NCBI GenBank assembly: GCA_020621865.1
Contig: JAHRYW010000004.1
Location: 186,001-250,000 of the forward strand
Origin: Betaproteobacteria bacterium
GTDB taxonomy: Bacteria > Pseudomonadota > Gammaproteobacteria > Burkholderiales > Rhodocyclaceae
Direction of reading: 5' to 3'
Length of the DNA: 64,000 nucleotides
The translations under genes and the position numbers were made by a program. Numbering within the stretch: the stretch's first letter is position 1; every line of letters begins with the position of its first letter. Shown here piece after piece: positions 1-64,000 of this stretch. A model generated the notes under the pieces. That model had not been told where the DNA came from and searched no databases. It saw only the letters and a list, made by a program, of their open reading frames with translations.

Positions 1-355
1 TGACCCGGGCCAGGACCACCGATGGCGCGAATGGTTTGTGAATGAAATCCACGGCGCCCAGCGCCAGCCCCAACTCCTCGTCTTCGGCGCCGACCTTGGC
101 GGTCAGGAAGATGACCGGAATAGCGGCCGTCAGCGGATTCGCCTTCAGCCGTTTGCAGACTTCGTAGCCATCCATTTCCGGCATCATGATATCGAGAAGG
201 ATCAGATCCGGCGGCGAATTCGCTGCCAGTTCCAGCCCCTTGGCCGGACCGTTGGCCAGCTTGATCCGGTAATGCTCACGGAGAAGCTGATTGAGCAGGC
301 TGAGATTGGCCGGTGTATCGTCGATCACCAGAATGCAAGCCCGGCTGTCATTCAT
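1..355 (-). CDS. Response regulator, receiver domain (partial, runs off the window)
   Basis: The minus strand reads MNDSRACILVIDDTPANL, then LILLDIMMPEMDGYEV, then VIFLTAK and FIHKPF. This is a complete CheY-like receiver fold with the acidic pair DD near residue 12, the phosphoacceptor Asp in LLDIMMPEMDG, the conserved Thr in LTA and the Lys in HKPF. The gene is cut by the window start just after the receiver, so the output domain is unknown; receivers of this DDTPANL type often carry HD-GYP, GGDEF or kinase modules (family knowledge, not seen here). Its ATG overlaps the stop of the upstream hybrid kinase (TGATGA), so the two are co-transcribed and the kinase is its likely phosphodonor or relay partner. 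Confidence 0.85.
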   Translation of the reverse strand, partial: MNDSRACILVIDDTPANLSLLNQLLREHYRIKLANGPAKGLELAANSPPDLILLDIMMPEMDGYEVCKRLKANPLTAAIPVIFLTAKVGAEDEELGLALGAVDFIHKPFAPSVVLARV

Positions 356-3300
356 CACGGCATCCCCCCTCGTTGCGGCGCTTCGTCCAAAATGGCCAGG
401 GCCTGGTCCAGATCCCAGTTGCCCAGCGCGTGATCGATCGCGGCAATCTGCCGCGGCGAGAGCACCTTGCCCAGGCGCCCCTTGTGCAAACGCCAGAATT
501 CCTCGACTTCGCCATCGCCTTCACTCAACTGCCGTCGCAACAATACCAGCAGATCGGCGACCGGCAATCCGCTGTCATGCGAATCGACCACGGCATGCCC
601 GTCCGGCAGACCGGCCAGCTGGCCGAGAATGGGCTGCAAACGAGCCTCGACTTCGGCCAGTTCGCCATAGGGTTCGACGATGCCGCCCTTGATCGCGTTT
701 TCCAGTTCGATCAGCGCCAGTTGCAAGTCGGTCATCGCAAAAGTACCGGCCAGTCCCTTGAGCGTATGGACCTGACGCTCGGCCGCTTCCATCTCGCCAC
801 GTACCAGCCTTTCCTCAAGCAATCCCGACCAGCCCTTGCAATCGTCGACAAAACGCCGCAGGGCGCCGACCAGGAAGGGCAGCCGGCCGCCAAAGCGGCG
901 CAGCAGGACCGTCGATTCGATGCCCGGCACCTGCTCCAGAAACGCCTCGATCGACCGCTCCGGCTTCTCCGGCGGCACTTCCTTGGCAGGCGGCAAATCC
1001 AGTGCCGGCCTCGACAGCCAATAAGGCTGCAACATCGCCAGCAGTTCATCGGGTTCGAAGGGTTTGGCAATGTAGCCGTTAACCCCCTTGGCCATGTGGT
1101 CAGCCATGCCGTGCCCGGCCACATGGGCGGTCATCGCAATGACCGGCAGGCGCTCGAAGTGCGCCAGGCTGCGTATTTTCTGCGTGGCCTCGCGACCGTC
1201 CATGACCGGCATTTCCAGATCCATCAGAACCACGGCGTAGTGCTCCGGATAATGGGCAGCCAGGCACTCCAATGCCGCCAGGCCGTTTTCGGCGACATCG
1301 ACGTTGGCGCCCCAGCCACGCAGAATCTCACCGGCCACCTGTTGATTGATTTCGTTGTCTTCGACCAGCAGGATGGACATGCCGAGCAGGCAATCCGGGC
1401 GCGGTACCGCGTATTCCGCCATGCCATGCTCGTCGCCGCTGGCCGCCACGCCGCAGACGCGGCGCAGGGCACTCGGCAGCAAGGGCTTCTGGATCACCTC
1501 GGTGATCCCCGGATGGTTTGCCTCGTGCCGCAGCGAGGTCGGGTCCGCGGCCGAGACAACGATGGTCTTTGCCGGCAACTGCCGCTCCATGATGCGCAAG
1601 GCATCGACGACCTCGCTCCCCGACATCTCCGGCATCACCCAGTCGAGGATCAGCAGGTCGTACATATCGCCGCTCGTCGCAGTCAGCCTGCCGATGGCAT
1701 CGAGGCCGCCAGGCGACTGGTCGACTTCCCGGCAGCCCATCGACGCCAGCATCGCGGCCATGCTCTGCCGCGCCGCCGGGTAATCGTCGACGACCAGGGC
1801 GCGCAGGCACGACAGATCAGCTTCGGCGCCGAGATCGGCGGCATCCGGAGCGACCGGCAGGCGAATCGAGAAATGAAAATCGCTGCCCCGGCCGGGTTCG
1901 CTTTCGACTTCCAGCACGCCGCCCATGGCGCTGACCAGGCGCTTTGAAATTGCCAACCCCAGTCCGGTACCGCCGTATTTCCGCGTCGTCGAGCCGTCGG
2001 CCTGGGAGAACTCCTGGAACATCCGCCCGATTTGCTCGGCATTCATGCCGATACCCGTATCCTCGACATGGCAGGCGATCGAGATCGTGTCGCCGTCGCG
2101 CTCCACCTCGCGGATAGCCAGGCGCACATGGCCGGCCTCGGTAAATTTGACCGCGTTCGACAGCAGGTTGATCAGGATCTGGCCCAGGCGTAGCGGGTCG
2201 CCGACCAGGCGGCGCAAGGCCCGTTGCGGCCGATAGTCGAGAATCAGTTCTATGCCTTTTCCCTCGGCTTTCTGCTGAACCATGAACAGGGCGTTCTGGA
2301 GGACGGCCTCAAGATCGAAAGGCAGCGCCTCGAGGACAATTTTCCCGGCCTCGATCTTGGAGAAGTCGAGCACGTCGTTCAGGATGCCCAGCAAGGAGCG
2401 CGCCGCCGCATGGATTTTGGAGACGTAGCTGTGCTGGCGGGGCGGCAGGCCGGATTTCAGGGCCAGGTAGGCCATGCCGAGGATGGCATTCATCGGGGTC
2501 CGGATTTCGTGGCTCATGTTGGCCAAAAAGATGGATTTCGCTTCGGCCGCCACCTCGGCCTTGGCACGGGCCTGGCGCAGCGCCCGCTGAACCAGTTCGC
2601 GCTGCTCGATATCGGCCTCGATGGCCGCGGCCATGCTGTCTATGGTCCGGGCCAGCGACTGCACTTCGTCAACGCCATGCAGGTCACCGACCCGCTCGCT
2701 GAACGATTTCTCGGCCAATGCCCGGGCCGTCCGGTGCAGCGCGGTCAACGGCGCCAGCAAGTGGCGCTTCAGGTAGTGATAGCTAAACAGCAGCACCAGG
2801 CCGGCACCGAGCAGGAGCAGCATGGAGGCCACGATCCATGTCTGCAGCGACTCGCCGGCGACGATCAGGTCCTTTTTGGTCCGCTGGTCGACCTGGCTGG
2901 CCAGTTCGTCGACCGCGACCGCCAGATCGGCCCGCAGTTTGAGATAACGCGACTCATGCAGCAAGGCGTTGGCGTATTCATGCTGGGGCGATATTTCGGA
3001 GACGAATTCGCGCTTGACCGGGTCGTAAAGGCCTTGTGTGGCAGCGAAGGCGATCTGTTCGATTTCCTTCATCCGCTCGGTGAGCTGATAAAGGCGCTTG
3101 AGAATCGCCTGTTCGCTGGCATCGAAACCGAGCTGGCTGGTCCTATCGTAAAGCGCGATGCCCTTGCCGTCGGCCAGCGGCACATGCGCCCGACCGCCGC
3201 CGATGACCTGCTCCCAATAGGTCGCCGGCAACCCGTTCGGCGCCGGCTTGCGGCCTTCGCGAATGGCCAGGATGTCGTAGTAATAAATCAGGTAACGCGG

Positions 3301-3513
3301 ATTGGCCGTGCCGACATAGGAGCTGACCAGACGGCCGAGCAGATCGACTTCGTGGCGGACTTCGTTGATCAGGGCCAGGGAATCCTGGCGGTGACGGGCT
3401 GCGGCATTGGCTTCGTTATAGGCGGAGAGCGCGCCAAACGTCGCACCGCCGATGGTCAGCAGCATTCCGGCCAGCGCCAGCAATACGGATAAAAATGCTC
3501 TCCGCAGATTCAT
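355..3513 (-). CDS. Hybrid sensor histidine kinase with HAMP, two receivers and Hpt
   Basis: A BarA/TorS-like phosphorelay kinase of about 1,052 residues. A first membrane helix (about residues 7-30) and a second (about 225-245) enclose a periplasmic sensor region. A HAMP linker follows, then the H box [17 protein letters not shown], the ATPase domain ([28 protein letters not shown]), receiver 1 (ALVVDDY, LLILDWVMPEMSG), receiver 2 (ILLVEDNEINQQ, VVLMDLEMPVMDG) and a C-terminal Hpt domain with VHTLKGLAG. The frame is open to 3645, but I place the start at 3513 (MNLRRAFLSVLLALAGM) because the extra 44 residues are polar and the membrane helix follows directly. Translationally coupled to the response regulator at 1-355. 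The ligand is unknown. Confidence 0.9.
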   Translation of the reverse strand: MNLRRAFLSVLLALAGMLLTIGGATFGALSAYNEANAAARHRQDSLALINEVRHEVDLLGRLVSSYVGTANPRYLIYYYDILAIREGRKPAPNGLPATYWEQVIGGGRAHVPLADGKGIALYDRTSQLGFDASEQAILKRLYQLTERMKEIEQIAFAATQGLYDPVKREFVSEISPQHEYANALLHESRYLKLRADLAVAVDELASQVDQRTKKDLIVAGESLQTWIVASMLLLLGAGLVLLFSYHYLKRHLLAPLTALHRTARALAEKSFSERVGDLHGVDEVQSLARTIDSMAAAIEADIEQRELVQRALRQARAKAEVAAEAKSIFLANMSHEIRTPMNAILGMAYLALKSGLPPRQHSYVSKIHAAARSLLGILNDVLDFSKIEAGKIVLEALPFDLEAVLQNALFMVQQKAEGKGIELILDYRPQRALRRLVGDPLRLGQILINLLSNAVKFTEAGHVRLAIREVERDGDTISIACHVEDTGIGMNAEQIGRMFQEFSQADGSTTRKYGGTGLGLAISKRLVSAMGGVLEVESEPGRGSDFHFSIRLPVAPDAADLGAEADLSCLRALVVDDYPAARQSMAAMLASMGCREVDQSPGGLDAIGRLTATSGDMYDLLILDWVMPEMSGSEVVDALRIMERQLPAKTIVVSAADPTSLRHEANHPGITEVIQKPLLPSALRRVCGVAASGDEHGMAEYAVPRPDCLLGMSILLVEDNEINQQVAGEILRGWGANVDVAENGLAALECLAAHYPEHYAVVLMDLEMPVMDGREATQKIRSLAHFERLPVIAMTAHVAGHGMADHMAKGVNGYIAKPFEPDELLAMLQPYWLSRPALDLPPAKEVPPEKPERSIEAFLEQVPGIESTVLLRRFGGRLPFLVGALRRFVDDCKGWSGLLEERLVRGEMEAAERQVHTLKGLAGTFAMTDLQLALIELENAIKGGIVEPYGELAEVEARLQPILGQLAGLPDGHAVVDSHDSGLPVADLLVLLRRQLSEGDGEVEEFWRLHKGRLGKVLSPRQIAAIDHALGNWDLDQALAILDEAPQRGGMP

Positions 3514-3723
3514 TTCGCCACCACTCTCCGCAATCGCCGTCAGCGGGCTGCCGCCCGCTTTCTTCAACGAAGAGCGCTCCCTCCGCATGGAAAAATTATT
3601 TCTTTTGAATGATATGCCATCCTGCATATTTGTGCGCGGCAGCATAGGCCTATTTCATGCGCCAATTGGATAAAAACGCCCAATCGGTCAGAATAGCCAT
3701 CCTCACTCCCCAACCCTAGGTCC
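3514..3723. other. Divergent intergenic region
   Basis: About 210 bases separate the hybrid kinase start (minus) from the next gene (plus). The stretch is clearly more AT-rich than the flanks (for example around 3593-3625) and should hold promoters for both directions. I could not pick convincing -35/-10 pairs or an operator. Confidence 0.4.
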
Positions 3724-4311
3724 ATGGACAATCTGATCAAGGACACCGCAACGCTGGAGCTCTTCTGCTGGCTGGAGCCAGGCGCCGAGTTGCCGGGCTG
3801 GGACATTCTCAAGGGCAGCCCTTTCGGCGCCACGCTGGCCTCTCCGGAAGGCGGCGCCCCGACGCCCGGCGACCAGTTGCTGTCGGTGCAGAACTACTTC
3901 GCCGAATACCACCTGGAATATTTCCGCCAGCGTCGCTACAACCACTTCCCCAGCCGCCTGCACGCCATGCTGCAATTCGCGACGCGGACCGATGCGATGA
4001 CTTTCCGCAGCAAGCACCCGCAGCGCGTTTTCGGCAAGAATCTGGTCTGCGCCAAGACCAAGGGGGCCTACATCTGCTCCTTTCACGACGCCAGCTGGCT
4101 GGATTACCTGCGCCTGCCGCACAGCCTGTCGCTGCAGGCGCTCGACGAGGTAGCGGAGCATTACTGGTCGGGCCGGACGGTCGAGGAAATCGGCCTGACC
4201 TTCATGAACGAACCCTGGCCGGAACCGCCGGTCATCGAAGCGCTCTACCAGGGAACGCTGGAGCCCGTCTGGGGCCACGAGCAGTCGGGCTGGTTGCCCG
4301 GTTTTCGATAG
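3724..4311 (+). CDS. Uncharacterised 195-residue cytoplasmic protein
   Basis: No family recognised with certainty. It starts MDNLIKDTATLELFCWLEPG, has no signal peptide or membrane helix, and is rich in aromatic residues (Trp, Tyr, Phe). A central block YFRQRRYNHFPSRLHAMLQF, followed by DAMTFRSKHP and later WLDYLRLP, faintly resembles DUF2441-like, possibly ADP-ribosyltransferase-fold proteins, in which an Arg-rich FPSR segment precedes an Asp-Ala-x-x-Phe segment. That is a low-confidence guess from memory. It lies 9 bases upstream of the HlyD-type adaptor and probably shares its transcript, so a link to export is possible but not shown. Confidence 0.7.
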   Translation: MDNLIKDTATLELFCWLEPGAELPGWDILKGSPFGATLASPEGGAPTPGDQLLSVQNYFAEYHLEYFRQRRYNHFPSRLHAMLQFATRTDAMTFRSKHPQRVFGKNLVCAKTKGAYICSFHDASWLDYLRLPHSLSLQALDEVAEHYWSGRTVEEIGLTFMNEPWPEPPVIEALYQGTLEPVWGHEQSGWLPGFR

Positions 4312-4320
4312 GAAAGACCC

Positions 4321-5469
4321 ATGCGCCGCATTGCCATCATCGTCACCATCGTCGCCCTGCTCGGCCTGGCCCTGTATTGGTTCTCGCGCCCCAAACCGCT
4401 GCCGGTCGTCGTCCAGGCGGTGTCCACCGGCAAGGTCGAGGCGACGCTGGCCAACACCCGCGCCGGCACCATCGAGGCCTGCCAGCGCACCAAGTTGTCG
4501 ACAATCATCGGCGGCCGCATCGAGTATCTCGGCGTCAAGGAAGGCGACAAGGTCAAGAAGGGCCAGTTGCTGCTCAAGCTGTGGAACGACGACCAGCAAG
4601 CCAATGCCACGCTGGCCCAGGCGCAGATCACGCTGAGTGCCAAGCGCGGCGACGAAGCCTGCATTGCCGCGGTCAATGCCGAAAACGAGGCCAAACGGCA
4701 AAGCGAGCTGCGCGCCAAGGGCTTCGTCTCGACCAGCAAGGAAGAAGCTGCCCGCACCGAGGCCGAGGTCCGTCGTGCCGCCTGCAACACGGCCAAGGCC
4801 GACGTCGCCCAGGCCGAAGCGAAATTGAAGGCAACCCGCGTCGAGCAGGGCCGCGTCGCGCTCTACGCACCTTTCGACGGCACGGTGGCAAAGATCGTCG
4901 GCGAACTGGGCGAGTACTCGACGCCCTCGCCGCCCGGCGTGCCGACACCGCCGGCCATCGACCTGATCGACGATTCCTGCCTTTACGTCAAGGCGCCGAT
5001 GGACGAGGTGGACGCCCCGAAGATCCAGGTTGGCCAGCCGGTGCGCATCACGCTCGACGCCCTGCCCGGCAAGGTGCTGCCCGGCAAGGTGCGGCGCGTC
5101 GCACCCTATGTCTCGGCGGTTGAAAAGCAGGCGCGTACCGTAGATATCGAGGTCGACTTCGACCAACCCGCCGAGGCTGGCAAACTGCTGGTCGGCTACA
5201 GCGCCGACGTCGAGATCATCCTGGCTGGCCGCGACAATGTGCTGCGCATCCCGACCGCCGCCATCCAGGAGGGCAGCAAGGTGCTGGTCTTCAATGCCGA
5301 CAGCGGCAAGCTGGACGCGCGTCCGGTCAAGGCCGGGCTGGCCAACTGGGAATACACCGAAGTGCTGGACGGCCTGCAGGCCGGCGAGCGCATCGTCACC
5401 TCGCTCGACAAGGAAGGCGTCAAGGCCGGCGCCCGGGTGACGCCGGAAGAAAAAAGCCCGGCGAAGTAG
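4321..5469 (+). CDS. Periplasmic adaptor (membrane fusion protein) of a MacA-like efflux pump
   Basis: 382 residues. An N-terminal membrane anchor (IAIIVTIVALLGLALYW) is followed by a biotinyl-lipoyl hairpin with a long Ala/Glu/Lys-rich coiled coil (about residues 85-180) and beta-barrel segments such as VALYAPFDGTVAKIVGELG. This is the layout of HlyD/MacA adaptors that bridge an inner-membrane ABC or RND transporter and an outer-membrane channel. The ATPase starts 4 bases after its stop and two permeases follow, so it belongs to a MacAB-type ABC exporter. No TolC-like gene is in the window, so the outer-membrane partner must lie elsewhere. Substrate not predictable. Confidence 0.88.
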   Translation: MRRIAIIVTIVALLGLALYWFSRPKPLPVVVQAVSTGKVEATLANTRAGTIEACQRTKLSTIIGGRIEYLGVKEGDKVKKGQLLLKLWNDDQQANATLAQAQITLSAKRGDEACIAAVNAENEAKRQSELRAKGFVSTSKEEAARTEAEVRRAACNTAKADVAQAEAKLKATRVEQGRVALYAPFDGTVAKIVGELGEYSTPSPPGVPTPPAIDLIDDSCLYVKAPMDEVDAPKIQVGQPVRITLDALPGKVLPGKVRRVAPYVSAVEKQARTVDIEVDFDQPAEAGKLLVGYSADVEIILAGRDNVLRIPTAAIQEGSKVLVFNADSGKLDARPVKAGLANWEYTEVLDGLQAGERIVTSLDKEGVKAGARVTPEEKSPAK

Positions 5470-5473
5470 GCGC

Positions 5474-6193
5474 ATGGCGCTGATCGAACTCTCCGCCATC
5501 GAACGCCGCTTCCAGCTCGGCGACACGACGGTGCACGCGCTGGCCGGGCTGAACCTGCAGATCGAAGCCGGCGAATACGTCGCCGTGATGGGCCCCTCAG
5601 GCTCCGGCAAATCGACGCTGCTCAACCTGCTCGGCCTGCTCGACCGGCCCAACGCCGGCACCTACAAGCTGGAAGGCCGCGACGTGACGACGCTGTCGCC
5701 CGACGAGCAGGCCACCGTACGCAGCACGCGGATCGGCTTCGTCTTCCAGAGTTTCCATTTGGTGCCGCGCCTGACGGCGGCCGAAAACATCGCGCTGCCG
5801 ATGACCCTGGCCGGCACCCCGGCGGCCGAGCGCAAGCAACGCGTCGCCCGGGCACTCAAGGATTTCGGCCTCGACAACCGCGCCGACCACAAGCCGGACG
5901 AGCTTTCCGGCGGCCAGCGCCAGCGCGTCGCCATTGCCCGCGCGACGATCATGCAGCCGGCGCTGATTCTGGCCGACGAACCGACCGGCAACCTCGACCG
6001 CCACACCGGCGAGGAGGTCGTCAACCTGCTCGAAGCGCTCAACGCCCGGGGCGTCACGCTGGTTGTCGTCACCCACGACCCCGGCATGGGCGCCCGCGCC
6101 CGGCGCCAGCTGGTCATGGAGGACGGCCGCCTGCAGTCGGATTCAGGCACCGCCGACATTTCGATTTTGGGCAAAATTTCCGGCCGACCGTAG
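5474..6193 (+). CDS. ABC transporter ATPase, MacB/LolD type
   Basis: 239 residues with Walker [10 protein letters not shown] (about 39-47), Q-loop VFQSFHLVPRL, signature LSGGQRQR, Walker B LILADEPTGNLD and switch histidine VVTHD. This is the nucleotide-binding subunit that powers the two permeases downstream. Odd feature: the last 12 codons (ADISILGKISGRP then TAG) are encoded by a copy of the dispersed element at 6158-6198 in reverse orientation, so the element supplies both the protein C terminus and the stop codon. The ATPase core is complete before this tail. Gene spacing (4 bases from the adaptor, 23 to the permease) indicates one operon. Confidence 0.92.
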   Translation: MALIELSAIERRFQLGDTTVHALAGLNLQIEAGEYVAVMGPSGSGKSTLLNLLGLLDRPNAGTYKLEGRDVTTLSPDEQATVRSTRIGFVFQSFHLVPRLTAAENIALPMTLAGTPAAERKQRVARALKDFGLDNRADHKPDELSGGQRQRVAIARATIMQPALILADEPTGNLDRHTGEEVVNLLEALNARGVTLVVVTHDPGMGARARRQLVMEDGRLQSDSGTADISILGKISGRP

Positions 6194-6198
6194 CATTT
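6158..6198 (-). repeat. Dispersed element copy A (ATGCTACGGTC core), at end of ABC ATPase gene
   Basis: Read on the minus strand: core ATGCTACGGTC, then GGCCGG, an AT run AAATTTT, GCCC and a second AT run AAAATCGAAAT. The inner part ATTTTGCCCAAAAT is an inverted repeat of 6 bases around CC. The stop codon TAG of the ATPase gene is the complement of bases in the core. One of eight copies in the window; the others are at 23810, 35264, 38424, 40168, 47771, 51555 and 61748. Confidence 0.85.
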
Positions 6199-6216
6199 GC
6201 CGCGCCGCCCCCGCCC

Positions 6217-7425
6217 ATGCGCCTGACCGACACCCTCCGCTTCGCCCGCGATGCCGCCGCCGGCACTCCGCTGCGCACGGCCCTGTCGGTGCTCGCCATG
6301 TCGATCGGCGTCGCCGCCGTCGTCATCCTGACCGCACTCGGCGACGGCGCCCGGCGCTACGTCGTCGGCCAGTTCTCGTCGCTCGGCACCAACCTGGTCA
6401 TCGTGCTGCCCGGGCGCTCCGGCACCGGCGGCTTCAACCCGGCCAACGCCATCACCTCGACGCCGCGCGACCTGACCATCGACGACGCGGCCAGCCTCAA
6501 GCGCCTGCCCGGCGTCCGCCGCGTCGCCCCGCTCGCCGTCGGCAGTTCGGAAATCAGCTTCGGCGGCAAGCTGCGCGAAATCATGGTCGCCGGCTCGACG
6601 GCCGAGTTCATCCCGATCCGCAATTTCGAGCTGGCACAAGGCCAAGGCCTGCCGGAAGAAGACTGGAACCGCGGCTCGTCGGTCGCCGTGATCGGCGCCA
6701 AAATCCGCAGCGAGCTGTTCGGCAGCAACCCGGCCATCGGCCAGCTGATCCGCGTCGGCGACCGTCGGCTACGCGTCGTCGGCGTGCTCAAATCAACCGG
6801 CCAGGGCCTGGGCATGAATACCGACGAACTGGTCATCGTTCCCGTTTCGCTGGCCCAGTCCCTGTTCAACTCCAACACCCTGTTCCGCATCATGGTCGAG
6901 GCCAGCAACCGCGAGACGATCCCCAGTGCCAAGGCGCAGACACTGGCCACGCTCAAGCAGCGCCACCGCGGCGAGGAAGACGTCACGGTGATCACCCAGG
7001 ACGCGGTGCTGGCCACCTTCGACCGCCTGCTCGGCACGCTCACCCTGGGCGTCGCCGGCATTGCCGCGATCAGCCTGGCCGTCGCCGGCATCCTGGTGAT
7101 GAACGTCATGCTCGTCGCCGTCACGCAGCGCACCGGCGAAATCGGCCTGCTCAAGGCGCTCGGCGCCACGGCACGCACCATCCGCCTCGCTTTCCTGGCC
7201 GAAGCGGCGATGCTCTCGGCGGTCGGCGCGGTAGTCGGCTATCTGCTCGGCCAGCTGGGCGCCTTCGCGCTGCGCCAGTTCTTCCCGGTCTTCCCGGCCT
7301 ATCCGCCGGATTGGGCGGTGATCGCCGGGTTGAGCACGGCGCTCGTCACCGGCCTGCTGTTCGGCGTCATGCCGGCCCGCCGCGCTGCCCGGCTGGACCC
7401 GGTGCAGGCATTGATGAAGCGCTAG
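6217..7425 (+). CDS. ABC transporter permease, MacB/FtsX type (first of a tandem pair)
   Basis: 402 residues. One N-terminal membrane helix (LRTALSVLAMSIGVAAVVILTALG) precedes a large periplasmic MacB-PCD domain (about 45-270) and three C-terminal helices, including GVAGIAAISLAVAGILVMNVMLVAV and a terminal FGVMPARRAARLDPVQAL motif. The four-helix layout and the TGEIGLLKALGA coupling segment are typical of MacB/LolCE permeases. Here the ATPase is a separate protein. The next permease starts 3 bases after the stop; the two differ in sequence and probably form a heterodimer. Confidence 0.9.
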   Translation: MRLTDTLRFARDAAAGTPLRTALSVLAMSIGVAAVVILTALGDGARRYVVGQFSSLGTNLVIVLPGRSGTGGFNPANAITSTPRDLTIDDAASLKRLPGVRRVAPLAVGSSEISFGGKLREIMVAGSTAEFIPIRNFELAQGQGLPEEDWNRGSSVAVIGAKIRSELFGSNPAIGQLIRVGDRRLRVVGVLKSTGQGLGMNTDELVIVPVSLAQSLFNSNTLFRIMVEASNRETIPSAKAQTLATLKQRHRGEEDVTVITQDAVLATFDRLLGTLTLGVAGIAAISLAVAGILVMNVMLVAVTQRTGEIGLLKALGATARTIRLAFLAEAAMLSAVGAVVGYLLGQLGAFALRQFFPVFPAYPPDWAVIAGLSTALVTGLLFGVMPARRAARLDPVQALMKR

Positions 7426-7428
7426 GCC

Positions 7429-8631
7429 ATGCTCCTGACCGATTCCCTCCAGCTCGCCACCCGCGCCATCACCGCCCAGCGCCTGCGCAGTTTCCTGACC
7501 CTGCTCGGCATCGCCGTCGGCATCGCGGCGGTGATCCTGCTCACTTCGATCGGCGAGGGCATCCACCGCTTCGTGCTCAGCGAATTCAGCCAGTTCGGCA
7601 CCAATGTCGTCGGGGTGCACCCGGGCAAGACCAAGACAGGCGGCACGCCGCCCTCCGGCCTGCCGAGCAGTGCCCGGCCGCTGTCGCTCGACGACGCACG
7701 CGCCCTGGCCAGCCTGCCGCACGTCGTCGGCATGACGCCGAGCATCTGGGGCAACGCCGAAGTCGGCGCCAACAACCGGTTGCGCCGGACCTCGGTGTAT
7801 GGCGTCGGACCGCAGATGCTGGAGGTCTTCAAAGGCAAGGTGCGCGCCGGCCAGTTCCTGCCGCCGGACGACGCGCAAAGCGCCCGCGCCCTGGTCGTCC
7901 TCGGCCCCAAGCTCAAGGACGAACTGTTCGGCGCCGACAATGCGCTCGGCGCCAAGTTGCGCATCGGCACCGACCAGTTCCGCGTCATCGGCGTCCTCGA
8001 ACCCAAGGGCCAGTTCCTTGGCATCGATCTCGACGACACCGCGTTCATCCCGGCCGCCCGTGCCCTCGAAATCTTCAACCGCGACGGCCTCAATGAAATC
8101 AACCTGGCCGCCGAGGAAGGCGTCCCCTCGGCCATCGTCGCGGCCGCCGTCAAGGAGCGGATGATGGCCCGCCACGGCAGCGAGGATTTCACCATCGTCA
8201 CCCAGGAAGAGATGATGGCGACGCTGTCCAACATCCTGAATGTGCTGACCATGGCCGTCGGCGCACTGGGCGGCATCTCGCTGCTGGTCGGCGGCGTCGG
8301 CATCGTCACCATCATGACCATCGCCGTCACCGAGCGGACCGGCGAAATCGGCCTGCTGGTCGCCCTCGGTGCCCGCCGGCGGACCATCCTCGTGCTGTTT
8401 CTCGGCGAAGCCGTCGCCCTCTCGGCGCTCGGCGGTATTTTCGGACTGGTCCTCGGCATCGGCCTGGCCCAACTGATCCACGTCGCGCTGCCCGCGCTGC
8501 CGGTCCATACCCCGCTCAGCTTCGTCCTGCTTGCCGAAGGCATCGCCATCGCCATCGGGCTGGCCGCCGGCGTCCTCCCCGCCCGTCGCGCCGCCCGGCT
8601 CGACCCGGTCGAAGCCCTGCGTGCCGAGTAA
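7429..8631 (+). CDS. ABC transporter permease, MacB/FtsX type (second of a tandem pair)
   Basis: 400 residues, same architecture as its neighbour: N-terminal helix (LRSFLTLLGIAVGIAAVILLTSIG), periplasmic domain with SNQFG-like and PHVVGMTPSIWGN segments, then three helices with GISLLVGGVGIVTIMTIAVTE, the coupling segment TGEIGLLVALGARRR and the end GVLPARRAARLDPVEALRAE. Paralogous to the permease at 6217-7425 by tandem duplication and divergence. With the adaptor and ATPase it completes an export complex in the inner membrane. It is the last gene of the operon; a new promoter region follows before 8708. Confidence 0.9.
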   Translation: MLLTDSLQLATRAITAQRLRSFLTLLGIAVGIAAVILLTSIGEGIHRFVLSEFSQFGTNVVGVHPGKTKTGGTPPSGLPSSARPLSLDDARALASLPHVVGMTPSIWGNAEVGANNRLRRTSVYGVGPQMLEVFKGKVRAGQFLPPDDAQSARALVVLGPKLKDELFGADNALGAKLRIGTDQFRVIGVLEPKGQFLGIDLDDTAFIPAARALEIFNRDGLNEINLAAEEGVPSAIVAAAVKERMMARHGSEDFTIVTQEEMMATLSNILNVLTMAVGALGGISLLVGGVGIVTIMTIAVTERTGEIGLLVALGARRRTILVLFLGEAVALSALGGIFGLVLGIGLAQLIHVALPALPVHTPLSFVLLAEGIAIAIGLAAGVLPARRAARLDPVEALRAE

Positions 8632-8646
8632 TCCCGGCGTCACAAC

Positions 8647-8662
8647 CATACGCTAACGTATG
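8647..8662. promoter_or_regulatory. Perfect palindrome CATACG-CTAA-CGTATG upstream of the hydratase gene
   Basis: A 6-base inverted repeat with a 4-base spacer, 46 bases before the ATG at 8708. The spacing and symmetry suit an operator for a dimeric repressor (TetR or similar). No regulator gene is adjacent, so the ligand is unknown. Confidence 0.4.
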
Positions 8663-8707
8663 CTAGAGTTCGACTTCCAATTTCGATAAATCACGAGGAA
8701 CCCCGCG

Positions 8708-9145
8708 ATGACCTATCACATCGACCAACTGCACCCCGGCATGTCGGCCAGCATGGCCAAGACCGTCACTGAAGCCGACATCATCCTGTTCTCCGGCGTG
8801 TCGACCGACGTCAATCCGGCCCACATCGACGAGGAATACGCCAAGACAACGATGTTCGGCGGCCGCATCGCCCACGGCATGCTGTCGGCCAGTTTCATCT
8901 CCGCGGTCCTCGGCAACCAGATGCCCGGCAACGGCTGCATCTACGTCTCGCAATCGCTGAAGTTCAAGGCCCCGGTCCGCCCCGGCGACACCGTCAAGGC
9001 CACCGTCACGGTCAAGGAAGTCAATGTCGCCAAGAACCGCGTCATCCTCGACACCGTCTGCACGGTCGCCGGCAAGACCGTCATCGAAGGCGAATGCATG
9101 ATGATGCCCGCCGTTCGCGCCGCAGCGCCGACCGGCACGGCCTGA
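8708..9145 (+). CDS. phaJ: MaoC-family (R)-specific enoyl-CoA hydratase, PhaJ-like
   Basis: 145 residues forming a single hot-dog fold. The hydratase signature is clear: SGVSTDVNPAHIDEEYAKT, with the catalytic Asp and His of the D-x-N-P-x-H motif, followed by GRIAHGMLSASFISAVLG. Enzymes of this type hydrate trans-2-enoyl-CoA to (R)-3-hydroxyacyl-CoA and can feed polyhydroxyalkanoate synthesis from beta-oxidation. Length matches short PhaJ proteins. It stands alone, with a palindrome upstream (8647-8662) and a strong terminator downstream, so it is probably monocistronic. The PHA role is inferred; other MaoC hydratases have the same motif. Confidence 0.8.
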   Translation: MTYHIDQLHPGMSASMAKTVTEADIILFSGVSTDVNPAHIDEEYAKTTMFGGRIAHGMLSASFISAVLGNQMPGNGCIYVSQSLKFKAPVRPGDTVKATVTVKEVNVAKNRVILDTVCTVAGKTVIEGECMMMPAVRAAAPTGTA

Positions 9146-9184
9146 GGCACATCCAGCCCAGCGATTCTTTCTGCTTCAAGCGAT

Positions 9185-9218
9185 AACGCCGGCCAGGTCC
9201 AACCTGCCGGCGTTTTTG
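9185..9218 (+). terminator. Rho-independent terminator after phaJ-like gene
   Basis: Stem AACGCCGGC.AGGT pairing with ACCTGCCGGCGTT across a 3-base loop, followed by TTTTTGTT. It sits 40 bases after the stop at 9145. Confidence 0.85.
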
Positions 9219-9289
9219 TTGGCCGGGGAATTTGGATAATCCTAGCCAGCAGCCCCCCTGGCGGCCTGCGACAACAGGGTAACAAAATA

Positions 9290-9319
9290 TTGACAAAAAT
9301 TTTTATTGTCACAAAAATA
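9290..9319 (+). promoter_or_regulatory. AT-rich promoter region with inverted repeat TGACAA-N9-TTGTCA
   Basis: TTGACA at 9290-9295 could be a -35 element with a weak -10 (AAAATA) about 18 bases later. The same bases form the inverted repeat TGACAA (9291-9296) / TTGTCA (9306-9311). It lies upstream of the kinase/receiver-TPR pair and may be its promoter, operator or both. Confidence 0.35.
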
Positions 9320-9417
9320 CCAGAAACCAAAAATTTCTGCAGACTCGCTGGCCACATATGCACGCTACCACCTCACCGCTACCTAGCGCTCCCCTTAACG
9401 CAGGAGAAGCCGTAGCC

Positions 9418-10089
9418 ATGGACATGAGCACCTTTCTGGTCTCATCCGTGCACGACATGAAAAACTCGATTTGCGTGATGACGGCCTATCTCGAAGCAGC
9501 ATTGACTGATTTACCGGCCGATGCACCGTCCCGTAACATGACCTATCAAGCTGCCTACGAGGCACAGCGGATCAACCATCACCTGATCCAGTTATTGGCG
9601 CTCTACAAGATCAATCAGGACATTTACCCGCTGGATCCTGTCGAAGTCGAATTGGCCAGTTTTGCCGACGAAGTTATCTCGCGTGTCGCCCCCCTGGCCG
9701 CCGCACGGGGCATCTCACTGTCGGTACACCTGGATGACAATGAACACAATTGGTATTTCGACTACGAATTGCTGGCCAGCCTGGTCACGCAAGCCCTGCA
9801 CAATGCCGTCAAATACACTCGTGACCGCGTGCAACTCTCGCTGCTTCTGATCGATGAGCAACTCGAAATTCGCGTCGCCGACAATGGGGAAGGATTTCCG
9901 CCATTCATGATTGATTCGGAGCGCCCAACTCTTCACGGGATCGACAGCCACAGCGGAAGTACTGGGCTCGGACTCCATTTTGCTGCCAAGGCAGCCCACC
10001 TACACCGCAATCGAACGCGGCACGGTACAACCCGACTCGAAAACGGCGGCGCACTGGGTGGCGGAATGTTCGTCATCACGCTGCCCTGA
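9418..10089 (+). CDS. Small cytoplasmic sensor histidine kinase
   Basis: About 223 residues from the ATG at 9418, which has AGGAG 11 bases upstream; the frame is open to an ATG at 9358 that lacks a ribosome site. The phosphoacceptor region is STFLVSSVHDMKNSICVM, the HD(I/M/L)KN variant of the H box. The ATPase domain follows, with QALHNAVKYT (N box), VADNGEGFP (G1) and GSTGLGLHFA (G2). There is no membrane helix and no sensor domain, so input must come from a partner. The next gene, 10 bases later, encodes a receiver-TPR protein and is the likely partner. Confidence 0.85.
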   Translation: MDMSTFLVSSVHDMKNSICVMTAYLEAALTDLPADAPSRNMTYQAAYEAQRINHHLIQLLALYKINQDIYPLDPVEVELASFADEVISRVAPLAAARGISLSVHLDDNEHNWYFDYELLASLVTQALHNAVKYTRDRVQLSLLLIDEQLEIRVADNGEGFPPFMIDSERPTLHGIDSHSGSTGLGLHFAAKAAHLHRNRTRHGTTRLENGGALGGGMFVITLP

Positions 10090-10099
10090 GGAAAAGCGC

Positions 10100-11725
10100 A
10101 TGGCGGCAGAAGACTCCTACAAGAATGACTTAATCAATCGGACCTTCCTGTTGATCGAAGACTTCGAGGCCATGCGCGGCATCCTGCGTGACCTCCTGAG
10201 ACGCTGTGGCGCGCGACGCATTGATATTGCAGCCAATGCCAAGGAAGCACTGAGCCTAATGCGGCGCGGAAAATTTGATGTTGATGTCGTGCTCTGCGAC
10301 TACCATCTTGGCCCCGGCAAGAATGGCCAGCAGTTATTGGCAGAGGCTCGCCATGAAGGGCTGATCTCGGCATCGACAATCTGGATCATGGTGACTGCCG
10401 AGAAGACCGCCGAAATGGTCATGGGCGCAATTGAACACCAACCCGACGACTACCTGCTCAAACCGGTCACCGAGGCAGCCTTGCAGAACCGCCTGGCAAA
10501 GTTGATCAAACGCAAGGCAGCGTTGACCGAAATCGCCACCGCAATGCGAGCCAGGGAATATGGCAAGGCGCTCGATCTGTGCAAAAAGCGAATCGAGCAA
10601 GACCCGGGCAATCAAATGGAGATCATGCGCCTGCAGGCCGAACTGTTCCTCCTCCTCGACCAACCAGAACAGGCGCGACAGATTTTCTACCGCATCCTGG
10701 CACGGCGCGATATCCCTTGGGCTCGGCTCGGTCTGGCCAAGCTACTGATCCACGAATGCGATACCGAACAAGCCCGTGAATTGCTCGAATGCCTGATCGA
10801 CGACACGCCGAACTATCTGGAGTCTTATGATCTGCTGGCACAAATCTATCGCCGGCAAGGCGCCTGGCAAGACATGCAGCGAGTTTTGAGCAAGGCTGTC
10901 GAGATATCCCCCAATTCGGCACAGCGTCAAAATGCACTGGGTGAAAGCGCCTTCCGCTGCGAAAATCTGGGCCTCGCCGAAACTGCATTCCAGAGAGCAT
11001 TGAAGCTCTCTGCGCAAAGCTCGCTGAAGGTCGCGACCCCTTACCTCGGGCTGGCGCGAGTGTATTCGGCACAAAACAAGACTGCCGACGCCCTTGGATT
11101 ACTCACCCGCCTCACCGCCGACCTCGAAAGCGACGAGGCGGGACTGCAAGCCAAGGCAGAGGAAGTACGCGTTTACCAACGCGCCGGCAATATGGAGGCT
11201 GCGATAGCGGCAACCAAGACAATTTCTGCGCGCATTGAAGGTGGCAACCAGAATCTTTCCCCACCCGCGACGCTAGATCTGGCGGAAACATTCATGCTGA
11301 TGGGCCACAGGGAGACCGCCAGCAAGCTTTTGCAATTCGTTATTCGCAACAATCACGAAGACTCAGAACTGGCCCTCCGGGCACAGGACATCTTCGAAAA
11401 GGGAAGTATGAGCGGCGAGGGGCGGAAACTTGTGCAGTCTTCCCGCCAACAGGCAATCGATGCGATGACCCAAGGGGGAGAACTGGCCAGCCAGGGCAAA
11501 CTGGAGGAGGCGCTGGCCTACCTGAACCACGCAAAAACACTGATGCCTCGCAATCCGCGCCTGCTGCTCAACCACTCCCATGTAGCAATCTCGCTGCTGC
11601 AGAAGAACGGCTGGCGGCACGACCTCGAAACCGCTGCCCGCCGCTCAATCACAACCGCCCGCCAGGTTTCTCCCGGCGAAAAGCGATGCGGCGAACTGTT
11701 GGCAAAATTGGAAGCGCTTCGCTAG
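10100..11725 (+). CDS. Response regulator with C-terminal TPR repeats
   Basis: 541 residues from the ATG at 10100, preceded by GAGGAAAAG; the longer open frame from 9911 overlaps the kinase and is rejected. The receiver occupies about residues 13-135 (FLLIEDFEAMRG, VVLCDYHLGPGKNG with the phosphoacceptor Asp, TAEKT, YLLKPVT). The rest is a chain of tetratricopeptide-like helical hairpins with no DNA-binding or enzymatic domain. Output is therefore probably through protein-protein contacts. It forms a two-gene unit with the kinase at 9418. Receiver-TPR proteins of this class are known in pseudomonads and related bacteria; their roles are mostly unclear. Confidence 0.85.
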   Translation: MAAEDSYKNDLINRTFLLIEDFEAMRGILRDLLRRCGARRIDIAANAKEALSLMRRGKFDVDVVLCDYHLGPGKNGQQLLAEARHEGLISASTIWIMVTAEKTAEMVMGAIEHQPDDYLLKPVTEAALQNRLAKLIKRKAALTEIATAMRAREYGKALDLCKKRIEQDPGNQMEIMRLQAELFLLLDQPEQARQIFYRILARRDIPWARLGLAKLLIHECDTEQARELLECLIDDTPNYLESYDLLAQIYRRQGAWQDMQRVLSKAVEISPNSAQRQNALGESAFRCENLGLAETAFQRALKLSAQSSLKVATPYLGLARVYSAQNKTADALGLLTRLTADLESDEAGLQAKAEEVRVYQRAGNMEAAIAATKTISARIEGGNQNLSPPATLDLAETFMLMGHRETASKLLQFVIRNNHEDSELALRAQDIFEKGSMSGEGRKLVQSSRQQAIDAMTQGGELASQGKLEEALAYLNHAKTLMPRNPRLLLNHSHVAISLLQKNGWRHDLETAARRSITTARQVSPGEKRCGELLAKLEALR

Positions 11726-11783
11726 GCTGGCAGCAATAGGTCGTTCAGATCGAACTGGCGCCTGAAGCCACACGTTCCGCCAC

Positions 11784-11820
11784 AAAAAAACGCCGGCCTG
11801 GTAGCAACCAGCCGGCGTTC
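11784..11820. terminator. Bidirectional terminator between convergent genes
   Basis: Stem CGCCGGCCTGGT / ACCAGCCGGCG with loop AGCA. On the minus strand it is followed by a run of seven T, so it mainly ends the FKBP-rluB transcript. It may also end the receiver-TPR transcript on the plus strand. Confidence 0.8.
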
Positions 11821-11852
11821 AGTTTGTTAATGGCGCGATAGCCGAGGAACGT

Positions 11853-13142
11853 TCAAAAAGCCTCGTCAGCCCGTAGGAAACGCCACTGGCCCATCGGCAG
11901 GTCGCCCAGCCGAATCCGGCCGATCCGCACCCGCTTCAGGCCGATCACCTTCAGCCCGACCAGTTCGCACATCCGGCGAATCTGGCGCTTCTTGCCTTCC
12001 TTCAGGATGAAGTGCAGCTGGTCCTCATTGAGTTGCTTGACCCAGGCCGGCTTCAACGGCTTGCCGTCGAGTTCCAGACCGTGGCGCAACAGGTCGAGCC
12101 CGCCCTTGATCATTTCGCCGGACACGCGGACCAGATATTCCTTTTCCGCGTCACTGTCTTCGCCGATCAGGCGCTTGGCCACCCGGCCGTCGCTGGTCAG
12201 CACCAGCAGGCCGGTCGAATCAACGTCCAACCGACCGGCCGGCGCCAGGCCGCGCAACATCCACGGCTTGAACTCCGGACCGCCGGATTGCGGCACCTGG
12301 TTTTCAGCCGTGACCAGCGTCACCGCCGGCACGCTACCCGGCTCGGGTTGGCCGGAGACATAACCGACCGGCTTGTGAAGCAGGATGGTCACGGCCTTGG
12401 CCTGATCCTTCACCGCTTCTTTGGAGACGGTGATTTCAGCCGCCGGGTCGATCCGCGAACCAAGTTCGCTGATCTGTTCGCCATCGACGAACACCCAACC
12501 GCGCTCGATCCACAAATCAGCCTCGCGGCGCGAACACAGGCCGCGCTCGGACATCACCTTGGACAGGCGGACGCCTTCTGGCGGCGGCCCGGACGGCTTG
12601 TCCTCGATCACCGGCACCTTTGCCGGTTTTGCAGCAACTGCCTTGGCCCACGGGCTTTCCCCGACCGAATCGCGACCAGCCTTAGGATTCGCAGGCCGTT
12701 CCGGCTTGCCCGCCGGCTTCGCCGCAGTCGCCGCCTTTTCCGCCAAGGTCGTCCGCTTGGCCACGGCGCCACCGCGAATCGGCTTTCGGTTGATCGGCCG
12801 CTCGGTAGAAAGCGTCGATTTCCGGACGCCTAGCGTACCTTCCGGCTTGACGCGTTCGGCCACCGGCGTTTCTGCCGGCTCGACTGCCGCCGGTTCCGGC
12901 TTTTGCCTCGCGGCACGAGCCGATGCCGGCTTCGTTGCCGACTCAAACGGCGCCGATTTCGATTTTGGCCTTTTTTCCGGGCTTACCGCGCCCCGCAGGA
13001 AATCCCCTTGGGGGATAGCTTTCCCGGCTTTTTCAGGCTGTACAGCCGGCGTCTCCGGCTGGCGCCACTTGGCCCACGGATCGTCGCCGGCCGCTTCGAC
13101 AGGCGGCCGCTTGGGCTTGGAATCCCGGTCAGAACCGCTCAT
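11853..13142 (-). CDS. rluB: 23S rRNA pseudouridine synthase, RluB/RsuA family, with long disordered N terminus
   Basis: 429 residues. The C-terminal half has an S4 RNA-binding domain ([32 protein letters not shown], from about residue 193) and the RsuA/RluB synthase domain with the catalytic Asp in [17 protein letters not shown] and the late motif [17 protein letters not shown]. It converts a uridine of 23S rRNA to pseudouridine; RluB is the closest role, RluE/F not excluded. About 190 N-terminal residues are low-complexity Lys/Pro/Ala and probably disordered. Within them, [20 protein letters not shown] is encoded by a composite repeat (12955-13020) also found at 36367-36429. The gene overlaps the FKBP gene by 4 bases. 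Confidence 0.85.
12955..13020 (-). repeat. Composite element (type 2) inside rluB-like gene
   Basis: On the minus strand it reads ATCCCCCAAGGGGATTTCC, then TGCGGGGCGCGGTAAGCCCG, then AT-rich bases ending CCAAAATCGAAAT. The same arrangement is present at 36367-36429, and its second half matches the second half of the ATGCTACGGTC elements. Here it is translated in frame in the disordered part of the protein. Confidence 0.65.
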
Positions 13143-13483
13143 TGCACGCCGAGCAGTTCAACCTCGAAAACCAGCGTCGCGTTCGGCGGGATGACGCCGC
13201 CGGCGCCGCGTGCGCCGTAACCGAGTTGCGGCGGAATGGTCAGCTTGCGCGTACCACCGACCTTCATGCCTTGGACGCCTTCGTCCCAACCCGAAATCAC
13301 GTGACGCTGACCGAGCGGGAATTCGAACGGGTCGTTGCGATCCTTGCTCGAATCGAACTTGCTGCCATTGGTCAGCCAGCCGGTGTAATGCACGGTGACG
13401 AAATTGCCCGCCTTGGCCTCGGCGCCTTCGCCGACGACGGTATCTTCATAGACCAGCCCGGAGGCGGTGGTGATTTCAGCCAT
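13139..13483 (-). CDS. FKBP-type peptidyl-prolyl isomerase
   Basis: 114 residues, a single FKBP domain without a signal peptide, hence cytoplasmic. Typical segments are [45 protein letters not shown] and [15 protein letters not shown], followed by [14 protein letters not shown]. The hydrophobic pocket residues (Tyr, Phe, Asp, Val-Ile, Trp, Tyr, Phe) are in place, so it should be an active proline isomerase and folding helper. It is the first gene of a two-gene unit with the pseudouridine synthase and is divergent from rplU. Confidence 0.93.
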
Positions 13484-13537
13484 GGGAAACTCCTTTTTGC
13501 AAAGGCAGACAGTCTACCACACCCCCTCGACAAGACT

Positions 13538-13565
13538 TTGACTTGTCAGAGAATTTCCGTATAAT
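13538..13565 (+). promoter_or_regulatory. Strong sigma-70 promoter of rplU-rpmA
   Basis: -35 TTGACT (13538-13543), spacer of 16 bases, perfect -10 TATAAT (13560-13565). The ATG of rplU is 48 bases after the -10. Strong ribosomal-protein promoter. Confidence 0.85.
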
Positions 13566-13612
13566 GCGCGGTTCTTTGTAGCACCCTTTGTATTATTTTC
13601 GGAGTCCAACCC

Positions 13613-13924
13613 ATGTATGCGGTCATAAAAACCGGCGGCAAGCAGTATCGCGTTTCCGCTGGCCAAAAACTTAAAGTAGAACAGATACCGGCAGACGTTG
13701 GCGCAGAAGTTACCCTTGACCAGATCCTGATGGTAGGCGAAGGCGAGTCGGTAAAGATCGGCGCCCCCTTCCTTGCTGGCGCCACCGTCAAGTGCACCGT
13801 GGTTTCCCACGGCCGCCACGACAAGGTCAAGATCTTCAAGATGCGTCGTCGTAAGCATTACCAGAAGCGTCAGGGCCATCGTCAGAACTACACCGAACTG
13901 CGCATCGACACGATCGCCGCTTAA
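13613..13924 (+). CDS. rplU: 50S ribosomal protein L21
   Basis: 103 residues, full length: [25 protein letters not shown] at the start, then VLMVGEGE-like and [23 protein letters not shown] segments, ending with the basic [21 protein letters not shown] motif that marks L21. It binds 23S rRNA in the large subunit. First gene of the usual rplU-rpmA pair, preceded by a strong promoter. Confidence 0.98.
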
Positions 13925-13946
13925 GTTCAGACAAGGAGCTCATTAA

Positions 13947-14210
13947 ATGGCACACAAAAAAGCAGGCGGTAGTTCACGTAACGGCCGCGACTCACAAGCC
14001 CAACGACTGGGCGTCAAGCGCTACGGCGGTCAATTCGTCCTGGCTGGCAACATCATCGTTCGCCAGCGCGGCACCGAATTCCACCCAGGCGAAAACGTCG
14101 GCTGCGGCAAGGATCACACCCTGTTCGCACTGAAGGACGGCGTCATTCAGTTCTCCGTCAAGGGCCAGAAGAAGCGTCGCGTCGTGACCATCGTTCCGGC
14201 CGCCGAATAA
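13947..14210 (+). CDS. rpmA: 50S ribosomal protein L27
   Basis: 87 residues beginning [20 protein letters not shown], the universal L27 N terminus whose tail reaches the peptidyl-transferase centre; then [22 protein letters not shown] and [17 protein letters not shown]. Starts directly with AHKKA, so there is no Firmicutes-type cleaved extension. Ribosome site AAGGAGCT upstream. Ends at a terminator (14234-14260). Confidence 0.98.
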
Positions 14211-14233
14211 ATCGGCCTGGCGGAATCAGAAAG

Positions 14234-14260
14234 AGCCCTATCCGCCGGATAGGGCTTTTT
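14234..14260 (+). terminator. Rho-independent terminator after rpmA
   Basis: Perfect 10-base stem AGCCCTATCC / GGATAGGGCT with loop GCC, followed by TTTTT. It separates rplU-rpmA from obgE, which therefore needs read-through or its own promoter in the next 55 bases. Confidence 0.92.
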
Positions 14261-14305
14261 AGTTTATGCAGCTGGATTTTTCCGGCGGCAGCATCGCAGA
14301 AGTAA

Positions 14306-16512
<2,207 letters not shown>

Positions 16513-16590
16513 CCAGCCTGCGACCGTGTCGCTTCGTCGGCTGCTGGGTTAACATCCCGCCTTGCCAAAACACAAAAAGACACGTTCGCC

Positions 16591-19002
16591 ATGCAGCCCA
16601 CTTCCGCCGCCAACCAGCCCCCGATTCCGGCCCTGGTCAACCTGCTGCAAACCGGGCAGTTCGACCTGCTCATCAAGCAAGCCCGCGAATGCGCCAGCCG
16701 CTGGCCAAACGCTGCGCCAGTCTGGCACCTGATGGCCCTCGCACAGCTTTCGGCCGGCCGCCCCGGCGAAGCCGTGATGCCGCTGACCAAAGCCGCCCGT
16801 TTGCTGCCGAAGGACACCGAAATCCAGGAGCAACTGGCCGTCGCGCTGATGCAGTCCGGACGCAGCAAGGAGGCGCTGCGCGCCTTCGAGCGTTGCCTGG
16901 AACTGGCTCCAAACCACCTCGGCGCCATGATCAATGCCGCCAGCCTGGCCAATGATCTGGGCGCTCACGACACCGCCCTAAAGTACTGCCAAAAGGCACG
17001 CCAACTGGCGCCGCAGCAGCCGGAAGCCCTGTTCAACCAGGCACGTGCGCAAGCCGGTCTGGGCTTGACCCAGACGGCCATAAGCAGCTTCCTTGCCGTT
17101 GCCGCAGCGACCCAGACCGCAAGCCTCGCCCAGAACGACATCGGTTTGCGGCTGTTCGAACTCGGTGCGATCAGCGATGCCGAGACCTGCCTGCGCCGCG
17201 CCATCGCTCTGACCCCGGACAATGCATTGGCCCACGCCAATCTGGGCAAGGTCCTAGAGATCCAGGGCAAGCTTGACCTGGCATTAGCTTCGCTACGGCA
17301 AGCAACCCGACTCAATCCCCAACTTGCCGGCGCCTTCGCCAATATGGGCGGTCTCCTCAACAGCCAACGACAATTCAAGGCCGCCGAAGAGGCTTGCCGG
17401 CGCGCCGTTGCCCTGGAACCAAAACTGGCAGGGGCCCTCACCAATCTGGCCAACGCCCTGCTGGGTCAGCAACGCCACGCCGAGGCCGAAGCCTTATACC
17501 GCGATGTATTGGCGGCCGAGAAAATGAATGGCGACGCCCTCAACAATCTGGGCAATCTGCTGCTCGACCAAAAACGCTTCGGTGAAGCCGAAGCCTGCTA
17601 TCGCAAGATCCGCGACGATCACGGCTACGCCCTCGGGCAAGCCTTTCACTGCGCCTCCCATCTCTGCGACTGGCAACGCCGCACCCAGGATGCTACGGCG
17701 CTCAGGGAACGCCTGCGCCGCGACGATACCTATTGCGACCCCTTCGGACTGCTGACTCTGACCGGTGACGACGCCCCAGAGATACAACGACGCAGCAGTT
17801 GGCTCGCGGCAAGAAATCAATTCGACCCGCTACTCGATCAACAGCCCATGGTTTCACCGGCACACCATCCCGTTCGTGACCGCCTGCGTATCGGCTATCT
17901 TTCTGCCGACCTCCACGACCACGCCACCATGCACCTGCTGGCTGGCGTTCTCCAGGCACACGACCGCGACCGCTACGCCATCCACCTCTACTCCTACGGC
18001 CCCGACTGCCAGGACAGCTATCGCAAGCTGGCCATGGAGAATTGCGAGGCTTTCCACGACCTCAGGACACTCAGCGATCATGCCGCAGCCAGACAGATCG
18101 CCGACGATGGCATCGACATCCTGCTCGATCTCAAGGGCTACACCCGCGACAGCCGCCTCGCCATCAGCGCCCTGCGCCCGTCGCCGGTCATCGTCAGCTG
18201 GCTAGGCTACCCCGGCACGCTCGGCCACGAACGGCTGGCCGACTACATCATCGGCGACCCGACCGTCACACCGCTCGACGCAGCCAATGCGTACTCCGAA
18301 ACACTGGCGCTGATACCACACTGCTACCAGCCTAACGACCGGAGCCGTCCGATTTCCGCAGCGCCGCCGCGAGTGACGGAAGGCCTGCCCGAGAATGCCT
18401 TCGTATTCTGCAGCTTCAACCAGAGCTACAAGATCATTCCGGAGGTATTCGATATCTGGTGCAAGCTGTTGTCTGCCGTACCGGGCAGCGTACTCTGGCT
18501 GCTGGAATCGCCTCAGGGAGCCATGGACAATCTGCGCCGGGAAGCACGAGTGCGCAATATTGACCCGCAACGGATCATATTCGCTGGCCGCAAACCGCTT
18601 GCCGACCATCTTGGCCGACTGCAACTCGCCGATCTAGCACTGGACACTTTCCCGTATGGATCGCACACCACCGGCAGCGATGCGCTGTGGGCAGGCGTCC
18701 CGCTGATCACCCGACCGGGCAACACCTTTGCCAGCCGGGTTGCGGCCAGCCTGCTGAGTGCAGCCGGTCTGCCGGAGTTGATTACCGACACCTGGGAGGC
18801 TTATTTTGCGCTGGCGCTTGAACTGGCCAATGACTCCGTTCAACGGCAAGACATACGCCAACGTTTGGCCAGCCAACGACTGTGCAGCCCGCTATTCGAC
18901 ACCCAGCAATTCACGACCGACCTGGAACGGCTATACGAACGGATTTGGGCTCAACACGCTACAGGAGAACGCAAGACTATTGCCTTCCCAGACGACGCCT
19001 GA
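16591..19002 (+). CDS. TPR protein with GT41 (SPINDLY/O-GlcNAc transferase-like) domain
   Basis: 803 residues. Residues 1 to about 370 form at least nine TPR motifs (for example LAHANLGKVLEIQGKLDLAL and AGALTNLANALLGQQRHAEA). The rest is a GT-B fold of family GT41: RLRIGYLSADLHDHATMHLL, DILLDLKGYTRDSR, VSWLGYPGTLGHERLADYII, FCSFNQSYKIIPEVFDIW, LWLLESPQGAM and LDTFPYGSHTTGSDALWAGVPLIT. These are the conserved nucleotide-sugar binding segments of bacterial OGT/SPY-like enzymes, which transfer GlcNAc, fucose or glucose to protein Ser/Thr (or Asn in HMW1C relatives). No signal peptide, so cytoplasmic. Stands alone before a terminator; acceptor unknown, no flagellin or adhesin gene nearby. Confidence 0.88.
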   Translation: MQPTSAANQPPIPALVNLLQTGQFDLLIKQARECASRWPNAAPVWHLMALAQLSAGRPGEAVMPLTKAARLLPKDTEIQEQLAVALMQSGRSKEALRAFERCLELAPNHLGAMINAASLANDLGAHDTALKYCQKARQLAPQQPEALFNQARAQAGLGLTQTAISSFLAVAAATQTASLAQNDIGLRLFELGAISDAETCLRRAIALTPDNALAHANLGKVLEIQGKLDLALASLRQATRLNPQLAGAFANMGGLLNSQRQFKAAEEACRRAVALEPKLAGALTNLANALLGQQRHAEAEALYRDVLAAEKMNGDALNNLGNLLLDQKRFGEAEACYRKIRDDHGYALGQAFHCASHLCDWQRRTQDATALRERLRRDDTYCDPFGLLTLTGDDAPEIQRRSSWLAARNQFDPLLDQQPMVSPAHHPVRDRLRIGYLSADLHDHATMHLLAGVLQAHDRDRYAIHLYSYGPDCQDSYRKLAMENCEAFHDLRTLSDHAAARQIADDGIDILLDLKGYTRDSRLAISALRPSPVIVSWLGYPGTLGHERLADYIIGDPTVTPLDAANAYSETLALIPHCYQPNDRSRPISAAPPRVTEGLPENAFVFCSFNQSYKIIPEVFDIWCKLLSAVPGSVLWLLESPQGAMDNLRREARVRNIDPQRIIFAGRKPLADHLGRLQLADLALDTFPYGSHTTGSDALWAGVPLITRPGNTFASRVAASLLSAAGLPELITDTWEAYFALALELANDSVQRQDIRQRLASQRLCSPLFDTQQFTTDLERLYERIWAQHATGERKTIAFPDDA

Positions 19003-19052
19003 GCAAAACTGGCCACCACGGATATCCGACTCGATTCAAAAATCATCACAAT

Positions 19053-19084
19053 AAAAAACGGGAGCCGAAGCTCCCGTTTTTGTT
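19053..19084. terminator. Bidirectional terminator between GT41 gene and porin gene
   Basis: Stem AAAAACGGGAGC / GCTCCCGTTTTT with loop CGAA, flanked by A and T runs on both sides, between two convergent genes. Confidence 0.92.
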
Positions 19085-19106
19085 TCCAATTGACGGTTAG
19101 GCCAAA

Positions 19107-20132
19107 TTAGAAGGAGTGAGCGATACCGAAGTCGACACCGACGGTGCCGTAGCCAGCGGTTTGGCTGTTGGCAGCCCAGTTGATCTGACGGGTAGCGGCA
19201 TCGTCATTCTTGATCTGGCCGTAGTTGGCGTACACGTAGGTGCGCTTGGACAGGGAGTAGTCAACACCCAGAGCCCACTTGATAGAATCGGCGTCGTCAT
19301 TGACCTTGTCCTTAACACCGCCGAGAGCAGCCTTCACGGTGAACTTGCCAACCGGAGCCTTGGCACCGATCAACCAGGCTTGCTCCTTAAAGCCACTGCC
19401 GTTCTTGATTTGGTCAACAAGAGCGGAAACCTTGACAACACCGAAGTCATAAGAACCGGCTGCGGTAGCAACCCAAGTCCTGGGACCCATACCGGTCACG
19501 ACTTCTTCGTAATCCAGGCGAGCGCTGATCGGGCCATTGTCATAGGTACCCATGATGGTGTGCAGTTGGGCAGCGCCGTCGTTGGCGACCGGCTCAGGAC
19601 CAGCAACGTTGGACGAGTAGGCCAGGACCAGACCGAAACCGCTCCACTTCGGCGAGATGTAGGCGATGGCGTTGTCGGCACGGTCAACCTGGATGGTCAT
19701 TTGCGTGAAGTTACCGATGGTGCCGCCAGCGAACGGATCGTAGGTGTTGAAGATGCCGTAGCGGACGCCGTCCAGACGGCCAGCAACCACGGTACCGAAA
19801 CCGCCGGCCAGGCCGACGTAGGAGTTACGGTTGGTCCAGGTGGCGTTGGTGGTGCCAGAAGCGGTTTGGTCGATACCGATACCGAATTCAGACTGGAAGA
19901 CAGCCTTCAGGCCGTTGCCCAGATCTTCAACACCCTTGAAGCCGATACGGGAACCAGAACCGACGCCAGAGGCGATTTCGTACTTGTCATCGATACCGCT
20001 AACGCCGCCAGAGTTGCCGGCACGGTAAGCAGCACCCAGGTCCATACGACCGTAGATGGTGACGTTGGATTGAGCGAAAGCAGCGGTAGAAGCCAGGCCA
20101 GCGATGGCCAGAGCAATAATCTTCTTTTGCAT
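19107..20132 (-). CDS. Outer-membrane porin, betaproteobacterial trimeric type
   Basis: 341 residues. Signal peptide MQKKIIALAIAGLASTAAFA with cleavage before QSNVTIYGRMDLGAAY. The mature part has alternating beta strands, the loop 3 region around GRLDGVRYGIFNTYDPFAGG (constriction loop) and a C-terminal strand ending in Phe (GVDFGIAHSF), as needed for outer-membrane assembly. This is the Gram-negative porin family common in Burkholderia, Neisseria and Rhodocyclales. Good ribosome site (AAGGAG). The leader before it carries an inverted repeat (20159-20184). General solute entry; specificity unknown. Confidence 0.93.
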   Translation of the reverse strand: MQKKIIALAIAGLASTAAFAQSNVTIYGRMDLGAAYRAGNSGGVSGIDDKYEIASGVGSGSRIGFKGVEDLGNGLKAVFQSEFGIGIDQTASGTTNATWTNRNSYVGLAGGFGTVVAGRLDGVRYGIFNTYDPFAGGTIGNFTQMTIQVDRADNAIAYISPKWSGFGLVLAYSSNVAGPEPVANDGAAQLHTIMGTYDNGPISARLDYEEVVTGMGPRTWVATAAGSYDFGVVKVSALVDQIKNGSGFKEQAWLIGAKAPVGKFTVKAALGGVKDKVNDDADSIKWALGVDYSLSKRTYVYANYGQIKNDDAATRQINWAANSQTAGYGTVGVDFGIAHSF

Positions 20133-20158
20133 CAGAAAATCTCCTTAGTGGTTAGTTT

Positions 20159-20184
20159 TTGGTGCCGCCTTGCGTTGGCACCAA
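20159..20184 (-). promoter_or_regulatory. Inverted repeat TTGGTGCC-N10-GGCACCAA in the porin leader
   Basis: Perfect 8-base arms, 27 bases before the porin start codon on the minus strand. In RNA it would form a hairpin just upstream of the ribosome site; in DNA it could be an operator. No T run follows, so a terminator is less likely. Confidence 0.4.
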
Positions 20185-20305
20185 GCTTTACCTCTCGGAT
20201 CGAGAAGTTGGCATCGATTGTCGCAATAAGCAAAACGCCCTAGCAACCAGTGATTGCAGTCGCGGCAGCCATTTGTAATTTTTTGTTGTTTTAGCGCAAC
20301 AACCC

Positions 20306-21094
20306 TCAAGCGAATAGCCGGGCCAATTCGACGCCCGGCTCCGGCGCGCGCATGAAGGCCTCGCCGACCAGGAAGGTTTCGACCTTGTTAGCACGCATCA
20401 GCGCAACGTCTTCCGGCGCCAGAATACCGCTTTCGGTGACCACGATGCGGTCGGCCGGAATGCGCGCCAGCAGGCCGAGTGTGGTGTCGAGGGTGACCTC
20501 GAAGGTGCGCAGGTTGCGGTTATTGATGCCGAGCAAGGGTGTTTTCAGCTGCAAGGCAGCGTCGAGTTCCTCGCCGTTGTGCACTTCGACCAGCACGGCC
20601 ATGCCGTAGCCCATGGCTTGCGCCTCCAGGGCCTGCATTTCGGGCAGGGTCAGCGCGGCGGCGATCAACAGGATGGCGTCGGCGCCCATCGCACGGGCTT
20701 CGGCGACCTGGTAGGCATCGACCATGAAATCCTTGCGCAACACCGGCAGGGCGCAGGCGGCGCGGGCGGCCTGCAGGTATTCAGGGCAGCCCTGGAAATA
20801 CTGGCGGTCGGTCAGCACCGACAGGCAGGCAGCGCCATGCTGCTCGTAGCTGCGGGCGATGTCGGCCGGGCGGAAGTCCGGGCGGATGACGCCTTTCGAC
20901 GGGCTGGCCTTCTTGATTTCGGCGATGACGGCCGGGTGGCCGTTGGCAATCTTGCTCAGGATGGCCCCGACGAAATCGCGCGGCGCCGGCTGGGCGGCTA
21001 CTTCAGCCTCGACCACAGCGAGGGGTTTGACGGCCAGCGCGGCAGCGACTTCTTCGCGCTTGGTGGCGATGATCTTGTTCAGGATGTCACTCAT
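20306..21094 (-). CDS. trpC: Indole-3-glycerol phosphate synthase
   Basis: 262 residues, TIM barrel: [19 protein letters not shown] at the start, [16 protein letters not shown] (catalytic Lys), [57 protein letters not shown] and FLVGEAFMR. It closes the indole ring in tryptophan synthesis (CdRP to indole-3-glycerol phosphate). Monofunctional, without a fused TrpF. Overlaps trpD by 4 bases; last gene of the trpGDC unit. Confidence 0.98.
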
Positions 21095-22119
21095 AGCCCG
21101 GCCAGTTTCTGCGTGGTCTGCACGAACTGATCGACCTTGGCACGCGCCGCGCCGCTGGCGATGGCTTCGCGCGCCAGGGCGATACCATCACCGATGCTGT
21201 CGGCGACATTGGACACGTAAAGCGCGGCACCGGCGTTCAGGCAGACGATCTCACGTGCCGCGCCCGGCGCGTTGGCCAAGGCGGCGAGGAGCACCGCCTT
21301 CGACTCCTCGGCATTGCCGACGCGCAACTGGCGCAGCGACTGCATCTGCAGGCCGAAGTCCTCGGGGTGAATCTCGTATTCACTCACCTCGCCATCCTTC
21401 AGTTCGCCGACCAGGGTGGCCGCGCCGAGCGAGATTTCGTCGAGGTTGTCCTTGCCGTGCACGACCAGCACGCGCTCGGCGCCGAGGCGCTGCATGACGC
21501 GTACCTGGATGCCGACCAGGTCCGGGTGGAACACGCCCATCAGCGTATTCGGCGCGCTGGCCGGATTGGTCAACGGGCCGAGGATGTTGAACAGGGTACG
21601 GATACCCATTTCGCGGCGCACCGGCGCGACGTGCTTCATCGCGCTGTGGTGGTTGGGCGCGAACATGAACCCGATGCCGCACTCGGCGATGCTGGCTGCG
21701 ACCTGCGCCGGGGTCAGCATGATATTGGCGCCGAGCGCCTCGAGTACGTCGGCACTGCCCGAACTCGACGACACGCTACGCCCGCCGTGCTTGGCCACCT
21801 TGCCGCCGGCCGCGGCGACGACGAACATCGAGGCGGTGGAAATATTGAAGGTATGGGCGGCATCGCCGCCGGTGCCGACGATGTCGACGAAATGGCGGTC
21901 GTACGGAACGACGACCTTGGTCGACAGTTCGCGCATGACCGTGGCTGCGGCGGCGATTTCGCCGATGGTTTCCTTCTTGACGCGCAGGCCAGTGATGATG
22001 GCGGCAACCATGACGGGCGTGACTTCGCCGCTCATGATCTGGCGCATCAGCGAGACCATTTCGTCGTGGAAGATTTCGCGGTGTTCGATGACGCGTTGGA
22101 GGGCGGCTTGCGGGGTCAT
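21091..22119 (-). CDS. trpD: Anthranilate phosphoribosyltransferase
   Basis: 342 residues. Conserved PRPP-binding glycine-rich segment [61 protein letters not shown] and GPLTNPASA. It joins anthranilate with PRPP, the second step of the tryptophan branch. Not fused to TrpG. Overlaps trpG and trpC by 4 bases each, so the three are translationally coupled. Confidence 0.98.
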
Positions 22120-22688
22120 TTCTTGTGTTCGTCCAAAAAATTCTTCAACAGGTCGTGACCGCGCTCGGTCAGGATCGATTCCGGGTGGAACTGGACGCCT
22201 TCGACGGCCAGCGTCTTGTGGCGGACGCCCATGATTTCGCCGTCTTCGGTCCAGGCGGTGACTTCCAGGCAGTCGGGCAGGCTTTCGCGCTCGATGGCCA
22301 GCGAGTGGTAGCGGGTGCAGGTCAGCGGGTTGGGCAGGCCACGGAAGACGCCGACGTCCTGGTGATGGACCGGCGACACCTTGCCGTGCATCAGTTGCTT
22401 GGCGTGCACCACCTTGCCGCCAAAGGCTTCGCCGATCGACTGATGGCCGAGGCAGACGCCGAGCAACGGGATCTTGCCGGAGAATTCCTTGATCGCGGCC
22501 AGCGACACGCCGGCCTGTGCGGGCGCGCAGGGGCCGGGGGAGATGACCAGGTAGTCGGGTTTCAGCGCCGCGATTTCGTCGAGCGTGATCGCGTCGTTGC
22601 GGAAAACCTTGACCTCCTGACCGAGCTCGCCGAAGTACTGGACCAGGTTGTAGGTAAAGCTGTCGTAATTGTCGATCATCAGCAGCAT
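22116..22688 (-). CDS. trpG: Anthranilate synthase glutamine amidotransferase subunit
   Basis: 190 residues, class I amidotransferase: [34 protein letters not shown], active-site Cys in [17 protein letters not shown], and the His-x-Glu pair in [16 protein letters not shown]. It supplies ammonia to TrpE and may also serve PabB. In related betaproteobacteria it usually follows trpE directly. Here trpE is 23 kb away on the same strand, so trpGDC needs its own promoter in 22689-22799. Confidence 0.97.
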
Positions 22689-22799
22689 GCTGTTGATTCC
22701 TTGCCTGTTTCGTAAGCCCTGAATTCTACATCAAGCGCCCGTTTCAGTCGGGGCTGGGGCTTTTCGATTAAAATGCTCCCTTTCCTGCCGGATTAGTCC

Positions 22800-23810
22800 A
22801 TGAGCGCCGCCCTCTCGATTCCCCCGCACAGCCTGTCCATCGTCGTCCCGTTCTACAACGAGGAGGACAACATCGTGCCGCTGGTCAAGCGCGTGCATGA
22901 GGCGTTGGTTGGCTACGAACACCCGTGGGAACTGGTGCTGGTCGACGATGGCAGCAGCGACGCCACCGTTGACCGTGCCGTCCAGTGCAGCCGCGAATAC
23001 GGCCCGCACGTCCGCGTCGTCGAACTGACCCGCAATTTCAAGCAGACCGCCGCCATGCAGGCCGGCATCGACGCGGCGCGCGGCGACGTCATCGTGACCA
23101 TGGACGGCGACCTGCAGAACGACCCGATCGACATCCCGCGCATGGTCGCCCGGCTGCTCAACGAAGACCTCGACCTGGTCGCCGGCTGGCGCCAGAACCG
23201 CCAGGACGGCCTGTTCCTCCGGAAGATTCCGTCCAAGATCGCCAACCGCCTGATCGCCCGGATGACCGGCGTCAAGCTGCGCGACTACGGCTGCAGCCTG
23301 AAGGCCTTCCGCGGCAGCGTGATCAAGAGCGTGCGCCTGTATGGCGAAATGCACCGCTTCATCCCGGCCTGGCTGGCCACCGTGACGACGCCGCGCCGCA
23401 TCGCGCAGGAACCGACGACGCACCACGCACGCACCGCCGGCGTCTCCAAGTACGGCATTTCGCGCACCTTCCGGGTCATCCTCGACCTCGTCGCCGTCTT
23501 TTTCTTCATGCGCTTCCGCGCCCGGCCCGGCCACTTCTTCGGCGGCATCGGCCTCGGCCTGACGGCGCTGTCCGGGCTGGTGCTGACCTGGCTGGCCTGG
23601 GTCAAGTTCGGCCTCGGCGAATCGATCGGCGGTCGACCGCTGCTGATCGTCGGCATCGGCGGCCTGATCGCCGGCGTGCATTTCATCACCACCGGCGTGC
23701 TGGCCGAACTGCTTGCCCGCATCTATTTCGAGTCGGGCACCATCCGCTCCTACTCGGCCCGCCCGGAGCGCCCGCTAGCGGCTGACGAAGGCTGGCACAA
23801 AACGGCATGA
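22800..23810 (+). CDS. Family 2 glycosyltransferase, polyprenyl-phosphate sugar transferase (ArnC/GtrB/DPM1-like)
   Basis: 336 residues. GT-A domain: LSIVVPFYNEEDNIVPLV, LVLVDDGSSDATVD, FKQTAAMQAGIDAARGD, TMDGDLQNDP (DxD-like metal site) and MHRFIPAWLA. Two C-terminal membrane helices lie at about 235-265 and 275-305 (GLGLTALSGLVLTWLAW, PLLIVGIGGLIAGVHFIT). Such enzymes load a sugar from a nucleotide donor onto undecaprenyl phosphate at the inner membrane. The next gene, overlapping by 4 bases, is a GT39 enzyme that uses such lipid-linked sugars, so the two form a donor/transferase pair, perhaps for lipid A or glycan decoration. Confidence 0.9.
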   Translation: MSAALSIPPHSLSIVVPFYNEEDNIVPLVKRVHEALVGYEHPWELVLVDDGSSDATVDRAVQCSREYGPHVRVVELTRNFKQTAAMQAGIDAARGDVIVTMDGDLQNDPIDIPRMVARLLNEDLDLVAGWRQNRQDGLFLRKIPSKIANRLIARMTGVKLRDYGCSLKAFRGSVIKSVRLYGEMHRFIPAWLATVTTPRRIAQEPTTHHARTAGVSKYGISRTFRVILDLVAVFFFMRFRARPGHFFGGIGLGLTALSGLVLTWLAWVKFGLGESIGGRPLLIVGIGGLIAGVHFITTGVLAELLARIYFESGTIRSYSARPERPLAADEGWHKTA

Positions 23811-25273
23811 ATGCTACGGTCAGCCCGTTTTTTTGCCCAAAAACGAAATTTTTGCTCGGCCTGACGGCCGCCCTGCTCGCTTGGCGTTTCTGGGTCGTGC
23901 CGCAGCTCGGCATCACTCTCTACGTCGATGAAGCGCAATACTGGACCTGGGCGCAAAACCTCGACTGGGGCTACTTCTCCAAGCCGCCCGGCATCGCCGC
24001 ACTGATCTGGCTGTCGACGGCGCTGCTCGGCGACGGCTTGCTCGGCGTCAAGGCGCTGGCCATGCTCTGCTACCCGCTGGCCGCCGGCGTCTGCTGGGCC
24101 ATCGCCCGCCGCCTCTACGACGAGCGGACCGCCTTCTGGTCGGCCATCGCCGTGCTGACCCTGCCGATGTTCGCCTGGCTCGGCCTGTTCGTCTCCACCG
24201 ACGCCCTGCTCACGCTGTTCTGGGCCCTGGCGCTGTGGGCCTACCTGCGCGCGCTGGACAGCGACGCCTGGGGCGACTGGCTGCTGCTCGGCCTGGTCTG
24301 CGGCCTCGGCCTGCTCTCCAAATACACGATGGCCGCCTGGCTGGGCGCCGCCTTCCTGCACCTTCTCGCCTTTCACCGCCCCCGGCTGGCCTCGACCAAA
24401 CCGTGGGCCGCCGTGGCGCTGGCCTTGCTAATCCTGTCGCCGAACATTTACTGGAACATCGCCCACGACTTTCCGACCCTGAAGCACACCGCCTACATCA
24501 CGCTGGAAAGAAAATCCGGCGGCGGCCTGCCCTCGTTCGGCGAATTCTGGGCTGCCCAATGGCTGGCTTTCGGACCGGTGTTCGGCTGCGTTTTCGCGCT
24601 GCTGCTCATCCAGGCCCGGCAAAGCTGGCGCGACACCAATACCCGTCTGCTGCTCTGGTTCGCCCTGCCGCTGTGGGCCGTCGTTTCGGTCCAGGCCATC
24701 AAGGGCGGCGCCAACGCTAACTGGGCCGCCCCCGCCTTCGCACCGACCGCCATTGCCGCCGTCGCCTGGCTGCTGCAACGCGAGAAGAAAAATTGGCTGA
24801 TCGCCGGCATCGCCTTCAACATCGCGGTCGTCGGCCTGGTTTATCACTGGCCACAACTGAAAGAGACGGTCGGCCAGCAAAAGCTGGCCAAACTGAACCC
24901 CTACAAACGCGCCCAGGGCTGGGACGAACTCGGCCGCCAGTTGCAGCCGATTATCCAGGCCAACCCGGACGCCGTGCTGGTCGCTGACAACCGCACCCTG
25001 CTCGCCCACATGCTCTACGAACTGCGCGACCTGAAGCCTGCCGCCGCCAGCTGGAATCCCTCCGGCGCACCGAGCGACCACTACAAGCTGACCACCGACC
25101 TGCGCCCGTGGCTCGGCAAGGACGCCATCCTGATCACCCAGAAGCCCCTGGGCGACCAGTTCTCGACGCGCTTCGCCGGCATTGAAAAGCTCGCCACGCT
25201 GAAGGCCCCCATCGATGCCGCGACTTCCCGCGACATGGACGTCTACCTGCTGCATGAATTCAAGGGTTACTGA
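23807..25273 (+). CDS. Family 39 glycosyltransferase, ArnT/PMT-like, multi-pass membrane protein
   Basis: 488 residues with about ten membrane helices. The first periplasmic loop has ITLYVDEAQYWTWAQNLDWGY with the catalytic-type acidic pair Asp-Glu, then FSKPPGIAALIW, the hallmark of ArnT-like enzymes that take sugar from undecaprenyl phosphate. The C-terminal 130 residues are soluble and periplasmic. The gene starts at ATGA overlapping the GT2 gene, and its first codons (MNATVSPFFCPKTKF) are a copy of the dispersed element (23810-23852). The element therefore encodes the cytoplasmic N terminus just before the first helix. The sugar and acceptor cannot be told from sequence. Confidence 0.88.
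   Translation: MNATVSPFFCPKTKFLLGLTAALLAWRFWVVPQLGITLYVDEAQYWTWAQNLDWGYFSKPPGIAALIWLSTALLGDGLLGVKALAMLCYPLAAGVCWAIARRLYDERTAFWSAIAVLTLPMFAWLGLFVSTDALLTLFWALALWAYLRALDSDAWGDWLLLGLVCGLGLLSKYTMAAWLGAAFLHLLAFHRPRLASTKPWAAVALALLILSPNIYWNIAHDFPTLKHTAYITLERKSGGGLPSFGEFWAAQWLAFGPVFGCVFALLLIQARQSWRDTNTRLLLWFALPLWAVVSVQAIKGGANANWAAPAFAPTAIAAVAWLLQREKKNWLIAGIAFNIAVVGLVYHWPQLKETVGQQKLAKLNPYKRAQGWDELGRQLQPIIQANPDAVLVADNRTLLAHMLYELRDLKPAAASWNPSGAPSDHYKLTTDLRPWLGKDAILITQKPLGDQFSTRFAGIEKLATLKAPIDAATSRDMDVYLLHEFKGY
23810..23852 (+). repeat. Dispersed element copy B, at the 5' end of the GT39 gene
   Basis: Core ATGCTACGGTC, then AGCCCG, a T run TTTTTTT, GCCC and AAAAACGAAATTT. It begins 3 bases after the start codon and is read in frame as Asn-Ala-Thr-Val. 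Confidence 0.8.
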
Positions 25274-25952
25274 GCTGCGTCTCGCCGGCGCGGCCTTCGC
25301 GCTGCTCGCCGTGCTATTCGTCGCCTGGCCGCAGCTCGACATCGCCGCCAGCAGCCTGTTTTTCGGTGCCGATGGCCGGTGGTTCCTCTATCGCGGCGAA
25401 CCTGCCGTTTTCCAGTGGCTGTACCTCGGCATTCCGCCAGTCGGCCAGAGCCTGCTGGCGATCCTCACCCTCGGCCTGCTGCTCGGCTGCCTGCCGCGCT
25501 GCGTCTGGCTACGCAGCCGCCGGGTCGTCCTCGGCTTCACGCTGGCCGCCGCCCTGGTCGGCCCGGTGCTGGTTGTCGATGCCGGCCTGAAGAACTACTG
25601 GGGCCGCGCCCGCCCACAGACCGTCGAAGCCTTCGGCGGCCCCCGCCACTTCACGCCGGCCTTCGTGATCAGCGACCAGTGCCCGAAAAACTGCTCCTTC
25701 GTCAGCGGCCATGTCGCCACGGCCTCCTTCGTCATGGCCTTCGGCTGGCTGGCCGCTCCGCTCATCCGCCGTCGCTGGCTGCTGGCCAGCCTCGGCACCG
25801 GCGCCCTGCTCGCCGTCGTGCGCATGTCGGCCGGCGGGCATTTCCTGTCCGACACCATCTTCGCCTGGTTCGCCACCTACTTCAGCCTGTGGCTGACCGA
25901 ATGGATCTTTCGGCGGCTCGGCTGGCTGCCGGCCCAGTCCTCCCAGGACTAA
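25254..25952 (+). CDS. PAP2-family membrane phosphatase
   Basis: About 232 residues from the ATG at 25254 (MNSRVTELRLAGAAF), which overlaps the GT39 gene by 20 bases; the frame is open from 25215. Six membrane helices and the three phosphatase motifs: KNYWGRARP, CSFVSGHVATA and RMSAGGHFLSDTIFAW (nucleophilic His). The family includes undecaprenyl-pyrophosphate and lipid A phosphatases (PgpB, LpxE, LpxT). With the two glycosyltransferases upstream it suggests an envelope lipid or glycan modification operon. The exact substrate is unknown. Confidence 0.88.
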   Translation: MNSRVTELRLAGAAFALLAVLFVAWPQLDIAASSLFFGADGRWFLYRGEPAVFQWLYLGIPPVGQSLLAILTLGLLLGCLPRCVWLRSRRVVLGFTLAAALVGPVLVVDAGLKNYWGRARPQTVEAFGGPRHFTPAFVISDQCPKNCSFVSGHVATASFVMAFGWLAAPLIRRRWLLASLGTGALLAVVRMSAGGHFLSDTIFAWFATYFSLWLTEWIFRRLGWLPAQSSQD

Positions 25953-25967
25953 CCCGCCCCGTCCACC

Positions 25968-25981
25968 TTCGGATATCCGAC
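25968..25981. promoter_or_regulatory. Distal AauR-like operator upstream of aspA
   Basis: TTCGGATATCCGAC, a palindrome of the form TTCGG-N4-CCGAA with one mismatch. The form is that reported for the AauR regulator of acidic amino acid use in pseudomonads. Its centre is 31 bp from the second site. Confidence 0.65.
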
Positions 25982-25998
25982 AGCGCAGCGGCGCAATC

Positions 25999-26012
25999 AT
26001 CGGAAATCCGGC
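25999..26012. promoter_or_regulatory. Proximal AauR-like operator upstream of aspA
   Basis: ATCGGAAATCCGGC, CGG-N4-CCG core, centred 31 bp from the distal site. The same core and spacing recur upstream of gltI. Confidence 0.6.
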
Positions 26013-26076
26013 ATCCGGGCGCCGCGATTTTAAAAAAACTCCTTGAAAATCAAGACGCCTTAAAACCGTCGGCCCA

Positions 26077-26092
26077 TGGCACGGCCCATGCA
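26077..26092 (+). promoter_or_regulatory. Sigma-54 promoter of aspA-symporter operon
   Basis: TGGCACGGCCCATGCA: the -24 box TGGCACG, 4 bases, then ATGCA at -12. It matches TGGCACG-N4-TTGCW with one difference. It lies 58 bases before the ATG and about 72 bases after the proximal operator, with an AT-rich stretch (26029-26065) between them that could bend or bind IHF. Confidence 0.75.
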
Positions 26093-26150
26093 ATGCTAAT
26101 TCCACCGGACGGCGCTCCAGCGTCCGCCCGACCATACCAAAGGAGACAGC

Positions 26151-27575
<1,425 letters not shown>

Positions 27576-27616
27576 GCGACTGACCTTCAATCAATGCACA
27601 CTACAAGGAAACCATC

Positions 27617-28921
27617 ATGAAAATGAACCGGTTAACCACCCAGATCGGCATCGCCATGCTGCTCGGCGTCATCGTCGGCTACCTCTGCAACACCCAGGCC
27701 GCCAGCCCGGCAGCCGCCAAGGAAATCGCCTCCTACTTCGGCATCCTGACCGACGTCTTCCTGCGCCTGATCAAGATGATCATCGCCCCGCTGGTTTTCG
27801 CCACCCTGGTCGCCGGCCTGGCCGGCATGGGTGACTCGAAGACGGTCGGCCGGATCGGCGCCAAGGCGCTCGGCTGGTTCGTCGGCGCCTCGTTCTGCTC
27901 GCTGCTGCTCGGCCTGGTCTTCGCCAACCTGCTCCAGCCGGGCGCCTCGCTCGCCGTGCCGCTGCCGGAGACGGCCGCCGGCCTCAACCTGAAGACCGGC
28001 GCGCTGAACCTCAAGGACTTCATCACCCACGTCTTCCCGAAGAACATCTTCGAGGCGATGGCGGCCAATGAAATCCTGCAGATCCTGGTCTTCGCCGTCT
28101 TCTTCGGCCTGGCGCTCGGCCATCTGCACAACCAGACGGCACGCAGCCTGGTGTGCACGATGGAGGAAGTCGTCCATGTCATGCTCAAGGTCACCGACTA
28201 CGTGATGCGCTTCGCCCCGATCGGCGTTTTCGGCGCCGTCGCCGGCATCATCACGACCAACGGCCTGGGCATGCTGACCGTCTTCGGCAAGCTGCTGATC
28301 AGCTTCTACATCGCGCTCGCCGCTCTGTGGTTAGTGCTGATCACTGCCGGCTACCTCGTGCTCGGCAAGGACATCTTCCGCCTGCTCAAGCTGGTCCGCA
28401 GCCCGATGCTGGTTGGTTTCTCGACCGCTTCCAGCGAATCGGTCTATCCGAAGCTGATGGAACAGCTGGAAAAGTTTGGCATCCGCAGCCGCGTCACCAG
28501 CTTCGTGCTGCCGCTCGGCTACTCGTTCAACCTCGACGGCTCGATGATCTACACCACCTTCGCCGCACTGTTCGTGGCCCAGGCCTACGGCATCGAACTA
28601 ACCCTGGGCACGCAGATCACCATGCTGCTGGTGCTGATGGTCTCGAGCAAGGGTATCGCCGGCGTGCCGCGCGCCTCGCTGGTCGTCGTCGCCGCCGTGC
28701 TGCCGATGTTCGGCCTGCCCGAAGCCGGCCTGCTGCTGGTGCTCGGCATCGACCACTTCCTCGACATGGGGCGCACGGTGACCAATGTGCTCGGCAACGC
28801 CATCGCCACCGCCGTCGTCGCCAAGTGGGAAAAGGCCATCGACCCGGTCGACGAAACGCTGGCCGAGCGTGACGACGCGCTGCCAGTCGCCGGCGAAGAC
28901 GGTGTGCCGGTCGCTGCTTGA
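27617..28921 (+). CDS. Dicarboxylate/amino acid:cation symporter (DAACS family, GltP/DctA-like)
   Basis: 434 residues, eight membrane helices and two re-entrant loops. Key motifs: FLRLIKMIIAPLVFATLVAGLAG, a serine-rich hairpin VGFSTASSESVYPKLMEQL, LPLGYSFNLDGSMIYTTFAALFVAQ, LLVLMVSSKGIAGVPRASLVVVAA and GIDHFLDMGRTVTNVLGNAIA, where the Asp and Asn positions bind substrate. The motif with Arg in the last helix is absent or unclear, so I cannot decide between C4-dicarboxylates and Glu/Asp. It lies 41 bases after aspA, so the two form an operon for aspartate uptake and breakdown. Confidence 0.92.
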   Translation: MKMNRLTTQIGIAMLLGVIVGYLCNTQAASPAAAKEIASYFGILTDVFLRLIKMIIAPLVFATLVAGLAGMGDSKTVGRIGAKALGWFVGASFCSLLLGLVFANLLQPGASLAVPLPETAAGLNLKTGALNLKDFITHVFPKNIFEAMAANEILQILVFAVFFGLALGHLHNQTARSLVCTMEEVVHVMLKVTDYVMRFAPIGVFGAVAGIITTNGLGMLTVFGKLLISFYIALAALWLVLITAGYLVLGKDIFRLLKLVRSPMLVGFSTASSESVYPKLMEQLEKFGIRSRVTSFVLPLGYSFNLDGSMIYTTFAALFVAQAYGIELTLGTQITMLLVLMVSSKGIAGVPRASLVVVAAVLPMFGLPEAGLLLVLGIDHFLDMGRTVTNVLGNAIATAVVAKWEKAIDPVDETLAERDDALPVAGEDGVPVAA

Positions 28922-28927
28922 AAATCG

Positions 28928-29095
28928 TGGTCTGCTTCGCAATTAACGGAACATGAAAGCTTGTCTTTGCGCCCCTGGCGTTGTTGCTCATCCTCGCGAT
29001 AGCGACTGCTATCGCTGCGGTTCGCGCCTAGCCAGGAACGCAAATCCGGCGCTTTCATTCAGTTCCGCCAATCACGAAGCAGGCCACTAGATCCC
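28928..29095. repeat. Large imperfect inverted repeat (about 170 bases) downstream of the symporter gene
   Basis: Successive blocks pair around the centre at 29009: GTGGTCTGCTTCG with CGAAGCAGGCCAC, CGGAAC.GAAAGC with GCTTTC.GTTCCG, TTTGCG with CGCAAA, CCTGGC with GCCAGG, and GCGATAGC with GCTATCGC. The whole region would fold into one long hairpin. It starts 6 bases after the symporter stop. I recall near-identical intergenic stretches in related genomes, often mis-annotated as a short protein. It could be a MITE-like element, an RNA-stabilising 3' structure or a small RNA. Confidence 0.7.
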
Positions 29096-29098
29096 TCC

Positions 29099-29126
29099 AG
29101 GGTTCGGCTGCCCTGATGCCGAACCC
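29099..29126. repeat. Hairpin AGGGTTCGGC / GCCGAACCCT
   Basis: Ten-base arms with a 9-base loop, between the large inverted repeat and the terminator. No T run of its own. Confidence 0.55.
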
Positions 29127-29134
29127 TCCTGTTC

Positions 29135-29167
29135 GACCCGGTGCGCCCCCGCACCGGGTCTTTTTTT
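29135..29167 (+). terminator. Strong terminator of the aspA-symporter operon
   Basis: Perfect 11-base stem GACCCGGTGCG / CGCACCGGGTC with a 4-base loop, followed by seven T. It ends 9 bases before the start codon of the TSUP permease at 29177, so that gene is transcribed from read-through or from a promoter overlapping this region. Confidence 0.92.
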
Positions 29168-29176
29168 GAGTTCGCC

Positions 29177-29932
29177 ATGACTATCGACTGGTTCATCCTC
29201 GCCCCCGCCGCCTTCTTCGCCGGCCTCGTCGACGCCGTGGTCGGCGGCGGCGGCCTGATCCAGATTCCGGTGCTGCTCTCGGCTTTCCCGCAGACCGGCA
29301 TCCCGACCCTGTTCGGCACCAACAAGGTGTCGAGCATTGCCGGCACCGGCGCTGCGCTGTGGCGCTACGCCCGCGTCGTCAGGATTCCTTGGCGGCTGGT
29401 CCTGCCGGCCACTGGCGCCGCGCTGGTCGGCGCCTGGATGGGCGCCGCCGTGGTCGCCTGGATGCCGCGCGAGGCGATGCGCCCGCTGGTCGTCGTGATG
29501 ATGCTGGCCGTCGCCATCTACACCTTCCTGCGCAAGAACCTCGGTCAGCAGGAAACGCATGAACCTCGCCCCGGCGACACCTGGCGCGGCGCGCTGTTCG
29601 GCCTGGTCATCGGCTTCTACGACGGCTTTTTCGGGCCGGGTACCGGCAGTTTCCTGATCTTCGGCTTCGTCCGCGTCTTCGGCATGGATTTCGTCCGCGC
29701 CTCGGCCAGCGCCAAGGTCATCAACTTTGCAACCAATGTCTCGGCCATCGGCTTCTTCGCCAGCCACGGCCCGATCCTGTGGGCGGTCGGCCTGACCATG
29801 GCGGCCTGCAACCTGGCCGGCGCCTGGGTCGGCACCCACCTGGCGCTCAAGCACGGCGCTGGCTTCGTCCGCCAGGCCTTTCTGGCAGTCGTCGCCGTGC
29901 TGATCGCCAAGCAGCTGTTCGAAATCTTCTGA
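29177..29932 (+). CDS. TSUP-family (TauE/SafE) membrane permease
   Basis: 251 residues from ATG 29177 (MTIDWFILAPAAFFAGLVDAVVGGGGLIQIP). The open frame begins at 29141 but that codon lies inside the terminator. About eight helices; the duplicated family motifs are VDAVVGGGGLIQIPVLL in the first half and GFYDGFFGPGTGSFLIF in the second. Members export or import sulfite, sulfonates, sulfoacetate or other organic anions. No sulfur genes are close, so the substrate is open. Lies between the aspA operon and ansB. Confidence 0.88.
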   Translation: MTIDWFILAPAAFFAGLVDAVVGGGGLIQIPVLLSAFPQTGIPTLFGTNKVSSIAGTGAALWRYARVVRIPWRLVLPATGAALVGAWMGAAVVAWMPREAMRPLVVVMMLAVAIYTFLRKNLGQQETHEPRPGDTWRGALFGLVIGFYDGFFGPGTGSFLIFGFVRVFGMDFVRASASAKVINFATNVSAIGFFASHGPILWAVGLTMAACNLAGAWVGTHLALKHGAGFVRQAFLAVVAVLIAKQLFEIF

Positions 29933-29941
29933 GTCCCGGCC

Positions 29942-29955
29942 ATCGAAAATCCGAT
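29942..29955. promoter_or_regulatory. Degenerate AauR-like operator upstream of ansB (distal)
   Basis: ATCGAAAATCCGAT: outer arms are palindromic (ATCG/CGAT); it differs from ATCGG-N4-CCGAT at one inner base. The second site follows 32 bp downstream. Confidence 0.45.
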
Positions 29956-29973
29956 GGCCGAAACCCGGCCAGC

Positions 29974-29987
29974 CTCGACTTTCCGTC
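29974..29987. promoter_or_regulatory. Degenerate AauR-like operator upstream of ansB (proximal)
   Basis: CTCGACTTTCCGTC with CGA-N4-CCG core. Only half-conserved; included because its centre is 32 bp from the distal site, close to the 31 bp seen at aspA and gltI. Confidence 0.35.
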
Positions 29988-30021
29988 ACAAGCCGAGGCC
30001 GGCAAAAATAATTTCAGATAA

Positions 30022-30036
30022 AAATCAATTACATAA
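30022..30036. promoter_or_regulatory. Possible IHF site between operators and sigma-54 promoter of ansB
   Basis: AATCAATTACATA resembles WATCAANNNNTTR with one mismatch, inside an AT-rich stretch (30004-30045). IHF bending between activator and promoter is usual for sigma-54 promoters. Confidence 0.35.
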
Positions 30037-30061
30037 AAACAACGCGCATGCCACAGCCATC

Positions 30062-30077
30062 TGGCACGCGACGTGCT
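30062..30077 (+). promoter_or_regulatory. Sigma-54 promoter of ansB
   Basis: TGGCACGCGACGTGCT: perfect -24 box TGGCACG, 4 bases, then GTGCT at -12. It lies 58 bases before the ATG at 30135, exactly the distance seen at aspA. Confidence 0.72.
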
Positions 30078-30083
30078 GATTAA

Positions 30084-31196
<1,113 letters not shown>

Positions 31197-31333
31197 GCTA
31201 CCCGCCTGAGCGGATAACGCCACACCCCGGGCCGGCCCTGCCGCCGGCCTGACGCCCCCTCTTTGCCCGCCCACCCGATTGCCGCCGCTCCAGCGCGGCA
31301 AGGGACCGGCTCATTCTTCAAAAAGGACACCTC

Positions 31334-32509
31334 GTGAATCACAAACAGATCGCCCTGGCCGCCGCCACCGTCATCGCCACCCTCGCCCCCGGCCTCTCCC
31401 ACGCTGGCGAAATCGACGAACTGAAGCAGGCCATGCAGAAAATGCAGGAACGCCTCGCCCAGCTTGAAACCCAGCAGAAGGAGGCTCCCCGCCCGGCTGC
31501 AGCGCCACCGGTACTATCGGCCGGCTCGCTCGGCGCCAACGCCAACGTCACGCTCTACGGCAAGCTCGACCTGTTTGCCGAAGTCAACGGTGGCGGCGGC
31601 CAGGGCGACCGCCTGGCGCTGGAATCCGGCGGCCTCAATGGCACCCGACTGGGCGTCAAGGGCGGCGCCGACATCACCGACGGCCTGCGCGCCATCTTTC
31701 AATTGGAAAGCGGTTTCTTTGCCAACAAGGGCACGCTGGCCCAGGGCGGCCGCTTCTTCGGGCGCCAGGCCTTTGCCGGCCTGGAAGGCAGCTGGGGTCG
31801 CCTGACCGCCGGCCGCCAGTACTCGCCGCTCTATAACGCGGTGATCAGCTACGACCCCTTCGAGCAGGGCTATGGCTCGCCGACCACCGACGGCAACGTC
31901 AGCACCGGCAGCACCCGCTTCGACAGTTCGATCGTCTATGCGACGCCGAAGTACGCCGGCCTGAGCGCCAACCTGATGCTCGCCTTCGGCGGCGAAACCG
32001 GCAAATCCCACGACGTCGCCTCCCTCTCGGTCAATTACGAGAACGGCCCCTTCGGCCTGACCGCCGCCTACCAGAACGACGACCACGTCAGCACATCGAC
32101 CGCTGTCCTCCGCCAGGGCTTCCTCGGCGCCAGCTACCAGTGGGGCAAGACCCGCCTGATGGCCGGCATCACGCATGCCCAGAACGACCCGGATGCCGGC
32201 AGCACAACCACCCGCCGCGAATGGATGATCGGCAGCCGAAGCGACCTAACGGCCACCGGCCAGTTGCTGCTCGCCTACGCCGAAGGCCGCACGCAGGATG
32301 CCTCGCCCAACGACAAGGGCCGCGTCGCCACCCTCGGCTGGGTCGAAACCATCGGCGCCCAATCCAAGGTCTACGGCATCCTCTCCGCCCACAAGAACAG
32401 CGCCGGCTCGGCGCTGGTCCCGATGGGCACCAGCTCGGCGGCCAACTACACGGTCAATCCGGGTGACGACGCCTACGGTCTGGCGCTGGGGTATCAGTAC
32501 TGGTTCTAA
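31334..32509 (+). CDS. Outer-membrane porin with N-terminal coiled coil
   Basis: 391 residues with a GTG start at 31334 and ribosome site AAAAGGAC. Signal peptide ending in GLSHA. A short coiled coil follows (EIDELKQAMQKMQERLAQLE) and a linker rich in Ala/Pro, then a porin barrel starting NANVTLYGKLDLFAEV with the loop 3 region GRQYSPLYNAVISYDPFEQG and a terminal strand YGLALGYQYWF ending in Phe. The N-terminal coiled coil is like those of OprP-type or cell-wall-anchoring porins. It lies downstream of ansB without its own sigma-54 box, so it may be co-expressed to admit Asn/Asp. Confidence 0.9.
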   Translation: MNHKQIALAAATVIATLAPGLSHAGEIDELKQAMQKMQERLAQLETQQKEAPRPAAAPPVLSAGSLGANANVTLYGKLDLFAEVNGGGGQGDRLALESGGLNGTRLGVKGGADITDGLRAIFQLESGFFANKGTLAQGGRFFGRQAFAGLEGSWGRLTAGRQYSPLYNAVISYDPFEQGYGSPTTDGNVSTGSTRFDSSIVYATPKYAGLSANLMLAFGGETGKSHDVASLSVNYENGPFGLTAAYQNDDHVSTSTAVLRQGFLGASYQWGKTRLMAGITHAQNDPDAGSTTTRREWMIGSRSDLTATGQLLLAYAEGRTQDASPNDKGRVATLGWVETIGAQSKVYGILSAHKNSAGSALVPMGTSSAANYTVNPGDDAYGLALGYQYWF

Positions 32510-32520
32510 GCCTGCAATAC

Positions 32521-32554
32521 AGAACGGCGAAACCCGGATGGGTTTCGCCGTTCT
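32521..32554 (+). terminator. Terminator-like hairpin after the porin gene
   Basis: Perfect 15-base stem AGAACGGCGAAACCC / GGGTTTCGCCGTTCT with loop GGAT, 11 bases after the porin stop. It lacks a T run, so it may be a 3'-end stabiliser or a weak terminator. Confidence 0.65.
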
Positions 32555-32662
32555 CGCTGATCCAAAGCACGCAACCCGAAGTCTGCATTCGGCCCCATGC
32601 CGACTTTGGTCTACAAAGCGGCTACGACAGCAATCGCATCTACTAAACGGACGCTCGACTGG

Positions 32663-35188
32663 TCATGCCGAATGGTTACGATCCAGCCATTTCAGTAAGG
32701 TTTGAAATAGCCTCTCAGGAACGACCGGCTTGGTAATGAAATCGTTCATACCTGCCTCCAGGCAAAGCTTCTTGTCCTCGGCGTATGCATTGGCGGTCAA
32801 TGCCAGAATGGGAATCTGTGCGGTCTTTTTGGGTAACCGACGAATACGCCGGCTGGCCTCCAATCCATCCATGTTTGGCATCTGCATGTCCATCAGGATC
32901 AGGGCGTAGTCATGTTCGGTGGCTAACTTGAGTGCCTCCTCCCCATCCTCGGCAATATCGACCAACAGCCCGGCTTCATTGAGAAATGATCGTGTGATTT
33001 CGCTGTTGATAGGCTCATCCTCTGCCAACAGGATGCGGGTGCCGGCATACTCTGCCTTCAAGGTCGCTTCGGCGTCTGAAAGTCCCTTGATACCGACTGC
33101 ACCATATTCGCCGAGGCACTTCTTCAGCCGGACAGTCAGCCAGAAGCGACTGCCCTTGCCTGGCTCACTGGTCACGCCTGCATCGCCGCCCATGATCTGG
33201 GCAATCTTGCGAGTAATAGCCAGTCCCAATCCTGTCCCGCCATATTTGCGCGTCAGCGAATTGTCTGCTTGTTCGAAGGCGGAGAAGAGTCGCGGAATGG
33301 CATCCGGTGCAATTCCGATGCCGGTATCGGTAACGGAGAATCTGACCAAGGTGCTGTCGGGAGTGTCGTCATCTTGCTCGACCTCAACCGTGATGCTGCC
33401 ATGTTCGGTGAATTTGACGGCGTTGGACAGGTAGTTGAGCAGTGCTTGTTGCAGGCGGGTGCGGTCGCCCATCAATCCCTCAGGCAGGGAGGAAAGCTTG
33501 ACGTTCAGGTGCAATCCCTTTGCCTGGGCATTGCCACTCACCATGCTGATGACAGTCTGGACGACCTCTTCAATGGGAATGAGCGTGTCCTCCAGTTCGA
33601 ACTTGCCGGCTTCGATCTTGGATAGATCAAGGACGGCGTTGATTGTGTCGAGCAGGTGCTGCCCAGCCAATTCGATCCGCGCTAGTTTCTCTGACTGCTG
33701 AGGAGTGAGACCAGAACGTCGCAGGATATGAGGCATGCCGATGATGGCATTCAAGGGCGTGCGGATCTCATGGCTCATGTTGGCGAGGAAGGCACTCTTG
33801 GCAATACTCGCGGTTTCGGCGATCTCCTTGGCAGAATTGAGTTCTGCTGTGCGCTGCTCGACGAGTTGTTCGAGATGTTCGCGGTGACGGGTCAGCTCGT
33901 CCTCAACCTGCTTCTGAGCGGTGATGTCGTCGTAAATGCCGAGCACGCCGATGGTTTCTCCAGCAGAATTGCGCAACGGGACTTTCGAGGTGCGCAACCA
34001 GATTGTTTTGCCATCGGGCGTAGTCTGCGGCTCCTCGTAATTCAATGTCGACTGACCTGAATCCATCACCCGCCGGTCATCCGCACGATATAGATCGGCC
34101 TGAGCGGCCCAGCCCATCTCATGGTCGTCCTTGCCTAGCAACTCCTCGGAAAGATGCTTGCCGGCATCCTTCGCAAAGCGAGGGTTGCAGCCGAGGTAAC
34201 GCAGTTCGCGATCCTTCCAGAATACCCGCATCGGCAGGTTGTCGATGATGGTCTGCAACAGCAGATCCGATTCGCGCAAGTTTTCGGTCCGCTCGCGCAC
34301 TAGTCGACGCAATACCTGAGCAATCGCCAAGACTGCCACAACAGTGGTGGCCAACCCCCCGAGTACCCATATCACCCACGAGGGAAGTGCCATAGAGGCT
34401 GGTTCGGCTATCCATTTTTGGAGGATTGAGAAATACGGCGAATTCTCAGATGACTTCCAAACCTCCAGATGACGATCAATTGCCGCAAGCAGGTCGGCAT
34501 TCGCACCAGAGGGGGCTGCAAAGTAGAGTCGTGACGGCTGGAACAACAGCGAGGAGGCTACAAGGTGGTATCGATCGGCGTTTTGTTCACCGAAGTGCCT
34601 ATTGGCGGCGACCATGTCGGCCTTTCCCTCCGAGACCAAGGTGAATCCCTCAGCGTAGGAATGCACTGGTACGAATACAGCGGAAACACCAAAATCTTCA
34701 AGCAGCTTCCGTAAATATTCATCCTGAATTGATCCATTGAGTACCGCGACCTTCTTGTTTTTGAGATCCAGTACCGATTCGATATGCGTTTCCTTGCGTA
34801 CATAGGCTGCCGACCAGCTATTCAGGGCAGGCACCGCGTGAAAGCCATATTTGCGTGATCTCTCCGCAGTTAAGGCCACATCAGGGAGTAAGTCGATTTG
34901 CTTGGCTTCCAAGGCCTTCAAGCACTCCTGCCATTCGCATGGCACGGCTCGAAGCGTCCATTTCTCCTGTCGCGCAATCTCTTCAAGAAGATCGCCGAAA
35001 ATCCCGCTTGGACGCTGATCGACACTGAGGGTGATTTTGGGTGGATTTTCGTAGATGCCAACTCGGACTTCGCGGGCATCTGCCATCGCAGGATTCGACA
35101 GAGTCAACCAAAACCATAAAACAACCGCCCCGCTCAGTTGGCTCAATCGTGAAACGGCAGTTGGAAAAATTGGGCAGACTCGGTGCAT
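32663..35188 (-). CDS. Hybrid sensor kinase with periplasmic amino-acid-binding-like domain, PAS and receiver
   Basis: 841 residues. Signal or anchor segment 1-37 ([15 protein letters not shown]), then a solute-binding-protein family 3 domain (about 40-265; [57 protein letters not shown]), a membrane helix ([20 protein letters not shown] in part), PAS ([20 protein letters not shown] to the PAC motif [10 protein letters not shown]), H box [17 protein letters not shown], ATPase motifs ([22 protein letters not shown]) and a C-terminal receiver ([26 protein letters not shown]). The SBP fold is that of polar-amino-acid binding proteins, so an amino acid ligand is plausible next to the Asp/Glu genes. 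No partner regulator is adjacent. Confidence 0.9.
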
Positions 35189-35373
35189 AAATTTTAGCTT
35201 GCTGATGTTGGCTCCAGATTGGCCACAGGCGGCTCTGGGTGACTTCGCCTGTATCCTCGATCCGAAATGTTACGGTCGGCCGGAAAAAATGGCCAATATT
35301 GAAATGCCGCGCCCGCCCAGATCATCCCGTATTTCCCGAACGGCATTGCCCCCTCCAATCGCAATGAGCCGGA
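35189..35373. other. Intergenic region with dispersed element copy C
   Basis: 185 bases between the hybrid kinase (minus) and the dehalogenase-like gene (minus). It contains the element at 35264-35305. I see no other gene or terminator with a T run. Confidence 0.5.
35264..35305 (+). repeat. Dispersed element copy C (intergenic)
   Basis: GAA plus core ATGTTACGGTC (one change from ATGCTACGGTC), GGCCGG, AT run AAAAAAT, GGCC, AATATTGAAAT. The only copy with a base change in the core. Confidence 0.8.
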
Positions 35374-36273
35374 TCAGGTGCCAGGCGCCTGACGACCGAT
35401 GAACTCGACCAACTCGCGAACGACCTCGTCGGGCTCCTCCTCGGGCAGGAAATGTCCGCAGGGCAGGCCTTTTCCGGAAACATCGAGCGCCTTTTCCCGC
35501 CACAGGGCGGGGACGTCGTAGTTGCGCCCGACAAAGCCCTTGCTCCCCCACAGCACGAGAAGCGGGCAGCGGATTCGCTGGTCGGCGTCGGCGGCATCGT
35601 GCGCCAGGTCGATGCCGGCGGCGGCGCGGTAGTCGTCGCAGCTGCAGCGGATCGCCTCGGGGTTGGAGAAGCAGCGAACGAATTCGCTGACGACGGCGGG
35701 GTCAAATGCCTGCTCGTTTCCCATGCTCCAGCGCGACAGACAGCCTTTCAGCCAGGTGGCGGGGTCGGCGGCAATCATGCGCTCCGGCAAGGGGGCTGCC
35801 TGGATCAGGAAAAACCAGTGGAAGTAGCTGGTGGCCAATGCCTGATTGGTCAGCGCGAAGGTCGTCGCCGTCGGGGCGATGTCCATGATGCAGGCAGTTT
35901 GCACACGCTCCGGATGATCGAGGCAAAGGCGGTGCAGAACGCGCGCGCCGCGGTCGTGACCGGCAGCGTGGAAGCAGTCGTAGCCGAGCGCCGACATCAG
36001 GTTGGCCAGGTCCTGCGCCATGGCCCGCTTGGACTGGTTGGTGGCCTCCGGCTCGGAAGGCGGCATCCCGGAGTCGCCGTAGCCGCGCAGGTCGGGAAGC
36101 ACGAGGGAGAAACGATCCTCCAGCATGGGGGCGACCTTGTGCCACATGAGGTGCGTTTCGGGATAGCCATGGATCAGCAGCAGGGTCGGCCGCCCTTCGT
36201 TGTGCCGGACCTTCACGTGGATATGCGTCGCGCCGACATCGACGTCGCGACTGACATAGCTTGAATCGAACAT
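35374..36273 (-). CDS. Alpha/beta hydrolase, haloacetate (fluoroacetate-type) dehalogenase
   Basis: 299 residues from the ATG at 36273; the open frame extends upstream through repeat sequence and is rejected. Hydrolase core: [30 protein letters not shown], nucleophile elbow [19 protein letters not shown] (nucleophilic Asp followed by Arg, second Arg three residues on), [13 protein letters not shown] (His-Trp pair), CDDYRA and [13 protein letters not shown] (catalytic His). In characterised fluoroacetate dehalogenases the Asp nucleophile, the two Arg that bind carboxylate and the His-Trp pair that holds fluoride occupy these places. It should hydrolyse haloacetates; use of the C-F bond is inference. 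Cytoplasmic; monocistronic. Confidence 0.85.
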
Positions 36274-36366
36274 GGTCGTCTCCCTCTGCCTGATGACCAA
36301 TGATAACGCCGGGGAGCGTGGGCGGCTGTTGTATGCCACCGGATACAGCGCAAGCCGCCCCGCGCC

Positions 36367-36429
36367 GAAATGCCATCCCCCAAGGGGACTTCCTTCGGGG
36401 CGCGGTCGGCCGGAAAAATTGCCCCAAAT
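36367..36429 (+). repeat. Composite element (type 2), intergenic copy
   Basis: GAAATGCCATCCCCCAAGG, then GGACTTCCTTCGGGGCG, then CGGTCGGCCGGAAAAATTGC and CCCAAAT. First half as in the copy inside rluB (12955-13020); second half as in the ATGCTACGGTC elements. Confidence 0.7.
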
Positions 36430-36524
36430 GCAGCAGCGAAGGATCGGCCGAACTGGCCTCCGCGGGCGAATTCTGCTGACCGAACAGCCGCATAAATCCA
36501 CTTTTTGACAAAAGGCATAGATAT

Positions 36525-36538
36525 TTGATGTTTATCAA
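36525..36538. promoter_or_regulatory. Perfect FNR/ANR-type box TTGAT-GTTT-ATCAA
   Basis: Exact match to TTGAT-N4-ATCAA. Its centre lies about 30 bases upstream of the centre of the TATAAT, so about -40 from the expected start site, as in class II FNR-activated promoters. No proper -35 is present, which fits activator dependence. Confidence 0.75.
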
Positions 36539-36558
36539 CAACATTGACAAACCCTATC

Positions 36559-36564
36559 TATAAT
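36559..36564 (+). promoter_or_regulatory. -10 element TATAAT of the chemoreceptor promoter
   Basis: Perfect TATAAT, 136 bases before the ATG at 36700. TTGACA at 36544-36549 is only 9 bases upstream and too close to serve as -35. Confidence 0.6.
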
Positions 36565-36699
36565 GTCCTCGGGATATGCAAAAAGGCATACCAATATCTC
36601 GCCAAACGGCCTGATACCGGCCAACAACAACTCGCCGTGCCGTCGGCGCCCGTCGTCGTCAGCACACTGTCCACCAACCTCTCGACCCGGAAAGTTTCC

Positions 36700-38325
36700 A
36701 TGCCAAACCTTACCGTCGCTGGCCGCCTCAGCATTGGCTTCAGCGTCATCATCGCCCTCATCATCACCATCGCCGGTATCGGCATTTCTCGCCTGGCCTT
36801 GCTCGACAACAATACGCGGACCATCGAAACCCAGGTGGAGATGGTCGGCCTGAGCAGCGGCATCATCACCAAGACCAATCAGATCGCCATTGCGTTGCGC
36901 AACATGATGCTGGCCGATAACCGCGACGACCTGGCCCGCCAGAAGCAGGCGGTGCTGGACAACCGGGCCTCGATCCTGAAGGACGTCGAGAAGCTCTGGC
37001 CCATGGTCACCGATCCGCGCGCCCGGGAAATCCTTGAGCGCGCCAAGGCGCAACGCGCCAATTACATCGCGGGCCAGGACAAGCTGATGAGCATCATCGA
37101 AGCGGGATCGCACGAGGAAGCCCGGCGTTACCTGAACAACGAACTGCGCCCCATCCTGCTCCAGTACCAGACGGCGCTCAAGGACTTCAACGCCTACCAG
37201 GACGGCCAGGTTGCCACCGCCGTGGTCGACGCCCATGACCACTACAGCAGCGCCCGCAACCTGACCATCGCCATCGTTGGCGCCGGGCTGTTCATTTCGA
37301 TCGGCCTCGCGCTGTGGGTCATCCGTTCGGTGACCGGGCCGCTCGGCGGCGAACCGGCGGCTGCCCAGGCGGTGATCGAGCGCATCGCCGAAGGCGACCT
37401 GACGGCCTCCATTCCGGTCCGCTCCAACGATCAAAGCAGCCTGATGGCAGCGACCCACAAGATGCAGTCCAGCCTGCGCCGGATGCTCACCGATCTGCAC
37501 CGGAATGCCGAAGGCGTCGCCCATTCGGCCCAGGAAATGGCCAGCGCCTCGCACCAGGTGGCGAGCGCCACGGCGCTGCAGTCCGAGGCGGCCTCGTCGA
37601 CGGCGGCGGCGGTCGAGCAGATGACCGTTTCGATCAACCACGTGTCGGACAGCGCCCGCCAGGCCCACACCATCACCACGCAAACCGGCGAACTGTCGAA
37701 TGCCGGCAACCAGGCGATCGAACACACCGTCGCCGAAATGCTGCGCATCTCGGCCACCGTGCACGACGCCTCGAACACCATCCGCGAGATGGGCGAAAGT
37801 TCCCAGCGGATCAGCGGCATCGTCGGCGTGATCAAGGACGTCGCCGACCAGACCAACCTGCTCGCCCTCAATGCCGCCATCGAGGCCGCCCGCGCCGGTG
37901 AAGCCGGGCGCGGCTTTGCCGTGGTCGCCGACGAAGTCCGCAAGCTCGCCGAGCGGACCGCCAAGGCGACGACGGAGATTTCGGAAATGGTCGCCGCCGT
38001 CCAGGGCAACGCCCATCAGGCGGTCAGCACCATGGCCGAGACGGTGGCCCGGGTCGAGGACGGCGTGAACCTGGCCCGCGAATCCAGCCGCTCGATGCTG
38101 AGCATCAACGAGGGCGCCCGAGAGGTCATGCAGACGGTGACCGACATCTCGAATGCGCTGAGCGAACAGGGCGCGGCCAGCAACGAGATCGCCGCCAATG
38201 TCGAAAATATCGCCCAACGCTCGGAAGAAAACAGCATCGCCGTGCGCCTGGTCGCCGAAACGGCCGGTCGCCTGCAGAAACTGGCGGCCGAAAGCCACCA
38301 GGCAGTCGCCCTCTTCCGCATCTGA
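36700..38325 (+). CDS. Methyl-accepting chemotaxis protein with four-helix-bundle sensor
   Basis: 541 residues from ATG 36700 ([20 protein letters not shown]), chosen because the first membrane helix follows directly. Periplasmic 4HB_MCP-type helical sensor about 33-190, second helix [25 protein letters not shown], then a long coiled coil with the signalling hairpin [24 protein letters not shown] in the middle (glycine-rich tip with Glu-Ala-Ala-Arg). The end [10 protein letters not shown] has no CheB/CheR pentapeptide. It binds CheA/CheW and controls swimming. Its ligand is unknown; the FNR-type box upstream suggests use under low oxygen. Confidence 0.93.
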
Positions 38326-38361
38326 CCAGTCCCCGGCGCGGCGTGTCAGCCGCCGACAAAC

Positions 38362-38394
38362 CAAGGGCAGACCGGCGACGCCGGCCTGCCCTTG
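38362..38394 (+). terminator. Terminator-like hairpin after the chemoreceptor gene
   Basis: Stem CAAGGGCAG.CCGGC / GCCGG.CTGCCCTTG with loop GAC, then TTGCATTCTCC. Weak T run. Confidence 0.65.
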
Positions 38395-38423
38395 TTGCAT
38401 TCTCCTGCCGGCAGCCTCACCCC

Positions 38424-38466
38424 GAAATGCTACGGTCGGCCGGAAATTTTGCCCAAAATCGAAATT
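38424..38466 (+). repeat. Dispersed element copy D, between convergent genes
   Basis: GAA plus core ATGCTACGGTC, GGCCGG, AAATTTT, GCCC, AAAATCGAAAT. Best match to the consensus. It lies 10 bases from the stop of the regulator gene. Confidence 0.85.
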
Positions 38467-38476
38467 TGGCCGCCGC

Positions 38477-39799
38477 TCAGATCAGCCCGTATTTCTTCAG
38501 CTTGTCGTACAGCGTCGTCCGCGCGACTTTCAGCGCCTCGCTGGTGCGCGCGATGTTGCCTTCCTGCAGCGTGAATTCGCGGGTGATCAGCAGACGCTCG
38601 TAGTTGTCGACGGCCTCGGTCAGCGATTGCGGGGTGTTGGCGGCCGGGCTGGCGACGGCGTCGAGGCCGATGCCGAGGGCGTGGCAGTCGGCGGCATTGC
38701 GCAGTTCGCGGATGTTGCCCGGCCAGTCCTGGGCCATCAGGCGGCGCAGGCAGTCCGAGGTCAGCGGCGGCGGCGGGCGGTTGTAGCGCTTGGCGGCCTG
38801 GAGCAGGAATTCGTCATAAAGGGCCGGGATGTCCTCGCGCCGTTCGCGCAGCGGCGGCAGTTCGATGCGCACGACGTTGAGCCGGTAGTAGAGGTCGGCG
38901 CGGAACTTGCCCTGCTCGGAGAGCAGTTTGAGATCGTCCTTGCTGGCGGCGACGACGCGGCACGACACGGGAATCCGCTGGTTGGAGCCGAGCCGTTCGA
39001 TGACCCGTTCCTGCAGCACGCGCAGCAGCTTGATCTGCATGGCCATCGGCATCGATTCGACTTCATCGAGGAACAGCGTGCCGCCGCTGGCGTATTCGAT
39101 CTTGCCGATGCGTCGTTTCTGCGCGCCGGTGAAGGCGCCCGGCTCATGGCCGAAGAGTTCGCTGTCGAGCAGGGTGTCGGCCATGCCGCCGCAGTTGATG
39201 GCGACGTAGTTATCCTGGCCGGGGTGCGACAGGTCGTGCAGGCAGCGGGCGACCATTTCCTTGCCGGTGCCGGTTTCGCCGAAGATCAGCACGTCGACGG
39301 CCGCGCCGGCGACGTCGAGGATCAATTGGCGGACCTTGGCCATCTGCGGCGAACGGCCGATCAGCCGCGATTCGAGGTCGTCGCGGTGGTCCAGCCGGCG
39401 GCGCAGGGCTTCGACTTCGAGGACCAGTTCGCGCTTTTCCAGCGCCCGGCGGACGACTTCGATCAGGTCGCCGGTCGAGAAGGGTTTCTGCATGAAATCG
39501 TAGGCGCCGCTGCGCATCGCCTCGACGGCCAGCGTGACGTCGCCGTGGCCGGTGATGATGATCACCGGCAGGTCGGCGTCGCGCTCGACGACCCAGCGCA
39601 AGAGCGCCATGCCATCGGCGCCAGGCAACCGCATGTCGGTGACGACGATGCCGGGGAAGCCGGCGGTCAGCCGACGCTGCGCCTCCTCGGCCGAGGCCAC
39701 GGCGTCGACCGCGATGCCGGCCAGTTGCATGGCCTGTTCGCAGCCGAGGCGGACGTTGGGATCATCTTCGACGAGCAGGACGGAAAGTTGGGGCTTCAT
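38477..39799 (-). CDS. Sigma-54-dependent response regulator, DctD/AauR-like
   Basis: 440 residues. Receiver (LSVLLVEDDPNVRLGCEQAM, GIVVTDMRLPGADGMAL with the phosphoacceptor Asp, ITGHGDV, FMQKPF), AAA+ domain (about 145-375; Walker A IFGETGTGKEMVAR, GAFTGAQ in the sigma-54 contact loop, Walker B GGTLFLDEVESMP, arginine region FRADLYYRL) and a Fis-type helix-turn-helix (EGNIARTSEALKVARTTLYDKLKKYGL). It activates sigma-54 promoters. Overlaps its kinase by 4 bases. Likely targets are the sigma-54 promoters at 26077, 30062 and 45557. The AauR role is inferred from context; DctD is the alternative. Confidence 0.92.
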   Translation of the reverse strand: MKPQLSVLLVEDDPNVRLGCEQAMQLAGIAVDAVASAEEAQRRLTAGFPGIVVTDMRLPGADGMALLRWVVERDADLPVIIITGHGDVTLAVEAMRSGAYDFMQKPFSTGDLIEVVRRALEKRELVLEVEALRRRLDHRDDLESRLIGRSPQMAKVRQLILDVAGAAVDVLIFGETGTGKEMVARCLHDLSHPGQDNYVAINCGGMADTLLDSELFGHEPGAFTGAQKRRIGKIEYASGGTLFLDEVESMPMAMQIKLLRVLQERVIERLGSNQRIPVSCRVVAASKDDLKLLSEQGKFRADLYYRLNVVRIELPPLRERREDIPALYDEFLLQAAKRYNRPPPPLTSDCLRRLMAQDWPGNIRELRNAADCHALGIGLDAVASPAANTPQSLTEAVDNYERLLITREFTLQEGNIARTSEALKVARTTLYDKLKKYGLI

Positions 39800-41715
39800 G
39801 GCTTGCCTTGTTCGGAATGGGTCGGCGGGACGGCCGGCAGCAGGATGACGAAACGCGCGCCGCCGCCGGGCGCCGGGCCGGCCAGCAGGTCGCCGCCGAA
39901 ATCGCGCAGGATGTCGCGCGAGATGGTCAGGCCAAGGCCGAGCCCTTCGCCCGGCTGTTTGGTGGTGAAAAACGGTTCGAAAAGATGTTCCAGCGCTGCC
40001 TCGGAAAATCCGCTGCCGGTGTCGCTGACGGCCAGCGCGACCTGGCCGGAACTATCGCTCTCGGCGGAGAAGCTCAGGCGGCGCTGCGGCGAATCGGCCA
40101 TCGCGTCGATGGCGTTGCCGATCAGATTGACCAGCACCTGCTGCAGGCGATTCTGGTCGCACCAGGCAATTTGCGAATTTGGCCCAAATTTCCGCTCGAC
40201 CGTAGCATTCAGCTTTTTCAGGCGGGCATCGAACAGGAACAGCGCCGCATCGACCGCCTGCGCCACATCGACCGGCGCCGGGATGGCCGGCGACTTGCGG
40301 GCAAAGGTTTTCAGCGGCGTGATGATGCCACCGGCCTGCTCGGCCAGTTGGCCGACGATGCCGAGGTTCTTTTCGGTGGTCGCCAGGTCGCCGCGGCGCA
40401 TGAACTCGACGGCATTGGCCGCCAGCGTGCGGATGGCGCCGAGCGGCTGGCTCAGCTCGTGGGTGATGCCGGTCGCCATCTGGCCGAGCACGGCCAGCTT
40501 GGCGGCCTGCACCAACTCGTCCTGGGCGGCGCGCAGGGTTTGTTCGGCGCGCTGGCGTTCGGCGACTTCGCGCTGCAGGCCAGTCACGGCCTCGGACAGA
40601 TCGGCGGTGCGCGCCTCGACCTTGCGTTCCAGCTCCTGGTTGGCCCGTTCGAGCATGGCGCGCGCCTCCTCGCGGCCGCGCGCCAGCCGGCGGCGCTGGC
40701 TGAGGAAGAGCAGCCAGAGCAGGAAGCAGCCGACGGCCGCGGCGGCCAGCGCGGCATGCGTCGCCGCCTGGACATTGACCGGCTTGAGGTCGGAGAAGAC
40801 GACGATGCGCCAGGCCGTGCCCGGCAGGTGGCGACTCAGCGCGAGATAGGACTTGGCGCCCTGCAAAGGACCGGGGTCGGGTTTCAGCTGGCGCGACAGG
40901 CGAACCACCGTGCCTTCCTGCGCCGCATCGATGGCGATGTCGAGTGAGGTGACGCCGAGCGGCTGGTCGGCGAACTGCTCGCGGCTGATGCGCGCCAATT
41001 CCTCCGGCGGCTTGGGCTGCAGCGTGGCGTAGCGCCATTCCGGTGGCGAGGCGAGCAGCACGATGCCGTTGGTGTCGACAATCAGGGCCGGCGCCTCCTG
41101 CGCCAGCCAGCGCCGCTCCAGCTCGTGCAGGCTGGACTTGACGACGGCGACGCCGATCACCTTCCAGTCCTGCTCCTCGTCGCGGATCGGCAGTGCGAAC
41201 AGATAGCCCGGTTCCTTGCGCACGTCGTCCACCGCGTAGTGCCGCCCCGGCGTGCCGGCGATGGCGCCGCGGATCAGCGGCATGTAGGAGAGGTCGGCGC
41301 CGAGCAGGTTCTTGGAGAAGATCCAGTCGCTGGACGCAACCACCCGGCCGGTGGTATCGACCACGAAAATGACCGGCCCGCCGAGGTGGTCGTTGAGTTT
41401 CTGCAAGAAGTGGTTGGCCGAGGCCTGCAGGATGTCCTGGCGCTCGCCCGGGTTGCGCAGCAGGGCCAGCACGTCGGGGTTCAGCTCGACGGCGCTGGGG
41501 ATGGCGGCGTGCCGCGTCACCTCGCTGTCGATGGCGGCGGCGAGCACATCGAGCTGGTGGCTGGCCTCGTCGCGCATCTGGTTGAAGCCGAGGTTCTGCG
41601 AGACCCGGTAGGCGAGCAGCGCAGTGACCAGCAGCAGGACCAGCATGGCAACCATGACCAGCGCGTGATGCGGCTTGGGCAGGCTGACCGGGACGGGCTG
41701 GCGGGTTTCGGACAT
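39796..41715 (-). CDS. Sensor histidine kinase, DctB/AauS-like
   Basis: About 639 residues from ATG 41715; a TTG at 41727 overlapping the marC stop is an alternative. Membrane helix LVMVAMLVLLLVTALLAYRV, large periplasmic double-PDC (Cache) sensor (about 40-300; VDTTGRVVASSDWIFSKN, VDTNGIVLLASPPEWRYA), second helix, coiled coil, H box LGQMATGITHELSQPLGAIR (the DctB-type motif) and ATPase motifs (QVLVNLIGNAIDAM, VSDTGSGF, EGLGLGLTISRDIL). It senses dicarboxylate-like ligands and phosphorylates the regulator encoded next. Copy E of the dispersed element (40168-40209) is read in frame between H box and N box as LNATVERKFGPNSQIA. Confidence 0.92.
   Translation of the reverse strand: MSETRQPVPVSLPKPHHALVMVAMLVLLLVTALLAYRVSQNLGFNQMRDEASHQLDVLAAAIDSEVTRHAAIPSAVELNPDVLALLRNPGERQDILQASANHFLQKLNDHLGGPVIFVVDTTGRVVASSDWIFSKNLLGADLSYMPLIRGAIAGTPGRHYAVDDVRKEPGYLFALPIRDEEQDWKVIGVAVVKSSLHELERRWLAQEAPALIVDTNGIVLLASPPEWRYATLQPKPPEELARISREQFADQPLGVTSLDIAIDAAQEGTVVRLSRQLKPDPGPLQGAKSYLALSRHLPGTAWRIVVFSDLKPVNVQAATHAALAAAAVGCFLLWLLFLSQRRRLARGREEARAMLERANQELERKVEARTADLSEAVTGLQREVAERQRAEQTLRAAQDELVQAAKLAVLGQMATGITHELSQPLGAIRTLAANAVEFMRRGDLATTEKNLGIVGQLAEQAGGIITPLKTFARKSPAIPAPVDVAQAVDAALFLFDARLKKLNATVERKFGPNSQIAWCDQNRLQQVLVNLIGNAIDAMADSPQRRLSFSAESDSSGQVALAVSDTGSGFSEAALEHLFEPFFTTKQPGEGLGLGLTISRDILRDFGGDLLAGPAPGGGARFVILLPAVPPTHSEQGKP
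40168..40209 (-). repeat. Dispersed element copy E, inside the DctB/AauS-like kinase gene
   Basis: Minus strand: core ATGCTACGGTC, GAGCGG, AAATTTG, GGCC, AAATTCGCAAATT. Read in the sense frame as Asn-Ala-Thr-Val-Glu-Arg-Lys-Phe. Confidence 0.8.
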
Positions 41716-41723
41716 GCGTTGGC

Positions 41724-42368
41724 TCAAATCCCGGCCATGAAGCTGCGGATGCCCGAACCGACGAACTGCACGCCGATGCAGACAAGCAGGAAGCCGGTCA
41801 GCCGGGCGACGACGTTAAGCCCCTCGGCGCCGAGATGGCGCGATACCCAGCGCGCCGAATGCAGGACCAGCCAGATCAGCAGGCAGGTGATGGCAATGCT
41901 GGCCACGGTCGCCGCGTAGGCGGTCACCCGGCGCATGCCGCCGGACAACTCGGCGATTTCCGACGAAATACCGATCACCGTCGCCAGCGCCCCCGGCCCG
42001 GCGATGCCCGGCATGGCCAGCGGGAAGAAGGCGAAGCTGCCATTGCCGCCGGCCGGTGCGGTGTCGCCGCTGCCGAACAGCATCCGGTAGCCGATCAGCG
42101 CCACGGTCAGGCCGCCGGCAATGCGCAGGGCGCCGAAGGAAATGCCGAAAGCCTCCAGGATGAAGACCCCGGCGAACAATCCTACGGTGAGCAGCAAAAA
42201 ACCGTAAAAACAGGCGCGCCGCGCTTCCCGCGAACTGGCGCTGACCTCAAGATCAGTGGCCAGCGACAGGAAGACCGGGATCTTCGACAGGGGATTGGTG
42301 ATCGTCAGCAGGCTGACCAGCCCGCCGAGGAAGAAGCTGATCGCCAGCCGGTTCAGAGTATCCGCCAT
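41724..42368 (-). CDS. MarC-family integral membrane protein
   Basis: 214 residues, six membrane helices: FFLGGLVSLLTITNPLSKIPVF (the conserved N-P segment), GFLLLTVGLFAGVFILEAFGIS, LRIAGGLTVALIGYRML, a middle loop FFPLAMPGIAGPGALATVIG (the conserved P-x-x-x-P-x-x-x-G-P-G) and two more helices. The UPF0056/MarC family has no firmly established function; MarC is not a drug pump in E. coli. It overlaps gltL by ATGA and precedes the kinase gene, so it is fully inside the acidic-amino-acid operon, which suggests a transport-related role. Confidence 0.9.
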   Translation of the reverse strand: MADTLNRLAISFFLGGLVSLLTITNPLSKIPVFLSLATDLEVSASSREARRACFYGFLLLTVGLFAGVFILEAFGISFGALRIAGGLTVALIGYRMLFGSGDTAPAGGNGSFAFFPLAMPGIAGPGALATVIGISSEIAELSGGMRRVTAYAATVASIAITCLLIWLVLHSARWVSRHLGAEGLNVVARLTGFLLVCIGVQFVGSGIRSFMAGI

Positions 42369-43096
42369 CAGTGGTGCAGGATCTTGGCCAGGAACTGCTG
42401 CGCCCGCTGCGAGCGCGGATTGGCGAAGAAAGCCTCCTTGCTGTCGTCCTCGACGATGGCGCCCTGGTCCATGAAGATGACCCGGTCGGCAACGCGCTTG
42501 GCGAAGCCCATTTCGTGCGTCACGCACATCATCGTCATGCCTTCGTGGGCCAGTTCGGTCATCACGTCGAGCACCTCGTTGACCATTTCCGGGTCAAGCG
42601 CCGAAGTCGGCTCGTCGAACAGCATGCAGATCGGGTCCATGGCCAGCGCCCGGGCGATCGCCACGCGCTGCTGCTGGCCACCCGACAACTGGCCGGGGAA
42701 CTTGGCGGCCTGCGCCTTGAGGCCGACCCGGTCGAGCAGTTTCAGGCCCTTGTCCATCGCCTCGTCCTGGCTGCGGCCGAGCACCTTGACCTGGGCGATG
42801 GCCAGATTCTGGGTGATGCTCATGTGCGGGAACAGTTCGAAGTTCTGGAAAACCATGCCGACGCGGGCGCGCAGCTTGGACAGGTTGGTCTTCGGGTCGC
42901 CGACCGAGGTGCCGTCGACGATGATTTCACCCGACTGGAAGGGTTCCAGGCCATTGACGCACTTGATCAGCGTCGACTTGCCGGAACCGGAAGGCCCGCA
43001 GACGACGATGACTTCGCCCTTGGCGACCGAGGTGGTGCACTCCTTGAGCACCTGGAAACTGCCGTAATGCTTGCTGACGTTGGCGATATTGATCAT
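42368..43096 (-). CDS. gltL: Glutamate/aspartate ABC importer, ATPase
   Basis: 242 residues from ATG 43096 (ribosome site AGGAGA). Starts [20 protein letters not shown]; Walker [23 protein letters not shown]-loop [17 protein letters not shown], signature [15 protein letters not shown], Walker [21 protein letters not shown], switch [15 protein letters not shown]. Typical of polar-amino-acid ATPases (GlnQ/GltL). Overlaps marC by one codon. Confidence 0.95.
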
Positions 43097-43118
43097 GGGA
43101 TGTCTCCTTGGGCGGCGC

Positions 43119-43805
43119 TCAGGCCGGGGTATATTTTTTCTGCAGGCGTTTGACGATCTGCGAGGCGCTGAAGCAGATGACGAAATAGACGGCACCGGCG
43201 AAAAGCAGCATTTCCACCAGTCGCCCGTCGCGGTCGCCCACCTTGTAGGCGGCACCGAAGAAGTCGGCCAGCGCCGAGACATAAACCAGCGAGGTGTCCT
43301 GGAAAAGGATAATGGCTTGCGTCAGCAGCAGCGGCACCATGTTGCGGAAGGCCTGCGGCAGCACGACCAGGCGCATGGCCTGGGCGTAGTTCATGCCGAG
43401 CGCCGAGGCAGCGGAAATCTGCCCCTTCGGCACGCTCTGGATGCCGGCGCGGATGATTTCCGAGTAGTAGGCTGCTTCGAACAGGGCAAAACCGGCCATC
43501 GCCGAAGACAAACGCAAGTCAGTCCCCTTCGGAATGTTGAACAACTGCCCAACAAACTCCGGCACGATCAGGAAGAACCAGAGCAGCACCATGACCAGCG
43601 GCACGGCGCGGAACAGGTTGACGTAGCCGGCGGCGAACCACGACAGCGGCTTGACCGAAGACAGCCGCATCATGGCCAGCAGAGTTCCCCAGACGATGCC
43701 GATGACCACCGCCTGGGCAGTGATGACCAGCGAAATCTTCATGCCGTCCCACAGGAAGGGCAAGGCGCCGGGGATGGAAGACCAGTCGAATTCGTAAGTC
43801 ATCAT
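43119..43805 (-). CDS. gltK: Glutamate/aspartate ABC importer, permease
   Basis: 228 residues with the HisMQ-type permease fold (five helices). The cytoplasmic EAA loop [23 protein letters not shown] contacts the ATPase. Starts [22 protein letters not shown]. Overlaps gltJ by 4 bases. Forms the membrane channel with GltJ. Confidence 0.94.
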
Positions 43806-44539
43806 TTGCCTCCGATATAGCCGGGCACGGCGATGCGTTTTTCGAACCTGTGCATCAGGGTCATCACGGTGACGTTGATGATGATGTAGGACAGCGTCAC
43901 GGCAATGAAGGACTCGTAGGGCTGCGCGGTGTAATCGACCAGCTGGCGGCCCTGGGCAGCCAGCTCAAGCAGGCCGATGGTCGAGCAGACGGCGGAATTC
44001 TTGAAGATGTTGAGGAATTCCGAAGTCAGCGGCGGCACGACCAGGCGGAAGGCCATCGGCAGCATCACGTAGCGATAGGTCTGCGGCAGCGTGAAGCCAA
44101 GCGCCAGCCCGGCGTTCTTCTGGCCGCGCGGCAGTGAGTTGATGCCGGCGCGCACCTGCTCGGCGACGCGGGCGCTGGTGAATAGCCCGAGGCAGACCAT
44201 CGAGGCGAGGAACTGCTGCAACACCGGGTTGGACTGCTTGTAGGCATCGCCGATACTGGTCGGCAACAGCTCCGGCAGCACGAAATACCAGATGAACAGC
44301 TGGACGAGCAGCGGCACGTTGCGGAACAGCTCGACATAGGCGGTGGCGATGCCGGCCAGCGTCTTGTTCGGCACCGTGCGCAGCACGCCGACCAGGGCGC
44401 CGAGCAGCAGGGCGAGCACCCAGGCGGTCAGCGACAGCGCGATGGTCATCTTGAAGCCGGCGAACATCCAGCCCAGATAGGTGTCGTCGCCGCTCGCACT
44501 CGACTGCAGGAAGACACCCCAATTCCATTGATAACCCAT
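43802..44539 (-). CDS. gltJ: Glutamate/aspartate ABC importer, permease
   Basis: 245 residues, HisMQ-type permease: [30 protein letters not shown] at the N terminus in two parts, helices around [19 protein letters not shown], and the EAA loop [23 protein letters not shown]. Partner of GltK. Preceded by an intergenic hairpin after gltI that may lower permease relative to binding-protein expression. Confidence 0.94.
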
Positions 44540-44566
44540 GACGGTCTCCTCAAGGATATTTTTATC

Positions 44567-44594
44567 GCCCCTCCCCCGCCGACGGGAGAGGGGC
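44567..44594 (-). promoter_or_regulatory. Intergenic hairpin between gltI and gltJ
   Basis: GCCCCTCCC pairs imperfectly with GGGAGAGGGGC across the spacer CCGCCGAC. No T run on the minus strand, so it is more likely an mRNA stabiliser or partial attenuator that raises binding-protein levels over the membrane subunits. Confidence 0.55.
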
Positions 44595-44602
44595 CGGGAG
44601 AC

Positions 44603-45502
44603 TTACTCGAAAGCCTTGTCGTTCGGGGCCTTGAAGGCAGCCTTCATTTCATCGGACAGCGGCATGTTGAGATTCAGGCCCTTGGGCGGGATCGGACTCA
44701 GGAACCACTTGGCGTAGATCTTCTCGGCATCGCCTGAAGTCAGCGCCTTGGTCAGCGCCGCATCGACGACCTTCTTGAAGGCCGGATCATCCTTGCGCAG
44801 CATGCAGCCGTAGGCTTCCTTGGATTGGGCGGTGCCGGTGACGATCCAGTCGCCCGGCTTCCTGGCCTTGGCCATTTCGCCGTAGAGCAGTGCGTCGTCC
44901 ATCATGAAGGCGACAGCGCGGCCGGTTTCCAGGGTCAGGAAGGCTTCGCCGTGATCCTTGGCGGAGATGACGTTCATGCCCATCTTCTTGTCTTCGTTCA
45001 TCTTGCGCAGCAGGCGCTCGGAAGTGGTGCCGGCGGTGGTCACCACGTTCTTGCCAGCAAGATCAGGGAAGTCCTTGATGCCGGAAGTCGCCTTGGTCAT
45101 CAGCCGGGTGCCGATCACGAAAATCGTGGTCGAGAAACCGACCTGCTTCTGGCGTTCGAGATTGTTGGTCGTCGAGCCGCATTCGATATCGACCGTGCCG
45201 TTCTGGATCAGCGTGATGCGATTGGCCGAGGTGACCGGCATCAGGCGGGTGTCGATCTTGGCCAGCTTCAGTTCGTTCTTGATGCCATCGACGACCTTGA
45301 GCATCAGTTCGTGCGAATAGCCGATGACCTGCTGCTTGTCGTCGTAATACGAGAAGGGAATCGACGATTCGCGGTGACCCAGCGTGATGCTGCCGGTGTC
45401 CTTGATCTTCTTCAGGGTGGCGGATTCCTGGGCCTGGGCCGGCAGGGCGGCGGTAACGCTCAGGGTGGTGGCAAGTGCGGCAGCAAAGGCAAATCGGTTC
45501 AT
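44603..45502 (-). CDS. gltI: Glutamate/aspartate-binding periplasmic protein
   Basis: 299 residues. Signal peptide MNRFAFAAALATTLSVTAALPAQA, then the SBP family 3 domain: LKKIKDTGSITLGHRESSIPFSYYD in two parts, VIGYSHELMLKVVDGIKNEL, NRITLIQNGTVDIECGSTTNNLERQKQV (ligand Arg/Ser/Thr residues as in GltI), AVAFMMDDALLYGEMAKAR. It captures Glu/Asp for GltJKL. First gene of a seven-gene operon gltIJKL-marC-kinase-regulator. The sigma-54 promoter and paired operators lie directly upstream. Confidence 0.95.
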   Translation of the reverse strand: MNRFAFAAALATTLSVTAALPAQAQESATLKKIKDTGSITLGHRESSIPFSYYDDKQQVIGYSHELMLKVVDGIKNELKLAKIDTRLMPVTSANRITLIQNGTVDIECGSTTNNLERQKQVGFSTTIFVIGTRLMTKATSGIKDFPDLAGKNVVTTAGTTSERLLRKMNEDKKMGMNVISAKDHGEAFLTLETGRAVAFMMDDALLYGEMAKARKPGDWIVTGTAQSKEAYGCMLRKDDPAFKKVVDAALTKALTSGDAEKIYAKWFLSPIPPKGLNLNMPLSDEMKAAFKAPNDKAFE

Positions 45503-45556
45503 GTCGTCTCCTCTTTTTTGAAAGAAGCCGCAGTCGGGCTCCGTTGGCTACTACTA

Positions 45557-45572
45557 TGCAGCGAGCGTGCCA
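45557..45572 (-). promoter_or_regulatory. Sigma-54 promoter of the glt operon
   Basis: Minus strand TGGCACGCTCGCTGCA: perfect -24 box TGGCACG, 4 bases, then CTGCA at -12. It lies 54 bases before the gltI start codon. Confidence 0.78.
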
Positions 45573-45597
45573 GAAAAGCGAGCCTCACCATAAAGCT

Positions 45598-45610
45598 CAA
45601 ACAACTGATT
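45598..45610 (-). promoter_or_regulatory. IHF-like site at the glt promoter
   Basis: Minus strand AATCAGTTGTTTG matches WATCARNNNNTTR, between the sigma-54 promoter and the operators. Position suits DNA bending for an enhancer-binding activator. Confidence 0.5.
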
Positions 45611-45645
45611 TTTCGATGATTTTTACACAGACCAGCCAACACGGC

Positions 45646-45659
45646 GTCGGATTTCCGTC
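45646..45659. promoter_or_regulatory. Proximal AauR-like operator upstream of gltI
   Basis: GTCGGATTTCCGTC, CGG-N4-CCG core, about 80 bases upstream of the -24 box. Confidence 0.62.
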
Positions 45660-45676
45660 AGCGCGATAAATCAGCC

Positions 45677-45690
45677 ATCGGAAATCCGAC
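45677..45690. promoter_or_regulatory. Distal AauR-like operator upstream of gltI
   Basis: ATCGGAAATCCGAC; centre 31 bp from the proximal site, the same spacing as at aspA. The inner ten bases are identical to the proximal aspA site. Confidence 0.65.
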
Positions 45691-45712
45691 AGCAAAAAGC
45701 AGACAATGGTTG

Positions 45713-45743
45713 CAAAAAAGCCGCCCAAAACGGCGGCTTTTTT
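45713..45743. terminator. Terminator after trpE (bidirectional)
   Basis: Stem AAAAAGCCGCC / GGCGGCTTTTT with loop around CAAAAC, flanked by A and T runs. It ends the rpe-gph-trpE transcript and so physically isolates trpE from any downstream trp genes. Confidence 0.9.
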
Positions 45744-45762
45744 GTTGGCAGGCGCGTGACGC

Positions 45763-47238
45763 TCAGTCGAAGCGCGTATCCAGCCCCTGTTCGGCCAGTT
45801 CCGCGGCGCGCAGTACGGCGCGGGCCTTGTTGCGGGTTTCTTCCCATTCCGACTGCGGGTTGGAATCGGCGACGATGCCGGCCCCGGCCTGGACATGCAG
45901 CAGGCCGTCCTTGACGACCCCGGTACGGATGGCGATGGCGATATCCATGTCGCCGTTGAAGCCCAGATAGCCGACGGCACCGGCGTAAATGCCGCGCTTG
46001 ACCGGCTCCAGCTCGTCGATGATTTCCATGGCGCGGATCTTCGGCGCGCCGGACACGGTGCCGGCCGGGAAGGTGGCGCGCAGCACGTCGAGCGCGTCGA
46101 GCCCCGGCTGCAGCTTGCCGTCCACGTTGGAGACGATGTGCATCACGTGCGAGTAGCGCTCGACGATCATGTTCTCGGTCAGCTTGACCGAACCGACCTG
46201 GGCGACGCGGCCGCAGTCGTTGCGGCCGAGGTCGAGCAGTTGCGTATGCTCGGCGCGTTCCTTCTCGTCGGCCAGCAATTCGGCGGCCAGTGCGGCGTCT
46301 TCCTCCGGCGTCGCGCCGCGCTTGCGGGTGCCGGCGATCGGCCGGACGGTGACGACGTCACCTTCGAGGCGCACCAGGATCTCCGGCGAGGCGCCGACGA
46401 CGTGGTAGTCCTCGAAGTCGAAATAGAACATGTAGGGCGACGGGTTGAGGCTGCGCAGCGCCCGGTAGAGCGCCATCGGACTGGCCCCGAACGGCTTGCT
46501 CATCCGTTGCGACAGCACGACCTGCATGATGTCGCCTTCGGTAATGTAGTCCTTGGCCTTGAGTACGGCCGCCTTGAAGGCTTCCTCGCCGAAATTGGAA
46601 ACGGCCGGCGCCGAGGCGCAAGGCTGCTCGGCCGGGATGCTGGCCGGCTGGCGCAGCTTGGCGAGCAGTTCCTTCAGGCGCGCGCGGGCCTTCTGGTAGG
46701 CGCCGGGGAACCCCGGTTCGGCGAAGACAACCAGGGTCAGCTTGCCGGACAGGTTATCGACGACGGCGATTTCCTCGGAGAGCAGCAGGCCGATGTCCGG
46801 CGTGCCGATCGGGTCCGGCTTGTTGGCGGCGGCCAGCTTGCTCTCGACGTAGCGGATGGTGTCGTAGCCGAAGCAGCCGACCAGGCCGCCGCAGAAGCGC
46901 GGCAGGCCGGAACTGGGCGGCGCCTTGAAGCGGGTCATGAACTCGTCGATGAAGTCGAGCGGGTTGATGTCGTCGCGGCGTTCGGCAACGCGATGGCCGG
47001 AAAGAACCAGCACCTGGCGGCCATTGACCACGACGCGGGTCTGGGCGCCGAGGCCGATGATCGAGTAGCGGCCGAAACGCTCGCCACCCTGTACCGATTC
47101 GAGCAGGTAGGTGAACGGCCCGTTGGCCAGCTTCAGGTAGATGGAGAGCGGCGTGTCGAGGTCGGCAAACGTTTCCAGCGTGACGGGAATACGGTTGTAG
47201 CCTTGCGCGGCAAGCGCGTTGAATTCGGTTTCAGTCAT
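45763..47238 (-). CDS. trpE: Anthranilate synthase component I
   Basis: 491 residues. N-terminal half with [20 protein letters not shown] (the Ser of the LLES motif forms the tryptophan feedback site) and the chorismate-binding half with [71 protein letters not shown] and [16 protein letters not shown]. With TrpG it makes anthranilate from chorismate. Placed after rpe and gph as in other betaproteobacteria, but trpG, normally next, is 23 kb away. Confidence 0.97.
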
Positions 47239-47360
47239 GGGGAAGCCTCGGAAATGACAGGGTGCTGCGATCTAGTGCGGGGCGCCGGACGGGCGCGCGA
47301 AAGGGAATCAGCGGCGCCAGAGACGCCAACCGTGCCATTCGTGCCAGAGTCGCAGAGGGG

Positions 47361-48041
47361 TCATTTGTGCGGGAGGTCTTTGAAAGTAAGGGCTTGCCGG
47401 TAGGCGGCAAGCAGATCGGATACTAGCGCATCGCAATCGACACTGTCCACCGGCTTGCCCTCGTTGTAGCCGTAGGGCACGCAGAAGGCCGGCGAACCGG
47501 CGGCGCGGGCCGCCAGGATGTCGTTTTCCGAGTCGCCGACGTGCAGGTTGCGATCCGGCCGCACGCCGAACAGCCGGCAGGCGTGGAGGATAGGTTCCGG
47601 ATGCGGCTTCTTGTGCGCCGTCGTATCGCCGGAAACGATCACGTCGAAATAGTCGGTCATGCCCATCCGGTCGAGCAGCGCCTCGGTGAACATGCCCGGC
47701 TTGTTGGTGACGACGCCCATCTTCAGGCCGTGGGCTTTCCAGGCATCGAGCCCTTCAAGCACGCCCGGATAAATCTGGGCAAATTTGCCATTGACCGTAG
47801 CATAGTGACGCTTGAACGACTCGATGGCCGCCTGCAACTGCTCGGCGCTCGGCGCCTGCTCGTGGGTCAGGCAACGCTCGACCAGCACCGCCATGCCCTT
47901 GCCGACGAAGCTGTGCACCTCGGCCTGGGAACGCGGCGGGGCGCCGATTTCGTCGAGCATCAGCCGGCAGCCCTCGGCGAGGTCGGCGATGGTGTCGAGC
48001 AGCGTGCCGTCGAGATCGAAGGTGACCGACTGGAATTGCAT
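47361..48041 (-). CDS. gph: Phosphoglycolate phosphatase (HAD family)
   Basis: 226 residues: motif I VTFDLDGTLLDTIADLAEG, cap domain, motif II VVTNKP, KPHPEPILHACR (motif III Lys) and HVGDSENDILAARAAG (motif IV). It removes 2-phosphoglycolate formed by DNA repair or RuBisCO. Starts 2 bases after rpe and is followed by trpE at 122 bases, the conserved rpe-gph-trpE order. Copy F of the dispersed element (47771-47804) is read in frame within the cap domain as KRHYATVNGKFAQIYPG. Confidence 0.93.
   Translation of the reverse strand: MQFQSVTFDLDGTLLDTIADLAEGCRLMLDEIGAPPRSQAEVHSFVGKGMAVLVERCLTHEQAPSAEQLQAAIESFKRHYATVNGKFAQIYPGVLEGLDAWKAHGLKMGVVTNKPGMFTEALLDRMGMTDYFDVIVSGDTTAHKKPHPEPILHACRLFGVRPDRNLHVGDSENDILAARAAGSPAFCVPYGYNEGKPVDSVDCDALVSDLLAAYRQALTFKDLPHK
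47771..47804 (-). repeat. Dispersed element copy F, inside gph
   Basis: Minus strand: core ATGCTACGGTC, AATGGC, AAATTTG, CCCAGATTTAT. In frame as Tyr-Ala-Thr-Val-Asn-Gly-Lys-Phe. Shares AATGGCAAA with copy G, which suggests a coding-compatible subtype. Confidence 0.7.
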
Positions 48042-48043
48042 GT

Positions 48044-48745
48044 TCAGACCTTGGCCAGTTCGCTACGCAGGGCGCCGATAATCGAGTCGTAGCGATGCGG
48101 GTCGCTGTCCTTCCCTGCTCCATAAACAGCCGAGCCGGCAACGAAGGCATCGACGCCGGCGCGGGCGATGTCGGCGATGTTGGCGGTATTCACGCCGCCG
48201 TCGATCTCCAGTCGGATGCGCCGGCCAGTTTCGCGTTCGTAGGCGTCGAGCTTGGCCCTGGCCTGGCGGGCCTTAGCCAGCGTGCCGGGGATGAATTTCT
48301 GGCCGCCGAAGCCGGGGTTGACGCTCATCAGCAGCACGACGTCGATCTTGTCGAGCACGTAGTCCATGTAGGCTAGCGGTGTCGCCGGGTTGAAGACCAG
48401 GCCGCCCTGGCAGCCGCCATCGCGGATCAGCGACAGGCTGCGGTCGACGTGTTCCGAGGCTTCCGGGTGGAAGGTGATGATGTTGGCGCCGGCCTTGATG
48501 AAGTCGGGGATGATCCGGTCGACCGGCTTGACCATCAGGTGCACGTCGATCGGGGCGCTGGTGCACGGCCGGATCGCTTCGCAAACCAGTGGGCCAATGG
48601 TCAGGTTGGGAACATAATGGTTGTCCATCACGTCGAAGTGAATCCAGTCGGCCCCCGAGGCGATGACGTTGGCCACTTCTTCGCCCAGCTTGGCGAAGTT
48701 GGCGGACAGAATGCTCGGTGCAATGACGTAATCTTTGGCTGACAT
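48044..48745 (-). CDS. rpe: Ribulose-phosphate 3-epimerase
   Basis: 233 residues from ATG 48745 ([20 protein letters not shown]); the frame is open much further but overlaps apaG. TIM barrel motifs [20 protein letters not shown] (metal His and Asp), [44 protein letters not shown] and [12 protein letters not shown]. It interconverts ribulose- and xylulose-5-phosphate. Only 36 bases separate it from the divergent apaG, so the promoter of each must overlap the other's leader or coding region. Confidence 0.97.
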
Positions 48746-48781
48746 GATGCTTCCCTGAACTAGAACAGACGAAATTATCCC

Positions 48782-49165
48782 ATGCCCGACGACAACAAGT
48801 ACCGAATCGAAATCCAGCCGATGCCGCAGTTCATTCCGGACCAGTCCGACCCGGAGAACGACCGCTACGTGTTCGCCTACACGATCACCATCAAGAACGT
48901 CGGCAGCGTGCCTGCCCAGCTGGTCTCGCGCCACTGGATCATCACCGACGCCAACAACGAGGTCCAGGAAGTGCGCGGCATCGGCGTCGTCGGCAAGCAG
49001 CCGCTGCTGCAGCCGGGCGAGAGTTTCCAGTACACCAGCGGATCGGCACTGACGACGCAGATTGGCACGATGAAGGGCAGCTACCAGATGGTGGCCGAGG
49101 ACGGCACGCATTTCGAGGCTGAAATCCCGGAATTCGTGCTGGCCAGCCCGCACGCGCTGCATTGA
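48782..49165 (+). CDS. apaG: ApaG/DUF525 domain protein
   Basis: 127 residues: [33 protein letters not shown] in parts, [34 protein letters not shown] in parts, then [20 protein letters not shown]. This is the beta-sandwich ApaG family. Its function is not settled (a nucleotide-binding FN3-like fold; once linked to cobalt/magnesium resistance). Divergent from rpe, the order seen widely in betaproteobacteria. Confidence 0.95.
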
Positions 49166-49168
49166 ACC

Positions 49169-49762
49169 TTGGGCCTCAGGCATAGCTACACGCTGATCGC
49201 GCCGTTCTACGACGCGGCGATCGCCCGGGCCACCGAGGCCGCCCGGGCGCGTAGCCTGGCTGCACTGCCGGCTGAAGCGGGTCATGTGCTGCTGGCCGGT
49301 GTCGGCACCGGACTCGACCGGCCCCACCTGCCGCCGCAGCACCGCTATGTCGGCCTCGACCTGACCCACGCCATGCTGCGCCGCGCTTTGCCGCGGGCCG
49401 GACGGGTCGATTTCACACCAGTCCAGGGTGACGCGCAACGCCTGCCGTTTACCGACGCCGCTTTCGACAGCGCCGTGCTGCACCTGATCCTCGCCGTCGT
49501 CCCCGAACCGGCCCACTGTTTTGCGGAAATTGCCCGGGTCGTCAAACCCGGCGGGCAAGTCATCGTGTTCGACAAGTTCCTGCGTCGCGGCCAGCCGGCG
49601 CTGCTGCGGCGGATGATCAACCCGCTGGTGCGCCGAGTGGCGACGCGGCTCGACGTTGTCTTCGAGGATTTGCTGCCAGTTGCGCCCGGACTGGCGCTGG
49701 AGCACGACCAGCCGGCGCTAGTCGGCGGCTGGTTCCGGCTGATCCGACTCAGGAAGCTCTGA
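49169..49762 (+). CDS. Class I SAM-dependent methyltransferase (UbiE/PmtA-like)
   Basis: 197 residues with a probable TTG start 3 bases after the apaG stop. Starts [23 protein letters not shown] motif [17 protein letters not shown]; motif II region [15 protein letters not shown]; then [30 protein letters not shown] and [17 protein letters not shown]. The layout is that of UbiE or phospholipid N-methyltransferases; the substrate is not clear. Co-transcribed with apaG. Its 3' end overlaps the convergent AI-2E-type gene by 45 bases. Confidence 0.85.
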
Positions 49763-50833
49763 CGGCTGCGCCTGCTCATCGTGGCCGAGCGCGTCGGCGA
49801 TCCAGGCCTGCATCAGGGTCCAGGTCACGGCCAGAACGACCGGGCCGACGAAGATGCCGATCAGGCCGAAACTCAGCATGCCGCCGATGACGCCGGCGAA
49901 GATCAGCAGCAGCGGCAGGTCGGCGCCGCGCTTGATCAGCATCGGGCGCAGAAAATTATCCAGGCTGCCGACGATCAGGCTCCAGACCAGCAAGGCGGTG
50001 GCCCAGCCGGTGTCACCCATCCAATACATCCAGCCGACGGCCGGCAACAGGATCAGCATCGGCCCGATCTGGGCAATGCACAGCATCAGCATGACCGCCG
50101 ACAGCAAGGCTGCGAACGGAACACCGGTCACGGCCAGGCCGATACCGCCGAGTACTGTCTGGACGATGGCGGTGACGCCGACGCCGAGCGCCACGCCGCG
50201 GATCGCCTGGCCGGCCAGGATGATCGAATTCTCGCCGCGCTCGCCAGCCAGCCGGCGCCCGAAGCGGCGGACCAGCCGGGCGCCGTCTTCGCCGCCAGCG
50301 TAGAGAATGGCGGCGATGGTGACGACCAACAGAAACTGGATCAGCATGCCGCCGAAGCCGCCAATCTGAGCGAGCACCCACTTACCGGTATCGGCCGCAT
50401 AGGGCGTCACCTTGGCGACAATACCGGTCGTTCCACCGGCGGCCAGCTGGGTCCAGCCGGCACTCAGTTTTTCGCCGACTAAGGGCAGCGTTTTGACCCA
50501 ATCCGGCGGCGGCGGCAAGCCATCGGCCGCCAGCGACTGAAAAGCTACGGTGACCTGCCCGGAATGCTCAAAAATGGTATCGATGGCCAGCCACAGCGGC
50601 AGCACCAGCAGTAGCAGCAGGGCCAGCGTCATGATCGCCACCGCCGGACTGCGGCGATGGCCGAGCCGCGCTTCCAGCGAGATGAACAGCGGCCAGGTGG
50701 CGACGACGATCATCGCCGCCCAGACGCCGGCCGCCAGGAAGGGCCGCAACACCCACAAACTCAGGCCGATCAGCCCGAGGATGCAGAGGATGGCCAGCGT
50801 ATTGCGGGCCAGGTCACGGCGGATGTCGGTCAC
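49718..50833 (-). CDS. AI-2E/PerM-family membrane transporter
   Basis: 371 residues with about seven or eight helices. Family features: LAILCILGLIGLSLWVLRPFL at the start in parts, paired helices ILAGQAIRGVALGVGVTAIVQ, GIGLAVTGVPFAALLSAVMLMLCIAQIGPML and the C-terminal GVIGGMLSFGLIGIFVGPVVLAV segment. This is the YdiK/YhhT-like family, which includes TqsA (autoinducer-2 export) and Na+/H+ antiporters; the true substrate is unknown. Lies 28 bases downstream of argJ. Confidence 0.9.
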   Translation of the reverse strand: MTDIRRDLARNTLAILCILGLIGLSLWVLRPFLAAGVWAAMIVVATWPLFISLEARLGHRRSPAVAIMTLALLLLLVLPLWLAIDTIFEHSGQVTVAFQSLAADGLPPPPDWVKTLPLVGEKLSAGWTQLAAGGTTGIVAKVTPYAADTGKWVLAQIGGFGGMLIQFLLVVTIAAILYAGGEDGARLVRRFGRRLAGERGENSIILAGQAIRGVALGVGVTAIVQTVLGGIGLAVTGVPFAALLSAVMLMLCIAQIGPMLILLPAVGWMYWMGDTGWATALLVWSLIVGSLDNFLRPMLIKRGADLPLLLIFAGVIGGMLSFGLIGIFVGPVVLAVTWTLMQAWIADALGHDEQAQPSELPESDQPEPAAD

Positions 50834-50861
50834 GGCTCGCTTCCGTTCGGCTCCGGGTTGA

Positions 50862-52088
50862 TCAGCTGCGGTAATCCGCGTTGATCTTCACGTAGTCGTA
50901 GGAGAAATCGCAGGTGTAGACATTGGCTTTTGCTGCACCGCGACCCAGATCGACGCGGACGGTGATTTCGGCCTGGGCCATCACGCGGGCGCCGTCCTCT
51001 TCCTTGTAGGCTGCCGCCCGGCCGCCGTTTTCGGCGACCAGCACATCGTCCAGCCAGACCTTGACGCCATCGACATCGAGGTCGCCGATGCCGGCGTAGC
51101 CGATGGCGGCCAGGATGCGGCCGAGGTTGGGGTCGGAGGCAAAAAAGGCGGTCTTGACCAGCGGCGAGTGGCCGATGGCGTAGCCGACCTTGCGGCACTC
51201 TTCGGCATCCTTGCCGCCTTCGACGGCAACGGTGATGAACTTGGTCGCGCCTTCGCCGTCACGGACGATGGCCTGGGCCAGTTCGACGGCGACAGCGATC
51301 ATCGCCGCCTTGACTTCGGCCCAGCCGGCATCGTTTTCATCGGCAATCGTCACGCCAGACTGGCCGGAGGCGATCATCACGAAGGAGTCGTTGGTCGAGG
51401 TGTCGCCGTCGACGGTGATGCAGTTGAACGAGGCGTCAGCGGCTTCCTTGACCAGCTGGTCGAGCAGCGGCTGGGCAATGCCGGCGTCGGTGGCGACGAA
51501 ACCGAGCATGGTCGCCATGTTCGGCTTGATCATGCCGGCGCCCTTGGAAATTCCGGAAATGGTCACTTTTTTGCCATTGACCGTAGCATTCCGCGACGCC
51601 GCCTTGGCAATGGTGTCGGTGGTCATGATGGCGTGCGCGGCGGCATGCCAGTTGTCGGCATCCAGATTGGCCTTGGCGGCCGGCAGCCCGGCAACCAGAC
51701 GTTCGACTGGCAGCGGCTCGAGGATGACGCCGGTCGAGAACGGCAGCACCTGGTCGGCGCCGATGCCAAGCAGTTCGCCGACCGCATCGCAGGTCGCCTG
51801 TGCCGCCAGACGGCCCGGCTCGCCGGTACCGGCATTGGCGATGCCGGTATTGATGACCAGGGCACGGATGCCCTTGCCGGCCGCCAGATGGTTGCGGCAC
51901 AGCTGCACCGGCGCGGCGCAGAAGCGGTTCTGCGTGAACACGCCGGCCACCGTGCAACCGGCGTCGAGCGCGACCAGGGTCAGGTCGCGGCGGTTCTTCT
52001 TGCGGATTTCGGCTTCGGCGACACCGAGACGGACGCCGGCGACCGGAAAGAGTTGATCGGCAGCGGGCGTGGCGTAATTGACAGGCAT
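50862..52088 (-). CDS. argJ: Glutamate N-acetyltransferase / amino-acid acetyltransferase
   Basis: 408 residues. [53 protein letters not shown], the autocleavage site [15 protein letters not shown] (nucleophilic Thr that starts the beta chain) and [19 protein letters not shown]. It recycles the acetyl group in arginine synthesis. Copy G of the dispersed element gives [13 protein letters not shown] just before the cleavage region; as I recall the family, typical ArgJ has a segment of equal length there, so nothing seems to have been inserted. Confidence 0.97.
51555..51591 (-). repeat. Dispersed element copy G, inside argJ
   Basis: Minus strand: core ATGCTACGGTC, AATGGC, AAAAAAG, TGACCATTTCC. 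In frame as Asn-Ala-Thr-Val-Asn-Gly-Lys-Lys. The second AT-rich segment is weak. Confidence 0.65.
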
Positions 52089-52107
52089 TCGTTGAACTCC
52101 AAAAGCA

Positions 52108-52132
52108 TCAAGGCACCGCCTTGGGTGCCTTG
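52108..52132. repeat. Small inverted repeat AAGGCACC / GGTGCCTT between argJ and secA
   Basis: Eight-base arms around GCCTTG, in the 53 bases between the secA stop and the argJ start. It could end secA transcription on the minus strand, although only a short broken T run follows. Confidence 0.4.
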
Positions 52133-52141
52133 GGGATCAGA

Positions 52142-54856
<2,715 letters not shown>

Positions 54857-54968
54857 CGCGATGGAATTGGTGTGTGCAGCAGGGTTTGCGCAGTGCGGCA
54901 AAACGACGATTCTAACACGCCCCCATGACCCGATGATGACGACCTAAATCAAGGCATTCGGCGAGCCA

Positions 54969-55892
54969 TCAGCGATGTTTGACCAGCGCAAATTCCTCGC
55001 CCCGCTTGAGAAACTGTGCCGGATTCTGGGCCACGCCCAACATGCGCACCTCGAAATGCAGGTGCGGCCCGGTGGACCGGCCGGTCGTACCGACCGCCCC
55101 CAGCCGCTCACCGCGTTTGACCAGCGTCCCGGGTTTGACATCCATGACGGACAAATGGGCATAGCGCGAAGTCAGGCCATCGCCGTGATCGACGTCGATC
55201 AGATTGCCGTATTCCGGGTGATAGCTGGCAGAGAGCACCACGCCGTCGGCAGCAACCACGACCGGGGTGCCGATTTCAGCGGAGAAATCCAGGCCCTCGT
55301 GCATGGCGCGCACGCCGGCGACCGGATCGGCCCGGTGGCCAAAAACCGACCCCAGGGTGGCGTTCTTGACTGGCAAGGTGGTGGGCAACAGACGATCCTT
55401 GACGCGCTTCTCGAGCAGTTTGAATTCAAGAAAGCCGAAATCGTCGGTTCGCCGCTCGACCTCGCTGGCCAGGCGATCGATTTCCGCCTGCAACTCGACC
55501 GGCGACAGCAGCGGGATGAAAGGCCCGCCCTGCCCCGGCTTGCCGGGAACGGCAACGGCTTCCGACTCGCGCTTGATCCCGGCCAGCCCGGAAACCCGGT
55601 CGCCCATGGCGTCCAATTGCAGCACGCGGGCCTGCAGCTCGCCCAGACGCGTGGCCATCAGTTGCAGGTTGTTGTCCAGGTAATCGCGGGTCTTCCGGGT
55701 TTCCTGCAATTGAAGGGAAACCAGCAGATCCTCGATCAGCGGCAGGCGCAGATGTACGGACAGCCAGGAAAACAGGGCGGACGTCGAGAAAACCAGCGCC
55801 AGGAAGACGAGCAGCGCCGCAACCAGATGCCGAGGCATAATGGTGATTGTGCGCGCCGCCTTCAGATGGCGCGAAACCAGAATAATCTGCAC
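54969..55892 (-). CDS. M23-family murein endopeptidase with coiled coil
   Basis: 307 residues with a GTG start at 55892 preceded by a perfect AGGAGG at 7-base distance; the open frame to 55982 would overlap dciA. One membrane anchor (VAALLVFLALVFSTSALFSWL), a coiled coil (about 55-150) and a LytM domain: FGHRADPVAGVRAMHEGLDFSAEIGTPVV in parts, DVDHGDGLTSRYAHLSV, GTTGRSTGPHLHFEVRM with the HxH metal site. It cuts peptidoglycan cross-links or activates amidases in the periplasm. Divergent from dciA with only 10 bases between start codons. Confidence 0.92.
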   Translation of the reverse strand: MQIILVSRHLKAARTITIMPRHLVAALLVFLALVFSTSALFSWLSVHLRLPLIEDLLVSLQLQETRKTRDYLDNNLQLMATRLGELQARVLQLDAMGDRVSGLAGIKRESEAVAVPGKPGQGGPFIPLLSPVELQAEIDRLASEVERRTDDFGFLEFKLLEKRVKDRLLPTTLPVKNATLGSVFGHRADPVAGVRAMHEGLDFSAEIGTPVVVAADGVVLSASYHPEYGNLIDVDHGDGLTSRYAHLSVMDVKPGTLVKRGERLGAVGTTGRSTGPHLHFEVRMLGVAQNPAQFLKRGEEFALVKHR

Positions 55893-55902
55893 GGAACCTC
55901 CT

Positions 55903-56337
55903 ATGTACAAAGGGCCTGAGCAATACCTCGACAGCGATGCCGCCGCGGGCCGCATCATGGCCCACGCTCGCCTGTTGCTCAAACTCTCCCGTCGCTTCGA
56001 AGCGGTCGCCCCGATCGGGCTGCGCCACTCCGCACACGTTGCGAATTACAAGTCGGGGAAAATCGTTATCCACGCCGATAACGGCGCGGTCGCCGCCAAG
56101 ATTCGCCAGTTGAGTCAGCGTTTGAGCGACGAGTTATCGAAAGGAGGGACGGAGTGTAGCGGCATCGAAGTAAAAGTTCAACCCCGCCAAATTCCTTCCC
56201 AATCAACGACTTCAACTCAGAAGCCATTGTCCGACAAGGCCATTGGAATGCTGCGCTCGACGTCGGAAAAGCTGCCCAAAGGGTCGCTGAAGGAAGCCCT
56301 GGAACGCCTGCTGGCGCGGGCCGCTAAAGCGGAATGA
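55903..56337 (+). CDS. dciA: DciA-family protein (DUF721), replicative helicase loader
   Basis: 144 residues from ATG 55903 (MYKGPEQYLDSDAAAGRIMAHARLL). The N-terminal KH-like domain has LLKLSRRFEAVAPIGLRHSAHVANYKSGKIVIHADNGAVAAKIRQL in parts, typical of short betaproteobacterial DUF721 proteins; a flexible tail follows. DciA loads the DnaB helicase at replication start in bacteria lacking DnaC/DnaI. Usually found next to secA and an M23 gene, as here. The start codon is 10 bases from that of the divergent peptidase. Confidence 0.85.
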   Translation: MYKGPEQYLDSDAAAGRIMAHARLLLKLSRRFEAVAPIGLRHSAHVANYKSGKIVIHADNGAVAAKIRQLSQRLSDELSKGGTECSGIEVKVQPRQIPSQSTTSTQKPLSDKAIGMLRSTSEKLPKGSLKEALERLLARAAKAE

Positions 56338-56512
56338 TCGCCAGGCGCTCGATGAACATCAGCGCGAAAACAATCAGCGCGAAGACGATGCCGTATTTGA
56401 ACAGACGTCCGCTCAGAGCGAGGTAACTGCGGTTGCCGGTCAGCGCATAGACGACCAGCCCGACGCCGATGGCGACGACCAGGATGGCTGCCAGAAGACG
56501 CAGCAGCCACAT
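56324..56512 (-). CDS. Small two-helix membrane protein, unknown function
   Basis: 62 residues: helix 1 LLRLLAAILVVAIGVGLVVYAL, short loop TGNRSYLALSGRLFKY, helix 2 GIVFALIVFALMFIERLAI. The end overlaps dciA by 14 bases (convergent). I do not recognise a characterised family. It may be co-transcribed with the peptidase/secA side or stand alone. Confidence 0.7.
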   Translation of the reverse strand: MWLLRLLAAILVVAIGVGLVVYALTGNRSYLALSGRLFKYGIVFALIVFALMFIERLAIIPL

Positions 56513-56619
56513 CGCGCTATTCCTTGGTCGGCGCGCTCAGGCCGCGAAGACGAGCCGCAGACAGTGCTTTAGCACGGCAAGGCGACGTCGACAAAGGCAT
56601 GAGGACGCTGGGCAAGGAA

Positions 56620-57534
56620 TCAAGCCGCCTGTTCGAGCCAGCGGGTAACGCCGCTGGGTGCGTTTGCCGCGTCCTCGAAGGTAGCGATTTCCCAAGACTC
56701 GCGCTGTTCGAGCAGGGCGCGGGCAAGCATGTTGTTCAGCGCGTGGCCGCCCTTGTGCGACGAATAGGCGGCGAGCAGCGGGTGGCCGAGCAGATAGAGG
56801 TCGCCAACCGCGTCGAGGATCTTGTGTTTGACGAACTCGTCGCCGTAGCGCAGGCCATCCTGGTTCAGGACGCGGAACTCGTCGAGGACGATGGCGTTTT
56901 CCAGACCGCCGCCCAGGGCCAGGCCGTTTTCGCGCAGGTATTCGACTTCCTGCATGAAGCCGAAGGTGCGGGCGCGGGCGACCTCGCGGACATAGGACTG
57001 TTCGGCAAAATCGATTTCAGCTTTCTGGGCCGACTTGTCGATGGCCGGATGGTTGAAGACGATGGAGAAAGCCAGACGATAACCGTCGTAAGGCTCGAAG
57101 CGCGCCCACTTATCGCCGTCGCGGACTTCGATCGGCTTGGTGACGCGGATGAATTTTTTGGCGGCGTTCTGTTCCTCAATCCCGGCAGACTGGATCAGGA
57201 AGACAAACGGGGCAGCTGAACCGTCGAGGATGGGCACTTCCGGTGCGTCCAGATCGACCCAGGCGTTATCGATACCGAGGCCGGCCAGCGCGGACATCAG
57301 GTGTTCGATGGTGCCAACCTTGACTCCGTCCTTTTCGAGACAGGAGCACATGCGCGTATCGCCGACCATCAAAGCCTGGGCGGGAATATCCACCGGCTCG
57401 GGCAGGTCGACGCGACGGAAGACGATGCCGGTATCCGGAGCGGCCGGGCGCAGGGTCATGTTGACCTTGACGCCACCGTGCAGGCCGACGCCGGAGGCGC
57501 GGATGACGGTCTTCAACGTGCGTTGCTTGAGCAT
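56620..57534 (-). CDS. lpxC: UDP-3-O-acyl-N-acetylglucosamine deacetylase
   Basis: 304 residues from ATG 57534 ([21 protein letters not shown]). Zinc motifs [15 protein letters not shown] (His), [17 protein letters not shown] (His and Asp) and the catalytic late His in [15 protein letters not shown]. First committed step of lipid A synthesis. Last gene of the division cluster after ftsZ, the usual proteobacterial order. Confidence 0.97.
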
Positions 57535-57617
57535 GCTAAGTGTTTGAATGATTGGGGAAGGCAGCGGATTGTAACACAAGCCGCCGCCACCCTTTTTCAG
57601 AGAGAGTTTTTGTCACA

Positions 57618-58805
57618 TCAATCCGCCTGCTTGCGCAGGAAAGCCGGGATGTCGTAACGATCGACGCCGCTGTTGGCCAAAGCCTCGACGGTGACGTTGC
57701 GCTTGCGCACGACGGCCGGCACATCGGCGATCTGGTTGTAGTCGATGGCCGGACCGGCACCGAAGGCGACGGCGTCGTGCGTGCCGGTAGCCTGGGCCTG
57801 GACGAGCACCGGCTGGGTGAACACTTCCGGCTTGCTGCGGGCAACGGCAGCCGCCTGGCCGAGGCCGGTGGCAACGACGGTGACGCGCAGGGCATCGCCC
57901 ATCAGCTCGTCATAAACCGCACCGAAGATAATGTGCGCGTCTTCGGCGGCGAAGGCCTTGACGGTGTTCATCACCTCGTTGACTTCCTTCATCTTCAGGT
58001 TGCCCTTGGCGGCGGTGATATTGACCAGCACGCCCTTGGCACCGGACAGGTTGATGCCTTCGAGCAGCGGCGAAGCCACGGCCTGCTCGGCGGCGATGCG
58101 GGCGCGGTCGACGCCGGCAGCGGCGGCGGAGCCCATCATGGCGCGGCCCATTTCACCCATGACCGTACGCACGTCTTCGAAGTCGACGTTGACCAGGCCC
58201 GGGTAGGTAATGATTTCGGCGATACCGCCAACGGCATTTTTCAGCACGTCGTCGGCGGCCTTGAAGCAATCGTCGACATCGGCGTCGTCGCCCATGACTT
58301 CCATCAGCTTGTCATTGAGGATGACGATCAGCGAATCGACGTGCTTGGCGAATTCGGCGATGCCGGCTTCGGCCGACTTCAGGCGCTTGCCGCCTTCGAA
58401 GCCGAACGGCTTGGTGACCACGCCGACGGTCAGGATGCCCATTTCGCGGGCGATTTCAGCAACCACCGGGGCAGCGCCGGTACCCGTGCCACCGCCCATG
58501 CCGGCGGTGATGAAGGCCATGTGCGCGCCTTCCAGCGTCGCGCGGATTTCGTCGCGGTGTGCGTCGGCAGCGGCCTTGCCGGCTTCCGGCTTGGCGCCGG
58601 CGCCGAGGCCAGTCTTGCCGAGCGACAGCTTGCTCGATGCCGCATTGCGGCTCAGCGCCTGGGCGTCGGTGTTGGCGGCGATGAATTCGACGCCGCTGAC
58701 GCCTTCGCGAATCATGTGCTCAATGGCATTGCCGCCGGCACCGCCGACGCCGAATACCTTGATGATCGTACCGACTTCTTCGTCCTTCTCGATGATCTCA
58801 AACAT
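57618..58805 (-). CDS. ftsZ: Cell division GTPase FtsZ
   Basis: 395 residues from ATG 58805, with AGGAGG 8 bases upstream; the GTG 6 bases earlier is too close to that site. IKVFGVGGAGGNAIEHMI, tubulin signature GMGGGTGTGAAPVVAEIA, T7 loop GLVNVDFEDVRTVMGEMG, and the C-terminal peptide DRYDIPAFLRKQAD that binds FtsA and ZipA. It forms the Z ring. Confidence 0.98.
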   Translation of the reverse strand: MFEIIEKDEEVGTIIKVFGVGGAGGNAIEHMIREGVSGVEFIAANTDAQALSRNAASSKLSLGKTGLGAGAKPEAGKAAADAHRDEIRATLEGAHMAFITAGMGGGTGTGAAPVVAEIAREMGILTVGVVTKPFGFEGGKRLKSAEAGIAEFAKHVDSLIVILNDKLMEVMGDDADVDDCFKAADDVLKNAVGGIAEIITYPGLVNVDFEDVRTVMGEMGRAMMGSAAAAGVDRARIAAEQAVASPLLEGINLSGAKGVLVNITAAKGNLKMKEVNEVMNTVKAFAAEDAHIIFGAVYDELMGDALRVTVVATGLGQAAAVARSKPEVFTQPVLVQAQATGTHDAVAFGAGPAIDYNQIADVPAVVRKRNVTVEALANSGVDRYDIPAFLRKQAD

Positions 58806-58843
58806 GGTCACTACCTCCTCTGAAAAAACTGTTCAATGACAAA

Positions 58844-60073
58844 TCAAAAATTCTTGACGAACCAGGACTTCATGCCTTCGAAGACATCCTTGAAGCCCTG
58901 CTTTTCCTGGATCTTCTGGCCGCGCTTGCGCTGGGCCTGCGCTTCGAGCAGCAGGCCGTAGGCGGTCGAAAAGCGCGGGCTTTGCACGACGTCGGCCAGG
59001 CTGCCGGTGTATTTCGGGTTGCCGAGACGGACCGGCATGTGGAAGATTTCCTCGCCCAGCTCGACCATGCCCGGCATGACGCTGGCACCACCGGTCAGCA
59101 CGATGCCGGAGGACAGCACTTCCTCGAAACCGGCACGGCGCAGTTCGTTCTGGATCAATTCGTAGAGCTCTTCGACGCGCGGCTGGATGACGTCGGCCAG
59201 CGCCCGGCGCGACAGCTTGCGGCTGGGACGATCATCGACGCCGGCAACGTCGAGGTTCTCGCTGACATCGGCCAGCTGCGACAGGGCGCAGCCGTACTTG
59301 CACTTGATGTCCTCGGCCTCGCGGGTCGGCGTGCGCAGCGCCATGGCGATGTCGTTGGTGATCTGGTCGCCGGCAATCGGAATCACCGAGGTGTGGCGGA
59401 TGGCGCCCTGGGTCCACACGGCGATGTCGGTCGTGCCACCGCCAATGTCGATCAGGCAGACGCCTAGATCTTTCTCGTCCTCGGAGAGCACCGCGTAGCT
59501 GGAGGCCAGCGGCTGCAGCACCAGGTCATTGACTTCCAGGCCGCAGCGGCGGACGCACTTGACGATGTTCTGGGCGGCCGAGACGGCGCCGGTGACGATG
59601 TGGGTCTTTACTTCCAGGCGCATGCCGCTCATGCCGATCGGCTCGCGGATGCCGTCCTGGCCGTCGATGACGAATTCCTGGGTGAGGATGTGCAGGATTT
59701 CCTGATCGGCCGGAATCGGCATCGCCTTGGCGGTTTCGATGACGCGCTCGACGTCGCTCTGGGTGACTTCCTTGTCCTTGATCGCCACCATGCCGTTCGA
59801 GTTGAAGCTCTTGATGTGGCTGCCGGCGATCCCGGTATAGACGTTGCTGACCTTGCAGTCGGCCATCAGCTCGACTTCCTGGACGACGCGGCTGATGGTG
59901 TGCACCGTTTCCTCGATGTTGACCACGACACCCTTCTTCAAGCCGCGCGAATCCTGCGAGCCCATGCCGATCACGTTGAGGTTGCCCTCGTTGTTGATCT
60001 CGGCGACCAGCGCGACGATCTTCGACGTCCCGATGTCCAGACCGACGACCAGATCCTTGTTGTCCCTGCTCAT
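58844..60073 (-). CDS. ftsA: Cell division protein FtsA
   Basis: 409 residues from ATG 60073 (MSRDNKDLVVGLDIGTSKIV). Actin-like ATPase: VGLDIGTSKIVALVAEI, the 1C domain, LIDIGGGTTDIAVWTQGAI, VLTGGASVMPGMVELGEEIF, and the C-terminal amphipathic membrane-targeting helix FEGMKSWFVKNF. It tethers FtsZ to the membrane. Starts 4 bases after ftsQ. Confidence 0.97.
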   Translation of the reverse strand: MSRDNKDLVVGLDIGTSKIVALVAEINNEGNLNVIGMGSQDSRGLKKGVVVNIEETVHTISRVVQEVELMADCKVSNVYTGIAGSHIKSFNSNGMVAIKDKEVTQSDVERVIETAKAMPIPADQEILHILTQEFVIDGQDGIREPIGMSGMRLEVKTHIVTGAVSAAQNIVKCVRRCGLEVNDLVLQPLASSYAVLSEDEKDLGVCLIDIGGGTTDIAVWTQGAIRHTSVIPIAGDQITNDIAMALRTPTREAEDIKCKYGCALSQLADVSENLDVAGVDDRPSRKLSRRALADVIQPRVEELYELIQNELRRAGFEEVLSSGIVLTGGASVMPGMVELGEEIFHMPVRLGNPKYTGSLADVVQSPRFSTAYGLLLEAQAQRKRGQKIQEKQGFKDVFEGMKSWFVKNF

Positions 60074-60077
60074 ATGC

Positions 60078-60818
60078 TTACTTTCCCTTCGCCTCGCCCG
60101 CGACTCGCATCGCGAAACCATTCGGATACCGCAAATCCACCACCGCCGGCCGGACCGCCCGTTTGGCGACCGTTTCCGGATAAATCTCGATAAAGCGCGC
60201 CAGCCTTACGCCGACCGGCGCCTTCGGCTGCTCGCGGCCGATGTCCACCAACATGCCGTTCTGCAACTTCAACTGCCAGGCCAGGCGCGGCGACAAGGTC
60301 ACCTGCACCGGCGTTTCGCCGACCGTCCTGAACGCGCCGATGAAATCGCCGTAATGCTTCAGCACTTCCTGCGCCGTCCCTTGCGGTCCGAAGAGCAGCG
60401 GCAGGCCGCTCGATTCCGTCTCGGGCAGCATCGCCGCGAAGACCTCGCCGTAGCTGTTGACCAGTTCGCCCCGCCCCTCGCCCCAGCGGGCGACCGGCTT
60501 GTGTTCCTCGATGCTGATTTCCAGCCGGTCCGGCCATTGCCGCCGAACATCGACCTTGCGCACCCAGGGCAGCTTTTCCAGCGCACCACGCACGGCTTCC
60601 AGATTCAGACTGAAGAAATTGCCCTTCAAAGCCTGCGGCAGCACCTGCTCCACCTCGCCGCGCTTGGTGTGCGGCAACACGTCGGCAAACACCACATGCC
60701 GCACCGGCAGCGACGGCACGCGCACCAGCCAGACCGCGGCGGCGGCCAGCAAGGCGGCGGCAGCGACCAGCATCAGCAGGTCGGCAATCGCGTTCAGCAG
60801 GTGCGGTTTGTTCCACAT
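60078..60818 (-). CDS. ftsQ: Cell division protein FtsQ
   Basis: 246 residues: short cytoplasmic N terminus, helix LLMLVAAAALLAAAAVWLV, POTRA domain (LPVRHVVFADVLPHTKRGEVEQVLPQAL in parts, NLEAVRGALEKLPWVRKVDV, WPDRLEISIEEHKPVARW) and a beta domain (LVNSYGEVFAA). It links early and late divisome parts (FtsB/FtsL). Starts 8 bases after the ddl stop. Confidence 0.96.
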   Translation of the reverse strand: MWNKPHLLNAIADLLMLVAAAALLAAAAVWLVRVPSLPVRHVVFADVLPHTKRGEVEQVLPQALKGNFFSLNLEAVRGALEKLPWVRKVDVRRQWPDRLEISIEEHKPVARWGEGRGELVNSYGEVFAAMLPETESSGLPLLFGPQGTAQEVLKHYGDFIGAFRTVGETPVQVTLSPRLAWQLKLQNGMLVDIGREQPKAPVGVRLARFIEIYPETVAKRAVRPAVVDLRYPNGFAMRVAGEAKGK

Positions 60819-60826
60819 TCATCCAC

Positions 60827-61732
60827 TCAATCGTTGGCGGCCAGTTCCAACACACGGCGAACCAGCGCCGGGTAATCCATGCCATTGACCCGCGCTGCCA
60901 TCGGCACCAGCGAGTGGTCGGTCATGCCCGGGGCGGTATTCACTTCCAGGAAGTAATGCTTGCCGTCCTCGTCCATCAGGAAATCGACCCGGCCCCAGCC
61001 GCGACCACCGAGGATGCGGAAGGCTTCCAGCGCGCCCTTGCGGATTTCCATTTCCCTGGCTTCCGGCAGGCCGCAGGGGCACAGGTATTGGGTGTCGTCG
61101 CGGTTGTACTTGGCTTCGTAGTCGTACCACTCGGTGGCCGGCTCGATCTTGATGATCGGCATGGCCTCGTCACCGATGATCCCGACCGTGTATTCGCCAC
61201 CCATCACGCCCTTTTCGGCGATGACCAGCGGGTCATGTTTGGCAGCTTCTTCATAGGCGGCCTTCAGGGCGCCGCGGGCCTTGACCTTGGTGACGCCGAT
61301 CGATGAGCCTTCGCGGGCCGGTTTGACGAACAGCGGCAGGCCGAGTTGCTCCTCGACTTCGGCGAAATCCGAGTCGGCGGTGAGCAGCGCGTAATCCGGG
61401 ATCGGCAGGCCGGCGGCCCGCCACATCAGCTTGGTGCGGAACTTGTCCATGGCCAGCGCCGAGGCCAGCACACCGGAGCCGGTGTAGGGAATGTGCATCA
61501 CTTCCAGCGCGCCCTGGATCGTGCCGTCCTCGCCATGGCGGCCGTGCAGCGCGATGAAGGCGCGGTCATAGCCCTTCAGCGCGTCGAGCGGCTGCTCGGC
61601 GGGGTCGAAGGCATGGGCGTCGATGCCCTGGCCCAGGAGGGCGGCCAGCACGCGCGAGCCGCTGTTCAGCGAGACTTCGCGCTCGGCGGACGTGCCGCCG
61701 AACAGAACGGCGACCTTGCCAAAATCAGACAT
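60827..61732 (-). CDS. ddlB: D-alanine--D-alanine ligase
   Basis: 301 residues from ATG 61732 ([25 protein letters not shown] in parts), chosen for GTGGAG 7 bases upstream; eight extra codons in frame come from AT-rich repeat-flanking DNA. ATP-grasp motifs: [19 protein letters not shown]-like segment, [61 protein letters not shown] in parts. It makes the D-Ala-D-Ala of peptidoglycan. Separated from murC by 63 bases holding element copy H; murB, often here, is absent. Confidence 0.95.
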
Positions 61733-61747
61733 GCTTTGCTCCACAAT

Positions 61748-61790
61748 ATTTTTCAAATTTGGCCAAAATTTCCGGCCGACCGTAGCATTT
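61748..61790 (-). repeat. Dispersed element copy H, between murC and ddlB
   Basis: Minus strand: core ATGCTACGGTC, GGCCGG, AAATTTT, GGCC, AAATTTGAAAAAT. It fills nearly the whole murC-ddlB gap, where murB is commonly found. Confidence 0.85.
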
Positions 61791-61795
61791 GACGT

Positions 61796-63187
61796 TCATG
61801 ACTGCCCCGCCAGCTTGCCCGGCACCGCGCCGATCGAACCGGCGCCCATGCACAACACGACGTCGCCATCGCGGGCGACATCGAGAATGGTTTGCGGCAT
61901 CGCCGCGATGTCCTCGACGAAAACCGGCTCGACCTTGCCGGCGACGCGCAAGGCGCGAGCCAGCGAGCGGCCATCGGCGGCGACGATGGGGGCTTCGCCG
62001 GCGGCGTAGATATCGGCCAGGCACAGCGCATCGACCGTGCTCAGCACCTTGACGAAATCCTCGAAGCAATCGCGCGTGCGGCTGTAGCGATGCGGCTGGA
62101 AGGCGAGCAGCAGCCGGCGGCCGGGGAAGGCGCCACGGGCGGCGGCCAGCGTGGCGGCCATCTCGACCGGATGGTGGCCGTAGTCGTCGACCAGCGTGAA
62201 AGAACCGCCGGCCGGCAGCGCCACTTCGCCGTAGCGCTGGAAGCGACGGCCGACGCCCTTGAACTCGGCCAGCGCCTTGACGATGGCGGCATCGGCCACC
62301 TGCACCTCGGTGGCGACGGCAATCGCCGCCAGCGCATTCAGCACGTTATGCAGGCCCGGCGTGTTGAGCACGATGGGCAGGCGCGTCGTCGTGCCATTGA
62401 CGCGGACGCAGGTGAAGCGCATCCGGCCGTCCTCGGCGACGATATCCTCGGCGTAGAAATTGTTCTCCGCCGACAGGCCGTAGGTGATGATCTGCTTCGG
62501 CACGCGCGGCAGGATGTCGCGGACATTGGCATCGTCGCCGCAAACCACGGCGACGCCGTAGAAGGGCAGGCGGTTCAGGAAATCGACGAAGGCCGACTTC
62601 AGGCGCTCGAAGTCGTGGCCATAGGTTTCCATGTGGTCGGCGTCGATGTTGGTGACCACCGAGATGACCGGCGACAGGAACAGGAAGGAAGCGTCCGACT
62701 CGTCGGCCTCGGCCACCAGGAAATCGCCGCTGCCCAGGCGGGCGTTGGCGCCGGCGGCATTCAGGCGGCCGCCGATGACGAAGGTCGGGTCGATGCCGCC
62801 CTCGGCCAGGATGCTGGTGACCAGGCTGGTCGTCGTCGTCTTGCCGTGCGTGCCGGCGATGGCGATGCCGCTCTTCAGGCGCATCAGTTCGGCCAACATC
62901 TGGGCGCGCGGAACGACCGGAATCTTGCGTTCGCGGGCCGCCATCACTTCCGGATTGTCGGCCTTGACCGCGGTCGAGATAACCACGGCGTCGGCTCCGG
63001 CTGCATTCTCGGCAGCGTGGCCGATCATCACCTTGACGCCCTCGCCTTCGAGGCGGCGGGTCGTCGCGCTGGCTGCGATATCCGAGCCGGTCACCGTGAA
63101 ATCGAGGTGGGCCAGCACTTCGGCAATGCCGCTCATGCCCGAGCCGCCGACGCCGACGAAGTGGATGTGTTTGACTTTATGTTTCAT
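61796..63187 (-). CDS. murC: UDP-N-acetylmuramate--L-alanine ligase
   Basis: 463 residues: [22 protein letters not shown] (nucleotide-binding), [17 protein letters not shown] (ATP loop), [31 protein letters not shown] in parts, [32 protein letters not shown]. It adds L-Ala to UDP-MurNAc in the cytoplasm. Overlaps murG by 4 bases. The expected downstream neighbour murB is missing. Confidence 0.97.
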
Positions 63188-64000
63188 TTTGCGATCTCCG
63201 CGCAGATGGTCGCCACCTCTTCGGTAGCCGCCGGCTTGGCCAGACTGCGGGCCTTTTCGGACATTTCCAGCAACTGGCCGCGGGAATAGTTGCGGATCAG
63301 GGCGATGGCTTCCGGCGTCAGTTCGGTTTGCGGCAGCAGGAAGGCGCCGCCGGCATGGACCAGGAACTTGGCGTTGCCGGTCTGGTGATCGTCGACGGCA
63401 TGCGGAAAAGGCACCAGGATGCTGGCCACGCCAGCCGCCGCCAGTTCAGCGACGGTCAGCGCGCCGGCCCGGCAGATGACCAGGTCGGCCCATTCGTAGG
63501 CGCCGGCCATGTCCTCGATGAAGGAGACGCAGTGCGCCTGGACGCCGACCGCGGCGTAATTGGCCTTCAGCGCTTCCAGATGCTTCTCGCCGGCCTGATG
63601 GACGATCTGCGGCTGGTCGGCCTCGCCGAGCAGGGCCATGCCCTGCGGCACCATCTCGTTCAGTGCCTGGGCGCCGAGGCTGCCGCCGATGACCAGCACG
63701 TGCAGGGCGCCGCTGCGTTCGGCCAGCCGTTCGGCCGGCGGCGCGATCCTGGCGATTTCCGGGCGCACCGGATTGCCGACCCAGGCGCCCTTGGCAAACA
63801 CCTCCGGGAAGCCGGTCAGGATGCGGTCGGCCACCCCGGCCAGCACCTTGTTGGCCAGCCCGGCCACCGAATTCTGTTCGTGCAGCACCAGCGGCACGCC
63901 GGTCAGCGCGGCCATCATGCCCCCCGGGAAAGTGATGTAGCCGCCCATGCCGAGCACGACGTCCGGCCTGATCTGGCGGATCGCCTTCAAGGCCTGCCAG
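63184..64000 (-). CDS. murG: UDP-GlcNAc:undecaprenyl-pyrophosphoryl-MurNAc-pentapeptide transferase (partial)
   Basis: About 272 C-terminal residues; the 5' end is beyond the window. [73 protein letters not shown] and the donor-binding [40 protein letters not shown] in parts. GT28 family enzyme that makes lipid II at the inner membrane. Precedes murC in the usual dcw order. Confidence 0.96.

Follow-up and report, generated by a model that had tools for sequence, protein, structure and literature searches.

Gene and promoter layout of the locus

The window, by which we mean the whole 64,000-nucleotide stretch of betaproteobacterial DNA that was analysed, contains three genes whose upstream regions carry paired palindromes. 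The first, aspA, encodes aspartate ammonia-lyase (26151-27575, + strand; TIGR00839 above cut-off) and is followed by a gene for a DctA/GltP-type dicarboxylate or glutamate/aspartate symporter (27617-28921, + strand; under the curated cut-offs). The second, ansB, encodes a type II asparaginase (30135-31196, + strand; TIGR00520 above cut-off), and the third, gltI (aatJ), a glutamate/aspartate-binding protein (44603-45502, - strand; NF008063 above cut-off). Two genes on the - strand, located between ansB and gltI, encode an AauR-type enhancer-binding response regulator (38477-39799), with receiver, sigma54 AAA+ and Fis helix-turn-helix domains (PF00072, PF00158 and PF02954) and a GAFTGA motif visible in the alignment, and a sensor histidine kinase in the AauS position (39796-41727), which combines a dCache_1 domain with HATPase_c and whose gene overlaps that of the regulator by 4 bp.

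At aspA, the distal operator TCGGATATCCGA (25969-25980, centre 25974.5) and the proximal operator TCGGAAATCCGG (26000-26011, centre 26005.5) are 31 bp apart, and the same distance separates the proximal and distal operators of gltI, which read ACGGAAATCCGA (45647-45658, centre 45652.5) and TCGGATTTCCGA (45678-45689, centre 45683.5) on the - strand. At ansB, both operators are degenerate and their separation is 32 bp, with TCGAAAATCCGA as the distal site (29943-29954, centre 29948.5) and TCGACTTTCCGT as the proximal one (29975-29986, centre 29980.5); none of the six operators is assigned a strand. All these centres and spacings had been given in an earlier reading of the sequence alone and are confirmed to the base, the palindromes having the form CGG-N4-CCG, although its description of the promoters as unlinked was overstated, all three being located inside 20 kb. 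Compared with the longer palindrome TTCGG-N4-CCGAA, the aspA and gltI sites contain the CGG-N4-CCG core, with the flanking T/A at most ends, and the ansB sites are degenerate. TGGCAC-type -24/-12 elements of the sigma54 class, assigned by the general sigma54 -24/-12 consensus, are present at all three promoters: TGGCACGGCCCATGCA at aspA (26077-26092, + strand), TGGCACGCGACGTGCT at ansB (30062-30077, + strand) and TGGCACGCTCGCTGCA at gltI (45557-45572, - strand).

The operator signal in the genome

The strong form of the pair, CGGANNTCCG-N14-26-CGGANNTCCG, is confined, within the 2.9-Mb genome to which the window belongs (assembly 75% complete), to the promoters of aspA and gltI, and the backwards control yields none. 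A pair profile, trained partly on the window's own pairs, gave three matches at E<=0.5 among the 150 of 3,370 first-look candidates that were scored, and these are aspA, gltI and ansB. Two bare CGGN4CCG motifs 5-35 bp apart occur 147 times in the same GC-rich genome versus 160 in the backwards control, which is chance level; single sites with up to two mismatches show no enrichment in the window (26 observed versus 40.6 expected); and, for CGGNNNTCCG...CGGANNNCCG across the genus, 45 of 60 genomes have a control count that equals or exceeds the signal. The signal is the combination of strong sites, spacing and position, and loose matches carry none. A lone near-perfect operator, ACGGATATCCGA, with one mismatch, is found at 19018-19029, between convergent genes and right before a terminator-like hairpin; among the sites within two mismatches listed for the window, it has no partner at 31-33 bp.

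Conservation of operator spacing

The spacing was compared across orthologous promoters from 80 gltI loci in species records, aspA and ansB loci of the family and genus, and extra loci obtained through pattern searches. After identical upstream stretches and those shorter than 260 bp had been dropped, 201 regions remained, including the window's three (gltI 100, ansB 51, aspA 50). A pair was called when two 12-mers, each scoring at least 7 of 10, together at least 15 and one of them at least 8, were 14-70 bp apart and located 90-260 bp before the gene. By this rule, 82 regions have a pair together with a -24/-12 element (gltI 41, aspA 29, ansB 12), 118 have no pair (gltI 59, ansB 39, aspA 20), and one aspA region (L192) has a 33-bp pair and no recognised -24; the identical rule applied to reversed sequences called a single pair, at 66 bp.

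Despite an allowed range of 14-70 bp, the spacing is 31-33 bp in 80 of the 82 promoters (31 bp in 12, 32 bp in 61, 33 bp in 7). In the other two (L232 and L244), the picked pairs are spaced 39 and 59 bp, and a 32-bp pair is present there as well; these two promoters are excluded from the 80 and were placed at the 32-bp pair when IHF distances were measured. Random spacing in orthologous promoters, which the sequence-only reading had named as fatal to its proposal that about three helical turns place two dimers on one DNA face, therefore did not occur. The three-turn, same-face layout itself is retained across orthologues and bacterial classes, with a spacer whose sequence is poorly conserved: gltI spacers of 32 bp are 36% identical versus 28% in shuffles, with 74-83% identity in the operator sites, and the aspA spacers of 32-bp pairs are 45% identical. 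The distinction between 31 and 32 bp fared differently. Spacings of 31, 32 and 33 bp occur in 1, 22 and 6 aspA promoters and in 11, 29 and 1 gltI promoters, respectively, and ansB pairs are at 32 bp; the only 31-bp aspA pair is the window's own, the other 28 being at 32 (22) or 33 bp (6). Because orthologues interconvert the two values, the contrast has no meaning, and a functional distinction between them was rejected.

Broader searches place these numbers in context. A strict pattern matched in 30 of 399 genomes order-wide and in 14 of 121 family-wide, with scattered spacings; genes were assigned only to the matches near gltI and to two further loci, L107 and L108, described below. A profile search of the genus returned 30 loci, 27 of them with a pair and a -24 element, all by aspA, gltI or ansB, which is not an independent test because pairs of this kind had gone into the profile and the search was restricted to 28-36 bp.

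An IHF-like site and whole-turn distances

Two features go beyond the earlier reading, an IHF-like site and a quantised promoter distance. A match to the IHF consensus WATCARNNNNTTR with at most one mismatch is present between the proximal operator and the -24 element in 61 of the 82 promoters, versus 5.1 in letter shuffles, and an exact match in 31, versus 0.18, with strand ties assigned to the + strand; in 21 promoters, even the best match has more than one mismatch. All 61 sites have one orientation and, measured from the start of the proximal operator, 60 of them begin at 47-50 bp and the remaining one at 61 bp. In the window, the site is exact at gltI (AATCAGTTGTTTG, 45598-45610, - strand) and has one mismatch at ansB (AATCAATTACATA, 30023-30035, + strand). 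At aspA, the position predicted by these distances is occupied by AATCAAGACGCCT (26048-26060, + strand), in which the 5' half matches the consensus and the TTR half does not (three mismatches, counted by eye), so that just the AATCAA of the site is kept there.

Because several aspA promoters have a poor 3' half, the conserved AATCAA element might be an intrinsically bent stretch or a site bound by a different factor, rather than an IHF site. We consider this improbable in view of the exact consensus matches at 31 of 82 promoters against 0.18 expected, and of the location of the element in the usual place for IHF, the interval between enhancer and sigma54 promoter, as in the CbrB promoters described in excerpts of PMC6296734. 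The genome contains a gene for IHF-beta (L305, above the cut-off of one model), and IHF-alpha is not among the three HU/IHF-family matches in this 75% complete assembly.

The distance from the IHF-like site to the -24 element falls into two classes, 28-29 bp in 22 promoters and 38-40 bp in 39, and therefore the distance from the proximal operator to the -24 element does so too: among 80 promoters it is 75-79 bp in 33, 85-89 bp in 46 and 101 bp in one, with none at 80-84 bp; in the window it ranges from 77 to 87 bp. At a period of 10.5 bp, the operator-promoter distance has R = 0.78, versus 0.16 for the -24-to-ATG distance, which varies from 54 to 98 bp with no phase; these values are descriptive and not a test, because the promoters are kin. 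Changes between the short and long classes number four on the gltI protein tree, three of them forced by well-supported branches, and two on a quick aspA tree, one of them forced, which indicates that several lineages altered the interval by about one turn. In L233 (ansB) and L265 (aatJ), it is the operator-to-IHF interval that is longer, by about 12 bp (60-61 bp versus 48-49 bp), and the IHF-to--24 interval stays at 40 bp; an extra turn can thus go into either of the two segments. All four combinations of the two intervals are found, with 47-50 or about 60 bp from operator to IHF-like site and 28-29 or 38-40 bp from there to the -24 element, the interval of about 60 bp (59-61) being that of P. 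aeruginosa aatJ, ansB of L233 and the TRAP gene of L108. On these distances, we lean towards the view that the AauR enhancer, IHF site and sigma54 promoter make up a rigid stereospecific unit that evolves by whole helical turns only.

The regulator linked to the pairs

The earlier suggestion that the pairs belong to an enhancer-binding protein (EBP) has gained support, as sigma54 elements are present at all three window promoters and, in orthologous loci, the gltI pair occurs solely together with a linked EBP gene. This was assessed in the gltI loci that extend about 10 kb downstream, 58 of the 78 species-record loci with enough upstream sequence (20 on short contigs were dropped), counting pairs of 30-34 bp with a -24 element and EBP genes inside the loci only. 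Both pair and EBP are present in 18 loci, neither in 38, the EBP alone in two and the pair alone in none (p = 4e-13, with kinship ignored). The two exceptions, Aquabacterium L062 and L065, have no recognised pair; what remains in each is a single good operator, followed at the usual distances by an exact IHF-like site and a -24 element, and the distal site has therefore probably degenerated. Three Dechloromonas loci (L012, L015 and L038) have a gltI 86-91% identical to the window's, yet no pair and no EBP within 10 kb, which looks like the loss (or late acquisition) of the entire control system within a close group.

In the window, the AauR/AauS-type genes are linked to gltI/aatJ, and the same holds for the P. 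aeruginosa locus L265, whose regulator is 57% identical to the window's. The regulator of the pairs is, on these grounds, most likely the linked AauR-type system at 38477-41727. It is very improbable that the pairs serve another sigma54 activator, such as NtrC or DctD proper, with the linked system being incidental. The promoter architecture is indeed common to EBPs, and the top NCBIfam match of the linked regulator is ntrC, but that match, at 385.3 bits, is below the equivalog cut-off of 558.6, and the pair is absent from all 38 gltI loci that lack a linked EBP and accompanied by one in all 18 loci that have it. Moreover, the operator motif is identical to the core of the published AauR consensus, TTCGG-N4-CCGAA, to which AauR of P. 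putida binds in footprints according to excerpts of PMC7962211 (and of PMC7386598 for the motif).

Two probable routes to ansB

The weaker ansB sites, from which the sequence-only reading had predicted weaker or later activation of asparaginase, are not peculiar to the window: the weakness of the sites stands and extends to the clade, with a summed score of 22.9 for ten ansB promoters (L232 and L244 excluded) versus 34.5 for aspA and 34.1 for gltI, on a profile that was made from aspA and gltI sites and favours those. The degenerate half-site, CGA for CGG, is present in eight of the 12 ansB operators at the distal position and in as many at the proximal one, the window's included, so the weakness appears mostly conserved, and decay of these sites was thought unlikely for the same reason. 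Four relatives (L225, L230, L232 and L233) have a consensus-like distal site. The 51 ansB regions divide into 12 that have a pair and a sigma54 element themselves, 32 located just 3' of gltI (on the same strand, with gaps of 38-288 bp) and seven with neither in the available sequence, no region having both. Since 24 of the 32 upstream gltI genes have a pair (seven do not, and one is unreadable), ansB would in most cases come under one regulator by two routes, either through its own pair or through its place behind a paired gltI.

Other promoters and other lineages

Two loci of the same genus as the window, found with the order-wide pattern, played no role in deriving the distance rule. In L107 (G218:C1, 1500-1625), a full module directly precedes gltP, with a 32-bp pair, 48 bp from operator to IHF-like site and 28 bp from there to the -24 element (total 76 bp); the gltP product is 87% identical to the window symporter, whose gene, located after aspA, has no module of its own that we could find. 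In L108 (G336:C112, 178-320), a full module precedes a TAXI-type TRAP solute-binding gene, with distances of 32, 59 and 28 bp (total 87 bp), that is, with an extra turn in the first segment and one turn less in the second. As both were chosen for 32-bp pairs, their pair spacing is no evidence, and their IHF and -24 distances are. The regulon seems to vary, with other members of the genus placing further transporters under it, and the TAXI TRAP gene suggests another, possibly related substrate. A TAXI TRAP gene is also present at the Skermanella EBP locus L269, where there is no pair.

A class-wide search for gltI at E<=1e-60 in 274 genomes matched just three, the window's own genome and two others from its order, and more distant lineages were sampled through plasmid records, which provided eight plasmid loci with a related EBP. 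One is a P. aeruginosa plasmid (L265; NZ_CP133752.1, pZYPA1927) with the whole aatJQMP-ggt-ansB-kinase-regulator locus. Its aatJ pair is spaced 32 bp, with 60 bp from operator to IHF-like site and 40 bp from there to the -24 element (total 100 bp); the sites, at -278 to -233, agree with the PAO1 positions given in excerpts of PMC7962211, and the -24/-12 element, at -145 to -131, is within a base of the PAO1 element given there. Two Azospirillum plasmids and one from Sinorhizobium have aspA pairs at 32, 32 and 33 bp, with aspA followed by the symporter gene and the EBP gene, and a kinase between annotated in two of the three records; the subsequent intervals at these three alphaproteobacterial promoters are 48-49 and 39 bp, one of the IHF-like sites having two mismatches. 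On an Agrobacterium plasmid (L270, upstream of 10640), two perfect TTCGGATTTCCGAA sites 31 bp apart stand before the gene of a substrate-binding protein, and no -24/-12 element was recognised there. In Vitreoscilla, one site was scored and a weaker second one, 32 bp further on, was recognised by eye; the Skermanella and Variovorax plasmid loci, of which 19 kb each were scanned, have no pair.

Least probable of all is that the spacing was inherited passively in orthologous DNA too young to have changed: the sample is mostly one family and the spacers are somewhat alike (gltI 36% and aspA 45% identity in 32-bp pairs, versus 28% in shuffled gltI), but their sequence has largely diverged at a length still of 31-33 bp, the -24-to-ATG distance of the same sample is unphased, and the same spacing is seen again at three promoters that are not orthologous, before gltP and the TRAP gene in the genus, and in alpha- and gammaproteobacteria.

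A proposed mechanism and its implications

Taken together, the sequence data make it highly probable that the pairs function as two-dimer enhancers for the AauR-type activator, driven by the kinase and assisted by IHF, at aspA, gltI and ansB. In this model, the membrane kinase (39796-41727) would sense acidic amino acids outside the cytoplasm and phosphorylate the sigma54 activator encoded at 38477-39799. Two of its dimers, bound at each pair on one DNA face and three helical turns apart, would favour cooperative binding and seed the AAA+ ring, and IHF, by bending the DNA at a constant distance 3' of the pair, could swing the ring onto the sigma54-RNA polymerase, with induction of the target gene as the expected effect. 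We propose that the shortness and bend of the loop restrict the parts to shifts by whole helical turns.

Bacterial enhancers are often called distance-tolerant. The present regulon suggests the opposite, as the sampled promoters space activator, bending protein and polymerase in whole turns. If the rigid unit is real, its history would amount to a natural insertion experiment on the phase dependence of an enhancer, carried out in alpha-, beta- and gammaproteobacteria. The promoters would also be a ready set of natural variants for gauging the effects of phase, site strength and IHF on sigma54 output, and the distances provide a sharper rule for predicting AauR targets.

Comparison with known systems

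The closest known counterpart is the AauS-AauR system of Pseudomonas (aatJQMP-ggt-ansB-aauSR), which resembles the present one in the domain order of the EBP, the TTCGG-N4-CCGAA core, the sigma54 promoter, the targets gltI/aatJ and ansB, the linkage to a transporter and the 32-bp pair at aatJ. It differs in that aspA is likely a target here as well, that ansB has its own weak pair, that the operator is 100 bp from the -24 element there and 77-87 bp in the window, and that the regulator is only 57% identical. In the open PMC literature, with the original P. putida AatJMQP footprint paper outside the scope, we found no description of whole-turn quantisation of the complete AauR module, and AauR and IHF came up together in one review, which mentions them apart in the portions available.

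The tandem NtrC enhancer at glnA also consists of two palindromes upstream of a sigma54 promoter, about three turns apart, although the motif differs. Excerpts of PMC7408454 place the glnA sites at about -90 and -140 and indicate that helical facing is perhaps less relevant there, with another two-site NtrC promoter being dependent on the face of the helix. At the CbrB promoters of P. putida (crcZ, crcY and PP2810), according to excerpts of PMC6296734, the subsites are on one DNA face, IHF is located between enhancer and sigma54 promoter and is required for activation, and spacing perhaps outweighs site quality. The AauR-type module shares with these promoters the one-face subsites and the IHF-like site before a sigma54 promoter; the CbrB promoters differ, in the same excerpts, in having three subsites that are not palindromic and lie 20-25 bp apart at variable spacing, and a different EBP. 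Helically phased tandem EBP sites with IHF before a sigma54 promoter are thus already known, and the regulon described here is a further case.
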